Source: Tabrizicola oligotrophica (GTDB taxonomy: Bacteria > Pseudomonadota > Alphaproteobacteria > Rhodobacterales > Rhodobacteraceae). From it: a DNA stretch of 64,000 nucleotides. The notes under the pieces are model-generated. The model had not been told where the DNA came from. It saw only the letters and a list, made by a program, of their open reading frames with translations, and did no database searches. The DNA is taken from assembly GCF_011008935.1 (NCBI RefSeq), contig NZ_JAAIVJ010000005.1, positions 124,001-188,000 on the forward strand, read 5' to 3'. Made by a program: the position numbers and the translations under genes. This document shows, in pieces, positions 1 through 64,000 of the stretch (its first letter is position 1; the number at the start of each line of letters is the position of its first letter).

Positions 1-272
1 TCGACCGGCGCGTCGGCCTTGCCTTTGGCCTTGGTCTTGCGGGCGGCCTTGTCGGCGGCAGGCTTCGGCATCGCCCCCATGGCGATGGCGGTGCGGCGTG
101 CCTCGGGCAGCGCGCCCAGGGCCTTATGTTCGGCATCAAGCAGGCTGGCGAATTGCTGGCCGATCTTGAGTGTCGGATCGTTGGACTGGCTCACCGTCAC
201 TTCGGCGAAGGCCGCTCCGCTGTGGACGCCAAGCGCGAGAATCGCGGCAGTCCAGATTTGGTGCAAGCGCAT
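1..272 (-). CDS. Secreted protein, N-terminal part (possible SleB-type cell wall hydrolase)
   Basis: Only the first 90 codons lie in the window; the gene runs off the left edge. The ATG at 272 opens a signal peptide (core AAILALGVHSGAAFA, likely cut after AFA). A short stretch with SNDPTLKIGQQ follows, then a basic Ala/Lys-rich linker. The mature N-terminus resembles, from memory, secreted SleB-family cell wall hydrolases of Rhodobacteraceae, but the catalytic domain is outside the window, so the family call is inference. The signal peptide is the firm part. The Shine-Dalgarno sequence is weak. Confidence 0.5.
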   Translation of the reverse strand, partial: MRLHQIWTAAILALGVHSGAAFAEVTVSQSNDPTLKIGQQFASLLDAEHKALGALPEARRTAIAMGAMPKPAADKAARKTKAKGKADAPV

Positions 273-412
273 TGTCTTGTGGGATCCCGGTTGTTTCAGT
301 CAAAGGCGAAAAGGCTGCCAACCGGAGTTTCCCGCTTGACGGGCGCTGTGCCTAAAGACCGAAATCCCTGCCGTCTACCGCTGTGGCAAAATTACAACGA
401 AAATTTGCAGGG

Positions 413-434
413 TTTCGGCGGAAACCCGCCGAAA
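413..434 (-). terminator. Hairpin downstream of the PPDK-like gene
   Basis: Perfect 9-bp stem TTTCGGCGG / CCGCCGAAA with loop AAAC, 35 nt past the stop of the minus-strand PPDK-like gene. No long U-run follows, so it may be a weak terminator or only stabilise the transcript end. Confidence 0.4.
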
Positions 435-469
435 TTCCTCACGTGCCATTTTAGCTTCGTGGTGCAAAA

Positions 470-3031
470 TCATGATTTTGTGCCAAATTTCCGGTTATCC
501 ACACGATCGGCCAAGGCCAGATGAGCGGCCGCCAGACGCGCCAAAGGCACCCGGAACGGGCTGCAAGAGACGTAATCGAATCCCTGACGGCGGCAGAAGG
601 CGATTGATTCGGGATTGCCGCCATGCTCGCCGCAAATGCTCAGAGTCAGGTCCTTGCGGGTATGGCGCCCGCGCTCTGCACCGATGTGCAAAAGCTCTCC
701 GACGCCGTCAACGTCAAGGATATGGAACGGGTCTTCGGGGAAAACGCCCTGCTGCACATAGGTGTTCATGAAGCGCCCGGCATCGTCGCGCGACAGGCCA
801 TAGGTCATCTGCGTCAGGTCGTTGGTGCCGAACGACAGGAAGGCGGCGTGCTGGGCAATCTCGCCGGCGCGCAGCGCCGCGCGCGGCGTTTCCACCATGA
901 CGCCCAGCTTGTAATCGAACTGCACCCCGGTCTTGACCCGCACCGCGGCGGCCACCGCGTCGATATGGGTCTTGACCAGTTCCACCTCGCGCCGGGCCGA
1001 AACCAGCGGGATCATGATTTCCGGCACCACCGGCGCGCCCTTCTTGGCGATCTCGACTGTCGCCTCGAAAATCGCCTGCGCCTGCATGGCGTAGATTTCC
1101 GGCAGCACCACCCCCAGCCGCACGCCGCGCATGCCCAGCATCGGGTTGAACTCGGCCAGCGCTTCGGCCCGGCGGGTGACATCGGACAAGGGCTTGTCCA
1201 GCGCCTCGGCCAGTTCGCGCAGGCCCTCGCGGGAATGCGGCAGGAATTCGTGCAGCGGCGGGTCGAACAGGCGGATGCAGACCGGCAGCCCGGCCATGAT
1301 CTCGAACAGCTGCACGAAATCTTCGCGCTGCATCGGCAACAGCCGGGCCAGCGCGGCGGCGCGGTCCTGCGAGGTGTCGGCGAAGATCATCTCGCGCATC
1401 ACCACCAGACGGTCTTCGTCGAAGAACATGTGTTCGGTGCGGCACAGGCCGATGCCCTGCGCCTCGAACTGGCGGGCCTGAGCGGCGTCGGCGGGGGTGT
1501 CGGCATTGGCCCGGATGCCGATGTCGCGCACCGCGTCGGCCCAACCCAGAAGCGTGCGGAAGCTGTCATCCAGCGCCGGTGCCAGCATGTCCGCCGCCCC
1601 GGCCAGCACCTCACCCGTGGTGCCGTCGAGCGTCACCAGATCGCCCTCGCGGAACACCCGGCCATCGGCGGCAGTCAGCTTCTTGTCCTTGGTCTCCAGC
1701 CGCAGGCCCGAGGCCCCCACGACGCAGGGCAGGCCCAGCCCGCGCGCGATGACGGCGGCATGGGAGGTCACGCCGCCGCGTTCGGTCAGCACGCCGACTG
1801 CCGAATGCATGCCGCGAATGTCCTCGGGCGCGGTTTCGCGGCGGACAAGGATGCAAGGCTCGCCCCGCGCCGCGCTGGCCTGTGCGGCGGGCGAGGAGAA
1901 CACCAGCCGCCCGACCGCGCCGCCGGGGCTGGCGGCGATGCCTTTGGCGAACACATCGCGCGCGCCGCGCGGATCAACCTGCGGATGGAGCAGTTCCGAC
2001 AGCGCCCGGGGTTCGACCCGCAGCACCGCCTCCTCGGGGGAAATGATCCCGTCCTGCGCCAGCGCCACGGCGATCTTCAGCCCGGCCCGGGCCGAACGCT
2101 GCACCTTGACTGCATCCAGGACCGACAGCTGGCCGTCCTCGATGGTGAACTCGATCTGCATCTCCTCGCGCAGGCGGGTGCGGCAGGCTGCGCCGTGATG
2201 GGCCAGCTGCCCGAAGATCTCGGGCGAGAGGTCTTCCAGCGATGGCCCGCGCGGATCGCGCGTCAGATACATTGCCTCGGTTTTCTTCAGCGCGTCGCGG
2301 CCCTGGGAATTGCCCAGATACCGCCCCGTGACCTGCGGCAGCCCGGTGACCGGATCGACGAACTGGATCACGCCGGAGCCCGAAAGCCCCTGACCGATGC
2401 CCTGCGCCATGGCCTGCACCACCAGCCCAAGCGCCGCCTCGACCGGGGCGCCCTTGGCCTGCCGCAAGAGCCGGGCCGAGGTGCCTTCCCACGCCCGCGC
2501 CATCGAGCGCAGCACTTCGGAAAGCTGCTGGGCAGGATCTTCGGGGAAGGGCTCGTCCATCTCGCGCTCGTACTGGCGCAGCGCCTCATCCAGGGCCTTC
2601 GGGCCGGGCTTGATGTCATCGAACATATCGGGGTCAAGTCGGGCGACATGCGTAGCATAGGATTGCACAAATCGAAGGTAGAGCGCATCCGCCGCTTCGG
2701 CGCCATGGCGCTGCACCAGCGCCATGTGCCGACCGGCATTCATGCCGACATTCAGCACTGTCCCCGGCCCGCCCCAATCGGGATTCTCAGGCGAGGGACG
2801 CACGGAAACCAGCGGCGTCGCGCCGAAATGCGCCAGAATGGCGCGGGTATCCAGCGTGTGCCCCGCCGCGATTGCACGCACGGTCTGCGCCGGCAGGGCC
2901 ACGGTCTGCGGCACCGGCAGATCCAGCCGCACCAGCCGCTGCAGGCATTTCGCCCGCCAGCCATGCGCCGAGGGCGTGATCGCCGCCGACGGCGTGACTT
3001 CGCAATAGTCGAGAGGCGGATTTTTCTGCAC
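470..3031 (-). CDS. ppdK: Divergent pyruvate phosphate dikinase-like enzyme
   Basis: 853 residues from a GTG at 3031, chosen because AAGGAAAGG lies 8 nt upstream; the frame stays open to 3085 only through a TTG. The C-terminal two thirds are classical: swivelling phosphohistidine domain with TSHAAVIARGLG (His near residue 421), then the PEP-binding barrel with GLCRTEHMFF, NPMLGMRGVRLG, SFGTNDLTQ and the catalytic-Cys motif CGEHGGNP near residue 800. The N-terminal nucleotide-binding part is atypical: no GGKGANL, and the usual SVRSGA..MPGMMDTVLN region reads SVRPSPENPDWGGPGTVLN. PPDK interconverts pyruvate/ATP/Pi and PEP/AMP/PPi in the cytosol. The altered N-terminus leaves substrate and nucleotide use open. 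It stands alone, divergent from the following aminotransferase. Confidence 0.8.
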   Translation of the reverse strand: MQKNPPLDYCEVTPSAAITPSAHGWRAKCLQRLVRLDLPVPQTVALPAQTVRAIAAGHTLDTRAILAHFGATPLVSVRPSPENPDWGGPGTVLNVGMNAGRHMALVQRHGAEAADALYLRFVQSYATHVARLDPDMFDDIKPGPKALDEALRQYEREMDEPFPEDPAQQLSEVLRSMARAWEGTSARLLRQAKGAPVEAALGLVVQAMAQGIGQGLSGSGVIQFVDPVTGLPQVTGRYLGNSQGRDALKKTEAMYLTRDPRGPSLEDLSPEIFGQLAHHGAACRTRLREEMQIEFTIEDGQLSVLDAVKVQRSARAGLKIAVALAQDGIISPEEAVLRVEPRALSELLHPQVDPRGARDVFAKGIAASPGGAVGRLVFSSPAAQASAARGEPCILVRRETAPEDIRGMHSAVGVLTERGGVTSHAAVIARGLGLPCVVGASGLRLETKDKKLTAADGRVFREGDLVTLDGTTGEVLAGAADMLAPALDDSFRTLLGWADAVRDIGIRANADTPADAAQARQFEAQGIGLCRTEHMFFDEDRLVVMREMIFADTSQDRAAALARLLPMQREDFVQLFEIMAGLPVCIRLFDPPLHEFLPHSREGLRELAEALDKPLSDVTRRAEALAEFNPMLGMRGVRLGVVLPEIYAMQAQAIFEATVEIAKKGAPVVPEIMIPLVSARREVELVKTHIDAVAAAVRVKTGVQFDYKLGVMVETPRAALRAGEIAQHAAFLSFGTNDLTQMTYGLSRDDAGRFMNTYVQQGVFPEDPFHILDVDGVGELLHIGAERGRHTRKDLTLSICGEHGGNPESIAFCRRQGFDYVSCSPFRVPLARLAAAHLALADRVDNRKFGTKS

Positions 3032-3250
3032 TGCGGCGACCTTTCCTTTGCGGGCGCAGGATACACCCGAACGCCCGTCACGCAAGCGTTACGATGGCGA
3101 TGAAACCGGCGGATTTCCCATGAAATGCCGGGTTTTCCGCCGCTTCAGGAAACAGGTTTCGCCATAGCGCGAAAATCGGCGTCGCTTTTTGTGCAGTCTT
3201 GGCCGTGAAAGCCGCTAGTGTCGGGGCTGGATTTGCAAGGGAGACCAAAG

Positions 3251-4375
3251 ATGAAACTGCCGCATGACCATATCGACGCGGGCGGCCTGCAAGAGTTTTC
3301 GGTGGTGTTCACCGACCGCAGCCTGAACCACATGTCGGCGCGGTTTCAGGGGGTAATGCGCGAAGTCTCAAGCCTTTTGCGCGAGGTCTACAATGGCAGC
3401 GCCGTGGCGCTGGTGCCGGGGGGCGGCACCTATGCCATGGAGGCGGTGGCGCGGCAGTTCGGGCAGGGCCGGGCGCTGATTGTGCGCAACGGCTGGTTCT
3501 CGTATCGCTGGACCCAGATCTTCGAAGCCGGGGGCTTTGCCAGGGAAACCACGGTGGTAATGGCGCGGGCCAGCGGCAATGCTGCGCAGTCGCCCTTTGC
3601 CCCGCCGCCGATCGAGGATGTGGTGGCAAAGATCCGCGAGGGCAAGCCCGATGCGGTCTTTGCCCCGCATGTCGAGACGTCGTCCGGCATCATCCTGCCC
3701 GACGACTATATCGCCGCCATGGCCGCGGCCGCGCATGAGGTGGGCGCGCTGATGGTGCTGGATTGCATCGCCTCGGGCTGCATCTGGGTGGACATGGCGG
3801 CACTTGGCGTCGATGTGCTGATCTCGGCGCCGCAAAAGGGCTGGTCGGCCTCGCCGGCAGTGGGGGTGGTGGTGATGGGCCCACGCGCTGAGGCGCGGCT
3901 GGCCGAGACCACATCGAACAGTTTTGCCATCGACCTGAAGAAGTGGCGGTCGATCATGGAGGCCTATGAGAAAGGCGGCCATGCCTATCACGCCACCATG
4001 CCGACCGATGCCATCGTCGGTTTCCACGCCGCGATGAAGGAGACGCAGGCCATGGGCTTTGCCGAGGCCAAAGCGGCGCAATGGGCGCTGGGGCGGGCGG
4101 TGCGGGCGATGCTTGCGGCCAAGGGTGTGCCATCGGTCGCGGCAACCGGCTTTCAGGCGCCGGGGGTGGTGGTCAGCTTCACCGCCGATCCCGAGGTGCA
4201 GAGCGGCGCGAAGTTCAGGGCGCTGGGCTATCAGATTGCTGCAGGCGTGCCGTTGCAGGTGGGCGAAGGGGCCGAGTTCCGCACCTTCCGGTTGGGGCTG
4301 TTCGGGCTGGACAAGCTCACGGACGTCGACGCCACCGTCGCGCGGTTGAAGGCGGCGGTCGATCAGGTGCTGTGA
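3251..4375 (+). CDS. Class V PLP-dependent aminotransferase
   Basis: 374 residues. The start at 3251 has AAGGGAG at a good distance; the frame is open upstream to 3218 without a better site. It belongs to the alanine-glyoxylate/serine-pyruvate aminotransferase branch: VPGGGTYAMEAV near the N-terminus holds the PLP phosphate region, LDCIASG carries the cofactor-contacting Asp, and SAPQKGWSAS places the Schiff-base Lys at residue 196. Its position two genes from the ureide block makes glyoxylate a plausible amino acceptor, as in PucG-type ureidoglycine transaminases, but the N-terminus is shorter than PucG and the substrate cannot be read from sequence. It is monocistronic and convergent with the UbiH-family gene. 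Confidence 0.85.
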   Translation: MKLPHDHIDAGGLQEFSVVFTDRSLNHMSARFQGVMREVSSLLREVYNGSAVALVPGGGTYAMEAVARQFGQGRALIVRNGWFSYRWTQIFEAGGFARETTVVMARASGNAAQSPFAPPPIEDVVAKIREGKPDAVFAPHVETSSGIILPDDYIAAMAAAAHEVGALMVLDCIASGCIWVDMAALGVDVLISAPQKGWSASPAVGVVVMGPRAEARLAETTSNSFAIDLKKWRSIMEAYEKGGHAYHATMPTDAIVGFHAAMKETQAMGFAEAKAAQWALGRAVRAMLAAKGVPSVAATGFQAPGVVVSFTADPEVQSGAKFRALGYQIAAGVPLQVGEGAEFRTFRLGLFGLDKLTDVDATVARLKAAVDQVL

Positions 4376-4388
4376 GCCAACTCCTCGT

Positions 4389-4428
4389 CGCCTTCGGCGC
4401 TCGTCGTGACGATGAGAAGCCGAAGGCG
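4389..4428. terminator. Bidirectional terminator-like hairpin
   Basis: Inverted repeat CGCCTTCGGC / GCCGAAGGCG (10 bp) with a 20-nt loop that can itself pair (CTCGTC with GACGATGAG). It fills the 63-bp gap between two convergent genes, so it could end transcripts from both sides. U-runs are poor. Confidence 0.5.
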
Positions 4429-4438
4429 CCCGAAGAGA

Positions 4439-5638
4439 TCACCGCACGCCAAGCCCGGCTTTCATCAGCGTCTTGCGCACCGGGCCAAGCGAGTAAAGCG
4501 CGTTCAGGGCGCCGGCGCGCAGATCGCGCAGGAAGGGCTCGCCCAGCATCGAGGTGCGGTTCAGAAGGTCGATGCCGGCAAGCCGGGCCTTGACCTCCGG
4601 ATGGCGCTTCCTTTCAAACGCTGCCAGCATTTGCGCACTGCCCAGATCGCCCGGCGCGGCGATGGCCAGGTCCAGCAGCGCCGACAGATCGGCCAGCGAC
4701 ATGTTCAACCCCTGCGCGCCGATGGGCGGCATGACATGGGCGGCCTCGGCGATCAGCGCCACACGGGGCGCCACCATGCGCTCGGCGATCTGGGTGATGA
4801 TCGGCCAGACGGTACGCGCCGAATCGAGCGTCAGCGGGCCAAGGATGCCGCAGGAGCGGTCGTTGAGCGCGGCCTCGAACTCGGCCACTGGCAGGGCGGC
4901 AAGCCGGGCGACCTCGGGTCCGGTCTCCATCCAGACGATCGCCGAGGCCGGTTTGCCATTGCGGTCGGGCAGCGGCACCAGCGTGAACGGCCCGCCGGAG
5001 CGGTGGATCTCGGTCGAGACATTGCCGTGCGGGACAGGGTGACTGACGGTAAAGGCCAGCGCCTTTTGCCCGTAGCGCGTGGTTTTCACGGCAATCCCGG
5101 CTTGCTCGCGCACAGTGGAGTTGCGGCCGTCGGCGGCCACGATCAGCCGGGCCGAAACCCGGCGGCCATCCGACAGGGTGGCCAGCGCCTCGGCTTCGCG
5201 CAAGAGGACCTTGGCTGTGGCCGTACCGGGCAGGAAGGTGACATTCGGCAACTCCGCCAGCCGCGCCACCATCTCGCGGCGCAGGAGCCAGTTCGGCAGG
5301 TTCCAGCCGAAGGGCTGGTCGGAAAGCTCGGCGGCGTCGAAATCCTTGATGACGCGCGGCTCGGACACCGGGCCGCCGGCGTCGATGATCCGCATGATCT
5401 GCAGGGGCGCGGCATGGGGGGCAAGCCGGGACCAGAGGCCCGCCGCCTGCAGGACCGGGATTGACGGGTGCAGGAAGGCTGTCGAGCGGTGGTCGGCCCC
5501 TTCGGCGTCGCGTTCGGTGACGGGGGGGCTGGGGTCGGTGCAGATCACCGAGAACCCGGCTGCACCAAAGGCCGCCGCCGCCGTCAGCCCGGCGACACCG
5601 CCGCCCGAGACAAGGATATCGGTCTTGATACGGTCCAT
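4439..5638 (-). CDS. UbiH/UbiF/VisC-family FAD-dependent hydroxylase
   Basis: 399 residues. The ATG at 5638 follows AAAAGGGGG; the longer frame to 5707 lacks a ribosome site. The N-terminal Rossmann motif VSGGGVAGLTAAAAFG binds FAD, VAADGRNSTVRE is the DG motif, and AEAAHVMPPIGAQGLN is the second FAD motif. That last motif normally reads GDAAH; here Gly-Asp is replaced by Ala-Glu. The family hydroxylates ubiquinone precursors at the inner membrane, and the length fits. Which ring position it acts on cannot be told. It lies 91 nt downstream of allA on the same strand but has no obvious link to ureide breakdown. Confidence 0.8.
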   Translation of the reverse strand: MDRIKTDILVSGGGVAGLTAAAAFGAAGFSVICTDPSPPVTERDAEGADHRSTAFLHPSIPVLQAAGLWSRLAPHAAPLQIMRIIDAGGPVSEPRVIKDFDAAELSDQPFGWNLPNWLLRREMVARLAELPNVTFLPGTATAKVLLREAEALATLSDGRRVSARLIVAADGRNSTVREQAGIAVKTTRYGQKALAFTVSHPVPHGNVSTEIHRSGGPFTLVPLPDRNGKPASAIVWMETGPEVARLAALPVAEFEAALNDRSCGILGPLTLDSARTVWPIITQIAERMVAPRVALIAEAAHVMPPIGAQGLNMSLADLSALLDLAIAAPGDLGSAQMLAAFERKRHPEVKARLAGIDLLNRTSMLGEPFLRDLRAGALNALYSLGPVRKTLMKAGLGVR

Positions 5639-5729
5639 CCGCGGCCCCCTTTTCGCCCGGCGCACTGTAGGTTGCCGCGCCGGGAAAGCGAAGGGGCAAG
5701 GTGTCACGGGCGGGAATCAAAGGCGGGCA

Positions 5730-6215
5730 TCAGCCCGCGACAACCCGCCAGCTTTGGGCGTAGCGGTATTCTTCAAGGTTGGCGGTGGTGCCGATGCGGT
5801 CAACGACGGCGAAAAGGCCCGGGGCCTGCAGCGGGGTCAGCACGCCATGCCAGGTGCCGCGGTGCAGGTTGATGCCCTGCGCGCCATTGGTCAGGAAGGT
5901 CTGCGGCGTGCCGGGGCGGCCGTCCGCGTCGGGCGCGACGATGACGAGGAAAGGGTGCTGCGACAGCGGCAGGAAGGCCTGGCTGCCCTCGGGATGGCGT
6001 TCGACCAGATCGAAGACATAAGGCAGGGCGCGGGGGGTGGCGTTGAACACCGAAATTCCCGCGCGGCCATCTGGCCCGAAGTCAAGCCTCGCCCGGTCAT
6101 GGTGGCGCTGGCACATGCCGTCGTTGATGAGCCGGAAATCGCCAGCGGCCTCCAGCACATCGCCGAAGGCGGCGAAGGCGGCGGCGGTCAGGGGAAGGGG
6201 TAGGATCTCTGGCAT
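5730..6215 (-). CDS. allA: Ureidoglycolate lyase
   Basis: 161 residues, the usual AllA length. The ATG at 6215 follows GAGAGG; upstream in-frame sequence belongs to the neighbouring spacer. AllA cleaves ureidoglycolate to glyoxylate and urea, the last ureide step. Supporting motifs are the cupin-like core INDGMCQRHHDRA, NLHRGTWHGVLTPL (metal/substrate His) and the C-terminal TTANLEEYRY. It is third in the minus-strand set puuE-uraD, allE, allA, separated from allE by 82 bp that carry an intergenic repeat. Confidence 0.9.
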   Translation of the reverse strand: MPEILPLPLTAAAFAAFGDVLEAAGDFRLINDGMCQRHHDRARLDFGPDGRAGISVFNATPRALPYVFDLVERHPEGSQAFLPLSQHPFLVIVAPDADGRPGTPQTFLTNGAQGINLHRGTWHGVLTPLQAPGLFAVVDRIGTTANLEEYRYAQSWRVVAG

Positions 6216-6237
6216 GGCAGACCTCTCGCCCCGGTCA

Positions 6238-6281
6238 GCCCCCGGGGGCGCGTCGCCCCCCGGACCCCCCGAGGATATTTT
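6238..6281 (-). repeat. Intergenic repeat: AAAATATCCTCGGGGGGT box plus GC hairpin
   Basis: Read on the minus strand, 16 nt after the allE stop, the 18-nt box AAAATATCCTCGGGGGGT (6264-6281) is followed by a GC-rich imperfect hairpin (CCGGGGGGCG pairing with CGCCCCCGG). The identical 18-mer sits behind putA at 19354-19371 in the same relation to a stop codon and a hairpin. This is a dispersed intergenic element that may also act as a terminator or stabiliser. Confidence 0.7.
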
Positions 6282-6297
6282 GGCCACATTGAAGGCT

Positions 6298-7140
6298 TCA
6301 GCGGGCGGGGCGGTAGGCTCCCGGTCCGCGCAGCGTGGCGTGGCGGTTGACGTCCTTGTAAAGCAGATAGCGGAAGCGGCCCGGCCCGGCGGCATAGCAG
6401 GCCTGCGGGCAGTAGGCGCGCAGCCACATGAAATCGCCGGCCTCGACCTCGACCCAGTCCTGGTTGAGCTTGTAGACCGCCTTGCCCTCCAGCACGTAAA
6501 GCCCGTGCTCCATGACATGGGTTTCCTCGAAGGGGATCACCCCGCCGGGCTGGAAGGTGACGATGTTGACATGGGCGTCATGGCGCAGATCGTCGGGCTC
6601 GACGAAGCGCGTGGTGCCCCAGCGGTCCTGCGTGTCGGGCATGAAACGGATCGGCACGTCGCGTTCATTGGTGACGATGGGTTCCGGGCGCGGGGTGCCG
6701 GGGGCGGGTTCGTAAAGCTTGCGCAGCCAATGGAAGCGGGCGGGCGTCTTGCCCTCGGCCAGCAGGGTCCAGCGGCTGCCGGCGGGGATATAGGCATAGC
6801 CGCCGGCGTCCAGCTCATAGCCGGTGCCGTCGATGGTCAGTGTCGCCAGACCGTCGGTGAAAAACAGCCAGTGTTCGGCGCCGTCCTCGGCATCGGGCGC
6901 GTCCGAGCCGCCGCCGGGCTGCACCTCCATCACATATTGCGAGAAGGTCTCGGAAAAGCCCGACATCGGGCGCGCGATCAGCCAGAGCCGGGTGTGCGTC
7001 CAGCCCGGCAGGAAGCTGGTGACGATGTCGGAAAAGCAGCCGCGCGGGATGAAGGCATAGGCATTGGTGAACACCGCGCGCTGGGTCATCAGCGCGGTTT
7101 GCGGCGGCAGGCCGCCGGGCGGGGCGTAATATTGGGTCAT
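6298..7140 (-). CDS. allE: (S)-ureidoglycine aminohydrolase (bicupin)
   Basis: 280 residues. It converts (S)-ureidoglycine to (S)-ureidoglycolate and ammonia, feeding AllA. Two cupin domains are visible: the first around residues 60-130 (FSQYVMEVQPGGGSD, then LTIDGTGYELDAGGYAYIP), the second around 185-260 (IPFEETHVMEHGLYVLEG, then VEVEAGDFMWLRAYCPQ), the second carrying the likely metal ligands. The ATG overlaps the puuE-uraD stop by 4 bp (ATGA at 7137-7140), so the two are translationally coupled. No allantoicase or allantoate amidohydrolase gene lies in the window to supply its substrate. Confidence 0.88.
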   Translation of the reverse strand: MTQYYAPPGGLPPQTALMTQRAVFTNAYAFIPRGCFSDIVTSFLPGWTHTRLWLIARPMSGFSETFSQYVMEVQPGGGSDAPDAEDGAEHWLFFTDGLATLTIDGTGYELDAGGYAYIPAGSRWTLLAEGKTPARFHWLRKLYEPAPGTPRPEPIVTNERDVPIRFMPDTQDRWGTTRFVEPDDLRHDAHVNIVTFQPGGVIPFEETHVMEHGLYVLEGKAVYKLNQDWVEVEAGDFMWLRAYCPQACYAAGPGRFRYLLYKDVNRHATLRGPGAYRPAR

Positions 7141-8552
7141 GGCAGGATATCCTTCAGGCGCAGCTCGGCGATGCGCTCGACCTGGGTGCAGGCGGTGGAA
7201 AACTCGGTGGCGGTGTCATTGCCGATGCGGGCGTGGAAGGCGGCAAGGATGCTGTCCTTGGTGTTGTCGCGCACGGCGATGATGAAGGGAAAGCCATGTT
7301 TGGCGACATAGTCGGCATTCAGGCGCTGGAAGGTGGCGCGCTCGGTGTCGGTCAGCGCATCGAGCGCGGCACTGGCCTGTTCATGGGTGCTTTCCGGTGT
7401 CAGGCGCCTGGCGGCCGCCAGCTTGCCCGCAAGGTCGGGGTGGGCAGTCAGTACGCCCCGCCGTTCGTCGGCGCTGGCCGAGCGGAACATGCGGGCAAGG
7501 GCGTTCAGCAGGCCGGTGGCGCAGTCATGCGCCGGGCCAAGCTCCAGATCAAAGGCGCGTTCGGCGATCCAGGGCGAATGTTCGAAGATCGAGCCGAAAC
7601 GGGCGACAAAGCGCTCGCGCGTCATCTGCGAGGGGCGCTCGATGCGCCGGTGCGGATGAGTGCTGGCCCAGTGCCGGGCGATGTCGATGCGGCGCGGGAA
7701 CCAGACGCCGTCATGGGTGCGGGCATAGTCGAGGAATTTCTTCAGGCCGGCGAACTTGCCGGGCCGGCCGATCAACCGGTTGTGCAGCCCGATCGAGAAC
7801 ATCTTGGCCCGGCCGTCCAGCCCTTCGGCATAAAGCGTGTCGAAGCTGTCCTTGAGATACTGGTAGAACTGCTCGCCGGTGATGTAGCCCGGCGCTGTGG
7901 CAAAGCGCATGTCGTTGGCTTCAAGCGTGTAGGGGATGACCAGCTGGTCATGGTCGCCGGCCTCCAGCCAATAGGGCAGGTCGTCGTCATATGTGTCGGA
8001 AATCCAGGCCAGGCGGCGGGTTTCGGCGGTCAGCCGCACCGTGTTCATCGAACAGCGCCCGGTGTACCAGCCCTGCGGGGCCTCGCCCACCACCTCTTCG
8101 TGCAGGCGGAAGCTTTCGGCGATCTGGCGGGCTTCTTCTTCGGGCGCCATGTCGCGGTGATCGACCCATTTCAGCCCGTGGCTGGCAATTTCCCAGCCCG
8201 CGGCCTTCATCGCCGCCACCTGTTCGGGGTTGCGCGCGAGGGCCGAGGTGACGCCGTAGATCGTCACCGGAATGTTCCGTTCGGCAAACAGCCGGTGCAG
8301 CCGCCAGAACCCGGCCCGCGCGCCGTAGTCGTAGATCGATTCCATGTTCCAGTGCCGCATCCCCGGCCAGGGCGCGGCGCCGGCGATGTCGGACAGGAAG
8401 GCCTCGGACTGCGCGTCGCCGTGCAGCAGGTTGTTCTCGCCGCCTTCCTCATAGTTCAGCACGATGGAAACGGCGATCTTCGCGCCTCCCGGCCATTGTG
8501 CGTCGGGGGCATCGGGCCCATGACCCCGGAAATCGCGAGGGTATCGGTTCAT
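7137..8552 (-). CDS. puuE: Allantoinase PuuE fused to OHCU decarboxylase UraD
   Basis: 471 residues carrying two enzymes. Residues 1 to about 300 are a cofactor-independent polysaccharide-deacetylase-type allantoinase (YPRDFRGHGPDAPDAQWPGG, VLNYEEGGENN, NMESIYDYGARAGFWRLHRL), which opens the allantoin ring. Residues about 310-471 are 2-oxo-4-hydroxy-4-carboxy-5-ureidoimidazoline decarboxylase (FGSIFEHSPWIAERAF, AHPDLAGKLA, LNADYVAKHGFPFIIAVR), which makes S-allantoin. The fusion therefore joins two consecutive steps with the second enzyme first. SD AGGAGA precedes the ATG. It is first gene of the minus-strand ureide operon and divergent from hiuH, whose product makes the UraD substrate. Confidence 0.92.
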   Translation of the reverse strand: MNRYPRDFRGHGPDAPDAQWPGGAKIAVSIVLNYEEGGENNLLHGDAQSEAFLSDIAGAAPWPGMRHWNMESIYDYGARAGFWRLHRLFAERNIPVTIYGVTSALARNPEQVAAMKAAGWEIASHGLKWVDHRDMAPEEEARQIAESFRLHEEVVGEAPQGWYTGRCSMNTVRLTAETRRLAWISDTYDDDLPYWLEAGDHDQLVIPYTLEANDMRFATAPGYITGEQFYQYLKDSFDTLYAEGLDGRAKMFSIGLHNRLIGRPGKFAGLKKFLDYARTHDGVWFPRRIDIARHWASTHPHRRIERPSQMTRERFVARFGSIFEHSPWIAERAFDLELGPAHDCATGLLNALARMFRSASADERRGVLTAHPDLAGKLAAARRLTPESTHEQASAALDALTDTERATFQRLNADYVAKHGFPFIIAVRDNTKDSILAAFHARIGNDTATEFSTACTQVERIAELRLKDILP

Positions 8553-8596
8553 CTGTCTCTCCTGCAGTTGATGCAGACTAGGCGCGCATGCGGTCA

Positions 8597-8614
8597 GGAT
8601 TTATCAAATAATCC
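8597..8614. promoter_or_regulatory. Candidate operator between puuE-uraD and hiuH
   Basis: AT-rich inverted repeat GGATT-N8-AATCC in the 142-bp divergent spacer, the only AT-rich patch there. It is centrally placed to control both directions. No regulator gene is adjacent, so the binding protein is unknown. Confidence 0.3.
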
Positions 8615-8694
8615 ATGAAGCACCTATGCCGGCCTTGGGCAAAGCATTTTTGCCGGTCCGGAGTAGAACGGAATGCAGGAAAAGGGAGGCTCCC

Positions 8695-9051
8695 ATGGCC
8701 GGACGGCTTTCGACCCATGTTCTGGATACGGCACGCGGCAAGCCTGCGGCGGGAGTGCGGATCGCGCTTTACCGGCTGTCGGGGGACCGGCGCGACAAGC
8801 TGAAGGAGGTGGTGACGAACCACGACGGGCGCACCGACCAGCCGATGCTTCTGGGAGAGGAGTTGACCGCAGGCAGCTATGAGCTGGTGTTCTTTGCGGG
8901 GGACTACCTGCGCGCCAGTGGGCAGGCGGGGGAGGGCACGCTTTTCCTCGACCAGATCCCGATCCGCTTCGGCATTCCGGACGTCAGCCAGCATTACCAT
9001 GTGCCGCTGCTCATCAGCCCTTTTGCCTATTCGACCTATCGCGGCAGTTGA
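8695..9051 (+). CDS. hiuH: 5-hydroxyisourate hydrolase (transthyretin-like)
   Basis: 118 residues, the family length. The ATG at 8695 has AGGGAGG upstream. It hydrolyses 5-hydroxyisourate, the product of urate oxidation, to OHCU. Visible signatures: N-terminal LSTHVLDTARGKPA (catalytic His), LYRLSG, the central YELVFFAGDYL, and the C-terminal HYHVPLLISPFAYSTYRGS with the diagnostic YRGS end. No secretion signal. Together with UraD and PuuE of the divergent operon it completes hydroxyisourate to allantoate; urate oxidase and xanthine dehydrogenase are not in the window. Confidence 0.93.
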   Translation: MAGRLSTHVLDTARGKPAAGVRIALYRLSGDRRDKLKEVVTNHDGRTDQPMLLGEELTAGSYELVFFAGDYLRASGQAGEGTLFLDQIPIRFGIPDVSQHYHVPLLISPFAYSTYRGS

Positions 9052-9066
9052 GCCGCGGCTGGCGGC

Positions 9067-9735
9067 TCAGCGAACCGCCATGCGATACCAGCTTGCCGCG
9101 AAATGCATCGCGGAGGCGGGCAGGATGGCCATGGTCGCGGCCAGCTCATAGGCGCTGTCGGCAACCCGGTTCCAGCCGGCATGCATGTCGGTCTCGGGGA
9201 TGTCGCGACGCAGCGCGGCGCGGAGATCGCGCAGGGCGGACTGGTTGTCCGGCGCCCTGCCGATATGCGGGGTAAAGATGCCCGGACGCTTCTTCTTCTG
9301 CTCGAACTTGCGCTCGCGGGTCGCCATGCCTTCGGCCAGAAGATCGACATCTTCCGCCGTGACGACGCCCTTGATGTCATTCCAGCGCAATTCGGCCGGC
9401 GGGCAGCGTTCCTTGAGCCGGTTCACCAGCCGGACACAGATCGAGGCATGCACCATCGACCCTTGATCGAGCAGCGCCGCGATGGGGGAGGGGCCGACCG
9501 AAACCACCAGCCGGGAGGCAAAGCCGGGATAGGGGCTTTCCGACTGGCTCAGCAGGATGCGGACGCCCGGCATATCAAAGCTTGCAACGTCATCGCAGTC
9601 CCAGGTGAGCTTGGGCCGCTGACCGCAGATGCGGGCCAGCCCGGTTTCCATTTCGGCGACCGTGCGGGCGAAATCGCACAGCGGCTCGTCGTGGAAAAGC
9701 ATTTCGGCAACACGGCTTACTTGTTCCTTCGGCAT
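9067..9735 (-). CDS. Conserved-looking hypothetical protein
   Basis: 222 residues, function not recognised. It is soluble, without signal peptide or clear membrane span. There is a acidic N-terminal half (DFARTVAEMETGLARI, TWDCDDVASFDMPG), a central RLVVSVGPSP, a basic stretch RERKFEQKKKRPG near residue 140, then an Arg/Asp-rich helical region and a moderately hydrophobic C-terminal helix (ELAATMAILPASAMHF). The ATG at 9735 is preceded by GGAGGT on the minus strand. It is convergent with hiuH (15 nt apart) and has a 406-bp intergenic region upstream containing TTGYGGCAA words. Confidence 0.7.
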   Translation of the reverse strand: MPKEQVSRVAEMLFHDEPLCDFARTVAEMETGLARICGQRPKLTWDCDDVASFDMPGVRILLSQSESPYPGFASRLVVSVGPSPIAALLDQGSMVHASICVRLVNRLKERCPPAELRWNDIKGVVTAEDVDLLAEGMATRERKFEQKKKRPGIFTPHIGRAPDNQSALRDLRAALRRDIPETDMHAGWNRVADSAYELAATMAILPASAMHFAASWYRMAVR

Positions 9736-10141
9736 GGCAGACCTCCGGGTTGTACTTTCTTGGTGCCAAGAACATGCGGGAAAAGCGGCCCAAAAAGGGC
9801 ACGAAAGAGGAAATTAAGAAGTTCGTAACTGTTTCGGCCGGCAATCGCCGATAAAAAACCTGCCTTTAAATCAATGTGTTGTGGCGGCGTGCCGCAATTG
9901 CGCTGCGATCTTGCGGCAAAGTCGTGGCAAAAATGCGATGATTTTCGGCGCGACCTGCCGATCCGGACCTGTCTAAAAGGACAGGTTTTGCGGTTTTCGG
10001 CGGCCAATTGTGGCAATGAACCGCGAAGATGTGAAAGCCTGCCCCTTGTCCGATGCTGCGCTTTGCGGCCATTTTGACGGCGCAGCGGCGGAACTTTCGC
10101 AGGCCGCCGTTCAAGGCCGGAGTGGATGCAAGGAATACGGG
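9736..10141. other. 406-bp intergenic region, AT-richer, with hairpin and repeated words
   Basis: No convincing gene. It is noticeably AT-richer than its surroundings near 9800-9990. It holds TTGCGGCAA (9911-9919), TCGTGGCAA (9922-9930) and TTGTGGCAA (10008-10016), plus a plus-strand terminator-like hairpin at 9967-9989. It must contain the promoters of the unknown gene (leftward) and of the MacA-like gene (rightward). Confidence 0.6.
9967..9989 (+). terminator. Orphan intrinsic-terminator-like hairpin
   Basis: Stem ACCTGTC / GACAGGT, 6-nt loop, followed by a T-run (GGTTTT). On the plus strand no gene lies between the hiuH stop at 9051 and this site apart from an antisense gene, so it either ends a short untranslated RNA or attenuates the MacA-like transcript. 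Confidence 0.45.
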
Positions 10142-11395
10142 ATGGCTGAGCGCAAGGACGATCTGGCGACGCTGTTGCAAAAGCCGCCGCGCCGCAGCCG
10201 CGGGTGGCTTTGGTCCGGGGCGGTGGCCCTGGTCGCGGCTCTGGCCTTTGCCGGCTATTGGCTCGCGCAGGCGGGCACCTCGGGGACCGAGGAAGCCACC
10301 TATGCAACCGCGCCGGTTGCCCGGGGTGATCTGACCGTGACTGTCACCGCCACGGGCACCTTGCAGCCGACCACACGGGTCGATGTGTCCTCTGAACTGG
10401 CCGGCACCTTGGCCGCGGTCGAGGTGGATTACAACGACAGCATTGCCGTCGGTCAGGTTCTGGCGCGGCTCGATGTCTCGAAGATTGCCGCGCAGGTTGC
10501 CAATGCCGAGGCGCAAGAGGCCTCGGCCCGCGCCCGTCTGGTACAGGCCGAGGCGACGGCGCGCGAGGTGGCCGCGACGCTGGCCACCCAGCAGGAACTG
10601 GCGGACAAGGGCCTTGCCAGCCGGTCGAACATGGTGACGGTCGAGGCCAACGATGCCCGCGCCCGCGCCGCCGTCGACATGGCCCGCGCCGATCTGACGC
10701 TGGCCGAGGCCAATCTGGCCCTTGCCCGGGCCGATCTGGACAAGGCGGTGATCCGCTCGCCGATCGACGGGGTGGTCTTGAACCGCAAGGCGGAGGGCGG
10801 CCAGATCGTCGGGCCGGGCCTGAACGATCCGGTGCTGTTCGTGCTGGCCGAGAACCTGACGCGGATGGAGCTTCTGGCCAATGTCGATGAGGCCGACATC
10901 GGGCAGGTCGCGGTGGGGCAGAGCGCGGTCTTTACCGTCGATGCCTTTGACAACCGCGAATTTGTCGCCACCATTACCCAGGTGCGCTATGCCTCGGAAG
11001 TGACCGATGACGTGGTGACCTACAAGGCGGTGCTGGCGGTGGACAATCCCGATCTGCGCCTGCGTCCCGGCATGACCGCGACCGCGACGATCACCGTGGC
11101 CGAGGAAACCGGCGCGCTTCTGGTGCCGAACGCCGCCCTGCGCTGGGCGCCGCCGCGCAGCGCCAGCGGGCAGGGCGCCGCGGGGCTGGCCGGGCTGATC
11201 CTGCCCTCGCCGGCCAGCCGCAACCCGCCGCAGGCGGTGGCCTCGGGCCGCTCGCTCTGGGTGCTGCGGGGCGGCGTGCCGGTGGAGGTCGCGGTGGCGA
11301 TCGGCGCGACCGACGGGCGCAATACCATCGTCTCGGGCGCGGAGCTGGCCGAAGGGGATGCCGTCATCACCGATCAGGTCACGCAGGCCAATTGA
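10142..11395 (+). CDS. MacA/HlyD-type periplasmic adaptor of an ABC exporter
   Basis: 417 residues. The ATG at 10142 gives a short cytosolic N-terminus and one membrane anchor (about 22-44, WLWSGAVALVAALAFAGYWL); the frame is open further upstream but is not protein-like. After the anchor come the barrel-lipoyl half (VARGDLTVTVTATGTLQP, VGQVLARLD), a long helical hairpin rich in Ala/Glu (EAQEASARARLVQAEATARE), and a second lipoyl half (VIRSPIDGVVLNRKAEGGQIV). It is the membrane-fusion subunit linking an inner-membrane ABC pump to an outer-membrane channel. The ABC ATPase starts 1 nt after its stop, so the three genes form one operon. No TolC-like gene is near. Confidence 0.88.
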   Translation: MAERKDDLATLLQKPPRRSRGWLWSGAVALVAALAFAGYWLAQAGTSGTEEATYATAPVARGDLTVTVTATGTLQPTTRVDVSSELAGTLAAVEVDYNDSIAVGQVLARLDVSKIAAQVANAEAQEASARARLVQAEATAREVAATLATQQELADKGLASRSNMVTVEANDARARAAVDMARADLTLAEANLALARADLDKAVIRSPIDGVVLNRKAEGGQIVGPGLNDPVLFVLAENLTRMELLANVDEADIGQVAVGQSAVFTVDAFDNREFVATITQVRYASEVTDDVVTYKAVLAVDNPDLRLRPGMTATATITVAEETGALLVPNAALRWAPPRSASGQGAAGLAGLILPSPASRNPPQAVASGRSLWVLRGGVPVEVAVAIGATDGRNTIVSGAELAEGDAVITDQVTQAN

Positions 11396-11396
11396 G

Positions 11397-12098
<702 letters not shown>

Positions 12099-12099
12099 G

Positions 12100-13305
12100 A
12101 TGCTGTGGGAAGCGGTCCGGCTGGCCTTCACGGCGATCATCCGCAACAAGCTGCGGTCGTTCCTGACTGTGCTGGGCGTGGTCATCGGCGTTGCCGCCGT
12201 CATCGCCATGCTGACTGTGGGCGAGGGCTCTTCGGCGCAGGTCAAGGCCTCGGTCGAACGGCTGGGAACCAATGTGCTGGTCTTGCGGCCGGGGCGGGTG
12301 CGGATGGGGCCGCCCAGCGGTGAACCCGCGCCACGATTTACGCTGAAGGACGCGGCGGCGCTGTCGGAACTGTCCATCGTCGCCCATGTCGCACCGCAGG
12401 CGGCCGCCACCTATCCGCTGGTGGCCGGCAATGCCAACACCAGCGCGCAGGTCTCGGGCACCACCGCGGATTATCTCATGGTGCAGAACTGGCCGCTGGC
12501 CTTGGGTCGCGCCTTCGAGCCGGGCGAGGAGGCCTCGGGGGCGGCGGTCTGCCTGCTGGGCCAGACGGTGCGCGACAAGCTGTTCGGCAGCGCCGATCCG
12601 CTGGGCGAGACCCTGCGGGTGCGCGGGCTGGCTTGCGAGGTGATCGGCGTTCTGTCGGCGCGCGGCGCGGGCAGTTTCGGGCAGGATCAGGACGAGGTGG
12701 TGCTGATCCCGGTCAAGACCATGCACCGGCGTTTGCAGGGCGATACCGATGTCGGCTCGATCACGGTGGCGCTGTTGAAATCGGTCGCTTCGGCGGACGG
12801 TATCCGCACAGTGCAGGTCCTGATGCGCGAGCGGCGCGAAATCGACATCGGCGAGGCCGATGATTTCTCGGTGACCGACATGAAGGATTTCAACACCCTG
12901 CTCACCGGGGTCAATTCGGTGATGACCGGGCTTCTGTCGGCGGTGGCGGCGGTCAGCCTTTTGGTCGGCGGCATCGGCATCATGAACATCATGCTGGTCT
13001 CGGTGACAGAACGCACCCGCGAGATCGGCATCCGGCTGGCGGTGGGGGCCAGCGGCGGGCAGGTGCTGATGCAGTTCCTGATCGAGGCCGTCGTGCTGTC
13101 GGTGCTGGGCGGCGTGCTGGGCATCGCCGTGGGTCTGGCACTGGCCTGGGGCGGATCGGTCTACCTTGCGATCCCGTTCACGCCCTCGGCCCTTGTCATC
13201 GCGCTGGCCTTCGGCTTTTCGGCGGTGGTCGGGGTGGTGTTCGGCTTCTTCCCCGCCCGCCGCGCCGCCCGGATGGACCCGATCGAGGCGCTGCGCCACC
13301 AGTAG
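12100..13305 (+). CDS. ABC transporter permease, MacB/FtsX family
   Basis: 401 residues. N-terminal membrane helix about 20-45 (FLTVLGVVIGVAAVIAMLTVG), a large periplasmic domain of about 220 residues (MacB_PCD type), then three helices (about 270-400) of the FtsX domain with GGIGIMNIMLVSVTERTREI, the hallmark loop of this family. The protein ends RMDPIEALRHQ. It starts one base after the ATPase stop. With the adaptor it forms a MacAB-like tripartite exporter; cargo unknown. MacB itself is an ATPase-permease fusion; here the ATPase is a separate gene. Confidence 0.92.
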   Translation: MLWEAVRLAFTAIIRNKLRSFLTVLGVVIGVAAVIAMLTVGEGSSAQVKASVERLGTNVLVLRPGRVRMGPPSGEPAPRFTLKDAAALSELSIVAHVAPQAAATYPLVAGNANTSAQVSGTTADYLMVQNWPLALGRAFEPGEEASGAAVCLLGQTVRDKLFGSADPLGETLRVRGLACEVIGVLSARGAGSFGQDQDEVVLIPVKTMHRRLQGDTDVGSITVALLKSVASADGIRTVQVLMRERREIDIGEADDFSVTDMKDFNTLLTGVNSVMTGLLSAVAAVSLLVGGIGIMNIMLVSVTERTREIGIRLAVGASGGQVLMQFLIEAVVLSVLGGVLGIAVGLALAWGGSVYLAIPFTPSALVIALAFGFSAVVGVVFGFFPARRAARMDPIEALRHQ

Positions 13306-13311
13306 CGGCGG

Positions 13312-14724
13312 TCACGCGGCCCTGATTGTCTGAACTTCGGCCACCGCCTGCGCGATGCCGTCGATGATCTGTACCGCCTTGGCATCGGTCAGCAGGTAAG
13401 ACAGGTTCACCCGCACCCAGCCGGGCTTGTCCACCGCATGCCCTGCACGGATCTCCTGCGCCATATGGGCCGAGGTGTTGGGGTCGATGTGCAAGAGCCG
13501 GTGGCCATAGGGCCCGGCGCAGGAACAGCCGCCGCGCGCCTGAATGCCGTAATTCTCCGACAGGCTGCGGGTGAATGCGATATGGTCGACCGGGGCACCT
13601 TGTGCATCGTGGATGCGGAAGGAAAAGATTGGCAGGGCCGCGGCAGAGGGATTGCCGAGGATCTCCAGCCCCGGCAGGCCCGTCCACGCCCTGCGCGCCA
13701 ATGCGCCAAGCCGGGCATTGCGCGCCGTGATCCAGTCCTGCCCCAGCGCCTCTTTCACCAGCAGCACCAGCCCGGCGCGGATGTCGCCCACCACATTCGG
13801 CGTGCCGGCCTCTTCGCGGGCCACTACGTCGGGGCTGTAAAGCTGGGTCTCGGGCGAGACGAAGGCCACCGTGCCGCCCCCCGGCAGGGTCGGCGTGTCG
13901 CGCCGCACCACGCCGTTCCGGAACACCAGCACACCCGAGGCCTGCGGCCCGCCGGGAAACTTGTGCGCCGAGAAGATGATCGCATCCTTGGCCGCATCGG
14001 GCGCGGTCTGCATCTGCATCGGCAGATAGGGCGCGCCGCCGGCATAGTCCCAGATCGCCAGCGCGCCATGCGCCTTCAAAAGCCGCGTCACCGCGTCGCT
14101 GTCGGTCACGATGCCGGTGACATTCGACATCGCCGAGAAGGTGCCGACCAGCAGGTCCGCCCCGGCATGGGCCTGCAGGGCCGCCGCAAGCGCTGCCATG
14201 TCCGGTCCGCCCGCCGGGCTTTCGGCGATCTCCACCACTTCCGCCCCGCTTTCGCGCCAGGGCAGGATGTTGGAATGATGCTCATAGGGCCCGTGCAGCA
14301 CCACGGCGCGGCCGCCCTTGGCCAGCACGGCGGGAATGTTCAAAAGCCCCACCACCCGGTTCAGCCCCGCGGTCGCCCCCGCGCCGGAAAACACCACATG
14401 GCAATCCGGCCCCGCGCCCAGAATGCGGGCGATCTCGGCCCGCGCCGCCTCACGCAGGCCGGTCGAGTAGGCACCGCAGAACGAGGTTTCGGTGTGGGTG
14501 TTGGCGTAATAGGGCAGGACATGCTCCATCACGAACTCCTCCACCTGCCGCAAGGCGCGGCCCGAGGCGACGTAATCGGCATAAAGCAGCGGCAGGCGCC
14601 CGCGCGGTCCGGTGATCCGCGCAGTCTCGCCGATCAGCCCGGCGCGCAGGCGGGCGGGCAGGTCGGGCTGGCCAAGTTCGGCCTTGAAGGCGGCAAGTGC
14701 GGGATGCGGGGCGGCGATGGTCAT
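13312..14724 (-). CDS. Class V aminotransferase / cysteine desulfurase-like enzyme
   Basis: 470 residues, longer than typical IscS/SufS (about 400). PLP-binding features: SGAGATAGLN (phosphate cup), HHSNILPW (stacking His), IWDYAGGAPY (Asp) and FSAHKFPGG with the Schiff-base Lys. A Cys-rich segment GGCSCAGPYGH near residue 415 resembles the active-site loop region of Csd-like enzymes. The substrate is not known. It is divergent from an Lrp/AsnC gene 102 bp away, which suggests amino-acid-dependent control, and convergent with the exporter permease, leaving only 6 nt. Confidence 0.8.
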   Translation of the reverse strand: MTIAAPHPALAAFKAELGQPDLPARLRAGLIGETARITGPRGRLPLLYADYVASGRALRQVEEFVMEHVLPYYANTHTETSFCGAYSTGLREAARAEIARILGAGPDCHVVFSGAGATAGLNRVVGLLNIPAVLAKGGRAVVLHGPYEHHSNILPWRESGAEVVEIAESPAGGPDMAALAAALQAHAGADLLVGTFSAMSNVTGIVTDSDAVTRLLKAHGALAIWDYAGGAPYLPMQMQTAPDAAKDAIIFSAHKFPGGPQASGVLVFRNGVVRRDTPTLPGGGTVAFVSPETQLYSPDVVAREEAGTPNVVGDIRAGLVLLVKEALGQDWITARNARLGALARRAWTGLPGLEILGNPSAAALPIFSFRIHDAQGAPVDHIAFTRSLSENYGIQARGGCSCAGPYGHRLLHIDPNTSAHMAQEIRAGHAVDKPGWVRVNLSYLLTDAKAVQIIDGIAQAVAEVQTIRAA

Positions 14725-14826
14725 GAGCGGGTCTCCTCCTGTACGGGGAGTATCGCGCAGCTTTGGTGAGAATAACCGCTCAGATTATGCGTATCTTTTC
14801 TGTTTTATGTGTCATATGATCTGCAA
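14725..14826. promoter_or_regulatory. Divergent aminotransferase/Lrp promoter region
   Basis: AT-rich spacer of 102 bp. Around 14780-14823 lies CAGATTAT ... ATATGATCTG, a loose inverted repeat flanking a T-rich centre, a typical site for a locally acting Lrp-type regulator. It ends 3 nt before the Lrp start codon. Confidence 0.35.
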
Positions 14827-15288
14827 ATGACGCTGAAACTCGATCAGATTGATCGCCGCATCCTTGAAGCACTGCAGCGCGACGCCACCGCCTCGCAGCG
14901 GGCGCTGGCCGAGACGGTGGGCCTGTCGCAGAACGCGCTCTGGCGGCGCTTGCAGCGGCTGGAGGCGTCGGGGGCGATCAAGGGCAGCACGGTGGTCCTC
15001 GACCGGCAGTTGCTGGGGGCGGGGCTGGTGGTCTTTGCCATGGTGAAAACCCGCCACCATTCCGCCGACTGGCTGCGCGCCTTTCGCAGCCATGTCCGCA
15101 CCATTCCGGAGGTTATCGACTTCTACCGGATCGGCGGCGAATACGACTATCTCTTGAAGGTGGTGACGCAGGACATGGCCGGCTATGACGCGGTCTATCA
15201 GCGCCTGATCGAAAAGGTCGAACTGGAAACCGTCACCTCGTTCTTCGCCATGGAAGCGATTGAGGAGCAGCGGCCGATCCCGCTTTGA
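14827..15288 (+). CDS. Lrp/AsnC family transcriptional regulator
   Basis: 153 residues. N-terminal winged-helix region (LDQIDRRILEALQRD, then ETVGLSQNALWRRLQRLEASGAI as recognition helix) and C-terminal RAM ligand-binding domain (EVIDFYRIGGEYDYLLKVV, the conserved effector-loop Gly). The ATG at 14827 was chosen over 14809 because the Lrp fold starts with MTLKLDQID; no strong SD is visible for either. It most likely controls the divergent aminotransferase gene. Convergent with putR. Confidence 0.9.
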   Translation: MTLKLDQIDRRILEALQRDATASQRALAETVGLSQNALWRRLQRLEASGAIKGSTVVLDRQLLGAGLVVFAMVKTRHHSADWLRAFRSHVRTIPEVIDFYRIGGEYDYLLKVVTQDMAGYDAVYQRLIEKVELETVTSFFAMEAIEEQRPIPL

Positions 15289-15311
15289 CCTGATGCGCGC
15301 CGAAGACCCGG

Positions 15312-15785
15312 TCAGAACACCTCTTTCACCGCCTCCATCGCCACATAGGTCGAGGTGCCGGCGACATGGGGCAGGGCCGAGATCCGTTCGGCCAGAACGC
15401 GGCGGTAATCCTGAATGTCGCTGGTCCTGACCTTCAGCAAATAGTCAAAGCGCGAGGCGATCATGTGGCATTGTTCCACCTCGGGGATCGCCAGCACCGC
15501 CTTGTTGAAGGCCTGAAGTGCCGCCTCGCGGGTGTCCGAAAGCCGCACCTCGACAAAGGCGACATGCGCCTGACCCATGCGGATCGGGTCAAGATTGGCG
15601 CGATACCCGGTGATGACGCCGGCATCCTCCAGCCGTTTCATCCGCGCCTGCGTCGGCGATTTCGACAACCCGATGCGGCGGGCAAGCTCGGTGGCGCTGA
15701 TCCGCCCCTCGACCGCCAGAACCCTCAGGATGGCCTCGTCAAATCGGTCGAGATCAATGCGGGCAGATGACAGGGCGATTGACAT
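15312..15785 (-). CDS. putR: Lrp-type activator of putA (PutR)
   Basis: 157 residues, Lrp/AsnC fold: LDRFDEAILRVLAVEG, helix-turn-helix LARRIGLSKSPTQARMKRLE and RAM domain with CHMIASRFDYLLKVRTSD. It is divergent from putA with 106 bp between start codons. In Rhodobacter and Agrobacterium the gene in this place is PutR, which binds proline and activates putA; the assignment here rests on fold plus position. GGGAAA precedes its ATG. Confidence 0.88.
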   Translation of the reverse strand: MSIALSSARIDLDRFDEAILRVLAVEGRISATELARRIGLSKSPTQARMKRLEDAGVITGYRANLDPIRMGQAHVAFVEVRLSDTREAALQAFNKAVLAIPEVEQCHMIASRFDYLLKVRTSDIQDYRRVLAERISALPHVAGTSTYVAMEAVKEVF

Positions 15786-15891
15786 GGCGCTTTCCCTTCG
15801 TTTCGCAGAAATGGCCTGCCGTTTGCCCTAACTTAAGGCGAACCGCCTGTCAAACCTGCGCTATCATGGGCGCAATCAAATGGAGCTCATC

Positions 15892-18800
15892 ATGACCGCA
15901 ACCCCCGCGCAGACCCCTTGGCAGATCATCGACCGGCACTCCCTGCGCGACGAGGCGGCGCTGGTCAAATCGCTCATTGTGGAAGCGGGGCTGGATGCGG
16001 CGCAACGCGCCCGCATCACTGCCGCCGGGGCCGACCTTGTACGCCGCATCCGCGCCAGCGTGAAGCCCGGTCTGATGGAGGTTTTCCTTGCCGAATACGG
16101 CCTGTCGACCGACGAAGGCATCGCGCTGATGTGCCTGGCGGAGGCGCTTCTGCGGGTGCCGGACGCCGAAACCATGGATGCGCTGATCGAAGACAAGATC
16201 GCGCCGTCGAACTGGGGCAAGCATCTGGGGCAGTCGGCTTCGTCGCTGGTGAACGCCTCGACCTGGGCGCTGATGCTGACCGGCAAGGTGCTGGACGATC
16301 GCGAACCGGGCGTCGTCGGCCATCTGCGCGCCGCCGTGAAGCGGCTGGGCGAGCCGGTGATCCGCACCGCCGTTTCGCGCGCCATGAAGGAGATGGGCCG
16401 CAACTTCGTTCTGGGCGAAACCATTGAGCTGGCCATGAAGCGCGCCCGCGAGCTGGAGTCAAAGGGCTATACCTACAGCTACGACATGCTGGGCGAGGCG
16501 GCGCGCACCGAGGCCGACGCGCGGCGCTATCACCTGAGCTATTCCAAGGCGATCACCGCCATCGCCGCCGCCGCGACCACCGGCGACATCCGCAGCAATC
16601 CCGGCATTTCGGTGAAGCTCTCGGCACTGCATCCGCGTTACGAGGTCGCCAAGCGCGCCCGGGTGATGGAGGAACTCGTCCCCCGCGTCCGCGCGCTGGC
16701 CGGGCTGGCCAAGGCGGCCGGTCTTGGCTTCAACATCGACGCCGAAGAGGCCGACCGTCTGGCGCTGTCGCTGGAGGTGATCGAGGCCGTGCTGTCGGAT
16801 CCGGCGCTGAAGGGCTGGGACGGGTTCGGCGTTGTGGTGCAGGCCTATGGCCGCCGCGCCGGCGCGACGATCGACTGGCTTTACGCGCTGGCCGAAAAGC
16901 TGGATCGCAAGATCATGGTCCGTCTGGTGAAGGGCGCCTATTGGGACGCCGAGGTGAAGCGGGCGCAGGTGATGGGGCTGGACAGCTTCCCGGTCTTCAC
17001 CCGCAAGCAGGCCACCGATGTCAGCTACATTGCCAACGCGAAGAAACTTCTGGGCCTGACCGACCGGATCTATCCGCAATTCGCCACCCACAACGCCCAT
17101 ACCGTTGCCGCCATTCTGGACATGGCCACGGACAAGCGCGCCTTCGAATTCCAGCGCCTGCATGGCATGGGCGAACGTCTGCATGACATCGTGCTGACCG
17201 ACAACCAGACCCGCTGCCGGATCTACGCGCCCGTCGGCGCGCATCGTGACCTCTTGGCCTATCTCGTCCGCCGCCTGCTGGAAAACGGCGCGAACTCATC
17301 CTTCGTCAACCAGATCGTCAACGAGGACGTCAGCCCCGAAACCGTCGCCGCCTGCCCGCTGACCGCTATGGAGACGGTGGCGGCGCTGGCCAATCCGGCC
17401 ATTGCCACCGGGCCGTCGCTGTTCGGCGCCCGCGCCAACTCCAAGGGCTTCGACCTGACCGACTCCGGCGATCTGGACGCCATCGAGGCCGCCCGCGCCC
17501 CCCACATGGAGCGGCTTTTCGAAGCGGCACCGCGAATCGCCGGTGCCATGGCCGGGGCGGAGCGGCTGGAGGTGAGGAACCCCGCCACCGGCGCCTTGGT
17601 TGGCCATGTGCTGACGGCGGGCGAGCCGGATGTCGACACCGCCCTGCGACTGGCCGAGCCCTGGGCTGCAGCGGCCCCCGAACGCGCCGCCGTCCTGCGC
17701 CGCGCTGCCGACCTTTATGAGGAAAACTTCGGCCCGATCTTCGCGGTTCTGGCGCGCGAGGCCGGCAAGACTGCCGCAGACGCCGTGGCCGAACTGCGCG
17801 AAGCCGTTGATTTCCTGCGCTATTATGCCGATGGTGCTGCGGGCCTTGTGAACCCCGCACGCGGCACCTTCGCTTGTATCTCGCCCTGGAACTTCCCGCT
17901 GGCGATCTTCTCGGGCCAGATCGGCGCGGCACTGGCCGCCGGCAATGCCGTTGTCGCTAAACCGGCCGAACAGACCCCGCTCATCGCGCATGTGGCAGTC
18001 GGGCTCCTGCATCAGGCGGGCGTGCCGGCCAGCGCGCTGCAACTTCTGCCCGGCGACGGGCGCATCGGCGCGGCAATCACCCGCGACCCGCGTGTTGCGG
18101 GCGTGGCCTTCACCGGCTCGACCGAAGTGGCGCTGCTGATCCGCAAGGCGATGGCGGAAAACGCCGACCCGACTGCACCCCTGATCGCCGAAACCGGCGG
18201 CCTGAACGCGATGATGGTCGATTCGACCGCGCTGCCCGAACAGGCGGTGCGCGACGTGCTGGCCTCGTCCTTCCAGTCGGCGGGCCAGCGCTGCTCGGCG
18301 CTGCGCTGCCTCTATCTGCAAGAGGATGTGGCGGACCACACCCTTGAAATGCTCTACGGCGCGATGGATGAGCTGGCTTTGGGTGATCCGGCCAACCTGT
18401 TCACCGACGTTGGCCCGGTGATCGACGAGGAGGCCCGCAAGGGCATCGCCGATTACGTCGCCGCGGCGCGTGCCGAAGGCCGGGTGCTGAAGGAAATGAC
18501 CGCCCCCACCGCGGGCACCTTCATCGCCCCCACCGTGATCCGCGTCAAAGGCATCGCGGATATGGGCCGCGAAATCTTCGGCCCGGTGCTGCATGTCGCC
18601 ACCTTCCGGGCGGGCGAGATCGACCGCGTGGTGCAGGCGGTCAATGCCACCGGCTACGGGCTGACCTTCGGCCTGCATACCCGCATCGACGACCGGGTGC
18701 AGGCCGTCGTGGATGCGCTGCAGGTCGGCAACACCTATGTCAACCGCAACCAGATCGGCGCCGTCGTCGGCAGCCAGCCCTTCGGCGGCGAAGGTCTGTC

Positions 18801-19338
18801 CGGCACCGGCCCCAAGGCGGGCGGCCCGGAATACCTTGCCCGCTTCACCAGACCCGCGACGCCCGCCGCCGGTCAGGACGACCGCGAGACTCCCGAAGCC
18901 GACACTGCCGCCGCCCTGCGGCTGGATCGCGCCACGGCGCATCCCGAGCGCGCGCTGGTGCTGCCCGGCCCGACGGGCGAGTCGAACAAGCTCAGCCTGG
19001 TGCCCCGCGCGCCCGTGCTGTGCCTTGGTCCCTCGGCGGCAACGGCGCTGGCCCAGGCCGAAGCCGTCCGCGCCCTCGGTGGCCATGCGGTCGAGGCCCC
19101 CGGCCTTTCGCCGCTGGCCCTGACCCGGCTGGACGGGTTCTCCGGCGCGCTCTGGTGGGGCGACAGCGAGGGCGCCCGCGCCCGCGCCCGCGCGCTTGCC
19201 GCCCGCAAGGGCCCGATCCTGCCCCTGATCGGCGCGCTGCCCGATGCCGGCCACGCCATGCTGGAACGCCATGTCTGCATCGACACCACGGCCTCGGGCG
19301 GCAATGCCCAGCTCCTGGCCGAGGTCTCGGGCAGCTGA
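15892..19338 (+). CDS. putA: Bifunctional proline dehydrogenase / glutamate semialdehyde dehydrogenase
   Basis: 1148 residues. It oxidises proline to glutamate in two steps (FAD, then NAD). The start is set at 15892 because the in-frame ATG at 15880 is followed by GGAG, which serves as the SD for the second ATG. Residues 1 to about 120 are the helical cap, about 160-460 the PRODH barrel (YTYSYDMLGEAART, MVRLVKGAYWDAEVKRAQ, ATHNAHTVA), and about 545-1000 the ALDH domain (ISPWNFPLAIFSG, IAETGGLNAM with the general-base Glu, SAGQRCSALR with the catalytic Cys). A C-terminal domain follows. There is no N-terminal ribbon-helix-helix, so it is not a self-repressing PutA; control is by divergent putR. 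Confidence 0.97.
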   Translation: MTATPAQTPWQIIDRHSLRDEAALVKSLIVEAGLDAAQRARITAAGADLVRRIRASVKPGLMEVFLAEYGLSTDEGIALMCLAEALLRVPDAETMDALIEDKIAPSNWGKHLGQSASSLVNASTWALMLTGKVLDDREPGVVGHLRAAVKRLGEPVIRTAVSRAMKEMGRNFVLGETIELAMKRARELESKGYTYSYDMLGEAARTEADARRYHLSYSKAITAIAAAATTGDIRSNPGISVKLSALHPRYEVAKRARVMEELVPRVRALAGLAKAAGLGFNIDAEEADRLALSLEVIEAVLSDPALKGWDGFGVVVQAYGRRAGATIDWLYALAEKLDRKIMVRLVKGAYWDAEVKRAQVMGLDSFPVFTRKQATDVSYIANAKKLLGLTDRIYPQFATHNAHTVAAILDMATDKRAFEFQRLHGMGERLHDIVLTDNQTRCRIYAPVGAHRDLLAYLVRRLLENGANSSFVNQIVNEDVSPETVAACPLTAMETVAALANPAIATGPSLFGARANSKGFDLTDSGDLDAIEAARAPHMERLFEAAPRIAGAMAGAERLEVRNPATGALVGHVLTAGEPDVDTALRLAEPWAAAAPERAAVLRRAADLYEENFGPIFAVLAREAGKTAADAVAELREAVDFLRYYADGAAGLVNPARGTFACISPWNFPLAIFSGQIGAALAAGNAVVAKPAEQTPLIAHVAVGLLHQAGVPASALQLLPGDGRIGAAITRDPRVAGVAFTGSTEVALLIRKAMAENADPTAPLIAETGGLNAMMVDSTALPEQAVRDVLASSFQSAGQRCSALRCLYLQEDVADHTLEMLYGAMDELALGDPANLFTDVGPVIDEEARKGIADYVAAARAEGRVLKEMTAPTAGTFIAPTVIRVKGIADMGREIFGPVLHVATFRAGEIDRVVQAVNATGYGLTFGLHTRIDDRVQAVVDALQVGNTYVNRNQIGAVVGSQPFGGEGLSGTGPKAGGPEYLARFTRPATPAAGQDDRETPEADTAAALRLDRATAHPERALVLPGPTGESNKLSLVPRAPVLCLGPSAATALAQAEAVRALGGHAVEAPGLSPLALTRLDGFSGALWWGDSEGARARARALAARKGPILPLIGALPDAGHAMLERHVCIDTTASGGNAQLLAEVSGS

Positions 19339-19353
19339 TCCTTCATCTGTTCG

Positions 19354-19371
19354 AAAATATCCTCGGGGGGT
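19354..19371 (+). repeat. Second copy of the AAAATATCCTCGGGGGGT box
   Basis: Exact 18-nt match to the box behind allE (6264-6281, opposite strand), 15 nt after the putA stop and followed by a GC-rich hairpin, i.e. the same arrangement. Confidence 0.75.
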
Positions 19372-19387
19372 GAGCGCGGCACGCGCG

Positions 19388-19409
19388 AGGGGGGCTGAAA
19401 GCCCCCCTT
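19388..19409 (+). terminator. putA terminator
   Basis: Stem AGGGGGGC / GCCCCCCT with loop TGAAA, then TTCTTC. It lies 49 nt after the putA stop and before the rhomboid gene. Confidence 0.65.
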
Positions 19410-19450
19410 CTTCGCTTGACGCCCGGGGCGGGATCAGAAACTCTGCCGCC

Positions 19451-20191
19451 ATGTTCCCGATCCGCGACCACAACCCCTCGGGCCGCACGCCCTATGTGAC
19501 CTTCGCCCTGATCGCGCTCAACGCCGTGGTCTTCCTCGGCTACTGGACCTCGCTCAGCGATTTCCAGATCGACCGCCTGTTCATGACCTGGGGGCTGGTG
19601 CCGCAAAGCCTGATGCGGGGCGAGGGGCTGGCCAGCATCGTCACCTCGATGTTCCTGCATGCGGGCTGGATGCATATCCTTGGCAACATGCTGTTCCTGT
19701 GGATCTTCGGCGACAATCTGGAAGACGAGATGGGCCATGGCGGCTTTTTGCTGTTCTACCTGCTGGCGGGTCTTGCCGCCGCCCTGGCCCAGGTGGCGAT
19801 GGACCCGCTCTCCACCATTCCCATGGTCGGGGCTTCGGGCGCGATTGCCGGGGTGATGGGGGGCTATCTGCTTTTGTTTCCCAAGGCGCGCGTCGACGTG
19901 CTGTTCATCTTCATCATCTTCTTTCGCATTTTCGCCATTCCGGCCTGGATCGTGCTGGGCGTCTGGTTCGCGCTGCAACTGTTCTCCGGCCTTTCGGTGC
20001 CGGGCGATATGGGCGGGGTGGCCTATTGGGCGCATGCCGGCGGCTTTGCCGGCGGGCTGATCCTTGGCCTTCCGGCTTTCCTGCGCCGCGGGGGGCGGAG
20101 CTATTGGGCCCGGACCGCGGGGCATCCGCCGCACCCGCAGGCCGCCTATCCGCTGTCGCGCTCCAACATCCCGCGCGTCCCGCGGCGATGA
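19451..20191 (+). CDS. Rhomboid family intramembrane serine protease
   Basis: 246 residues, six membrane helices. The catalytic Ser is in GASGAIAG (about residue 129) and the His in YWAHAGGFAGG (about 194); HAGWMHILGNM carries the conserved oxyanion-side residues. The ATG at 19451 begins MFPIRDHNPS, a common start of alphaproteobacterial rhomboids. Upstream in-frame codons run into the putA terminator and are unlikely to be coding. It cleaves membrane proteins within the bilayer; the substrate is unknown. Its last codon overlaps the next gene (ATGA). Confidence 0.92.
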   Translation: MFPIRDHNPSGRTPYVTFALIALNAVVFLGYWTSLSDFQIDRLFMTWGLVPQSLMRGEGLASIVTSMFLHAGWMHILGNMLFLWIFGDNLEDEMGHGGFLLFYLLAGLAAALAQVAMDPLSTIPMVGASGAIAGVMGGYLLLFPKARVDVLFIFIIFFRIFAIPAWIVLGVWFALQLFSGLSVPGDMGGVAYWAHAGGFAGGLILGLPAFLRRGGRSYWARTAGHPPHPQAAYPLSRSNIPRVPRR

Positions 20192-20553
20192 GGGGAAGCT
20201 GCCATTGCGGCGCGGTCGTGCTGGAGGTGGCGCTGTCTGACGGCCTCGCCACCGCCCGACGCTGCGATTGCAGCTATTGCCGCCGGCGTGGCGCGATTGC
20301 GGTTTCCGCCCCGCTTGCCGGTGTCACCGTGCTGCAAGGCGTTGAAAACCTGACGCTTTACCAGTTCGGCACCCGCACCGCGAAGCACTGGTTCTGCAAG
20401 ACCTGCGGTATCTACACCCATCACCAGCGCCGCTCGAACCCGCAGGAATTCGGCGTCAATGTGGCGATCCTGGCGGGTGTCAATCCGCGCGATCTGGGCG
20501 AGGTGCCTTGGGTTGACGGGGTCAATCACCCGTCCGACCGCACCCCCCAATAA
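20188..20553 (+). CDS. GFA/CENP-V family zinc protein
   Basis: 121 residues. Cys pairs CHCG (near the N-terminus), CDCSYC and CKTCG match the two Zn sites of the glutathione-dependent formaldehyde-activating fold. Most members are not proven formaldehyde enzymes, so only the fold is claimed. Start overlaps the rhomboid stop by 4 bp. Its last 28 bp overlap the 3' end of the convergent DUF2125 gene. Confidence 0.85.
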   Translation: MRGSCHCGAVVLEVALSDGLATARRCDCSYCRRRGAIAVSAPLAGVTVLQGVENLTLYQFGTRTAKHWFCKTCGIYTHHQRRSNPQEFGVNVAILAGVNPRDLGEVPWVDGVNHPSDRTPQ

Positions 20554-21521
20554 GGCGCCGCGCCAAGCGGCAAGGGGCCAAGGCTCATGGTGCCGTCGCG
20601 GGCGACCAGCGGCAGGGTCAGCACCTCGGGCTCGCCGCCCTGTTCGGCCATCACCTCCAGCCCGCGGGTCAGGGTCGGGGCGAAATCAGCGGTGATCGTG
20701 CCAGTGGCAACCAGAAGCGGTGGCAGAAGCCGCCAGTTCTCGACGCGAATGTCGATCTGGCCGGCGGCGAACCCCGCAGCATCGGCGGCAAGCTGTCCGG
20801 TGGCCGAGAGGTTCAGCTCTCCCCAGACAAGGCGGGAGGCGGTCAGGTCAAGCTGCTGCAGCGCAGGCCGGGTTTCGGCGGCGTGGCGGTCGATGGCGGC
20901 TGAAAGGTCGGCTGTGGCGTCGAGGTAGCCTTCGGCGATCTCTGCCGGCAGGCCGGCCCCTGCCGCCCAGACCGCATCCAGCCCGAGACCACTTAGCTTT
21001 GCCCCGATCCGGTAGCCATGTTCGCGGGTCTGGTCGGCACGGATCGACACCACCACCCGCTCCGCCCCCCGCATCCCGCCAAGCCCCGGCGCCAGCGCCA
21101 GCGCCTCGCCTTCGGCCACCGCCTCGGCAAGCGCCAGATCGCTCCCCGGCACCAGCAGCAGCGACCCCATCATCCGGGTGCCGTCCAAAGTCACCTCGCC
21201 CCCCGGCAGGCGGAACACCTGCCCGCCGGGCAGGGCCGCGATCAGATGCCAGGGTTTCCAGGTCATCGCAAAGACCTGCGCGAACGGCGCGCGCCAGCCG
21301 AGACCCGTGGCCGGATCGCCAAGCTCTGGTTCGCTGACCGTCAGGTCAAAGCGATTGGGAAAGCCCGCGACAGTCATATCCGCATAGCCCGCCTCGATGC
21401 CGCGGGCGGCCTGAGCGGCAAACCACTCCTCTGCCGCCGCCTTGACCCCGCGCGAGCCGACCAGCCACCAGCCGCCCCAAAGCCCGGCCAGCACCACCGT
21501 CACCCAGATCAACCCCCGCAT
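20526..21521 (-). CDS. DUF2125 family protein
   Basis: 331 residues. The ATG at 21521 is preceded by GGAAGGGC; the frame to 21596 overlaps the divergent chaC start and is rejected. One N-terminal membrane segment or uncleaved signal (residues about 4-22, IWVTVVLAGLWGGWWLVG), then a periplasmic domain rich in beta-type alternation (ADMTVAGFPNRFDLTV, a typical DUF2125 motif). AsmA/YdgA-like folds are possible. Function unknown. Confidence 0.85.
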   Translation of the reverse strand: MRGLIWVTVVLAGLWGGWWLVGSRGVKAAAEEWFAAQAARGIEAGYADMTVAGFPNRFDLTVSEPELGDPATGLGWRAPFAQVFAMTWKPWHLIAALPGGQVFRLPGGEVTLDGTRMMGSLLLVPGSDLALAEAVAEGEALALAPGLGGMRGAERVVVSIRADQTREHGYRIGAKLSGLGLDAVWAAGAGLPAEIAEGYLDATADLSAAIDRHAAETRPALQQLDLTASRLVWGELNLSATGQLAADAAGFAAGQIDIRVENWRLLPPLLVATGTITADFAPTLTRGLEVMAEQGGEPEVLTLPLVARDGTMSLGPLPLGAAPYWGVRSDG

Positions 21522-21582
21522 CGACAGCCCTTCCCATTTTCGCGCCGCCTTTCTACACCATCGCCTGACAGGGGGGCCAGCG

Positions 21583-22113
21583 ATGGCGCATGACATGTGG
21601 GTGTTTGGCTATGGCAGCCTGATCTGGAACCCGGAGTTTCCGGTGGCCGAGCAGGTGATCGCGCGCGCGACGGGCTGGCACCGCAGTTTCTGCATGCGCT
21701 CGATCCACCACCGCGGCACCGAGGAAAACCCCGGCCTCGTGCTGGCGCTCGACGCCGATCCGGGGGCGCATTGCGACGGCGTCGCCTTTCGCGTGGCGCC
21801 GGGGGCCGAGGACGCCACGCTGCACGGGTTGCGCGAGCGGGAGCTGATTTCGTCCGCCTATCTCGAGCGCTGGCTGCCGGTCGATCTGGCGGACGGGCGG
21901 CAGGTGGAGGCGCTGGTGTTCGTCATCGACCCGCACCATGTGCAGTATTGCGGCGGCTTGCCGCTGGAAGAACAGGCCCGGATCATCGCCGAGGCGGTGG
22001 GCGGGCGCGGGCCGAACCGCGATTACCTGTTCTCCACCGCCCGCCATCTGGCCGAGCTGGGCATCGGCGATAATGATCTGGAATGGCTCGCCGCCCGGGT
22101 GCTGTCGCTTTAG
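21583..22113 (+). CDS. ChaC-like gamma-glutamylcyclotransferase
   Basis: 176 residues. The motif VFGYGSLIWNP binds the gamma-glutamyl group, and the catalytic Glu lies in LRERELIS after GVAFRV. The family degrades glutathione to 5-oxoproline and Cys-Gly in the cytosol. The ATG at 21583 follows a GGGGGG run. It is divergent from the DUF2125 gene (61 bp). Confidence 0.9.
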   Translation: MAHDMWVFGYGSLIWNPEFPVAEQVIARATGWHRSFCMRSIHHRGTEENPGLVLALDADPGAHCDGVAFRVAPGAEDATLHGLRERELISSAYLERWLPVDLADGRQVEALVFVIDPHHVQYCGGLPLEEQARIIAEAVGGRGPNRDYLFSTARHLAELGIGDNDLEWLAARVLSL

Positions 22114-22178
22114 TTTTTCTTGGCAACCCCCGCCTGCCTGCTATTGTCGCCTCAGAGCAGAACAATCGGGCAGGAAAA

Positions 22179-23336
22179 ATGCGCAAAGCCGCCCCCGAAG
22201 CGAGTTTGAGGTTCAGCCAACCCATTCGGCAGATCGTCACCATGCTTGTGGTGTCGGGGCTGGTGATGGCGGGGGCCTGGCTGATCCATGAGACGGTTTT
22301 TGGCATCATCGGCACCAACCCCTGGCTGAACGGGTTCATCGCCGGGGTGTTCCTGCTGGCCGTCGCCACCTGCTTCTGGCAGGTGTTCATCCTGGTGCAA
22401 TCGGTCAGCTGGATCGAGGCCTTTGCCCGCCATGACCCCGGCTCTGCCGATGCGCCGGCGCCCTTGCTGCTAGCGCCCCTGGCGCAACTGCTGCGCAGTC
22501 GGGGGGCGCGGTCGAACCTGTCGGCTTCCTCCACGCGCTCCATCCTTGAATCGGTGGCGACGCGGATCGACGAAGCCCGCGACATCACGCGCTACCTGAT
22601 CAACCTTCTGATTTTCCTTGGCCTTCTTGGTACCTTCTACGGGCTGGCCACCACGGTTCCCGCCGTTGTCGACACCATCCGCAGCCTTGCGCCGCAAGAG
22701 GGCGAAAGCGGGCTGGATGTGTTTTCCAAGCTGATGGCGGGGCTGGAAAGCCAGCTGGGCGGCATGGGCACGGCGTTTTCCTCCTCGCTGCTCGGCCTGG
22801 CCGGGTCTTTGGTTGTCGGGCTGCTGGAGCTGTTCGCCGGCCACGGGCAGAACCGCTTTTACCGCGAGCTTGAGGATTGGCTGTCCTCCATCACCCGCGT
22901 CGGCTTCACCTCGGGCGAAGGCGAGGGTGACGCGCCGCCGCTGGCCGGGCTGATCGACCATCTTGGCGCGCAGGTCGAGGTCTTGCAGACCATCGCCGCC
23001 CAAGGCGAACAGGACCGCCGCGCGCTGGATGACCGGCTGGCCTCGTTCGGCGAGGCGCTTGAACGCATCGCGGCGCAGGGCGAGACAATGGCGGCCCAGA
23101 CTGCCGCATTGACCCGCATCGCCGCGGGGCAGGATCGCCTGATCGCCGCGCTGGCCGGCGCCGAAGGCGGGGCGCATTCCGATGCCGAAAGCCGGATGCG
23201 GCTGCGCTCGATCGACGTGCAGCTTCTGCGCATCCTTGAGGAAATGACGGCGGGGCGGGCGGAATCCACCGCCGACTTGCGCGCCGATCTCACCGCGCTG
23301 ACCGCCGCCGTGCGGCAGTTGGGCCGGGGGCACTAG
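22179..23336 (+). CDS. MotA/TolQ/ExbB-like proton channel protein with coiled-coil tail
   Basis: 385 residues; the ATG at 22179 follows CAGGA. Four predicted helices lie at about 19-39, 52-76, 146-168 and 205-230. Helices 3 and 4 (FLGLLGTFYGLATTVPAVVD, GMGTAFSSSLLGLAGSLVVG) match the MotA/TolQ channel signature. A Q/A/E-rich coiled-coil tail occupies about 255-385 (ALERIAAQGETMAAQTAALT). The stop TAG abuts the ATG of the MotB-like gene, so the two make a stator complex. No flagellar or Tol/Ton genes are near. This architecture is also that of ZorA, but Zorya effector genes are absent; a cell-envelope role is equally possible. Confidence 0.85.
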   Translation: MRKAAPEASLRFSQPIRQIVTMLVVSGLVMAGAWLIHETVFGIIGTNPWLNGFIAGVFLLAVATCFWQVFILVQSVSWIEAFARHDPGSADAPAPLLLAPLAQLLRSRGARSNLSASSTRSILESVATRIDEARDITRYLINLLIFLGLLGTFYGLATTVPAVVDTIRSLAPQEGESGLDVFSKLMAGLESQLGGMGTAFSSSLLGLAGSLVVGLLELFAGHGQNRFYRELEDWLSSITRVGFTSGEGEGDAPPLAGLIDHLGAQVEVLQTIAAQGEQDRRALDDRLASFGEALERIAAQGETMAAQTAALTRIAAGQDRLIAALAGAEGGAHSDAESRMRLRSIDVQLLRILEEMTAGRAESTADLRADLTALTAAVRQLGRGH

Positions 23337-24791
23337 ATGGGTCTGTCGCGCCGCCGTGACAGTTCGATGATCTGGCCCGGCTTCGTCGATGCCGTGACCA
23401 CGCTGCTGATGGTGATGATGTTCGTCCTGACCATCTTCACTGTCATGCAGGCGGTGCTGCGCGACACCATCACCACCCAAGGCAACGAACTGGCCGAACT
23501 GAACGCGCAGGTCGCGCAACTGGCCGATGCGCTGGGGCTGGAACGCGCCCGCGCCGACAGCCTGCAGGCCAGCCTGACCAATGCCGAGGACCGGATCGGC
23601 GATTTCGAGATACAGGTCCGGGGCCTTCTGGACGAACGGGATGCTGCATTGGGCGATGTCGCCCGGCTTGGCGATGAGAAATCGGCGCTGGAAGCGGCGC
23701 TGGCCGGTGCCCGCAGCGAGATTGACGCTGCCGCCGAGGCCGCCCGTCTGGCCGCCGCCCGCCGCGAGGCGCTGGAGGCGCTGGTGGCCGACCTGCAGGC
23801 CAAGGGCAAGGCCGATGCCGCCGCGCTGGTCGCGGCTGAGGCAAAGATTTCCGAGGCCGAGGCGGCGCGTCTGGTCGACGCCGCGGCCCTCGCCGCGCTG
23901 CGGGACAAGCTGAAGGCCTCGGACGATGAGCTTGCCGCCCTGACCCTTGCGCTTGAAGCCAGACGCAAGGAGGCCGAGGAGGTGCTGACCCTGCTGGCCG
24001 CCGCCCGCGCCAAACCGCCGGAGGGGGCGGAAAAGGGCACGCTTCTGGATGTCGCGAAGGCCACGCTGAGCGAAGAGCAGGAAAAGGCCATCGCCGCCGA
24101 ACGCAAGCTGGCGCTCTTGAACGAACAGATCGCCGCCCTGCGGACCCAGCTTGGCCAGTTGCAGGGCCTCCTGGAAGCCTCCTCGGCCCGCGATGCCGCC
24201 GCGCAGGTGCAGCTGGAAAACCTTGGCAGCCAGCTTAACGCGGCGCTGGCACAGGTCGCCGCCGAACAGAAGCGACGGGCGGAGCTGGAGGAAGCCGAGC
24301 GCAAGCGGCTGGAAGCCGAGAACGCCGATCTCGCCCGCTTCCGCAGCGAGTTCTTCGGGCAATTGTCGCAGGTTCTGGCCGGGCGTGAAGGGGTGCGCGT
24401 GGTGGGCGATCGCTTTGTCTTTTCCTCCGAAGTGCTGTTCACCCCCGGCGCCGCCGATCTTGCCGCCGAAGGGCGGGCGCAGATTGCCGGGGTGGTGGCG
24501 ACGCTGACCGAAGTGGCTGGCCAGATCCCGCCCGGCATCGACTGGATCATCCGGGTCGACGGCCACACCGACAACGTGCCGTTGTCGGGCGCGGGCGCCT
24601 TTGCCGACAACTGGGAACTCAGTCAAGCCCGCGCGCTGTCGGTGGTGCGCTACATGGTGGCCGATCTGGGCTTTCCGCCCGCCCGGCTGGCGGCCACCGG
24701 CTTTGGCGAATTCCAGCCGGTCGCAACCGGCGACAGCGCCGAGGCCCGCGCCCAGAACCGGCGGATCGAGCTGAAGCTGACAGAACGCTGA
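23337..24791 (+). CDS. MotB/OmpA-like peptidoglycan-binding stator protein with long coiled coil
   Basis: 484 residues. One N-terminal helix (about 13-36) with the motif WPGFVDAVTTLLMVMMF; Asp18 is placed like the proton-carrying Asp of MotB/ZorB. A very long Ala/Glu/Leu coiled coil runs from about 45 to 335. The C-terminal OmpA-like domain (about 350-484) has IRVDGHTDNVPL, NWELSQARALSVVRYM and AQNRRIELKL, which bind peptidoglycan. Its start touches the stop of the MotA-like gene. It probably spans the periplasm and anchors the channel to the wall. Not a flagellar MotB: the coiled coil is far longer and no flagellar genes are present. Confidence 0.88.
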   Translation: MGLSRRRDSSMIWPGFVDAVTTLLMVMMFVLTIFTVMQAVLRDTITTQGNELAELNAQVAQLADALGLERARADSLQASLTNAEDRIGDFEIQVRGLLDERDAALGDVARLGDEKSALEAALAGARSEIDAAAEAARLAAARREALEALVADLQAKGKADAAALVAAEAKISEAEAARLVDAAALAALRDKLKASDDELAALTLALEARRKEAEEVLTLLAAARAKPPEGAEKGTLLDVAKATLSEEQEKAIAAERKLALLNEQIAALRTQLGQLQGLLEASSARDAAAQVQLENLGSQLNAALAQVAAEQKRRAELEEAERKRLEAENADLARFRSEFFGQLSQVLAGREGVRVVGDRFVFSSEVLFTPGAADLAAEGRAQIAGVVATLTEVAGQIPPGIDWIIRVDGHTDNVPLSGAGAFADNWELSQARALSVVRYMVADLGFPPARLAATGFGEFQPVATGDSAEARAQNRRIELKLTER

Positions 24792-24911
24792 ACTCGCAAC
24801 GCCGTGATTGGGTCCGGGCCGGTTCTGTGCTAGGCTGGCAGGTAGTTGCTGCCACCTAGGACGACCGGGGTGACTGCTGGCCCCGGCCTTCCGCGAAACC
24901 GGAGGACGCAA

Positions 24912-25763
24912 ATGCAGAGAACCATTGGAAATCCGCTATCCTGGACCATGCATATCCTGGGATCGGCGGCAGATTATGTCGGGGTGATCGTTGCCCCGGC
25001 CGCCGATCCGGATGCCCGGCCGCAGACCCGCAGGCTGACGCTTTCGGACCTTGGCCTTGTCCTGCGCAAGGGCTGGGCCGATCTGGGCGCGATGCGCTCG
25101 GACATCATGTTCGTTTGCCTGATCTACCCGGTGATGGGGGCCGCGCTTCTCGGTCTGGCCGCGCAGGACGATCAGGCGCATCTGATCTTTCCGGCGCTGT
25201 CGGGCTTTGCCCTGATCGGGCCGGTCGCGGCGCTGGGGCTGTACGAGATCAGCCGGCGGCGCGAGGCCGGGGTGCCTGTCACCTGGCTGGCGCTGTTCGA
25301 CGTGCTGTATTCGCCGCGCTTTCCGCGCATCCTGATGCTGAGTTGCTTCAACGGGGTGATCTTCATCGCCTGGATGCTGTTGGCGAACACGATCTATGAC
25401 GTGACGCTGGGACCGGAGCCTCCGGCCAGTCTGGCGGCGCTGGTGCGCGCGGTGGTTTCAACGCCCGCGGGCTGGGCGCTGCTGGGGATCGGCGGCGCGG
25501 TCGGTCTGGTGCTGGCCATCGCCGTGCTGGCGGTGTCGGTGGTGTCCTTTCCGCTGCTTCTGGACCGTGATGTCAGCTTGCCAGTCGCGGTGACGACCTC
25601 GGTCAAGGTGGCGCGGGACAATCCCGTGGTGATCGGGGCCTGGGGCCTGATCGTGGCGCTGGGGCTGGCGCTGGGGATGCTGCCGATGCTGGTCGGGCTG
25701 ATCCTCGTGCTGCCGGTGCTCGGCCATGCCACCTGGCACCTCTACCGGGCCGCGGTGGTGTGA
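24912..25763 (+). CDS. DUF2189 family membrane protein
   Basis: 283 residues; SD GGAGG at 24901-24905 fixes the ATG at 24912. About six hydrophobic segments (IMFVCLIYPVMGAALLGLA, LIFPALSGFALIGPVAALG, VIFIAWMLLAN and others) follow a cytosolic N-terminus with LTLSDLGLVLRKGWADL, the usual DUF2189 opening. Function unknown. It lies 120 bp behind the stator pair on the same strand and may or may not be co-transcribed. Confidence 0.85.
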   Translation: MQRTIGNPLSWTMHILGSAADYVGVIVAPAADPDARPQTRRLTLSDLGLVLRKGWADLGAMRSDIMFVCLIYPVMGAALLGLAAQDDQAHLIFPALSGFALIGPVAALGLYEISRRREAGVPVTWLALFDVLYSPRFPRILMLSCFNGVIFIAWMLLANTIYDVTLGPEPPASLAALVRAVVSTPAGWALLGIGGAVGLVLAIAVLAVSVVSFPLLLDRDVSLPVAVTTSVKVARDNPVVIGAWGLIVALGLALGMLPMLVGLILVLPVLGHATWHLYRAAVV

Positions 25764-25854
25764 CGCGCCCCACCGGCCGCCGCTGGGGCCGGGCTTCATC
25801 GGCTGGGCCGACGGCAAGGCCGGCCCATCAGGCGCAGGCCCGCCCGCCAACGAA

Positions 25855-25881
25855 AAACCCCCGCCGGTCTGGCGGGGGTTT
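25855..25881. terminator. Bidirectional intrinsic terminator
   Basis: Perfect 11-bp stem AAACCCCCGCC / GGCGGGGGTTT with loop GGTCT, with A-run on one side and T-run on the other. It lies between the convergent DUF2189 and clpA genes. Confidence 0.85.
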
Positions 25882-25898
25882 GCTTTGGGTCGGACCCC

Positions 25899-28214
25899 TT
25901 ATTCCGCCGTCAACAGCGGCGGCTTCTGGCCCGTCAGCCGCGGCTTTTGCGGTTCCTCATAGCTCAGCAGCAGCGCGCCATCCCTGACGCCGACATGAAC
26001 GGTGCCGCCCTTGGTCAGCTTGCCGAACAGAAGTTCCTCGGCCAGCGGCTTCTTGATGTATTCCTGAATGACCCGGCCCAAGGGACGCGCGCCCATCTTG
26101 TCGTCATAGCCCTTTTCACCCAGCCAGTCGGCGGCTTCGGGCGTCAGGTCGATGTGGACGTTGCGGTCGATCAGTTGCGCTTCAAGTTGCAGGACGAACT
26201 TCGTCACGACCTGCTGGATGATGTCGCGGCCCAGGGGCGAGAAGGCGATGACGGCATCCAGACGGTTGCGGAACTCGGGCGTGAAGATCCGTTCGATGGC
26301 GGCGGTGTCTTCGCCCTCGCGGCGCTCGCGCCCAAAGCCGATGGCGGCCTTGGCCATTTCCGAGGCACCCGCGTTCGAGGTCATGATCAGGATCACGTTG
26401 CGGAAATCCACCGTCCGGCCGTTGTGGTCGGTCAGCTTGCCGTGGTCCATCACCTGCAGAAGGATGTTGTAGACATCCGGGTGCGCCTTTTCCATCTCGT
26501 CCAAGAGCAGCACGCAATGCGGATGCTGGTCGACACCGTCGGTCAGCATGCCGCCCTGATCGAAGCCGACATAGCCCGGAGGCGCCCCGATCAGCCGCGA
26601 GACCGCGTGTTTCTCCATGTATTCCGACATGTCGAAGCGCAGCAGTTCCACGCCAAGGCTGGAGGCCAGTTGCTTGGCGACCTCGGTCTTGCCGACCCCG
26701 GTCGGGCCGGCGAACAGATAGTTGCCGATCGGCTTTTCCGGCTCGCGCAGGCCGGCGCGGGCAAGCTTGATCGCCGAGCACAGCGCCTCCACCGCCTTGT
26801 CCTGGCCAAAGACCACGCGCTTCAGCGTGCGCTCCAGATCGCGCAGGGTTTCGGCGTCGTCCTTCGACACCGATTTCGGCGGGATGCGGGCAATCTTGGC
26901 CACCACCGCCTCGATCTCCTTGATGCCAAGGGTCTTGCGGCGCTTGCCTTCGGGGAACAGGTGCTGGGCCGCCCCGGCCTCGTCGATCACGTCGATGGCA
27001 GAGTCGGGCAATTTGCGGTCGTGGATGTAGCGCGCCGCCAGTTCCACCGCCGACTTGATCGCGTCATTGGTATAGCGCAGGTCGTGGTGGTCTTCGAAAT
27101 GCGGCTTCAACCCCATCAGGATCTTGATGGTGTCGGGCACCGAAGGCTCGTTCACGTCGATCTTCTGGAACCGGCGCGACAGGGCGCGGTCTTTTTCGAA
27201 GTGCTGGCGGAACTCCTTGTAGGTGGTGGAGCCCATGCAGCGCAGCTTGCCGCCCTGCAACGCCGGCTTCAGCAGGTTCGAGGCATCCATCGCCCCGCCC
27301 GAAGTGGCGCCGGCGCCGATCACAGTGTGGATCTCGTCGATGAACAGGATGGCGTCGGGGTGATCCTCCAACTCCTTGACCACCTGCTTCAGCCGCTCTT
27401 CGAAATCGCCGCGATAACGGGTGCCGGCGAGAAGCGCGCCCATGTCGAGCGAAAAGATCGTGGCACCCGACAGGATGTCCGGGGTCTGCTTGTCGACGAT
27501 CTTCTTGGCCAGACCTTCGGCAATCGCGGTCTTGCCGACGCCGGGATCGCCGACCAGCAGCGGGTTGTTCTTGCGGCGGCGGCACAGCACCTGAATGGCG
27601 CGCTCCACCTCGGCCTCGCGGCCGATCAGCGGGTCAACGTCGCCCTTCAACGCCTTGACGTTCAGGTCGACGCAATATTTCGACAGGGCGCTTTCCTTGG
27701 CCTCGCCGGCTTCGCCCTTGGGCGTCTCATGTTCTTCCGCGCCAGTCACCGGGCGGGCCTCGCCATAGGAGGGATCTTTCGCCACGCCATGCGCGATGAA
27801 ATTCACCGCGTCATAGCGGGTCATGTCCTGTTCCTGCAGGAAATAGGCGGCGTTCGACTCGCGTTCGGCAAAGATGGCGACCAGCACATTGGCGCCCGTC
27901 ACCTCGTTGCGGCCCGAGGATTGCACATGGATCGCCGCGCGCTGGATCACGCGCTGAAAGGCGGCGGTCGGCACGGCTTCGGAGCCTTCGACATTGGTGA
28001 CAAGTGTCGACAGATCGTCGTCGATGAAATCCACCAGTGTCTTTTTCAGTTCTTCAAGATCGACGGAGCAGGCCTTCATCACGCGGGCCGCGTCGGGTTC
28101 GTCGATCAGCGCCAGCAGGAGGTGTTCCAGCGTGGCGAGTTCATGTCGGCGCGCATTGGCCAAAGCCAGCGCGGAATGGATAGCCTGTTCCAGCGTGGTC
28201 GAAAATGACGGCAC
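25899..28214 (-). CDS. clpA: ATP-dependent Clp protease ATPase subunit ClpA
   Basis: 771 residues, the family length. N-domain about 1-145 (repeat pair, [13 protein letters not shown]), first AAA+ with [10 protein letters not shown] and [12 protein letters not shown], second AAA+ with [10 protein letters not shown] and LLDEMEKAH, and sensor region [12 protein letters not shown]. The ClpP-docking tripeptide reads IGF ([10 protein letters not shown]) where E. coli has IGL. It unfolds proteins for ClpP. No clpS gene lies directly upstream, although the two often sit together in alphaproteobacteria. A heat-shock-like promoter lies upstream. Confidence 0.96.
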
Positions 28215-28285
28215 CTTGATGTGCTCCTGTTTTCAGGGCCGGGGAGGGCGGCAGCCCGAACCGACCGTGGCCTCATAAGGTAAAG

Positions 28286-28312
28286 GATCGGTTTTCTAGG
28301 CCGGGTTTCAAG
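28286..28312 (-). promoter_or_regulatory. Candidate heat-shock (RpoH) promoter of clpA
   Basis: On the minus strand: CTTGAAA, 14 nt, CCGATC, about 72 nt before the clpA start. The -35 box matches the sigma-32 consensus well, the -10 only partly. Confidence 0.35.
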
Positions 28313-28474
28313 CCCTAATTGCGCTTCTTTTTGCGTGGGGCTGCAAAATTGATCGTGGGTTGCAGATGCGACTCAGATTGTGAAGCTGACCCGGTCCTTT
28401 GCGGGCAGTTTTCGCCCCGCGCCGGGGGGCGGCACGGCGCCAGAGGGCCGCGCGGCGGCGGGCTGCGCCCTGGC

Positions 28475-29254
28475 TCAGAACCGGTCCTTGCGCGCCCGGA
28501 TCTCGGCGAAAACCTCGGCATCGGGCGCGTCCGGCATGCCCACCGCCATCTTCACTTCGGCCAGGCCCGCGCGCAGAAACGGGTTGGTGGCAAGCTCCTC
28601 TTCCAGCGCCACGGGAACCGAGGGCAGGCCTTCACCCCTTGCCCGCGCCACCTCGTGCTGGCGCATGGCAAGGCGGGGGTTGGCGGGCTCGATCGTGGCG
28701 GCGAAGCTGAGGTTCGAGGCGGAATATTCGTGGCCCGAACAGATCAGGGTATCCGGGGGCAGGGCGGCAAGCTTTTGCAGCGAGGCCCACATCTGCGCCG
28801 GCTGCCCTTCGAAAAGCCGCCCGCAGCCGCCGGCCATCAGGCTGTCGCCGGTGAAGCACAGGCCCGACCGGGCGAAGTGAAAGGCGATATGGCCGACGGT
28901 ATGGCCGGGCACGTCGATCACCACACCCTCTTCGCGGCCAAGCGACACCTGATCGCCATCCCAGAGCGACCAGTCGAGGCGGGGCAGGCGGTGGCGGTCG
29001 GCCTCGGCGCCCCAGACCCTTGCCCCGAGCGTGCCGCCGCTTGCCGCCCGCAGTGCGGCAACCCCGGCAATGTGGTCGTCATGGTGGTGGGTCAGGAAAA
29101 CATCCGTCAACCGCCATTCGCGCCGCGCCAGTTCGGCAAGGATCGGCCCGGCTTCGGGGGCGTCCACCACGCCGGTTGCGCCGGAAACCGGGTCGTGGAT
29201 CAGATAGGCGTAATTGTCCTTGAGGCAGGGCACGACGGCAAGTTCAAGCGGCAT
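28475..29254 (-). CDS. gloB: Hydroxyacylglutathione hydrolase (glyoxalase II)
   Basis: 259 residues. Metal motif THHHDDHIAG (binuclear Zn/Fe site), then VPGHTVGHIAFHF, FTGDSLMAGGCGR and CSGHEYSASNL supply the other ligands; the C-terminal HxGH-like domain (NPRLAMRQHEVARARGEG) is typical. It hydrolyses S-lactoylglutathione to lactate and glutathione. The ATG at 29254 starts MPLELAVVPCLKDNYAYL, the normal GloB N-terminus; the longer frame overlaps the divergent methyltransferase promoter. Confidence 0.95.
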   Translation of the reverse strand: MPLELAVVPCLKDNYAYLIHDPVSGATGVVDAPEAGPILAELARREWRLTDVFLTHHHDDHIAGVAALRAASGGTLGARVWGAEADRHRLPRLDWSLWDGDQVSLGREEGVVIDVPGHTVGHIAFHFARSGLCFTGDSLMAGGCGRLFEGQPAQMWASLQKLAALPPDTLICSGHEYSASNLSFAATIEPANPRLAMRQHEVARARGEGLPSVPVALEEELATNPFLRAGLAEVKMAVGMPDAPDAEVFAEIRARKDRF

Positions 29255-29315
29255 GGCATTTCCCACGGTTCCGGGTATCTTGGCCGCAGGATGATCCGAA
29301 GGACGGCCCGCTGCA

Positions 29316-30077
29316 ATGCACCTTGATGTGCTGGACCTGCGCAATTTCTACTACCGAACCCAGCTGGGACGCGTCGCGCAAAAGGCGATCCGCGATCAGG
29401 TGGTGGCGATGTGGCCGCCCTTGGCGGGGCAGACGGTGGCCGGCTTCGGCTTTGCCGTGCCGCTCTTGCGCCCCTACCTGGCCGAGGCGCGGCGGGTGAT
29501 CGGGCTGATGCCGGGGCCGCAAGGGGTGATGCCCTGGCCTGCGGGCATGCAGAATGTCTCGGTGCTGTGCGAGGAGCATCTCTGGCCGCTGTCGACCGGG
29601 CTGGTGGACCGGCTGGCGATCATGCACGGACTGGAAGTTTCCGACGATCCGGCGGCGGTGCTGGACGAGGCGCACCGCGTCCTTGGTCCCGGCGGCCGGG
29701 CCTTGTTCATCGTGCCGAACCGGGCGGGCCTGTGGTCGCGCCGCGATGCCACGCCCTTCGGCTTTGGCCGGCCCTATTCGGCCAGCCAGCTTGAGGCCCA
29801 GCTGAAGCGGCACGGCTTCACCCCCGAGCGCAACCTGACCGTGCTGCACGCGCCGCCCAGTCAGGCGCCGTTCTGGCTGCGCACCGCACAGGTCTGGGAG
29901 CGGGTGGGCCGCGGCCTGCCGTGGCTGTCGGGCGGGGTGCTGATGGTGGAGGCGTCAAAGCAGGTCTATGCCCCGACGCGCGGCGGGCTGGCCGAGCGGG
30001 TCAGAAAGCCGGTGCGGATCTGGGAAGGCGCGGCCCAGCCGGTCGGCAGCCCGAAACAGGGACAAGCGTCGCGGTAG
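29316..30077 (+). CDS. Class I SAM-dependent methyltransferase
   Basis: 253 residues. The methyltransferase-11 type core is degenerate but visible: [18 protein letters not shown] in the SAM-binding position, then [20 protein letters not shown] and [23 protein letters not shown] (the post-motif that usually reads L.PGG). Substrate unknown. It is divergent from gloB with 61 bp between starts. Confidence 0.8.
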
Positions 30078-30565
30078 CGCGGCGGCGCATCGCCCGCCCG
30101 CCGCAGCGGACGCCAAAGGGCCTCGGCCTGCAAGGGATCCGGTGTCATTGTCGGCGCCGGTTCCAGGGCCTTGCAGGGCGCGTCGTGAAAGGGCTTTCGC
30201 CCGGCGCAGCATGCCCACGACAGGGCCTGAAAATCGCAACGCTGCGCGGGGCAGATCGAATCAAGCCCGGATTTGCCGCGGCGACGCCATCCGGGCCTGC
30301 GCGCCGGTTCGGCGGACCATTCCGGGGTGATAGCGCTAGCCATCCGGCGGTTTCGCGCCATGCCCGCAGGCCCGGCCTTGACCCCACCCGAAAAGGCCCG
30401 TTTGCCGCATGCTTTTCCCCTCGAAAAGCGCCTCTGCCCGGTTGCGGGGTGGGGAAGGCTCTGCTAGAGACGCGCCAAATCGAAAGACGCATGCACCCGC
30501 TTGCGCCCTGGTCGGCATGTGCCGCCCAAGGCAAGGGACGGGTCAAAGACAGCGGAAGGGATGAC
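30078..30565 (+). other. 488-bp region upstream of the ATP synthase operon
   Basis: Long open frames cross it, including the atpH frame, but their translations are Arg/Pro/Ala-rich with no recognisable domain, as expected of random GC-rich DNA. No gene is called. It must hold the atp promoter. Confidence 0.55.
30442..30470 (+). promoter_or_regulatory. Candidate promoter of the atp operon
   Basis: TTGCGG, 17 nt, TAGAGA, ending about 95 nt before the atpH start. Spacing is ideal; the -10 match is modest. Confidence 0.3.
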
Positions 30566-31126
30566 GTGTCCGAACCAGCTTCGATCTCTCAGGGCATCGC
30601 CGGGCGTTATGCGCAGGCCTTGTTCGAACTTGCCAAGGAAGCAAAAGACCTGAAGGCGCTTGAGGCGGATGCCGATGCGCTGGGTGCGGCTCTGGCTGCC
30701 AGCCCCGAGCTGGCCGCGATGATCGCCTCGCCGGTGGTCCCGCGTGCCGAGCAGGGCGCAGCCATGGCGGCGGTGGCGGCGAAGATGGGCCTTTCGGCCC
30801 TGACCGCCAACACGCTGGCGCTGATGGGTGGCAATCGCCGCCTGTTCGTGCTGCCGCAACTGGTGGCCGATCTCAAGGCGCGCATCGCGACCGAAAAGGG
30901 CGAAGTGACCGCTGACGTCACCTCGGCCAGCAAGCTCTCTGCCGCGCAGGCCAAGAAGCTGGCCGAAACGCTGAAGGCCAAGGTCGGCAAGACCGTGAAA
31001 CTGAACACCACTGTCGATGAAAGCCTCATCGGCGGTCTTATCGTCAAGCTCGGCTCGACCATGATCGACACCTCGGTCAAATCGAAGCTCGCGGCTCTCC
31101 AGAATGCAATGAAAGAGGTTGGGTGA
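30566..31126 (+). CDS. atpH: F1 ATP synthase delta subunit
   Basis: 186 residues from a GTG at 30566, supported by GGAAGGG ending 5 nt upstream; the nearby ATG at 30561 is out of frame. Family features: [19 protein letters not shown] at the N-terminus and the C-terminal [25 protein letters not shown]. Delta joins F1 to the b-subunit stalk. First of five genes H-A-G-D-C; its stop overlaps the atpA ATG by one base. F0 genes are not in the window, as usual in alphaproteobacteria. Confidence 0.95.
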
Positions 31127-32664
31127 TGGGAATTCAGGCTGCTGAGATCTCTGCGATCCTTAAGGACCAGATCAAGAACTTTGGCAAAGACGCACAAGTG
31201 GCCGAAGTCGGCCGCGTGCTGTCGGTCGGCGACGGTATCGCCCGCGTTCACGGGCTGGACAATGTCCAGGCCGGCGAAATGGTGGAATTCCCCGGCGGGA
31301 TCCGCGGCATGGCGCTGAACCTCGAAGTCGACAACGTCGGCGTCGTGATCTTCGGTTCCGACCAGGACATCAAGGAAGGCGACACCGTCAAGCGCACCAA
31401 GTCCATCGTGGACGTGCCTGCCGGCAATGGCCTTCTGGGCCGCGTCGTGGACGGCCTTGGCAACCCGATCGACGGCAAAGGCCCGATCGCGGCGACCGAG
31501 CGTCGGATTGCCGACCAGAAAGCCCCGGGCATCATTCCCCGCAAATCGGTTCACGAACCGATGGCCACCGGCCTCAAGGCCGTTGACGCCATGATCCCGG
31601 TTGGCCGTGGCCAGCGCGAACTGATCATCGGCGACCGCCAGACCGGCAAGACCGCTGTGGCGCTCGACACCATCCTGAACCAAAAGTCCTATAACGACGC
31701 CGCTGGCGCGGATGAGTCGAAGAAGCTCTACTGCATCTACGTCGCCATCGGGCAAAAGCGCTCGACCGTGGCGCAGCTGGTGAAGAAGCTCGAGGAAACC
31801 GGCGCCATCGACTACACCATCGTCGTGGCCGCTACCGCCTCGGACCCGGCTCCGATGCAGTTCCTCGCGCCCTACGCCGCGACCGCCATGGCAGAATTCT
31901 TCCGAGACAATGGCCGCCATGCCCTGATCATCTATGATGACCTGTCGAAGCAAGCCGTTGCCTACCGTCAGATGTCGCTCTTGCTGCGCCGTCCGCCGGG
32001 ACGTGAAGCCTATCCGGGCGACGTGTTCTACCTGCACTCGCGCCTGCTGGAGCGTTCGTCGAAGCTGAACGAAGATTTCGGCGCCGGCTCGCTGACCGCG
32101 CTGCCGATCATCGAAACCCAGGGCGGCGACGTGTCGGCCTTCATCCCGACCAACGTGATCTCGATCACCGACGGCCAGATCTTCCTGGAAACCGAACTGT
32201 TCTACCAAGGCATCCGCCCGGCTGTGAACACCGGTCTGTCGGTGTCCCGCGTGGGTTCGTCCGCTCAGACCAACGCCATGAAGTCGGTGGCTGGCAAGGT
32301 GAAGCTGGAACTCGCCCAGTACCGCGAAATGGCGGCCTTTGCGCAGTTCGGTTCCGACCTTGACGCTTCGACCCAGGCTTTGCTGAACCGCGGCGCGCGT
32401 CTGACCGAGCTGATGAAGCAGAACCAGTACTCGCCGATGACCAACGCCGAAATCGTCTGCGTGATCTACGCCGGCACGAGCGGAGCGCTGGACAAGGTCG
32501 CGGTCAAGGACATCGGCCGCTTCGAGGCTGGCCTTCTGAAGCACCTGCGCACCACCGGCAAGGCACTTCTGGAAGACATCACCAAGAACGACCGCAAGGT
32601 TGCGGGCGATCTGGAGAAAGCCATCAAAGCCGAGATCGCTGCCTTCGCCAAAGACTTCGCGTAA
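31126..32664 (+). CDS. atpA: F1 ATP synthase alpha subunit
   Basis: 512 residues. P-loop GDRQTGKTA, the [11 protein letters not shown] opening of the beta-barrel domain, and the [14 protein letters not shown] signature with the catalytic arginine finger region. Non-catalytic nucleotide-binding subunit of F1. It starts in the TGATG overlap with atpH. Confidence 0.98.
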
Positions 32665-32686
32665 CCGGCCCTGAAGGAGAAGGCAC

Positions 32687-35013
<2,327 letters not shown>

Positions 35014-35022
35014 GGGGGCATC

Positions 35023-35415
35023 ATGGCAGCCACCCTGCAATTCGACCTCGTCTCGCCCGAGCGGAAGCTTGCTTCCGTTCAGGCGACCGAGGTGCAGATC
35101 CCCGGGGCCGATGGCGACATGACGGCGATGGAGGGGCATGCCCCCACCATCACCACGCTGCGCCCCGGCATCCTGAAATCGGTCTCGGCCGAGGGCACCA
35201 GGTCCTATGTCGTGACCGGGGGCTTTGCCGAGATTTCGGCGACCGGCGTGTCGGTTCTGGCCGAACGCGCCGTTCCGCTGGACGAGATGACGCCTGCGCT
35301 GATGGACCAGCTGATCGCCGATGCCTCCGAGGCGACCGCGGTGGCCTCGGACAAGGACGCCGCCGACAAGGCGATGGCCGATCTGGTGGCGCTGCGCGCC
35401 GCCGTCCACGGCTGA
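35023..35415 (+). CDS. atpC: F1 ATP synthase epsilon subunit
   Basis: 130 residues. N-terminal beta sandwich ([48 protein letters not shown]) and a shorter C-terminal helical part than in E. coli. It regulates and stabilises F1. Start 9 nt after atpD with a GGGGG SD; last gene before a strong terminator. Confidence 0.96.
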
Positions 35416-35434
35416 TCTGCCTGACAGACCTGGA

Positions 35435-35460
35435 AAGGCCCCGGATTTCCGGGGCCTTTT
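35435..35460 (+). terminator. Terminator of the atp operon
   Basis: Perfect 10-bp stem AAGGCCCCGG / CCGGGGCCTT with loop ATTT, ending in a T-run, 19 nt after the atpC stop. Confidence 0.88.
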
Positions 35461-35521
35461 CCTATGTTGACCCATTCCCGTTTGGGTTGTCTATTGTCTG
35501 GCGTTGAGCACAGGATTTTCC

Positions 35522-35872
35522 ATGAAGCGCCTCTCCGCGGGTTCCATCGGCATCGAACAGGGCAGCCGCGTGCTGTTTTCCGATTACGCCGATGGCGGGG
35601 TGATGTGGACCGGGCAGGGCGACCGCGAAAGCCGTCATGTGATTTCCTTCAAGGAACACTTCAGCGCCCCGCCCTCGGTGATGGTGTCGATCTCGATGTG
35701 GGACACCGACCACGCCCACAACGCCCGCGCCGACCTGACGGCGGAAAAGATCACCGCCAAGGGCTTTCATCTGGTGTTCCGCACCTGGTCCGACACCCGC
35801 GTCGCCCGCATCCGCGCCGACTGGATGGCGATTGGCGGCGTGCGGGGCGAGGATGACTGGGATGTGGCGTGA
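35522..35872 (+). CDS. H-type lectin domain protein
   Basis: 116 residues, almost entirely one H-type lectin domain, known from snail agglutinin and discoidin as a GalNAc-binding six-stranded fold. Visible: HVISFKEHFSAPPSVMVSIS, DTDHAHNARADLTAEKIT (ligand-side loops) and KGFHLVFRTWSDTRVARIRADWMAIG. No signal peptide, so it is probably cytosolic or released by lysis. The ATG at 35522 (MKRLSAGS) fits better than 35504. It has its own position behind the atp terminator. Role unknown. Confidence 0.8.
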   Translation: MKRLSAGSIGIEQGSRVLFSDYADGGVMWTGQGDRESRHVISFKEHFSAPPSVMVSISMWDTDHAHNARADLTAEKITAKGFHLVFRTWSDTRVARIRADWMAIGGVRGEDDWDVA

Positions 35873-35880
35873 CTGTCGCG

Positions 35881-36037
35881 GTGGGTGAACCCCGCGCTTT
35901 GCAACAGGGCAAAGCGCGCGAACCACCCACCCTACGGAAAACCGAAGGCGGCAGGTAGCGAACCACCCACCCTACGGACAAACCGCAGGCGGCAGGTAGG
36001 GTGGGTGGTTCCGCGCCCCCGGCGCGGGGTCACCCAC
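35881..36037. repeat. Nested palindromic repeat element between convergent genes
   Basis: Two opposite copies of an element GTAGGGTGGGTGGTT-[hairpin]-GGGT(T)CACCCAC. The left copy (35881-35935, minus orientation) contains the perfect hairpin GCGCTTTGC-N6-GCAAAGCGC (35894-35917); the right copy (35996-36037) contains CCGCGCC-CCC-GGCGCGG (36011-36027). Between them a unit of 40-41 bp starting CGAACCACCCACCCTACGG is tandemly duplicated (35919-35958, 35959-35999). The whole can fold back on itself and may also terminate the lectin and prs transcripts. Confidence 0.8.
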
Positions 36038-36044
36038 CACAGCC

Positions 36045-37064
36045 TCACCCCCGCGGGTAGAACCCTTCATAGATCGGCACCAGGGTATCGGTCTCGAACA
36101 GCGACGACACCGACATGCCGCCCCAGATGTTCAAGATCGCCTGGCCGAACATCGGTGCGGTTGGCACGATGCGGATGTTGGGGCAGGCCTTGACTGCGTC
36201 GGTCGGTTCGATGCTGTCGGTGATGACCAGCGATTTCATCACCGAGTTCGTCACCCGCTCCACTGCCGGGCCGGAAAGGACGCCATGGGTGATATAGGAA
36301 TGCACCTCGGTCGCGCCGTTCTCCAGAAGAACCTCGGCAGCCTTGCAGAGCGTGCCGGCGGTGTCGCAGATGTCATCGACGATGATGCATTTCTTGCCGC
36401 TCACGTCGCCGATCACCGTCATGCCGGCGACTTCGCCCGCCTTCTCGCGGCGCTTGTCGACGATGGCCAGGGGCGCGTTGATCCGCTTGGCCAGTTCCCG
36501 CGCGCGGGCCACGCCGCCGACGTCGGGCGAGACCACCATCAGGTCCTGCATCTGGCCCTTGAAGTGATGCTCGATGTCCAGCGCAAAGACCGGCGAGGCG
36601 TAGAGGTTGTCCACCGGAATATCGAAGAAACCCTGAATCTGGGCGGCGTGCAGATCAAGCGTCAGCACCCGGTCCACCCCGGCCTCGGTCAGAAGGTTTG
36701 CCACCAGCTTGGCCGAAATCGGCGTGCGGGCCTTGGCGCGGCGGTCCTGCCGGGCATAGCCGAAATAGGGGATCACGGCGGTGATGCGATCGGCCGACGA
36801 CCGGCGCAGCGCATCGCACATGATCAAGAGTTCCATCAGGTTGTCATTGGCCGGCCGCGAGGTCGGCTGGATGATATACATGTCCTCGCCGCGGACGTTC
36901 TCGAACACTTCGACGAACACTTCGCCATCGTTGAACCGTTCAACCCGCGCATCCACCAGATTGACGCTCATCCCGCGGTGCATCGACATCCGCCGCGCGA
37001 TGCCCTTGGCCAAGGACAGGTTGGCGTTGCCCGAGATGAGCTTCGGTTCGTTGATCGGCGGCAT
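36045..37064 (-). CDS. prs: Ribose-phosphate pyrophosphokinase
   Basis: 339 residues. Start ATG at 37064 ([16 protein letters not shown]), the normal Rhodobacteraceae N-terminus; the frame extends to 37103 without SD. Motifs: [16 protein letters not shown] (ribose-5-phosphate side), [18 protein letters not shown] (flexible loop), [16 protein letters not shown] and the PRPP loop [13 protein letters not shown]. It makes PRPP from ribose-5-phosphate and ATP for nucleotide, His and Trp synthesis. Monocistronic. Confidence 0.97.
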
Positions 37065-37158
37065 GGGGGGCACCTTCGGATGGGGGATTCGGGACGTTGA
37101 CACCGCTTATCACCCGGCTAGGCTTTGGGAAAGTTCAGGGGCGAAAGGGAAAGCGCAA

Positions 37159-37755
37159 ATGGCGCAGATTGACTACTATCTTGCGGTGCAATCGCCCTAT
37201 GTCTACCTCGCGGGCACCCGTCCGGCTGAAATCGCCGCCCGCCATGGCGCGACGCTGGTTTACAAACCGCTCGACGTCGTGCAGCTTTTCCCGCGCACGG
37301 GCGGCAAGGTGCGGGCGGAACGTCACCCCTCGCGCAATGACTATGCCGCGCAGGACCGCGCCCGGCAGGCCCGCAAGCTGGGGCTGAAGTTCGACGATCC
37401 GCCACTGTTCGGCGCGGTCAATCCTGCCCCCGCTGCCTATGCCGTGATTGCGGCGCAGGCGGCGGGCGGCGGCGATCTGCCTGGCCTTGTCGCCGCGATC
37501 GGTCGCGCGATGTGGGCCGAGGGTCGCGACATTTCCGATGACGAGACGCTGCGCCCGCTTCTGGTGGCGCATGGCTTTGACGCCAATGTCGCCGACCGCG
37601 GCATGCTGATGGCGGCCGAGACCTATGCGGCCAATCTGGAAGAGGCGGTGTCGCGCGGCGTCTTTGGCGTGCCGTTCTTCGTCGTGGGCGACCGGAAGTT
37701 CTGGGGCCAGGACCGGCTGGACGATCTTGATCTGCATCTGGCCGGAAAGCTCTGA
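37159..37755 (+). CDS. 2-hydroxychromene-2-carboxylate isomerase-like DsbA-fold protein
   Basis: 198 residues, thioredoxin/GST-kappa fold. The N-terminal IDYYLAVQSPYVYLAG carries the Ser/Pro that binds glutathione in place of the CxxC of DsbA; the C-terminal VFGVPFFVVGDRKFWGQDRL is the cis-Pro loop and family signature. Aromatic degradation (naphthalene) is the founding role, but there are no such genes here, so a general glutathione-linked isomerase is likelier. The stop abuts the next ATG. Confidence 0.85.
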   Translation: MAQIDYYLAVQSPYVYLAGTRPAEIAARHGATLVYKPLDVVQLFPRTGGKVRAERHPSRNDYAAQDRARQARKLGLKFDDPPLFGAVNPAPAAYAVIAAQAAGGGDLPGLVAAIGRAMWAEGRDISDDETLRPLLVAHGFDANVADRGMLMAAETYAANLEEAVSRGVFGVPFFVVGDRKFWGQDRLDDLDLHLAGKL

Positions 37756-38562
37756 ATGACCGGCCCCCTGCCTCCGAACCGCCACTGGGACCGTGGCGGC
37801 GCCCGACCCGTGCTGGCGCTGCATTGCAGCCTTGCCCATGCCGGGGCGTGGTCCGGCCTTGCTGCCGCGCTGCATGGGGTGACGCTGACGGCGCTGGATT
37901 TCATCGGCCATGGCAAGGCGCGCGATTGGGATGGGGTCGAAGACTACCATCTGGCCGCGACCGCGGAGGCCATCGCGCTGGCGGAAACCCTGTCGCAGGG
38001 CCAGCCGATCGACCTTTTCGGCCATTCCTTCGGCGGCACGGTGGCCCTGCGCATCGCGGCGACGCGGCCCGATCTGGTGCGGTCGCTGGTGCTGGTCGAG
38101 CCGGTGTTCTTTGCCGCCGCCAAGGTGGCCAACGATCCGGAATGGCCGGCCTTCGTCGCCGATCACCGCGCCTTTGGCGCCCTGGTGGCCAGTGGAAGGC
38201 GCGTCGAGGCGGCGCGGCAGTTCCACGCGATCTGGAGCGATGGAACGCCGTTCGACAGCCTGCCGGACCGGATGCAAACCTATCTGGCGGCACGCATCCA
38301 TCTGATCCCCGCGCCTTGGCCCATGGTGCTGGAGGACGGGCCGGGGTTGCTGGCACCGGGCCGGCTGGAGGCAATCCGGGTGCCGGTGCTTTTGGTCGAA
38401 GGCAACCTGTCGCCACCCATCGTCGCGGCGGTGAACCGGGCGCTGGCGCGGCGCCTGCCGCATGCCCATTGCATGACCGTGCCCGAGGCGGGCCACATGC
38501 TGCCGATCAGCCATCCGGTGCAGCTCGGGGCGCTGGTCACGGCGCATCTGGCTGCGAGCTGA
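37756..38562 (+). CDS. Alpha/beta hydrolase
   Basis: 268 residues. Nucleophile elbow LFGHSFGGTVAL (Ser near residue 96), oxyanion region ALHCSLAHAG, C-terminal catalytic His in EAGHMLPISHP. Soluble, no signal. It starts directly after the isomerase stop, so the pair is co-transcribed and may act on a common substrate. Substrate unknown. Confidence 0.88.
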   Translation: MTGPLPPNRHWDRGGARPVLALHCSLAHAGAWSGLAAALHGVTLTALDFIGHGKARDWDGVEDYHLAATAEAIALAETLSQGQPIDLFGHSFGGTVALRIAATRPDLVRSLVLVEPVFFAAAKVANDPEWPAFVADHRAFGALVASGRRVEAARQFHAIWSDGTPFDSLPDRMQTYLAARIHLIPAPWPMVLEDGPGLLAPGRLEAIRVPVLLVEGNLSPPIVAAVNRALARRLPHAHCMTVPEAGHMLPISHPVQLGALVTAHLAAS

Positions 38563-38599
38563 GCGCCCCCGCAAGACTTCGGCGACAGACGTCGGGCAG

Positions 38600-39631
38600 T
38601 CAGCCGCGCAGCGCCGCGAGGAACTGGTCCACCTCTGCCTCGGTCGTCGACCAGCTTGTCACCAGCCGCGCCCGCTCGCGCCCCATCGGGGAGGGCATGG
38701 GATAATAGCTGGCGCCCGCCGCCTCAAGGCTGGCGTGCCGGCCTTCGGGCCATTCGGGAAAGAGCATATTGGCCTCGACCGGATGCAGCAGGTCCACCTC
38801 CGGCATCTCCGCCAGCCCCCGCGCCAGTCGGGCGGCCATGGCATTGGCATGACCAGCCAGACGCAGCCAGAGGCCCTCTTGCAGATAGGCCGCCATCTGC
38901 GCCGAGAGGTAGCGGTGTTTCGACATCAGATGGCCGGCACGCTTGCGCCGCAACTCGAACTCCCAGGCCTTGGCCGGGTCAAAGATCACCACTGCCTCGA
39001 CCCCGAGACAGCCGTTCTTGGTGCCGCCGAACGACACCACGTCCACCCCGGCCCGCCAGGTCATTTCAGCCGCCGTCGCGCCGGTGGCGACCAGCGCATT
39101 GGCAAACCGCGCGCCGTCCAGCTGCACCGGCACGCCATGGGCGCGGGCGACCCCGGCCAGCGCGGCGATTTCGGAGGCCGAATGCACCGTGCCTGCTTCG
39201 GTCACATTGGTGATCGACACCGCGCCGGGCTGCACGCCATGCACGCCCGCGCCCTTGGCGCGCAGGATCGCCGCTTCCAGCCCCTCCGCCGCCATCCGGC
39301 CATGAGCCCCGCCGACCGGCACCAGCTTGGCGCCGCCGCTGTAGAATTCCGGCGCGCCGCATTCGTCCTCGGCGATATGGGCGTGGCTGTGGCAGTAGAC
39401 CGCGCCCCAGGGCGGAGTCAGCAGGGATAGCGACAGCGCATTGGCCGCCGTTCCGGTCGTGACAAGATGGACCGCCGCCTCTGGTGCTTCGAAAATCCGG
39501 CGCACAAGATCTCGTACCTGGTCCATCTGCGCCTCGGCGCCGTAGCTGCGGGCGTTGCCCTCATTGGCGCGGGTCAGGGCGGCCATGATTTCGGGGGCGG
39601 CCCCGCTCGCGTTGTCGGAGGTGAACCACAT
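38600..39631 (-). CDS. Low-specificity threonine aldolase family PLP enzyme
   Basis: 343 residues. The ATG at 39631 (MWFTSDN) has AAGGGGA upstream; the six-base longer TTG start is less likely. SDNASGAAPEIMAAL, AHIAEDECGAPEF, VQLDGARFANAL (Asp to PLP) and SFGGTKNGCLGVEAV with the Schiff-base Lys fit beta-eliminating lyase/threonine aldolases. It cleaves L-threonine or allo-threonine to glycine and acetaldehyde. It is convergent with the alpha/beta hydrolase and 15 nt from the following YcgN gene. Confidence 0.88.
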   Translation of the reverse strand: MWFTSDNASGAAPEIMAALTRANEGNARSYGAEAQMDQVRDLVRRIFEAPEAAVHLVTTGTAANALSLSLLTPPWGAVYCHSHAHIAEDECGAPEFYSGGAKLVPVGGAHGRMAAEGLEAAILRAKGAGVHGVQPGAVSITNVTEAGTVHSASEIAALAGVARAHGVPVQLDGARFANALVATGATAAEMTWRAGVDVVSFGGTKNGCLGVEAVVIFDPAKAWEFELRRKRAGHLMSKHRYLSAQMAAYLQEGLWLRLAGHANAMAARLARGLAEMPEVDLLHPVEANMLFPEWPEGRHASLEAAGASYYPMPSPMGRERARLVTSWSTTEAEVDQFLAALRG

Positions 39632-39646
39632 CGGCAAAGATCCCCT

Positions 39647-40099
39647 TCAAAGGTCTTCGTGAAAGACGTAATCGTCCCAGTCATCCTCGGGCACGATCGC
39701 CTCGGACACTGTGCGGCCGCGCATCGACTGGCCCGCCTTGTGGGTGCTGTCGGGATCGCCCGTCACCAGCGGGTGCCAGTCTGGCAGCGCCTGGCCCTGC
39801 TGCAACAGTTTGTAGGCGCAGGAGGCTGGCAGCCAATAGCTGATGCGCTTCAGGGTCTTGGGGTTCAGCCGGATGCATTCCGGCACATGGGAGAAGCGGT
39901 TGGGATAATCGCTGCACCGGCAGGTTTCGTTGTCGAGCAGCCGACAGGCGACGCGGGTATATTCCACCTCGCCGGTGTCTTCGTATTCGATCTTGTTCAG
40001 GCAGCACTTGCCGCAGCCGTCGCACAGCGCCTCCCATTCGGGGGCGGTCATCTTGGAGAGCGGGACGGTTTCCCAGAAGCGGGGGCGGAGATCGGTCAT
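39647..40099 (-). CDS. YcgN/UPF0260 cysteine-cluster protein
   Basis: 150 residues. Cys-rich N-terminal motif LCDGCGKCCLNK, then CRLLDNETCRCSDYPNR and VPECIRL; these eight-plus Cys likely bind a metal or Fe-S cluster (CxxCxxxCC family). Ends EDDWDDYVFHEDL. Function not established. ATG at 40099. Confidence 0.88.
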   Translation of the reverse strand: MTDLRPRFWETVPLSKMTAPEWEALCDGCGKCCLNKIEYEDTGEVEYTRVACRLLDNETCRCSDYPNRFSHVPECIRLNPKTLKRISYWLPASCAYKLLQQGQALPDWHPLVTGDPDSTHKAGQSMRGRTVSEAIVPEDDWDDYVFHEDL

Positions 40100-40136
40100 G
40101 GCGGCAGACTGGCCTTTGGCGGGCGAAAAGGAAAGG

Positions 40137-40181
40137 GCGATTTCCGGCCGGAAATCGCAGCCGGAATTCGTATGAATTCCG
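40137..40181. repeat. Double palindrome directly behind the ribF stop
   Basis: Two perfect palindromes 3 nt apart: arms GCGATTTCCGG / CCGGAAATCGC with no loop (40137-40158), and CGGAATTC-GTAT-GAATTCCG (40162-40181). The second ends 3 nt from the ribF stop. The GATTTCCG palindrome recurs behind purK (53314-53335). Confidence 0.75.
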
Positions 40182-40184
40182 CCA

Positions 40185-41108
40185 TCAGACGGCAGAAAGG
40201 ATGTCCCGCGCCCGGGCGCAGTCGGCGGCGATCTGGTCGATCAGGCCTTGCAGCCCGTCGAACTTCATTTCGGGGCGCAGGTATTCGACCAGCGCCACCG
40301 AAAGGTGATGGCCGTAGAGATCGCCCTTGAAATCGAAAAGGAAGGTTTCAAGGTTGGGGATCGCGCCGCCGAAATGCGGCCGGACCCCGAGCGAGGAGGC
40401 CCCGAGATAGCTGCCCGCCTGCGGGCCGGTCAGCACGTCGACCTTGACGGCATAGACGCCGAAACGCGGCAGGTGCAGGCCCTGAACGCTCATGTTCGCG
40501 GTGGGGAAATTCAGCTCGCGGCCACGCTTTTCGCCGTGGATCACCTCGCCATCAATGCGGTGCCAGTGGCCGAGCATGGCGGCGGCCTCGCGCGGGGTGC
40601 CGACGGCCAGTGCCTGCCGGATCGCGGTTGACGAGATTTCCCGGCTGCCGTGCTGGACCAGATCCGAGATGGTGACGGCAAAGCCGAACGCGCGCCCCAT
40701 GGCTTGCAGGTCGGCGGCCTTGCCCTTGCGGCCGGCGCCAAAGCAGAAATCGGCGCCGACGACGACATGCGAGACACCAAGCCCGCCGGCCAGCACGTCG
40801 CGGGCAAAGGCTTCGGGGTCGAGGTTGGCCATCGCCTGATCGAAGGGCAATTCAAACAGCGACTGCACGCCAAGCTTGGCCAGCCGATTGGCCCGCGCCT
40901 CGGCGTTCATCAGCCGGAAGGGCGGCGCCGAGGGCGAGAAGAACTCGCGCGGGTGGGGTTCGAAGGTGACGACGCCAAGGGGCGCGGTGCCGCGCGCCAG
41001 GTCAATCACCGCCTGATGGCCCAGATGCACGCCGTCGAAATTGCCCATGGCGACCGAAGCGCCGCGCGCGCTCGCCGGAATGTCAGCCCAAGTCTTGATG
41101 ATCTGCAT
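40185..41108 (-). CDS. ribF: Bifunctional riboflavin kinase / FAD synthetase
   Basis: 307 residues. N-terminal nucleotidyltransferase with VAMGNFDGVHLGHQAVI and STAIRQALAVG; C-terminal riboflavin kinase with GRELNFPTANM, YLGASSLGVRPHFGG and the Glu of ETFLFDF. It converts riboflavin to FMN and then FAD. No FMN riboswitch is seen upstream. Separated by 40 nt from the MaoC gene on the same strand. Confidence 0.96.
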   Translation of the reverse strand: MQIIKTWADIPASARGASVAMGNFDGVHLGHQAVIDLARGTAPLGVVTFEPHPREFFSPSAPPFRLMNAEARANRLAKLGVQSLFELPFDQAMANLDPEAFARDVLAGGLGVSHVVVGADFCFGAGRKGKAADLQAMGRAFGFAVTISDLVQHGSREISSTAIRQALAVGTPREAAAMLGHWHRIDGEVIHGEKRGRELNFPTANMSVQGLHLPRFGVYAVKVDVLTGPQAGSYLGASSLGVRPHFGGAIPNLETFLFDFKGDLYGHHLSVALVEYLRPEMKFDGLQGLIDQIAADCARARDILSAV

Positions 41109-41148
41109 CTTGCCCCGTGCGCCTTGACTGGTGCGACGGGCCGCCCCG

Positions 41149-41592
41149 TCAGTCGAACTTGCGGCTGGGCGCCAGAACCAGCGCCTCGCCCTTCAGAACA
41201 ACCGTATTGCCCACTGCGCAATGGGTTTCAAGGGTCACGCGGCGGCGGGAATGGTCAATCGCGGTCACTTTGACCACGGCTTCGACCATATCGCCGGGGC
41301 GGACGGGGGCCATGAATTTCAGTGACTGGCCGAGATAGACCGTGCCATGGCCCGGAAGCTGCTCGCCGATCACCGCCGAAATCAGCCCCGCGGTCAGCAT
41401 GCCGTGGGCGATGCGGCCCTGAAAGATGGTGTCCTGGGCATAGGCGTCATCCAGATGCACCGGGTTGCGGTCGGTCGACACTTCGGCAAACAGCTCGATG
41501 TCGCGATCGGTCACGACCTTGCGCAGATTGCGCGTCATGCCGATTTCAAGATCTTCGATGCAGATCGTGCCGCGGGGCATATTGTCCAGCAT
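41149..41592 (-). CDS. MaoC-like (R)-enoyl-CoA hydratase
   Basis: 147 residues from the ATG at 41592 (GGGA 8 nt upstream); alternatives at 41610 and 41649 lack SD. Hot-dog fold with the hydratase motif EVSTDRNPVHLDDAYAQDT and FQGRIAHGMLTAGLIS; Asp and His of this motif are catalytic. Related to PhaJ, which supplies (R)-3-hydroxyacyl-CoA for polyhydroxyalkanoate or acts in beta-oxidation. Substrate not determined here. Confidence 0.87.
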   Translation of the reverse strand: MLDNMPRGTICIEDLEIGMTRNLRKVVTDRDIELFAEVSTDRNPVHLDDAYAQDTIFQGRIAHGMLTAGLISAVIGEQLPGHGTVYLGQSLKFMAPVRPGDMVEAVVKVTAIDHSRRRVTLETHCAVGNTVVLKGEALVLAPSRKFD

Positions 41593-41712
41593 GGGGTGAT
41601 TCCCGTTCATGATGTGTTGCAGCATAGCCGATGCTGCAACGCAGAACAATATAGACGCGAAGCATTCGTGCTGAAATGCGACGAAAGGCGCAATTTTGTT
41701 ACAATGCGGATT

Positions 41713-42570
41713 TCAGCCCAGATGCGGCATCGCCCAGGTCGGATAGATCTGCTGCCCGGCGATCCATGCCTCCAGCAAGGCCTTGTCGGGCCGCGCGGCA
41801 TCCGGCCCGAAGGCCGCCGCCGCAATGCCCCCGGTGATGAACAGCGTGTCCAGCCCCTCGGCCATGCCGCCTTGAATGTCGGTGGCGATGCCATCGCCGA
41901 CGCAGAGGATGCGCGGGTATTCAAGGCCAAGCTGGCGGCGGGCGAGGTCATAGATCGGCGGATGCGGCTTGCCGAAATACAGCGCCGTGCCGCCCATCGT
42001 CTCATAGGCCTGCGCCAGCGCGCCGGCGCAGTAAAGCCGCTTGTCGCCCAGATCGACGATGATGTCGGGGTTGGCGCAAAGTAACGGCAGACCGCGGGTC
42101 TTGCCCAAAAGCAACTGCGCGCGATAGTCGTCGGGCGTCTCGGTCAGGTCATCGACCAGCCCGGTGCAGACGATGCCCTCGGCCTCCTGCATTGTCACCC
42201 GTTCGGGCGCCACCGTGCCGGGCGGCAGGACGGTGAAGAAGTCCTCGTCCTTCGCCGCGCCGATGTGGAACACCCGGCGCCCCACCGCGCCTTCAAGCAT
42301 TGCCGATTGCGCCGCATCGCCTGACGACACTACCAGATCCCAGGCGTCGCGTGGCACGCCCATGCGGTCAAGCTGGGCGATCACGGTGGCGTTCGGGCGT
42401 GGGGCATTGGTCACCAGGGCCACCATGCTGCCGCCGGCGCGAAAACCCTTCAGGGCGGAAACAGCCTCGGGGAAGGGGGTCTTGCCATTGTGCAGGCAGC
42501 CCCAGAGGTCGCAGAACAGCGCGTCATAGCGGTCGGCAATCTCGGCAAGCGAGGAGATGAGCTGGGTCAT
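41713..42570 (-). CDS. HAD class IIA hydrolase (TIGR01459-like)
   Basis: 285 residues; SD GGAGG sits just before the ATG at 42570. The first HAD motif reads LFCDLWGCLHNG, with Trp in place of the second Asp, which is normal for this subfamily. MVALVTNAPRP is motif II and ILCVGDGIATDIQGG motif IV. Probably a small-molecule phosphatase; substrate unknown. Followed on the same strand by the MaoC gene after 120 nt. Confidence 0.88.
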   Translation of the reverse strand: MTQLISSLAEIADRYDALFCDLWGCLHNGKTPFPEAVSALKGFRAGGSMVALVTNAPRPNATVIAQLDRMGVPRDAWDLVVSSGDAAQSAMLEGAVGRRVFHIGAAKDEDFFTVLPPGTVAPERVTMQEAEGIVCTGLVDDLTETPDDYRAQLLLGKTRGLPLLCANPDIIVDLGDKRLYCAGALAQAYETMGGTALYFGKPHPPIYDLARRQLGLEYPRILCVGDGIATDIQGGMAEGLDTLFITGGIAAAAFGPDAARPDKALLEAWIAGQQIYPTWAMPHLG

Positions 42571-42682
42571 GGGGCCTCCGGTGTTTCGCCGCTTTTGGCA
42601 TGGCTGGCGGGCCGCTGCAAATGGCGCGTTGCGGCGGGCCTCGGTGTCAGATATCATTTATGGAATATGAATGAGGTGCCGC

Positions 42683-43078
42683 ATGCTGACCCGTCGTTTC
42701 CTGATCTCCAGCCTTGCCCTGCTGCCGCTTGCCGCCACAGCGCAGGCCGGTGCCTATGAGGCCCAGCCCCTGTCGGTGGCCGAGATGCAGGCGGGCGGCG
42801 GGCTGATCGTCGACATCCGCACGCCCGAAGAATGGGCCGAGACCGGGGTGATCGCCGGGGCAAGGCTCGTCACCTTTGAGGGCGCGCAGGGGTTCATCGC
42901 GGCGGTCGGGCCAGATCTGGCCGATGGGCGCGACCTGATCCTTGTGTGCCGCTCGGGCCGGCGGTCCGCCGCTGCGGCCGAGGCGCTGCAGACGATGATC
43001 CCGAACCGCATCATCTCGGTCGAGGGCGGCATGGCCCGCCTGATCGACGCGGGCTATCGGACCGTTCAGCCGCAATGA
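42683..43078 (+). CDS. Exported rhodanese-like protein
   Basis: 131 residues. ATG 42683 (SD AGGTG) rather than 42671. Tat/Sec-type signal TRRFLISSLALLPLAATAQA, then one rhodanese domain with VDIRTPEEW and the active-site loop VCRSGRRSA (Cys nucleophile). Likely periplasmic sulfur transferase or sulfane-binding protein. The twin Arg in LTRRFLIS suggests Tat export but is not a full consensus. Confidence 0.88.
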   Translation: MLTRRFLISSLALLPLAATAQAGAYEAQPLSVAEMQAGGGLIVDIRTPEEWAETGVIAGARLVTFEGAQGFIAAVGPDLADGRDLILVCRSGRRSAAAAEALQTMIPNRIISVEGGMARLIDAGYRTVQPQ

Positions 43079-43080
43079 AG

Positions 43081-43104
43081 AAGGCCGGGCAGGAGCCCGG
43101 CCTT
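43081..43104. terminator. Terminator hairpin
   Basis: 10-bp stem AAGGCCGGGC / GCCCGGCCTT with loop AGGA, 2 nt after the rhodanese stop and between convergent genes. U-run weak. Confidence 0.6.
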
Positions 43105-43128
43105 CGGCAGTCTTTCCGCCAGCCGTGA

Positions 43129-44049
43129 TTACAGCTTCAGCGCCGGGATGATCTGCTTCTTGCGGCTCATGATGCCCGGCAGCACGACGGTATCCCCCGA
43201 AACCTTGGCCCCGAACGAGGCTTCGGCCATCTGCTTGACCAGATCGTTCGGCACCAGAAGGGTGGCTTCTTCCTTCAGGATGTCGACGACGAACAACAGC
43301 ACCTGATCGGCGCCGTCCTCTTTCGCCACATCGACCATCGAGGCCATCAGGCTGGCCTTGCGGTCCAGCACCACCTTCGGCGCGGTGGTTTCCAGCACCG
43401 AGACGCGCAGTTCCTTGCCGGCGACGCTGTATTCCTTGCTGTCCATGCGCAGCAGTTCCGCATCCGAGAAGGACGACACGTCCGACTTGGCGGCGAACAT
43501 GGCGGCGGCGAATTCCGGGATGTTCACGCCCAGATCGGCGGCCAGTTTTTCGGCCACGGCGCGGTCATGCGGAGTCGTGGTGGGCGAGCGGAACTCCAGC
43601 GTGTCCGACAGGATGCAGGTCAGCATCGCGCCCTTGATCGCCTTCGGCGCCTTGGCCACGTCGGCGCCCATCAGGTCGTGCATGATGGTGGCGGTGCAGG
43701 CGAGCGGGCGGATGGTGATGTCGATCGGGGTCTTGGTCTTGATGCCGCCGACCAGCATGTGGTGGTCGATGATGGCCTGAAGCTTGGCCTCGTTGATCGA
43801 GGGCGGCAGTTCGGCGGGGTTGTTGGTGTCGACGATGACAACCTTGTCGTCGGCGGTCACGTCCGCAATGATCGCGGGCTTTTCCAGACCCCAGTGCTTC
43901 AGCATGAAGGCGGCTTCGGTGTTCGGCTCGCCCAACAGCACGGCCTTGGCGGGGGTGTTCTTCACCTCGGACAGATACCAGGCCCAGGCGATGGGCGAGC
44001 CGGTGGAATCGGTGTCGGGGGATTTGTGGCCGAAAACGAGCGTGGTCAT
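43129..44049 (-). CDS. ppaC: Manganese-dependent inorganic pyrophosphatase
   Basis: 306 residues, family II (DHH) pyrophosphatase. Metal motifs FGHKSPDTDS, VDTNNPAEL and IDHHMLVGG; the C-terminal DHHA2 domain ends with the substrate-binding SRKKQIIP. It hydrolyses PPi to phosphate in the cytosol. Monocistronic with a rhodanese gene convergent. Confidence 0.96.
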   Translation of the reverse strand: MTTLVFGHKSPDTDSTGSPIAWAWYLSEVKNTPAKAVLLGEPNTEAAFMLKHWGLEKPAIIADVTADDKVVIVDTNNPAELPPSINEAKLQAIIDHHMLVGGIKTKTPIDITIRPLACTATIMHDLMGADVAKAPKAIKGAMLTCILSDTLEFRSPTTTPHDRAVAEKLAADLGVNIPEFAAAMFAAKSDVSSFSDAELLRMDSKEYSVAGKELRVSVLETTAPKVVLDRKASLMASMVDVAKEDGADQVLLFVVDILKEEATLLVPNDLVKQMAEASFGAKVSGDTVVLPGIMSRKKQIIPALKL

Positions 44050-44159
44050 GGCAATACCTCAGGGATGGCGGTTTCGCGGGGCTTATAGGGGCGGGGGCGC
44101 GGTTTGTCACGGGGGCGAGGAATGCCGGCGACGAATTGCTGCGTTGCAGCAACAGGCAG

Positions 44160-45008
44160 TCAGGGCTGCGGCGTCCTGCTTTCGGTCAGGATGAACCAGC
44201 CGACGGCGGCCATGACCAGCGCTCCGCCCGCCAGCGTGGCCGCCGAGGGGGTTTCGGCATAGACCAGCCAGACCCAGAGCGGCGTCAGGGGCGTCTCCAG
44301 CGCGCCCATCAGCCCCGTCACCACCGGGGCGGCCCGGCGCGAGCCGTAGATGAACAGCGCAAAGCCGAGGGTGGAGTTCGCCAGTCCGAAACCTGCCATC
44401 AGGGCGACATTTCCGGGGGTGACGCCGGCCAGCGAGGCAAAGGGCAGGCAGGCCAGCGGCGCCCAGACGGCCGAAACGATCCCGGCGGCAAGCGCCGGCA
44501 TTTCGGGGCGGGCGCGGGCGATGACGATGATCGTGGCCATGGCGGCGGCCATGCCAAGCGCCATCAGATCGCCGATCAGCCGCCCGTCGCCGCCGATGCC
44601 CACCATCACCGCCGAACCTGCCAGCGCCAGCGCCGAGGCCGCCATCGCCACCCGGCTTGGGCGCTCGTGCAGCACCAGCCAGCCAAGGGCGGCTGCGGCA
44701 AAGGGGACGGTGGCGTAGATGATCGCGACATGGGCAATGGTGGTGGCCTTGAGCGAACCGACGAACAGCAGCATCCCGAGACCGGAGCAAAGCGCATAGA
44801 ACCAGCCCGCCCGGCCAAGGCGGGCAAAGTCGCCCAGCCCGTCCCGGCCCTTCATCAGGAGAAGTGTCACCAGCAGCCCCGCTGCGCCAAACAGCCCGCG
44901 CCAGAGGATGACGGTGGGGGTGTCGAGCGGGATCGCCCGGGCGAACAGACCCGAGGTGGACCAGGCCAGCGTCGCGCCGAACAACAGAAGAAGCGCCTTG
45001 CGGTCCAT
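44160..45008 (-). CDS. EamA/DMT family transporter
   Basis: 282 residues with about ten membrane helices in two EamA repeats (LLLFGATLAWSTSGLFARAI ... ILWRGLFGAAGLL; LIGDLMALGMAAAMATIIVI ... LMGALETPLTPLWVWLVYAE). A metabolite exporter of unknown substrate. The ATG overlaps the stop of the MBL gene by one base (TGATG), so it ends a three-gene operon with the MBL and TraB genes. Confidence 0.9.
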   Translation of the reverse strand: MDRKALLLLFGATLAWSTSGLFARAIPLDTPTVILWRGLFGAAGLLVTLLLMKGRDGLGDFARLGRAGWFYALCSGLGMLLFVGSLKATTIAHVAIIYATVPFAAAALGWLVLHERPSRVAMAASALALAGSAVMVGIGGDGRLIGDLMALGMAAAMATIIVIARARPEMPALAAGIVSAVWAPLACLPFASLAGVTPGNVALMAGFGLANSTLGFALFIYGSRRAAPVVTGLMGALETPLTPLWVWLVYAETPSAATLAGGALVMAAVGWFILTESRTPQP

Positions 45009-45766
45009 CAGTAGGGCCGCGGCGCTTTGGGCAGGCCGGCCCATTGGCTCGGCTCGTGGCCGTAGATGATCTCGGCCCCGGTGGCGCGGGCCAGTGCCTC
45101 CAGCCGATGAAAGCTTTGCATCGCGCGGACGGGATCCTTGGCATCTGCAAAGCCTTCGTCCGGTTCCGAGATGCGGTTGATGGCGTCGGCGGCAAGGATC
45201 ACCTGCCGGCCGTCGGGCAGCGCCAGATGGGCCGAGAGGTGCCCTGGCGTGTGGCCGGGGGTGGGCAGCAGCGTGACGCCCTCGCAAAGCGGGGTGTCGT
45301 CGGAAATGGTGTGATAGCGCGCCTCGGGCCAGTCCAGCGGCCGCACATCGAAGAAATAGCAGGGCTTTTCTTCGGCGCGCTCCACCCCGGTCAGCACGAT
45401 CATGGCATGAGAGAACCGGGGCAGGCTGCCGACATGGTCGATATGGCCATGGCTGAGGATGACATGCGAAATGTCCCCGGCTTGCAGGCCCAGCAGGGCA
45501 AGCTGGCCCTCGGCAGTGTTCGCTGCGCCAAATTCCACAAAGGCGCCAAAGCGTTGCAAGCCGTCGCGCGCCGCCGTCGCCTCTGGTGCAGTGACGTAAT
45601 CGGGCGGAAAGCCGGTGTCGAACAACACCCGCGCGCCCAGATCGGTTTCCAGCAGGAACCCCGGGATACCGATGATCCGCTGGCCCGGGCCGACATCGAA
45701 CAGGCCGAAATCCAGCACGAACAGCCGCGAGAGTTGGTGGCCCGGCAAGATCGCAGGCCGGGTCAT
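45008..45766 (-). CDS. MBL-fold metallohydrolase
   Basis: 252 residues. Metal motif LSHGHIDHVG (HxHxDH), HTPGHLSAHLALPDG, ILAADAINR and C-terminal IIYGHEPSQW. Resembles AttM/AiiB-type N-acyl homoserine lactonases by length and motif spacing, but the substrate is uncertain. Overlaps its neighbours by ATGA (upstream) and TGATG (downstream). Confidence 0.85.
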   Translation of the reverse strand: MTRPAILPGHQLSRLFVLDFGLFDVGPGQRIIGIPGFLLETDLGARVLFDTGFPPDYVTAPEATAARDGLQRFGAFVEFGAANTAEGQLALLGLQAGDISHVILSHGHIDHVGSLPRFSHAMIVLTGVERAEEKPCYFFDVRPLDWPEARYHTISDDTPLCEGVTLLPTPGHTPGHLSAHLALPDGRQVILAADAINRISEPDEGFADAKDPVRAMQSFHRLEALARATGAEIIYGHEPSQWAGLPKAPRPY

Positions 45767-46758
45767 TTGAACGACAGTCTTTCCACCGTGAAGCCTTCGG
45801 CTTCCAGCAGGGCCAGCACCCCTTCTGGCCCCGACAGATGCAGCGCGCCAAAGGCCGCCAGCACCGGCCCCTCCGCCACCGCAGCCGTCAGAACCGGCAC
45901 CCAGCCGCGGTTCCGGTTGATCATCATCGCCGCTTCCATCATCGCGAATTCATGCGCCACCTGCTCTGGCGTATAGCCTTCGACCGTCAGCGCCATGTCG
46001 CGGCTGAATTCCCAGATCAGCCGGGGTTCTTCGGCGAAATAGGCCTCGGCCATGGTGACCGACAGATCCTCGGAGCGCTCCTCCAGCGCCAGCGCAGCGG
46101 TGATCATCGACAGCTGGTCCGTCCGGTCGAGCGCATCGAAGATGCCGAAGATCGTGTCATAAGGCTCCAGCGCCTTGACCGGCAGGCCGCGCGCCTTTGC
46201 CGTCTCGATCACCATGGCATCAAGGCCGCGATCCGCGCCCATGGCGTCCAGCGCGCAGGGCGGGATGGACAGGAGCATCGACAGATACCAGGGCTGCATC
46301 TTGGCCGCCATGAACCCCGGCACGCCACGGGCCTGCATGGCGGCGGAAAGCTTGCCCCAGACCTGCGGCGGCAGGAGTTCGGGCAGGGTGGGGCCGTCGG
46401 TGATGACCATGAGGCCCGGTTCCCGTGCCAACCGGGCCTTCAGCGCCGACAGTTCCTCAGGCCCGGCTTCGACCAGCACGGTCCTGGCCGTTGCAAAGGC
46501 CGGGGCCAGCCGCTCCAGCGTCCCGGCATGGCGCGGGTCGTCCATGTGATAGGTGCCGATCAGGGTGATCTCCTGCCCCTGCCGCGTTGCCCGCCAGAAG
46601 TTGCCTTGGGCGAAAGGCACGGCATGGCTGCGCTGCATCAGCGCCGCGCGGTCAGCCTCGGCCAGAGTTTCGATCAGGTTTTCCCCGACGCATTCGGCGC
46701 CGGCGGGCAGGGCAAGGCCCAGAAAACAAAGGAGAAGTGGAAAAAGACTGCGGAACAT
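45763..46758 (-). CDS. TraB/GumN family protein, exported
   Basis: 331 residues. The ATG at 46758 starts a signal peptide (FRSLFPLLLCFLGLALPAGA). The TraB/GumN core shows ITLIGTYHMDDPRH near the N-terminus, EAGPEEL, and the C-terminal AFGALHLSGPEGVLALL (paired GxxH motifs of a putative metalloprotease). Bacterial function is not settled. First gene of the operon; its stop overlaps the MBL start by 4 bp. Divergent from groESL. Confidence 0.87.
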   Translation of the reverse strand: MFRSLFPLLLCFLGLALPAGAECVGENLIETLAEADRAALMQRSHAVPFAQGNFWRATRQGQEITLIGTYHMDDPRHAGTLERLAPAFATARTVLVEAGPEELSALKARLAREPGLMVITDGPTLPELLPPQVWGKLSAAMQARGVPGFMAAKMQPWYLSMLLSIPPCALDAMGADRGLDAMVIETAKARGLPVKALEPYDTIFGIFDALDRTDQLSMITAALALEERSEDLSVTMAEAYFAEEPRLIWEFSRDMALTVEGYTPEQVAHEFAMMEAAMMINRNRGWVPVLTAAVAEGPVLAAFGALHLSGPEGVLALLEAEGFTVERLSFK

Positions 46759-46888
46759 GGAGGGCTCGGCGGCTAAAGAGGGCAGGGGCCGCTGCATGGC
46801 GCTCCTGCGGTGGCAGCGTCGCATGGGCCGGGGCGAAGGCCAAGGGGAAAGCCCGGCCCGGGCCGCGAGAATTTTCGCTGATCTGGCG

Positions 46889-46917
46889 TTGACTCATCGT
46901 GCGCATATGCCTAATTC
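46889..46917 (+). promoter_or_regulatory. groESL vegetative promoter
   Basis: TTGACT, 17 nt, TAATTC; the predicted start falls just upstream of or within the CIRCE repeat. Confidence 0.6.
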
Positions 46918-46925
46918 ATGCGCCG

Positions 46926-46952
46926 TTAGCACTCGTCAAACCTGAGTGCTAA
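46926..46952 (+). promoter_or_regulatory. CIRCE operator (HrcA-binding site)
   Basis: Perfect TTAGCACTC-N9-GAGTGCTAA, the exact consensus, 38 bp before groES. HrcA bound here represses groESL until heat shock. Confidence 0.97.
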
Positions 46953-46990
46953 TCCCATTCAAACCTGGAAACCCAAGGGAGTGTTACCAG

Positions 46991-47278
46991 ATGGCTTTCA
47001 AACCGCTTCACGACCGCGTTGTCGTGCGCCGCGTCCAGTCCGAGGAAAAGACCAAGGGCGGGCTGATCATCCCCGATACCGCCAAGGAAAAGCCCGCTGA
47101 GGGCGAAGTCGTCGCTGTCGGCGAAGGCGCGCGCAAGGATTCGGGCGAACTGATCGCGATGTCGGTCAAGGCGGGCGACCGCGTTCTGTTCGGCAAGTGG
47201 TCGGGCACCGAAGTCACCCTGAACGGCGAAGAGCTGCTGATCATGAAGGAAAGCGACATCATGGGGATCATCTCCTGA
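46991..47278 (+). CDS. groES: Co-chaperonin GroES
   Basis: 95 residues. [13 protein letters not shown], the mobile loop [18 protein letters not shown] and the C-terminal [13 protein letters not shown] are typical. It caps the GroEL chamber. SD GGGAG precedes the ATG at 46991; the frame opens at 46946 inside CIRCE, which is not coding. groEL follows after 76 bp. Confidence 0.98.
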
Positions 47279-47342
47279 TCCCGCGCGGGCCGGGTTGAAA
47301 ACCCGCCCTGCGATGTTTGCTTGTCCATCCAACCAGATATGA

Positions 47343-48998
<1,656 letters not shown>

Positions 48999-49020
48999 TC
49001 TGCCCGAAAGGCTGATAAGG

Positions 49021-49049
49021 AAAGGGCGGCTCCGAAAGGGCCGCCCTTT
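49021..49049 (+). terminator. groESL terminator
   Basis: 10-bp stem AAAGGGCGGC / GCCGCCCTTT, 9-nt loop, followed by TTCC, 22 nt after the groEL stop. Confidence 0.82.
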
Positions 49050-49129
49050 TCCATATGCCGAGGTTCACTTGGCTCTCTCCCCCTACCTTTCCGGTTGCAC
49101 GCGCTCCCCGCCGCGCTAGCCTGGGCGCC

Positions 49130-50029
49130 ATGAAAGCCGTCTTCATCGCCTCCAGCCATTCCGCCTATGACGATCGCCCGGGCGAGCTGTATCACTTCCC
49201 GAACAGGAACTACCTTTCCGTTGCTGCAAAGACGGTGGGAGATTGGGTGATCTTCTACCAAGGGCGGCGAGGAGGTATCTCTGGATACTACGCTGTCCAG
49301 CGTGTTGAGCGGATTGTCCCAGACCCGACTGATCCGTCACATAGTTACGCCATTTTGGACCGCGCGTCGCTCCTGAGCTTTGAACGCCCGGTTCCGCGCT
49401 TTCGCGCCAACAATACACCATATGAAAGGGGTCTGCCCAAGGCTCGCGGCAAGAATACCTCTTCTGTGCGGCTGATCTCCGATGCCGATTTCGCCGCCAT
49501 CATCGACGAGGGCCTTCGGGAAGACATCACCCCTGACACCCTGCCGCGCGAAGGCCCGCTGCCGCAGCCGCTCCAACCCGGCTTTGCCGAAGCCCAGACG
49601 GGCTTTGTGCCGCTTGGCAATGCCGATCGGGTGCAGATCCTCGCCTCGCGCGCTTTCCGCGACCGCGCCTTTGCCCGGCAGGTCAAGTCGGCCTATGGCG
49701 CGCGCTGTGCCATGTCGGGGCTGATGTTGCGCAACGGCGGCGGGCGGCCCGAAGTGGAAGCCGCCCATATCGTCCCGGTCGAAGCCCGCGGCCCCGACAC
49801 GGTGCGCAACGGGCTGGCGCTTTCGGGGACCGTGCATTGGATGTTCGACCGCGGGCTGGTCTCGGTGGATGACGACATGACGCTGCTCATCGCCAAGGAC
49901 AGCGTGGCCAGCGACATCGCCGCGCGGCTCTTCGTGCCGGACCGCAGGCTGATTCTGCCCGCCGATGCCGGCAAGGCCCCGCATCCGGCCTATCTCAAAT
50001 GGCACCGCGACACCTGCTTCAAGGGCTGA
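49130..50029 (+). CDS. HNH endonuclease with N-terminal PUA/EVE-like region
   Basis: 299 residues from the ATG at 49130. The C-terminal half (about 200-299) is an HNH nuclease: YGARCAMSGLML, VEAAHIVPVEARGPD, then NGLALSGTVHWMFDRGL, with the Asn and His of the beta-beta-alpha metal fold. The N-terminal part (FIASSHSAYDDRPGELYHF, VGDWVIFYQGRRGGISGYYAV) resembles the reader barrels (PUA/EVE/SRA type) of modification-dependent nucleases; this is inference. By hand count GC is 30/60 at 49201-49260 and 36/60 and 34/60 in the next two blocks, against 41/60 at 49501-49560 and 45/60 at 49741-49800, and the 5' part uses rarer codons (agg, gga, cga). The gene looks mosaic. No methylase lies beside it. 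Confidence 0.75.
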   Translation: MKAVFIASSHSAYDDRPGELYHFPNRNYLSVAAKTVGDWVIFYQGRRGGISGYYAVQRVERIVPDPTDPSHSYAILDRASLLSFERPVPRFRANNTPYERGLPKARGKNTSSVRLISDADFAAIIDEGLREDITPDTLPREGPLPQPLQPGFAEAQTGFVPLGNADRVQILASRAFRDRAFARQVKSAYGARCAMSGLMLRNGGGRPEVEAAHIVPVEARGPDTVRNGLALSGTVHWMFDRGLVSVDDDMTLLIAKDSVASDIAARLFVPDRRLILPADAGKAPHPAYLKWHRDTCFKG

Positions 50030-50033
50030 TGGC

Positions 50034-50528
50034 ATGAAAACACCCCCGCTCCCCGACCATATGCGCGCGGCCCGCGCGTCCGATCATGCGGCCATAGACG
50101 CCCTCTTGCGCGCCGCCTTTCCGACTGCGGCCGAAGCCCGGCTGGTGCAGGATCTGCGCCAGAGCGGCGAGATGGATCTGGAACTGGTGCTGCCCGACGA
50201 CGGCGGCCTTGCCGGATATCTCGCCCTCAGCCGGATGGTGGAGCCGGCGGGCTGGTTGGCGCTGGCGCCGCTGGCGATTGCGCCCGTCTGGCAGGGCAGG
50301 AGGCTTGGCCGCAGGTTGACCGCCGCCGCGCTGAAACTTGCCGCTATCAAGGGGCAGACTGTCGTCGTCCTCGGCGACCCCGCTTTCTACTCCGGCTGCG
50401 GCTTTTCCCAGCCCCGCGCCGGCCGCCTCACGTCGCACTATCCGCTCAGCCACACCCTGATCGCCGGACCGGGAGACGATGCGCCCGCCGCAATCCTGCG
50501 CTATCCGGCCGCATTCGCCGGGCTGTGA
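50034..50528 (+). CDS. GNAT family N-acetyltransferase
   Basis: 164 residues, start ATG 50034, 4 nt after the HNH stop. The acetyl-CoA loop reads VWQGRRLGRRLTAAAL (Q/RxxGxG/A). Ends in a Gly/Cys segment FYSGCGFSQP seen in YhbS-like acetyltransferases. Substrate unknown. Base composition is ordinary. Confidence 0.85.
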   Translation: MKTPPLPDHMRAARASDHAAIDALLRAAFPTAAEARLVQDLRQSGEMDLELVLPDDGGLAGYLALSRMVEPAGWLALAPLAIAPVWQGRRLGRRLTAAALKLAAIKGQTVVVLGDPAFYSGCGFSQPRAGRLTSHYPLSHTLIAGPGDDAPAAILRYPAAFAGL

Positions 50529-50572
50529 CAGACCCTTGCGGTCCGCCCGGTCGAGACGGCAAGATGGTGGCC

Positions 50573-51004
50573 ATGCAGCAGGGGGGGCGGGATGTGAAAC
50601 GCACCGACAGCTACGGCGACATCGCCAAACGGGTCTCGCGCTGGTGCGGGCGGCAGACCACCTTCCTTTTGGCCATCGCCATCATTGCGCTCTGGATCGT
50701 CACCGGCCCGCTGTTCGGCTTTTCCGACACCTGGCAACTGGTCATCAACACCGGCACCACCATCGTCACCTTCCTGATGGTGTTCCTGATCCAGAACACT
50801 CAGAACCGCGACACTGCTGCCATCCAGCTGAAACTCGACGAGCTGATCCGCGCCACCAAGGGCGCCCATAATGCGCTGCTGGATCTGGAGGAACTGGACG
50901 AGGCGGCGTTGGACCAGTTCCGCGCCCGCTATGAACTCCTCGCCTCGGACGCCCGCGGTCGCTTGCAGCGTGGCGAGGCCGACACGGACACGCCCGAACC
51001 CTGA
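50573..51004 (+). CDS. Low-affinity iron permease family protein
   Basis: 143 residues from the ATG at 50573; a GTG at 50594 with a G-rich SD (AGGGGGG) is a real alternative. Two helices (TFLLAIAIIALWIVTGPLFG and INTGTTIVTFLMVFLIQNT) and the conserved NTQNRDTAAIQLKLDELI match the Low_affin_iron domain. The family name comes from fungal FET4; transport by this short bacterial form is unproven. Confidence 0.8.
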   Translation: MQQGGRDVKRTDSYGDIAKRVSRWCGRQTTFLLAIAIIALWIVTGPLFGFSDTWQLVINTGTTIVTFLMVFLIQNTQNRDTAAIQLKLDELIRATKGAHNALLDLEELDEAALDQFRARYELLASDARGRLQRGEADTDTPEP

Positions 51005-51074
51005 TCTGCCCTGCCCCGCTCCTCTTGGCAAGAATGCTCCCGCCGGACGCCCCGGATTGCCAGGCCCGCTGCCG

Positions 51075-51566
51075 TTACAGGTCTTTCGCCAGCCGGTGCA
51101 CCCAATGCCCGGTTTCATCGTCAAACCGCGACACGCCGGTCCCGCGAAAGCCCTGTCCTTCCCAGAAGGCCCGCGCCCGGGCGTTTTCCTGCAAGACTGC
51201 AAGGCAAAGCCGGGGGCAATCGCGGGTGCGGGCCAGACGCTCGATCTCGGCCAGGAACACCGGGCCGTGGCCCCGCCCGCGGGCGCGCGGGGCGAACAAC
51301 ATCAGGCCCAGATACCCGTCCGCAGGCTCTGGAAACCCGAAGGACAGCTCTGCCACGCCGACCAGTTCGGTGGCGTCGAACAGCCCGAGCCGGTGCGCGG
51401 CGGCCGAATCGCAACCCGGCGGGCCATCGGTAAAGAAGGCCTGCGCCTTGGCCAGATCGGGAGGCTTGCGGTCGCTCAGGATCCAGAAATCCGCCGCCTC
51501 GCGGTAAAGCGCGGCGACAAGGGCCAGATCGGCCAGGGGGTCAAGCGCCCGGATCAAGCGGGGCAA
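51075..51566 (-). CDS. GNAT family N-acetyltransferase
   Basis: 163 residues if a TTG at 51566 is the start (GAGG 9 nt upstream); the only upstream ATG (51626) lies deep in the Gre-like gene. Acetyl-CoA site APRARGRGHGPVFLAEIE and the LQENARARAFWEGQGFRGTG C-terminal motif are clear. The start region overlaps the 3' end of the preceding gene by about 26 bp. Part of the operon nudix, gre-like, gnat. Start uncertain. Confidence 0.75.
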   Translation of the reverse strand: MPRLIRALDPLADLALVAALYREAADFWILSDRKPPDLAKAQAFFTDGPPGCDSAAAHRLGLFDATELVGVAELSFGFPEPADGYLGLMLFAPRARGRGHGPVFLAEIERLARTRDCPRLCLAVLQENARARAFWEGQGFRGTGVSRFDDETGHWVHRLAKDL

Positions 51567-52041
51567 TGGCCACAACCTCCAGCTCGACTGCGCCCGCCGG
51601 CCGTCGCCAGACCACCAGATCGCCAACCTCTGCCCCGATCAGCGCCCGGGCAAGTGGCGAATGCGGTGCGATCCGGCCCAGATCGGCATCGGCCTCATCC
51701 TCGCCGACGATCTCGAAAGCCCGCTCCACCCCTTCCATCTCCACCACGACACGGGTGCCGAACTGCACTTCCGCGGCGGGCTGAGCGACGGGTTCGACAA
51801 GGATCGCGGTGCGCAGCCGCGCCTCCAGATAGCGGATGTCGCGCTCCGCCGCCGCCTCGGGCAAGCGGTCAAGCCGCTCGGCCCGCGCCTTCAGCGCCGC
51901 AAGCTCGCCCTGCCGCGCCAGAAGCCGGGCTTTCAGCGTCGCCAGTCCGCGCGGGGTGACATAGTTCGGATGCGGCGAGACCGGCAGGTCGGGCAAGGGC
52001 TCCAGCTCACCCGTGCCCTCTTTCACGAAGGCGCGGCTCAT
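51541..52041 (-). CDS. GreA/GreB family transcription elongation factor
   Basis: 166 residues. N-terminal helical hairpin ([20 protein letters not shown] ... [12 protein letters not shown]) and C-terminal FKBP-like domain ([27 protein letters not shown]-type motif [17 protein letters not shown]). GreB-like by its N-terminal MSRAFVKEG. It stimulates RNA cleavage in stalled polymerase if its acidic hairpin tip is active; the tip here is LPEAAAERD, with acidic residues. Overlaps NUDIX by 4 bp (ATGA). Confidence 0.9.
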
Positions 52042-52490
52042 CGGATGATCGGCTCCAGCGGGTCATAAAGGCACCCCGCCCCCCAGGCGGCCCGGGGCAG
52101 GCTGTCCGGCTTGAACCGGATCGCCCCGGAGTCCAGCTCGGCACGGGAAAAGAACCGCCGATCCGTCACCACGCCCGCGGGATCGCGCCACTCGGGGTCG
52201 ATTTCCCCCGCGGTGATCGCACAGCGGAAGAACAGGTCGACCTGATGAAAGCCGCTGCGCGGGTCGTGGAATTCGTTGACCAGCGCAGGCTCGCCCACGC
52301 TGATCGTCAGCCCGCATTCCTCATGCACCTCGCGTGCCAGATTGTCGGGCAGGGAAGCCCCGCTTTCCGCCCCGCCCCCGGGCGCGCACCACAGATCAGA
52401 CCGCCGGCCCGGATAGGCGTTGACCAGCAAGAGCCGGTCCTCATGCAGGATCAGCGCGCGGGCGGCAAGGCGGGGGGAGCGATTGGCCAT
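52038..52490 (-). CDS. NUDIX hydrolase
   Basis: 150 residues. Nudix box [26 protein letters not shown] (positions about 38-63), a near-consensus GX5EX7REVXEEXGXT with the catalytic Glu pair. Hydrolyses a nucleoside diphosphate derivative; substrate unknown. First gene of the operon with the Gre-like factor and an acetyltransferase. Confidence 0.9.
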
Positions 52491-52577
52491 GACCCGACTT
52501 TACGGGGCTTTGCCGTGATGTCCACCCTTTGCACCTTGCCCGGCAAGCGGTTAGGTGTGGGCAAACGGGGGATGGCA

Positions 52578-53285
52578 ATGAAGATCGTGGCACGGCCCGG
52601 CGCGGGTGACGAGGTGGTGATCCTGCTGCATGGCCTCAGCCGCACGCCGCGCTCGCTGCGGCTCTTGCAAGAGGCGCTGGTGCAGGCGGGCTATGGGGTG
52701 ATGAACCATGGCTACCCCTCGACAAAAGAGCCGATCGCGCAGCTGGTGGAGCGGGTCGGGCGCCGGGTGGCGGCCTGCGGCGCAAGGCGCGTGCATTTCG
52801 TCACCCATTCGCTTGGCGGTATCCTGGCGCGGGCCTGGCTGGCCGAGAACCGCCCGCCGCTGATGGGCCGGGTGGTGATGCTCGCGCCGCCGAATGGCGG
52901 ATCGGAGCTGGTGGACCGTTTCGGCGACCTCGGCGCGTTTCACTGGCTGATGGGGCCGGCCGGGGTGGAGCTGGGCACCGGCCCGGAGTCCTTTCCAAAT
53001 CGCCTGGCCTTGCCGGAATACGAGGTGGGGGTGATCGCGGGCACGGTGCCGCTGAACCCCTTGATGGGCAAGATCATTCCCGGCCCGAACGATGGCAAGG
53101 TTTCGGTCGCCAGCACAAGGCTCGAGGGCGCGCAGCATATCACCCTGCCGGTCAGCCACACGTTCCTGATGAACAACCCGATGGTGATTGCACAGGTGCT
53201 GGCTTTCCTGCGCGAGGGAGCGTTCGAGGATGACCTGACCCTGCCCGCCGCCGTCATGCGGCTGGTGACGGCGCTGAAACGCTAG
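52578..53285 (+). CDS. Lipase/esterase-like alpha/beta hydrolase
   Basis: 235 residues from the ATG at 52578, preferred over 52572 since GGGGGA lies at a workable distance only from the former. Nucleophile elbow [11 protein letters not shown]; oxyanion region [13 protein letters not shown]; catalytic His in [10 protein letters not shown]. Similar to triacylglycerol lipase-type and PGAP1-like hydrolases. No signal peptide. Divergent from nudix. Confidence 0.86.
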
Positions 53286-53290
53286 GGGCG

Positions 53291-53335
53291 CGAAAATCTC
53301 CCGATTTTCGCCTGCGATTTCCGGGCGGAAATCGC
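53291..53335. repeat. Double palindrome directly behind the purK stop
   Basis: CGAAAATC-TCCC-GATTTTCG (53291-53310), 3 nt, then GCGATTTCCG-GG-CGGAAATCGC (53314-53335); the latter ends 4 nt from the purK stop. Same GATTTCCG palindrome, pair spacing and position as the element behind ribF (40137-40181). Confidence 0.75.
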
Positions 53336-53339
53336 CGCG

Positions 53340-54404
53340 TCAGACCTTGGGCCGCACCCGGTTGACATGGCCCATCTTGCGACCGGGCCGCGCCTCGGCC
53401 TTGCCGTAAAGATGCAGGGCGGCATGGCGTTCCTTCAGGATGGCCGGAATGCGGTCGACATCATCGCCGATCAGGTTTTCCATCACCACGTCGGAATGCC
53501 GCGCGCCGTCGCCCAAGGGCAGGCCCACCACGGCGCGGACATGCTGCTCGAACTGGTCCACTGCGCAGCCGTTCTGCGTCCAGTGGCCCGAGTTGTGCAC
53601 GCGCGGCGCGATTTCATTGACCAAGAGGCCCTGTGGCGTGACGAACAGCTCCACCCCCATGACGCCGACATAGTCGAGCGCATTCAGGATGCGCGCCGCC
53701 AGCAGCACGGCGTCCGAGCGCTGGGCCGGCGTCAGCCGGGCCGGGATGGTGGTGGTGGACAGGATGCCGTCCTTGTGGACGTTCTCACCCGGATCATAGG
53801 CCGCGACCGAGCCATCAAGGCCGCGCGCCGCAATGACCGAGACTTCATGGCTGAAGGAGACGAACCCCTCCAGCACTGCCGGAGCGCCATTCATCGCGGC
53901 CAGGGCGGCGGGGGCCTCGGCGAGCGCCATGATCCGCACCTGTCCCTTGCCATCATAGCCAAGCCGCGTGGTCTTGAGGATCGCGGGCGTTCCGATGCGG
54001 GCAATCGCGGCCTCCAGATCGGCCAGCGTGTTCACCGCCGCATAGGGGGCGCAGGTCAGGCCAAGCCCGGTCAGGAAGTCCTTTTCCAGCATCCGGTCCT
54101 GCGAAATCGCCAGCGCCCGGCGGTTCGGGCGAATGGGCCTTGCGGCCTCCAGCAGGTCCAGCGCGGCGGTGGGGACGTTCTCGAATTCATAGGTGATGAC
54201 ATCGACCGAGGCCGCAAAGGCCGCCAGCGCGGCATGGTCGTCATAGCTGGCGGTGGTGCAGGCATGCGCCACATCGGCGGCGGGCGGGTTCGCGCCCGGC
54301 TCGTAGATATGGGTCTTGTAGCCCAGCCGGCTGGCCGCGACCGAGAGCATCCGCCCCAGTTGTCCGCCGCCCAGAATGCCGATGGTGGAGCCCGGTTTCA
54401 GCAT
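53340..54404 (-). CDS. purK: N5-carboxyaminoimidazole ribonucleotide synthase
   Basis: 354 residues. ATP-grasp fold with IGILGGGQLGRMLSVAAS at the N-terminus, TRLGYDGKGQ glycine loop and VNEIAPRVHNSGHWTQNGC signature. Carboxylates AIR with ATP and bicarbonate in purine synthesis. The ATG lies 1 nt after the purE stop. Confidence 0.97.
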   Translation of the reverse strand: MLKPGSTIGILGGGQLGRMLSVAASRLGYKTHIYEPGANPPAADVAHACTTASYDDHAALAAFAASVDVITYEFENVPTAALDLLEAARPIRPNRRALAISQDRMLEKDFLTGLGLTCAPYAAVNTLADLEAAIARIGTPAILKTTRLGYDGKGQVRIMALAEAPAALAAMNGAPAVLEGFVSFSHEVSVIAARGLDGSVAAYDPGENVHKDGILSTTTIPARLTPAQRSDAVLLAARILNALDYVGVMGVELFVTPQGLLVNEIAPRVHNSGHWTQNGCAVDQFEQHVRAVVGLPLGDGARHSDVVMENLIGDDVDRIPAILKERHAALHLYGKAEARPGRKMGHVNRVRPKV

Positions 54405-54405
54405 G

Positions 54406-54888
54406 TCACTCGTCCTTTGGAGCATCGGGGATCGAGGCCGACAGCGCCGCGCGCCAGGCGTCCAGCCGCACGGCCAGCGCCGGATCGGAAATCGCCAGAA
54501 TGCCCGCCGCCATCAGCCCGGCATTGGCCGCCCCGGCCGCGCCGATCGCCATGGTGGCCACCGGATAACCCTTGGGCATCTGCAGGATGGAATAAAGGCT
54601 GTCGACGCCCGACAGCGCCTTGGTCTGCACCGGCACGCCAATGACGGGCACGCGGGTCTTCGAGGCCATCATGCCGGGCAGATGCGCCGCCCCGCCCGCG
54701 CCCGCGATGATGACTTTCAGCCGCCCGGCGGCCTCCTTGCCATAGGTCCAGAGCCGGTCGGGCGTGCGGTGGGCCGAAACGATCTTCGTCTCGTAGGGGA
54801 TGCCCAGCTGATCGAGGATCAGCGCGGCCTCCTTCATCGTCGGCCAGTCGGACTGGCTTCCCATGATGATCCCAACGTCAACGGCCAT
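54406..54888 (-). CDS. purE: N5-CAIR mutase
   Basis: 160 residues, class I Pur[15 protein letters not shown] (phosphate loop), SAHRTPDRL with the catalytic His, and [11 protein letters not shown]. It converts N5-CAIR to CAIR, the step after PurK; the two genes are one operon in the order purE, purK. Confidence 0.97.
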
Positions 54889-54997
54889 GCGCGCCCCCTA
54901 TCGGTGCCCCCGTTCGGTAATAGGGCGGCAATATACCGGGGCAGGGCAGGGGGCAACCCGTTGGTCGGGGTTCAGCCCGAACCATGGTCAAAACGCA

Positions 54998-55216
54998 TCA
55001 CGCGATGATGTCGGGGATCAACTGGTCTTCGAACTTCACGATCTGGTCTTTCAGCGCCAGCTTCTGCTTCTTCAGCCGCCTGAGCGTGAGCTGATCGGGC
55101 CGCCCGGCGCTTTCCAGCGCGGCAATCGCCTCGTCCAGATCGCGATGTTCGCGACGCAGGACTTCCAGCCTCACCCGAAGCATGTCCTCAAAGTTCATCT
55201 CGCTGGAAATGTTCAT
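54998..55216 (-). CDS. YdcH/DUF465 family protein
   Basis: 72 residues. A single helical hairpin: LRVRLEVLRREHRDLDEAI, then LTLRRLKKQKLALKDQI. This is the typical YdcH arrangement and length. The ATG at 55216 fits; longer frames are not protein-like. Function unknown. Same strand as purE, 109 bp upstream. Confidence 0.88.
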   Translation of the reverse strand: MNISSEMNFEDMLRVRLEVLRREHRDLDEAIAALESAGRPDQLTLRRLKKQKLALKDQIVKFEDQLIPDIIA

Positions 55217-55337
55217 GGCAGGATCTGGGTCCAGTCTTCTTGGCTTTGGCCGAGGATACAGCGATTCGGTTTCGAAATGGGGAAGAATCTGGGCCGATAT
55301 GACCACTTTTTGCGCCTGTTTTGTACTTGGCCAAACC

Positions 55338-55367
55338 CTTGCACCCCCGCGCCCGCCGACCCATATT
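55338..55367 (+). promoter_or_regulatory. Candidate heat-shock (RpoH) promoter of hsp20
   Basis: CTTGCAC, 15 nt, CCCATATT, 66 bp before the hsp20 start; close to the sigma-32 pattern (CTTG ... CCCATnT). Confidence 0.45.
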
Positions 55368-55432
55368 GAGGCGAACCGGCTGCCATCATGGGGCCGGGGC
55401 AGAGATGTCGCTTGGATCAAGGACACCGGGAT

Positions 55433-55846
55433 ATGACGAAACTTACGTTTGGCGCGCACCCTTTCCTGCTGGGCTTCGAACAATTGGAGCGGCTGGTCGA
55501 ACGCACCGCCAAGACCGCCTCCGAAGGCTATCCGCCCTTCAACATCGAGGCGACGTCGGAGAACACCTACCGCATCACGCTCGCTGTCGCGGGGTTCCGT
55601 GACGATGATCTGGCGATCACCGTCGAGGACCGGCAACTGGTGATCCGCGGGCGGCAGGGTGAGGACGGGACCGACCGGGTGTTCCTGCATCGTGGCATCG
55701 CGGCACGGGCCTTCCAGCGCAGCTTCGTGCTGGCCGACGGGGTCGAGGTGGCGGGGGCCGGGTTGGACCACGGCCTGCTGAACATTGATCTGCGCCGCCA
55801 GGTGCCCGAAACCGTGGTGCAGACCATCCGCATCGGCCGCAAGTAA
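55433..55846 (+). CDS. Small heat shock protein Hsp20/IbpA
   Basis: 137 residues. Alpha-crystallin domain (about 30-125): YPPFNIEATSENTYRITLAVAG, DDLAITVEDRQLVIRG and the conserved GLLNIDLRR segment. It holds unfolding proteins. ATG at 55433. Start preceded by GGACACCGGG, weak SD. DUF1150 follows 11 bp later. Confidence 0.93.
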   Translation: MTKLTFGAHPFLLGFEQLERLVERTAKTASEGYPPFNIEATSENTYRITLAVAGFRDDDLAITVEDRQLVIRGRQGEDGTDRVFLHRGIAARAFQRSFVLADGVEVAGAGLDHGLLNIDLRRQVPETVVQTIRIGRK

Positions 55847-55857
55847 GGAGAAAGGTC

Positions 55858-56085
55858 ATGGATGTGAAATACAACGCCCTGCCGGAAGCCGAACGCGCCA
55901 TCGTCTATGTGCGCCCGGTGCCGGTGTCGGAACTGCCCGCCGAGGTGCAGGAACAGGTCGGCGATCTGGTCACGGTCTATTCGGTGAACCGCCCGGACGG
56001 AGAGCGGGTGGCGCTGGTTGCGGACCGCAAACTGGCCTTTTCGCTGGCCCGCCAGCACGAAATGGTGCCGGTCAGCGTGCATTGA
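55858..56085 (+). CDS. DUF1150 family protein
   Basis: 75 residues, beginning MDVKYNALPEAERAIVYVRP with conserved LPAEVQEQV and LAFSLARQHEM. SD AAGGAG. It is usually encoded behind hsp20 in Rhodobacteraceae, as here; function unknown. Confidence 0.9.
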   Translation: MDVKYNALPEAERAIVYVRPVPVSELPAEVQEQVGDLVTVYSVNRPDGERVALVADRKLAFSLARQHEMVPVSVH

Positions 56086-56095
56086 GCCGCGCGGG

Positions 56096-56923
56096 CTACT
56101 TCCGGCGGAACAGTCCGCGATAGACGGTGCGTCGGAACGGGTGGCGCAACTGGCCCAGCAGCGTCTGGGGGATCCGGTCCGTCACCCCGAGCGGCACCGT
56201 GCAGGGGCCGGGCACGCGAAAGGTTCCGAAGGCGCGGTCAAAGACCGAAAACACCGTCGCGTAATTCGTGTCGAACGCCTGCGGGTCGGCCGCATGATGC
56301 CAGCGGTGCATCGCCGGCGAGACAAAGATCAGCCCCAGCCTGCCATAGGTCCAGGGCAGATCGGCGTGGATGAAGAAGCCATAGTAATGCCGCACCAGAT
56401 GGTTGGCCAGCGCCGCCTCGGGCGGAAACCCCAGGGCCATGACGGCAGCCCCGTCGATCAGGAAGGTCGTGGCCCGGTTGATCGGGTGAAACCGCTCCAG
56501 CGCCAGCCAGGTCATCTGGGTGTCGGAATGATGGATGGCATGCGACGGCCACAGGACCGCCGAATGTTCAAGCCGGTGGCGCCAGTAGCCGACGAAATCG
56601 CCCCAGATGACCGCGAGCAGGATCACCAGCCAGGCCGGCAGCTGACTCCAGGTCGCGGTGTCGACCAGCTGGCGTCCGGGCTGGGCGAAGAAGCCGCTCA
56701 TCGCCTGATTGGCCAACGCGAACAGCGGCACGACCAGAAGGACGTTGGCCAGCATCACCTGCAGGTTCAGCGCGGTTTCGCGCGCCGTGCGGCGGATGTC
56801 GCCCAGAAGGGCGCTGCCTTTGGTCGCAAGCCCAAGGCACAGGAAGAACAGCGCCGGCAGGACCAGCGCCTTGGTGGCGACAAGAAGGTTGACGGCCGAG
56901 TTTCTTGCCAGGTCTTCGATCAC
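56096..56923 (-). CDS. Sterol desaturase/fatty acid hydroxylase family protein
   Basis: 275 residues from a GTG at 56923 (GGGGCGGGA upstream); a TTG at 56977 is the only longer start and reads through a terminator hairpin. About four membrane helices. Three His clusters: YWRHRLEHS, SHAIHHSD, and MHRWHHAAD, the diiron ligands of the family. It acts on a lipid (sterol, hopanoid, carotenoid or ornithine lipid); the target is not identifiable. Confidence 0.88.
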   Translation of the reverse strand: MIEDLARNSAVNLLVATKALVLPALFFLCLGLATKGSALLGDIRRTARETALNLQVMLANVLLVVPLFALANQAMSGFFAQPGRQLVDTATWSQLPAWLVILLAVIWGDFVGYWRHRLEHSAVLWPSHAIHHSDTQMTWLALERFHPINRATTFLIDGAAVMALGFPPEAALANHLVRHYYGFFIHADLPWTYGRLGLIFVSPAMHRWHHAADPQAFDTNYATVFSVFDRAFGTFRVPGPCTVPLGVTDRIPQTLLGQLRHPFRRTVYRGLFRRK

Positions 56924-56959
56924 GGTCCCGCCCCGGTTTTGCCGGAACAGCAAAGCAAA

Positions 56960-56991
56960 ACGGCCCCCTGATGGCAAGACCGGGGGGCCGT
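56960..56991 (-). terminator. Terminator of sat-cysC
   Basis: 9-bp stem ACGGCCCCC / GGGGGCCGT with a 14-nt loop; on the minus strand it is followed by TTTTGCTTT. It lies 54 nt after the sat-cysC stop. Confidence 0.65.
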
Positions 56992-57045
56992 CTCGGGTCG
57001 GGCATCGCGCGGCGACCCGAAAGGCTTGCGCGATGTGGCTTGCGA

Positions 57046-58752
57046 TCAGGCCTTGATGAGGCCCATCGATTCCAGCTTCAGGATCACCTCGTGGGCGCAG
57101 GCGTCGACGTCGGTGCCCTCGGTGTCGATCACCAGCTCGGCTTGGGTCGGGGCTTCATAGGGGTCGGAGATCCCGGTGAATTCCTTGATCTTGCCTTCAC
57201 GCGCCAGCTTGTACAGGCCCTTGCGGTCGCGGCGTTCGCATTCCTCGACCGAGGTGGCGACATGCACTTCCATGAAGGCGCCATACTGTTCGATCATCTC
57301 GCGCACGGCGCGGCGGGTCGCGGTATAGGGCGCGATCGGGGCGCAGATGGCGATGCCGCCGTTCTTGGTGATTTCCGAGGCGACATAGCCGATGCGGCGG
57401 ATGTTGATGTCGCGGTGTTCCTTGGAGAAGCCAAGTTCCGACGACAGATGCTTGCGCACCACGTCACCGTCCAGAAGCGTTACCGGCCGGCCGCCCTGTT
57501 CCATCAGCTTGACCATCAGCGCGTTGGCGATGGTCGACTTGCCCGAGCCGGAAAGCCCGGTGAAGAACACGGTAAAGCCTTGCTTGTCGCGCGCCGGCGA
57601 GGTCTTGCGCAGCTGGGTGACAACCTCGGGGAAGGAGAACCATTCCGGAATGTCGAGCCCTTCGCGCAGGCGGCGGCGCAGTTCGGTGCCGGAAATGTCC
57701 AGAACCGTCGTGCCTTCCGGCACTTCGTTCGCCGGATAATATTGCGCCTTTTCCTGCACATAGACCATGTGCTTGAAATCGACCATGGTCACGCCGATCT
57801 CGTCCTGGTGCTTCTGGAACAGATCCTGCGCGTCATAGGGGCCGTAGAAATCCTTGCCGGCCGAGTTCTTGCCGGGGCCGGCGTGGTCGCGGCCGACGAT
57901 GAAATGGGTCATGCCGTGGTTGCGGCGGATGAGCCCGTGCCAGACCGCCTCGCGCGGGCCGGCCATGCGCATCGCAAGGTTCAGAAGCGACATGGAGGTG
58001 GTCGAGGCCGGATACTTGTCGATCACCGCCTCATAGCAGCGCACGCGGGTGAAGTGGTCGACGTCGCCCGGCTTGGTCATGCCGACGACCGGGTGAATCA
58101 GCAGGTTGGCCTGCGCTTCCTTGGCGGCGCGGAAGGTCAGTTCCTGATGCGCGCGGTGCAGCGGGTTGCGGGTCTGGAAGGCCACGACCTTGTGCCAGCC
58201 CAGCTTGCGGAACAGCGTCCGCAACTCGTTCGGGGTGTCGCGGCGGGCCTTGAAATCGTAATGCACCGGCTGCTGGATGCCGGTGATCGGGCCACCGAGA
58301 TAGACCTTGCCGGCCACGTTGTGCAGGTAGTTCACCGCCGGGTGGGCAAGATCGTCGGCGCCGAACACCTTTTCGGCTTCGCGGGCCTTGTTCGGCAGCC
58401 ATTTGTCGCTGACCGACATGATCGCCAGAATGACGCCTTCGGCATCGCGCAGCGCGATGTCCTGACCGGGGGCGACCTTGTCGGCGAAAGCCTCGTTCAC
58501 GTCGAGCGTGATCGGCATCGGCCAGAGCGTGCCGTCAGCCAGACGCATGTTTTCGACGACGTTGTCGTAGTCGGCTTCGGTGTTGAAGCCCTTCAGCGGG
58601 AAGAAGCCGCCGTTCATCAGCAGTTCAAGGTCGCAAACCTGACGCGGAGTCAGATCCCACGACGGCAGCGCGCCGGCTTCGTGCTTCAGCTTCAGGGCGG
58701 ATTCGTGGGAAACATAAAGCTCCGGGATCGGAGCGTGGTTCGACAGGGTCAT
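57046..58752 (-). CDS. sat-cysC: Bifunctional ATP sulfurylase / APS kinase
   Basis: 568 residues. N-terminal ATP sulfurylase (about 1-390) with FQTRNPLHRAHQE (HxxH catalytic) and VGRDHAGPG; C-terminal APS kinase (about 395-568) with FFTGLSGSGKST (P-loop) and DGDVVRKHLS. It turns sulfate to APS and then PAPS for reduction or sulfation. The fusion places sulfurylase first, as in many Rhodobacterales. Single gene, divergent from nothing nearby; a terminator follows. Confidence 0.97.
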   Translation of the reverse strand: MTLSNHAPIPELYVSHESALKLKHEAGALPSWDLTPRQVCDLELLMNGGFFPLKGFNTEADYDNVVENMRLADGTLWPMPITLDVNEAFADKVAPGQDIALRDAEGVILAIMSVSDKWLPNKAREAEKVFGADDLAHPAVNYLHNVAGKVYLGGPITGIQQPVHYDFKARRDTPNELRTLFRKLGWHKVVAFQTRNPLHRAHQELTFRAAKEAQANLLIHPVVGMTKPGDVDHFTRVRCYEAVIDKYPASTTSMSLLNLAMRMAGPREAVWHGLIRRNHGMTHFIVGRDHAGPGKNSAGKDFYGPYDAQDLFQKHQDEIGVTMVDFKHMVYVQEKAQYYPANEVPEGTTVLDISGTELRRRLREGLDIPEWFSFPEVVTQLRKTSPARDKQGFTVFFTGLSGSGKSTIANALMVKLMEQGGRPVTLLDGDVVRKHLSSELGFSKEHRDINIRRIGYVASEITKNGGIAICAPIAPYTATRRAVREMIEQYGAFMEVHVATSVEECERRDRKGLYKLAREGKIKEFTGISDPYEAPTQAELVIDTEGTDVDACAHEVILKLESMGLIKA

Positions 58753-58909
58753 GGAAATGCTCGCGTTGTTTGGCCAAGGGCGGAGGCGCCGTCTGGCAAG
58801 GCCGCCGTTCGGCGCGGCTTTAGCCCCGGACGGGGGCTGAATTCAAGCGGGACTGGGGTTTTCTTCGGAAATAGGGCGGAAATGCCGCGCAATGCGACGC
58901 GGCGGGAAT

Positions 58910-58940
58910 GTCATTCCCCCGAAGGCCCGGAGGGAATGAC
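58910..58940. repeat. Inverted repeat downstream of trxB
   Basis: GTCATTCCC / GGGAATGAC (9 bp) with a 13-nt loop CCGAAGGCCCGGA, preceded by GGGAATGTCATTCCC so the arms can pair two ways. 8 nt beyond the trxB stop. May be a terminator; resembles dispersed GTCATTCCC-type repeats of alphaproteobacteria. Confidence 0.5.
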
Positions 58941-58948
58941 AAGGTTCT

Positions 58949-59926
<978 letters not shown>

Positions 59927-60059
59927 TCATATAGGCAAGGGATTTGGGGCGGGAAACCCCCGGTGCGGGCCGGCTCATTACGAAAAATTGCGCGTCCGCG
60001 AAATATTATTGCGCCCGCCCGGCCATGAGCCTAATAAGCGGTCAAAATGGGAGACAAGA

Positions 60060-60560
60060 ATGGCCACCTCCAAGCTCGATCCGATCGACCGCCATATCCT
60101 TGCGGAATTGCAGGCCGATGGTCGGATGACGAACGTCGAGCTGGCAAGCCGCGTCGGCATCTCGGCCCCACCCTGCCTGCGCCGGGTGCGCACGCTGGAG
60201 GAGGAGGGCTACATCAAGGGCTACCATGCCGAGGTGAACGCCCGCGAACTGGGATTCGAGGTGGCGGTCTTTGCCATGGTGCGCCTGTCGAGCCAGGCCG
60301 AGGCAGACCTGTCCACCTTCGAGGCCCGCTGCCGCGCCTGGCCCTTGGTCCGCGAATGCCACATGCTGAACGGCGAGATCGACTTCATCCTGAAATGTGT
60401 CTCGCCCGACCTGTCCTCCTTCCAGAACTTCCTGACCGAAGAGCTGCTGAAGGCCGAGAACGTGGCCAATGTGAAAACCAGTCTGGTGATCCGCTGCGCC
60501 AAGGATGAACCGGGTCTGCCCTTTGACGTGCTGGAGGCGCGGCTGGCAAGGAATGCCTGA
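60060..60560 (+). CDS. Lrp/AsnC family transcriptional regulator
   Basis: 166 residues; GGGAGA precedes the ATG. HTH LASRVGISAPPCLRRVRTLEEE and RAM domain ECHMLNGEIDFILKCVS. Longer than the other two Lrp genes by a C-terminal tail. The upstream region has AT-rich ATTGCGC repeats (60000-60020) that could be an autoregulatory site; a role in trxB control is possible, not shown. Confidence 0.92.
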   Translation: MATSKLDPIDRHILAELQADGRMTNVELASRVGISAPPCLRRVRTLEEEGYIKGYHAEVNARELGFEVAVFAMVRLSSQAEADLSTFEARCRAWPLVRECHMLNGEIDFILKCVSPDLSSFQNFLTEELLKAENVANVKTSLVIRCAKDEPGLPFDVLEARLARNA

Positions 60561-60589
60561 CGCGGGTGCAACCTGACCCTGACATGCAG

Positions 60590-60633
60590 AAGGCCGCCCC
60601 TTGTCGATGCCAGAGGAGCATCGGGGCGGCCTT
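60590..60633 (+). terminator. Terminator of the Lrp gene
   Basis: 11-bp stem AAGGCCGCCCC / GGGGCGGCCTT with an inner CGATGC / GCATCG stem, 29 nt past the Lrp stop, followed by TTGACCATTT. Confidence 0.75.
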
Positions 60634-60920
60634 GACCATTTAAAATCCCGAGGCGGCCGTTTCCGGCCGGACCGGGGCAATCACGGGCTGCCATGCAGGT
60701 CTTACATTTCCCGTCACCGCCTGTTGCACAGAGGGACATCTGCTGAGCGGGAAACTGGCCCAAGGCTGAGGCGCTGTCAAAATTTCCGGGCGATAGGTCC
60801 GGGATGCGCTGCGATCACGGCCAAGGGGCCGGGATTGTTTGCAGGCCACAGAACAATCCCCGGGCGCGGGTGCGCCGCCTGACCGAATCAACCTTTGGTG
60901 TCGTTGCCGGGCAGGCCATG
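60634..60920. other. 287-bp intergenic region with no gene seen
   Basis: Open frames here are short and not protein-like. No promoter or repeat stands out. Confidence 0.5.
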
Positions 60921-60949
60921 AAAAAGGGCCGGAGCTTGCGCCCCGGCCC
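60921..60949 (-). terminator. Terminator of the 49-residue gene
   Basis: On the minus strand GGGCCGG-G-GC / GC-CCGGCCC stem with a 4-nt loop, followed immediately by TTTTT. It sits 23 nt beyond the small gene stop. Confidence 0.8.
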
Positions 60950-60972
60950 CCGGTGAAATGCTTTGGTCGTGG

Positions 60973-61122
60973 TCAGCTGGCCGCCACCGCGCGGGTTCCC
61001 GCCTTCGGGGCGGCCTTCATTGCGGCCGGACGCCGGCGGGTGCCACGCGCCCAGGGAAGCGAGACCTGCACCTCAGTCGAGGCGGCGATGATGGCTTTCA
61101 TCCAGCGGCGGTCTTTCTTCAT
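60973..61122 (-). CDS. Small basic protein of 49 residues
   Basis: 49 residues, very basic. GGAAGG lies 9 nt before the ATG at 61122, and directly abuts the alternative ATG at 61131, so the shorter form is preferred. Sequence opens MKKDRRWMKAIIAASTE, then LPWARGTRRRPAAMKAA and ends AGTRAVAAS. No membrane span. A proper intrinsic terminator lies 23 nt downstream (60921-60949), and the 259-bp leader carries hairpin and word repeats, which supports a real expressed gene. I recall similar small proteins in other Rhodobacteraceae, but cannot verify; function unknown. Confidence 0.6.
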   Translation of the reverse strand: MKKDRRWMKAIIAASTEVQVSLPWARGTRRRPAAMKAAPKAGTRAVAAS

Positions 61123-61303
61123 GGTGTTCATCCTTCCGGGCTGCGCTTGCTTGGTCCTTGTGACCTTGACGGAGTTTCCCTGTGATTTGCGGCAAGGATT
61201 TGGCCTTGTCGCCAGCATTGTCGGAAAATTCGTGGCAAAGACCGGGGCAATTGTGGCGGAGCGGTCTTGCGGCCAACCCTTTGAAATCCGGTTTTTTTAT
61301 GGG

Positions 61304-61339
61304 AATCCGGAAACAATCGCGTGCAATTGTTTCCGGATT
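61304..61339. repeat. Perfect 14-bp hairpin between pgeF and the small gene
   Basis: AATCCGGAAACAAT / ATTGTTTCCGGATT with an 8-nt loop, no mismatch. It lies 42 nt beyond the pgeF stop and about 180 nt upstream of the small gene. It could end the pgeF transcript, though no U-run adjoins it, or shape a leader RNA. Confidence 0.7.
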
Positions 61340-61381
61340 TGCGGCAATCCTTGGGCGAGATGCGCCCAACGCCCGCCCGGA

Positions 61382-62131
61382 TCAGAGCCGGATCACCGAG
61401 ATCAGGCGTCCGTAATCTGCCTGGCCCGCATGGGTGGTGCGCCGGTAGGAATAGAATCGCTCGGGGTCGCGATAGGTGCAATGCCGCGTCCATTCCGCCC
61501 GGCCCACGCCGGCTTCGTTCAGTCGCCACAGGCCATAGGAAGGCAGGTCAAAGAGATAACGCGCGCCATTGCCGTTGATGAAGAAGCGCCGGGTCTCGGG
61601 CGCGTCGTCGGTGAAGGTCTCGAAGAACTCCTGGCCGACCTCATAGGCGATCTGGCTGATGCACGGCCCGATCACGGCAGAGATGGCCGCCCGGCGCGCG
61701 CCCAAGGCCTCCATCGCGTCGAGGGTCGCTTCCAGCACGCCGGCCTGCGCCCCCTTCCAGCCGGCATGCGCCGCGCCGATCACGCCTGCCCCGGCATCGG
61801 CAAACAGCACCGGCTGGCAATCGGCCGTCAACACCGCCAGCCCGAGACCGGGGGTCGCCGTCACCATGGCATCGGCGCGCGGCGCGCTGGAAAAGGGCGC
61901 GGAAACGGTGGCTACATCCGGCGAATGCACCTGATGCACCGAAACCAGCGCTTCAACCCCAAGCCCCATGGCATCGGCCACGCGGGCGCGGTTGATGGCC
62001 ACGATCTCGGCCAGATCGCTGCTGCCGGTGCCGCAATTGAGGCCCGCGAAAATGCCCGAGGAGGCCCCCCCCTTGCGGGTGAAGAAACCATGGCGGGGCG
62101 CCAGTGCCTCCGAAGTGATGATTTCCAGCAT
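61382..62131 (-). CDS. pgeF: PgeF/YfiH peptidoglycan-editing purine nucleoside phosphorylase family
   Basis: 249 residues. VHQVHSPDV, LAVLTADCQPVLF and GAAHAGWKGAQAG provide the metal-binding His/Cys/His. Formerly called polyphenol oxidase or laccase-like; it trims misincorporated L-Ser from murein precursors in E. coli and has nucleoside phosphorylase activity. The start overlaps the MidA-like stop by one base (TGATG). Confidence 0.93.
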   Translation of the reverse strand: MLEIITSEALAPRHGFFTRKGGASSGIFAGLNCGTGSSDLAEIVAINRARVADAMGLGVEALVSVHQVHSPDVATVSAPFSSAPRADAMVTATPGLGLAVLTADCQPVLFADAGAGVIGAAHAGWKGAQAGVLEATLDAMEALGARRAAISAVIGPCISQIAYEVGQEFFETFTDDAPETRRFFINGNGARYLFDLPSYGLWRLNEAGVGRAEWTRHCTYRDPERFYSYRRTTHAGQADYGRLISVIRL

Positions 62132-63198
62132 CAGGCAATTTCCGACGGTGAAGCGAATCCGGGCGGGGGCGGGGCGTCGGGCCCGGTCAGGGCCAGCACT
62201 TTGAACAAGCTTCCCATTTCTGCGGCGTCGGTCAAGCGGCGATGTGCGGCGCGGTGATTTTCCAGCGCCACGCCGGACAGCGCTTGTGCCAGCCGCGCGG
62301 CGCGGGCGTCGATGCCAAGGGCAGTCAGAAAGGAACCTTGGGTTGTGTAGTGCTGCGCGGGCCAGCCCGGGGCCAGGGCTTCGAAATCGACATGCGCCGT
62401 CAGGTCGGCGCGGCCGGGTTCGGCCAGGGGATCGGTGAAGGCGTGGTCCTTCAGGGCCTGCAACGTGTCGCCCTTCGACCGCCAGCCGCCATAATCGACG
62501 ATCAGGGCAAGGCCGCCGTGACGGCGCAGCCGGTCCTTGAGGACGGCCATGTAGGGCTGCGCCAGCGGGCAAAGCTCGACCAGGGTGTTTGCGCCATCCT
62601 TGGCGAAGCGGGGATCCGGCGCAGGGATGGGATCTGGCGAGAGGCCGAAGGCCAGCTTGCCGTCCTGAACTCCGATCAGCCGCTCGTGCCACCGGGTGCC
62701 GAGATTGACGAATTGATGGATCGGCAGGGCGTCGAAAAACTCGTTGGCGATCAGGAACAGCGGCTGGTCCGGCAAATCGTCGATCTCTGCGACCCATCGC
62801 GGCGCATGGTCCGCCAGAGCCCGTGCCTGCACCGCGCGCAGGGCGGGCGAGGCTTCGTGCAACATCACCTGCATCGCGGCGTGGAAACCCGGCACTCCGC
62901 GCGTCGCACGCAGGATATCGGCCATCAGAGTGCCACGACCGGGGCCCAGCTCGGCCAGGGTGAAGCGGGCAGGCGCGCCTTGATCCAGCCAGCTTTGCGC
63001 CAGGCAAAGGCCGATCAGCTCGCCGAACATCTGGGAAATCTCGGGCGCGGTGACGAAATCCCCCTCGGCACCAAAGGGCGGGCGCGTGGTGTAATAGCCA
63101 TGGAGGGGGTGCAGCAGGCATTCGGCCATATAGCTGGCGACCGTCATCGGCCCGTCCTGCCGGATGCGGTCAACAAGGAGCGCGGCCAGCGCCGTCAT
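62131..63198 (-). CDS. MidA/NDUFAF7-like SAM-dependent methyltransferase
   Basis: 355 residues. DUF185 (class I methyltransferase) with the motif [18 protein letters not shown] for [30 protein letters not shown] in the N-terminus, and [11 protein letters not shown]. The mitochondrial homologue methylates an arginine of complex I; bacterial substrates are not established. The ATG overlaps the lgt stop by 4 bp (ATGA). Middle gene of lgt, midA-like, pgeF. Confidence 0.93.
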
Positions 63199-64000
63199 CC
63201 ACGTCTGGCCCGCAGGAGAAACCAGAGCCCGGCGGCGAGCATCGGCAGGCTGAGGAGCTGCCCTGCCGTCAGGCCCCAGCCGTTCAACTGCAGATAGAGG
63301 CCAAGCGGGTTCTCTGCGGAGACGAATTGCGCATCCGGTTGGCGGAAGAACTCGACGGCAAAGCGCGCCAGCCCGTAGCCGGCGAAGAACAGCCCGGCAA
63401 TGGCGCCGGGCCAGCGGAACCAGCCGCGCCGCCAGATGAGATAGGTGAAGAGCGCCATCAACAGCAGCCCCTCCAGCCCCGCCTCGTAAAGCTGGCTTGG
63501 ATGGCGGATGCAAGGCATGGCGGCCGTGGCGCAGGCCTGCGCCGCCTCGCCGGGGAAGGCCACGCCCCAGGGCAGGGTCGTCGGCCGGCCCCAAAGCTCG
63601 GCGTTGATGAAATTGGCGACGCGGCCAAGGAACAGCCCGATCGGCACCACCGCGGCCATCAGGTCGGCCATCGGCAGCATGGCGATCTTCTCGCGGCGGC
63701 AAAAGAGGAGGCCCGCCACGACAACGCCGAGAAAGCCGCCATGGAAGGACATACCGCCCTCCCAGACCCGCAGGATGCGGGCCGGATCGGCGGCGAAACC
63801 GGCAAGATCGTAGAACAGCACATAGCCCAGCCGGCCGCCGAGGATGACCCCGAGGATCACCCAGGTAAGCAGCCGCTCGATCTGCTCGGGGCTTGCCGGC
63901 GCCGCGCCGGGCCACAGGCGCGGGGTTTTAACCATGCGCACGATCAGCTTCCAGCCGGCGATCAGCCCGACGATATAGGCCAGCGCATACCAGCGCAGCG
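63195..64000 (-). CDS. lgt: Prolipoprotein diacylglyceryl transferase, 3' part
   Basis: The gene is cut by the right edge; 267 codons are present and the reading frame is open to 64000 ([17 protein letters not shown] just before the visible ATG at 63941, which is therefore internal). Conserved Lgt signatures: [27 protein letters not shown] and [15 protein letters not shown]. Seven or more membrane helices. It adds diacylglycerol to the lipobox Cys of lipoproteins, at the inner membrane. Confidence 0.96.

What the first reader, a model, noticed from the sequence alone, without database searches (positions are those of the whole stretch)
49130..50029. Mosaic HNH endonuclease with a probable modified-base reader domain
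The nuclease half is ordinary for this genome in GC and codon use, but the part encoding the first 110 residues drops to 50-60% GC (30/60, 36/60 and 34/60 in three successive 60-bp blocks, versus 41/60 and 45/60 downstream) with rarer Arg/Gly codons. Its motifs suggest a PUA/EVE/SRA-like barrel. Swapping the recognition domain is a known way for restriction enzymes to change specificity. No methylase is adjacent, as expected for a type IV enzyme. The gene sits directly after groESL, a possible exchange site.
Basis: partly seen in the sequence, partly recalled or inferred. Interest (0 to 1): 0.68.

Follow-up and report, generated by a model that had tools for sequence, protein, structure and literature searches.

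The report
EVE-HNH type IV restriction enzyme gene
This is an ordinary single-gene bacterial enzyme, widespread in alphaproteobacteria, that probably cuts foreign DNA carrying chemically altered bases; its two halves have evolved together, so it is not a recently stitched mosaic, and the odd base composition of its first half is most likely local drift.

Summary
The gene at 49130-50029 (+, 299 aa) is real, and so is the composition contrast: GC3 is 0.64 over residues 1-110, 0.87 over the nuclease half, and 0.835 (sd 0.034) in neighbouring genes. The guess at a modified-base reader is right. The model (pLDDT 87) places an EVE (PUA-superfamily) domain at 1-130 (Z 11-12 to EVE proteins) and an HNH domain at about 174-299 (Z 14 to TagI). 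The layout matches VcaM4I, the prototype EVE-HNH modification-dependent endonuclease. Catalytic residues (H213, N227, H236, D240) are invariant in 62 homologues.

Full-length homologues are abundant. In the nearest relatives both halves diverge about equally (80/83%, 82/83%, 74/76%), and N and C trees recover the same clade (Mantel r 0.83). The gene sits directly after groEL in other Rhodobacteraceae too, so its position looks inherited; one congener lacks it cleanly. Most close homologues have modest GC3 along the whole gene; only the nuclease half here has reached host-like GC3.

The target modification is unknown. The host's own plasmid carries a C5-cytosine methylase, and such methylases are not depleted in carriers, so indiscriminate 5mC cutting is unlikely. 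New member of a known kind.

The parts
49130..50029 (+). EVE-HNH endonuclease gene (299 aa), predicted orphan modification-dependent (type IV) restriction enzyme
   Evidence: ORF; Pfam HNH_2; fold; homologues
49130..49519 (+). residues 1-130: EVE (PUA-superfamily) domain, predicted modified-base reader; low-GC stretch
   Evidence: VIA-align Z 11-12 to EVE structures 1wmm/2hd9, 1zce, 2eve; weak Pfam EVE, E 0.009; invariant Y13, D15, F23, P24, Y53, G107; GC3
49520..49618 (+). residues 131-163: low-confidence linker; the equivalent VcaM4I linker (148-178) is an autoinhibitory helix
   Evidence: pLDDT 54-65 in blocks 131-160; VcaM4I linker in PMC7897488
49619..50026 (+). residues 164-299: HNH (beta-beta-alpha-Me) nuclease domain; H213, N227, H236, D240 match VcaM4I H224, N241, D250, D254
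   Evidence: Pfam HNH_2 E 5e-11; profile alignment to VcaM4I E 2.5e-9; TagI Z 14; invariant in 62
49090..49129 (+). putative own promoter with conserved CTAGCCT just upstream of the ATG, perhaps giving a leaderless transcript; downstream of a GC-rich hairpin plus T run after groEL (about 49025-49055)
   Evidence: CTAGCCT(T/G)GG within about 15 bases of the ATG in window, L031, L032, L033; no hit from the consensus scanners, so tentative

Best explanation
The gene encodes an EVE-HNH modification-dependent (type IV) restriction endonuclease. Inferred mechanism, by analogy with VcaM4I: the N-terminal EVE domain flips a modified base, most likely a modified cytosine, out of incoming DNA into its pocket. 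This relieves inhibition of a C-terminal HNH dimer, which then makes a double-strand cut nearby. It needs no partner methylase because host DNA lacks the recognised modification or context. Shown here: the two-domain architecture, the EVE and HNH folds (predicted model), intact and invariant HNH catalytic residues, the absence of an adjacent methylase, and joint inheritance of the two domains. Inferred: base flipping, the identity of the modified base, dimerisation, autoinhibition and phage restriction. The GC dip is not an imported domain: most close homologues have modest GC3 along the whole gene, and the C half of this copy has drifted to host-like GC3.
For: AlphaFold2 model of a 62-sequence alignment, pLDDT 86.8, pTM 0.82. 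Foldseek top hit VcaM4I E 7e-9, then TagI E 9e-6. VIA-align Z 14.0 to the TagI HNH domain (110 residues, 2.8 A), Z 12.1 to EVE protein PH1033 (118 residues, 2.8 A), and Z 12.5 to whole VcaM4I, where the high rmsd reflects a different or uncertain placement of the two domains. Pfam HNH_2 E 5e-11, EVE sub-threshold. Standalone EVE proteins are the N-half-only sequence matches examined. Catalytic residues aligned to VcaM4I and invariant in 62. Joint inheritance: paired identities, synonymous codon identity 0.38 vs 0.45 and 0.35 vs 0.41 for two of the three nearest relatives, Mantel r 0.83 against a permutation maximum of 0.08, and the same 10-member clade in both trees. Conserved groEL-downstream position.
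Against: The EVE domain has no significant sequence alignment with the VcaM4I EVE domain; the profile comparison aligned only the HNH half. The position I would equate with pocket residue Y130 (S/A112) is not aromatic, judged by eye, and W82 could not be placed. C5-cytosine methylases are as common in carriers (39 of 77) as in non-carriers (171 of 317), p 0.61, and this genome's own plasmid carries one in a type II system, so plain 5mC is probably not cut indiscriminately. One of the three nearest relatives (L032) shows a marginal synonymous difference between halves (p 0.04, uncorrected). No biochemical data.
Confidence: 0.85

Rival explanations
1. Recent domain swap: the recognition half was imported from an AT-richer source onto a resident nuclease.
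For: GC3 of the N half is far below neighbouring genes; N-minus-C GC3 is -0.21 here against -0.02 sd 0.06 across 86 homologues; rarer Arg/Gly codons in the N half.
Against: The N half matches its nearest relatives as well as the C half does (80/83, 82/83, 74/76%); synonymous divergence is high and similar in both halves; both trees place the gene in the same clade; the position after groEL is shared.
Confidence: 0.04
2. Small-scale recombination or gene conversion within the same family replaced the C half (not the N half) in this lineage with a GC-richer allele of the same orthologue.
For: The C half here is the one that differs from relatives in GC3 (0.87 against 0.47-0.78 in the other groEL-clade homologues); L032 and L034 show higher synonymous identity in the C half (p 0.04 and 0.003, uncorrected).
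Against: Two of the three nearest relatives show no significant difference between halves; the same clade in both trees. Drift or amelioration explains it equally well, and synonymous sites are near saturation.
Confidence: 0.12
3. The EVE domain reads a modified RNA base or has a housekeeping role, and the protein is not a phage-restriction enzyme.
For: Neighbourhoods are conserved within each clade and look like ordinary chromosomal genes, not defence islands; EVE domains can bind modified RNA (background in PMC7641849 and PMC7897488); no avoidance of C5 methylases.
Against: Patchy presence (77 of 394 family genomes), presence on plasmids and clean absence in a congener fit an accessory defence gene; the characterised relative VcaM4I acts on DNA.
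Confidence: 0.1

Closest known systems
VcaM4I (EVE-HNH modification-dependent endonuclease, Vibrio campbellii; PMC7897488, PDB 6yex)
   Same: About 300 aa, EVE domain then linker then HNH domain; HNH residues align (H224/H213, N241/N227, D250/H236, D254/D240), and both lack a metal ligand before the first His; no partner methylase
   Different: EVE domains not alignable at the sequence level; second moniker residue is the canonical His here and Asp in VcaM4I; aromatic pocket residues Y130 and W82 not identified; conserved Y13-x-D15 and F23-P24 signature in this family
TagI (SRA-HNH endonuclease, PDB 6ghs)
   Same: Closest solved HNH domain by fold (Z 14.0, 24% identity over 110 residues) and by phmmer (E 4e-5)
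Standalone EVE proteins (Pfam PF01878; PH1033, Atu2648, PSPTO5229, human THYN1)
   Same: Same fold over residues 1-130 (Z 10-12), weak but detectable sequence similarity
   Different: No nuclease domain; different conserved motif at the start of the domain (KSEP-x-x-W in the standalone proteins read, Y-x-D here)
Phosphorothioate-dependent HNH endonucleases (NCBIfam NF045808)
   Same: HNH half matches (E 8e-26)

Membership tests
EVE-HNH modification-dependent endonucleases (VcaM4I type) | N-terminal EVE/PUA-superfamily domain | tested here: met
   Z 11-12 to several EVE structures over residues 1-130; sub-threshold Pfam EVE, E 0.009; N-half-only hits examined are standalone EVE proteins
EVE-HNH modification-dependent endonucleases (VcaM4I type) | C-terminal HNH nuclease with intact catalytic residues | tested here: met
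   HNH_2 E 5e-11; H213, N227, H236, D240 aligned to VcaM4I and invariant in 62
EVE-HNH modification-dependent endonucleases (VcaM4I type) | Orphan gene without adjacent cognate methylase | tested here: met
   No methylase among neighbours in the stretch read; no recurrent partner recognised across 80 loci and none annotated next to two plasmid copies
EVE-HNH modification-dependent endonucleases (VcaM4I type) | Base pocket formed by P24, W82, Y130 with wedge Q128 | tested here: inconclusive
   No significant EVE-EVE sequence alignment; by eye S11, D15, P24 line up with T11, E15, P24, but no counterpart of Y130 or W82 could be assigned
EVE-HNH modification-dependent endonucleases (VcaM4I type) | Autoinhibitory helical linker | tested here: inconclusive
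   Residues 131-163 low confidence; helix 164-172 leads into the HNH domain
EVE-HNH modification-dependent endonucleases (VcaM4I type) | Cleavage dependent on 5mC/5hmC | not testable with these tools
   Needs biochemistry
SRA-HNH endonucleases (TagI type) | SRA reader domain | tested here: inconclusive
   EVE structures lead the list; SRA chains were not among the rows shown, which does not exclude them
Phosphorothioate-dependent restriction endonuclease NF045808 | Whole-protein score above curated cut-off | tested here: not met
   90.8 bits against 180, C half only
Recent mosaic/domain-swapped gene | Discordant divergence or phylogeny of the two halves | tested here: not met

The most novel reading that the evidence does not exclude
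A separate EVE-HNH subfamily whose base pocket differs from VcaM4I (invariant Y13-x-D15 and F23-P24, no aromatic residue assigned at the Y130 position) and which reads a modification other than plain 5mC, so that it can live stably on the chromosome alongside a plasmid-borne C5-cytosine methylase.
Probability: 0.25. Interest if true: 0.45.

Novelty: new member of a known kind. Interest (0 to 1): 0.2.

Why it matters
It adds a large alphaproteobacterial branch to a class with few characterised members (VcaM4I, TspA15I, CmeDI), and its coexistence with host C5 methylases makes its specificity a testable question. It also shows that a within-gene GC step can be misleading: here the half that looks foreign diverges just like the other half.

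Tried and rejected
Domain swap: rejected on paired identities, synonymous codons and trees. groEL-downstream exchange hotspot: homologues at 61-81% identity occupy the same site in eight fetched Rhodobacteraceae loci, with groEL identity falling in step (92, 91, 89, 88%), so inheritance with losses is simpler; a congener simply lacks the gene and the adjacent GNAT gene. A conserved partner gene was sought across 80 loci and none found beyond clade-specific chromosomal neighbours; the GNAT gene beside it recurs only in L037. Avoidance of C5 methylases: none (39/77 against 171/317, p 0.61). For genomes with two or more such methylases 17% against 26%, p 0.10, not significant. Phosphorothioate-enzyme assignment: C half only. 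Phages: only partial matches, all lacking the first 105 residues. Pocket mapping to VcaM4I by profile alignment failed for the EVE half. Pattern scanners found no promoter or terminator, although an upstream element is visibly conserved.

Full report
Observation. The gene is a 299-codon ORF at 49130-50029 (+), 131 bases after the groEL stop. The composition contrast is real. Residues 1-110 have GC3 0.636, the nuclease half 0.868, and 110-codon blocks of neighbouring genes 0.835 with sd 0.034 and minimum 0.745. Rarer Arg/Gly codons are enriched in the first half, 45% against 4% in the nuclease half and 13% in neighbouring genes.

What it is. Pfam finds HNH_2 at 193-247 (E 5e-11) and a sub-threshold EVE match at 26-125 (E 0.009). 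The N-half-only matches in relatives that I read are standalone EVE proteins. A model built on 62 homologues (pLDDT 86.8) has VcaM4I as the best Foldseek hit (E 7e-9), then TagI. VIA-align gives Z 12.1 for residues 1-129 against the EVE protein PH1033, with other EVE proteins at 11-12, and Z 14.0 for 174-299 against the TagI HNH domain. The high rmsd against whole VcaM4I means the two domains are arranged differently, or that the model's relative placement is uncertain. A profile alignment puts H213, N227, H236 and D240 on VcaM4I H224, N241, D250 and D254; of these H224, D250 and D254 were shown by mutation to be important (PMC7897488). All four are invariant in 62 homologues.

Is it a mosaic? 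No. Relatives are abundant: 259 stretches in the species-level genome set, and 77 of 394 genomes of the family, most of them full length. Pairwise identities of N and C halves run together: 80/83, 82/83, 74/76, 64/67, 62/67. At conserved residues the share of identical codons is 0.38 vs 0.45 (L031), 0.40 vs 0.54 (L032, p 0.04) and 0.35 vs 0.41 (L033). Across 86 proteins the N and C identities correlate at r 0.83 (permutation maximum 0.08), and trees of each half recover the same ten-member clade with similar branching, although support for the innermost node in the N tree is low. In most homologues of this clade GC3 is modest along the entire gene. The unusual feature here is that the C half has reached host-like GC3. 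This is best read as drift or amelioration, possibly with intra-family gene conversion of the C half; I cannot separate these.

Locus. The gene follows groEL directly in L031-L035, L037, L039 and L040 (Tabrizicola MAG, Leisingera, Roseobacter and others), usually followed further on by an EamA-type transporter, a lipase-like gene and purK/purE (the gene names of these neighbours rest on my reading of the translations). The congener G001 goes from groEL straight to the next shared gene, lacking both this gene and the neighbouring GNAT gene. Other clades hold homologues at their own conserved chromosomal sites and on plasmids. A CTAGCCT element just upstream of the ATG is conserved in the four nearest sequences, suggesting its own promoter; the simple scanner did not report it.

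Mechanism. By analogy with VcaM4I, which flips 5mC/5hmC into an EVE pocket and is autoinhibited by its linker (PMC7897488), I infer sensing of a modified base followed by HNH cleavage. The EVE-HNH architecture was already listed as a class of putative type IV enzymes in the EVE census (PMC7641849). The exact base is open. The EVE half does not align by sequence with VcaM4I, and pocket residues cannot be matched confidently. Host biology is a constraint: contig C25 of this genome appears to be a circular plasmid (127-base terminal overlap) that encodes a C5-cytosine methylase next to an MvaI/BcnI-family nuclease, and in 394 genomes C5 methylases are not rarer in carriers. If that methylase is active, the enzyme must ignore its motif, prefer another modification, or be weakly active; VcaM4I and TspA15I are themselves only moderately specific.

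Verdict. A new member of a known kind.

Noticed in passing
L158 (G000:C25, 18,699 bases; not in the window): Apparent circular mobilisable plasmid (127-base terminal overlap) with RepA-type initiator, ParA-like ATPase, MobA/MobL relaxase, TraG-type coupling protein, a C5-cytosine methylase spanning the contig ends, an MvaI/BcnI-family nuclease, and an adjacent SIR2 plus HerA pair resembling a known defence system.
   Followed up: partly
window 50034-50528 (+): GNAT acetyltransferase gene 4 bases after the EVE-HNH stop; absent together with it in congener G001, and a 43%-identical GNAT follows the EVE-HNH gene in L037. Possibly an accidental neighbour.
   Followed up: partly
window 49110-49130: CTAGCCT element conserved about 7-8 bases before the start codon in four homologues, as expected for a promoter giving a leaderless or nearly leaderless transcript.
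   Followed up: partly
L153 (G000:C14:50530-51027): Second C5-methylase-like match (109.8 bits, positions 4-166 of 324) in a 510-aa ORF with a PCQPFSAAGKR motif, possibly in a mobile region judging from neighbouring ORFs.
   Followed up: no
G000:C3:425860-426258 (L159): The genome also carries a standard standalone EVE protein (Pfam EVE, E 5.5e-45), separate from the EVE-HNH gene.
   Followed up: no
G307:C5:5394-6395: In one relative the EVE and HNH parts are reported as two adjacent matches (query 2-165 and 143-294) a few bases apart with the same open-frame length, possibly just an insertion in the linker.
   Followed up: no
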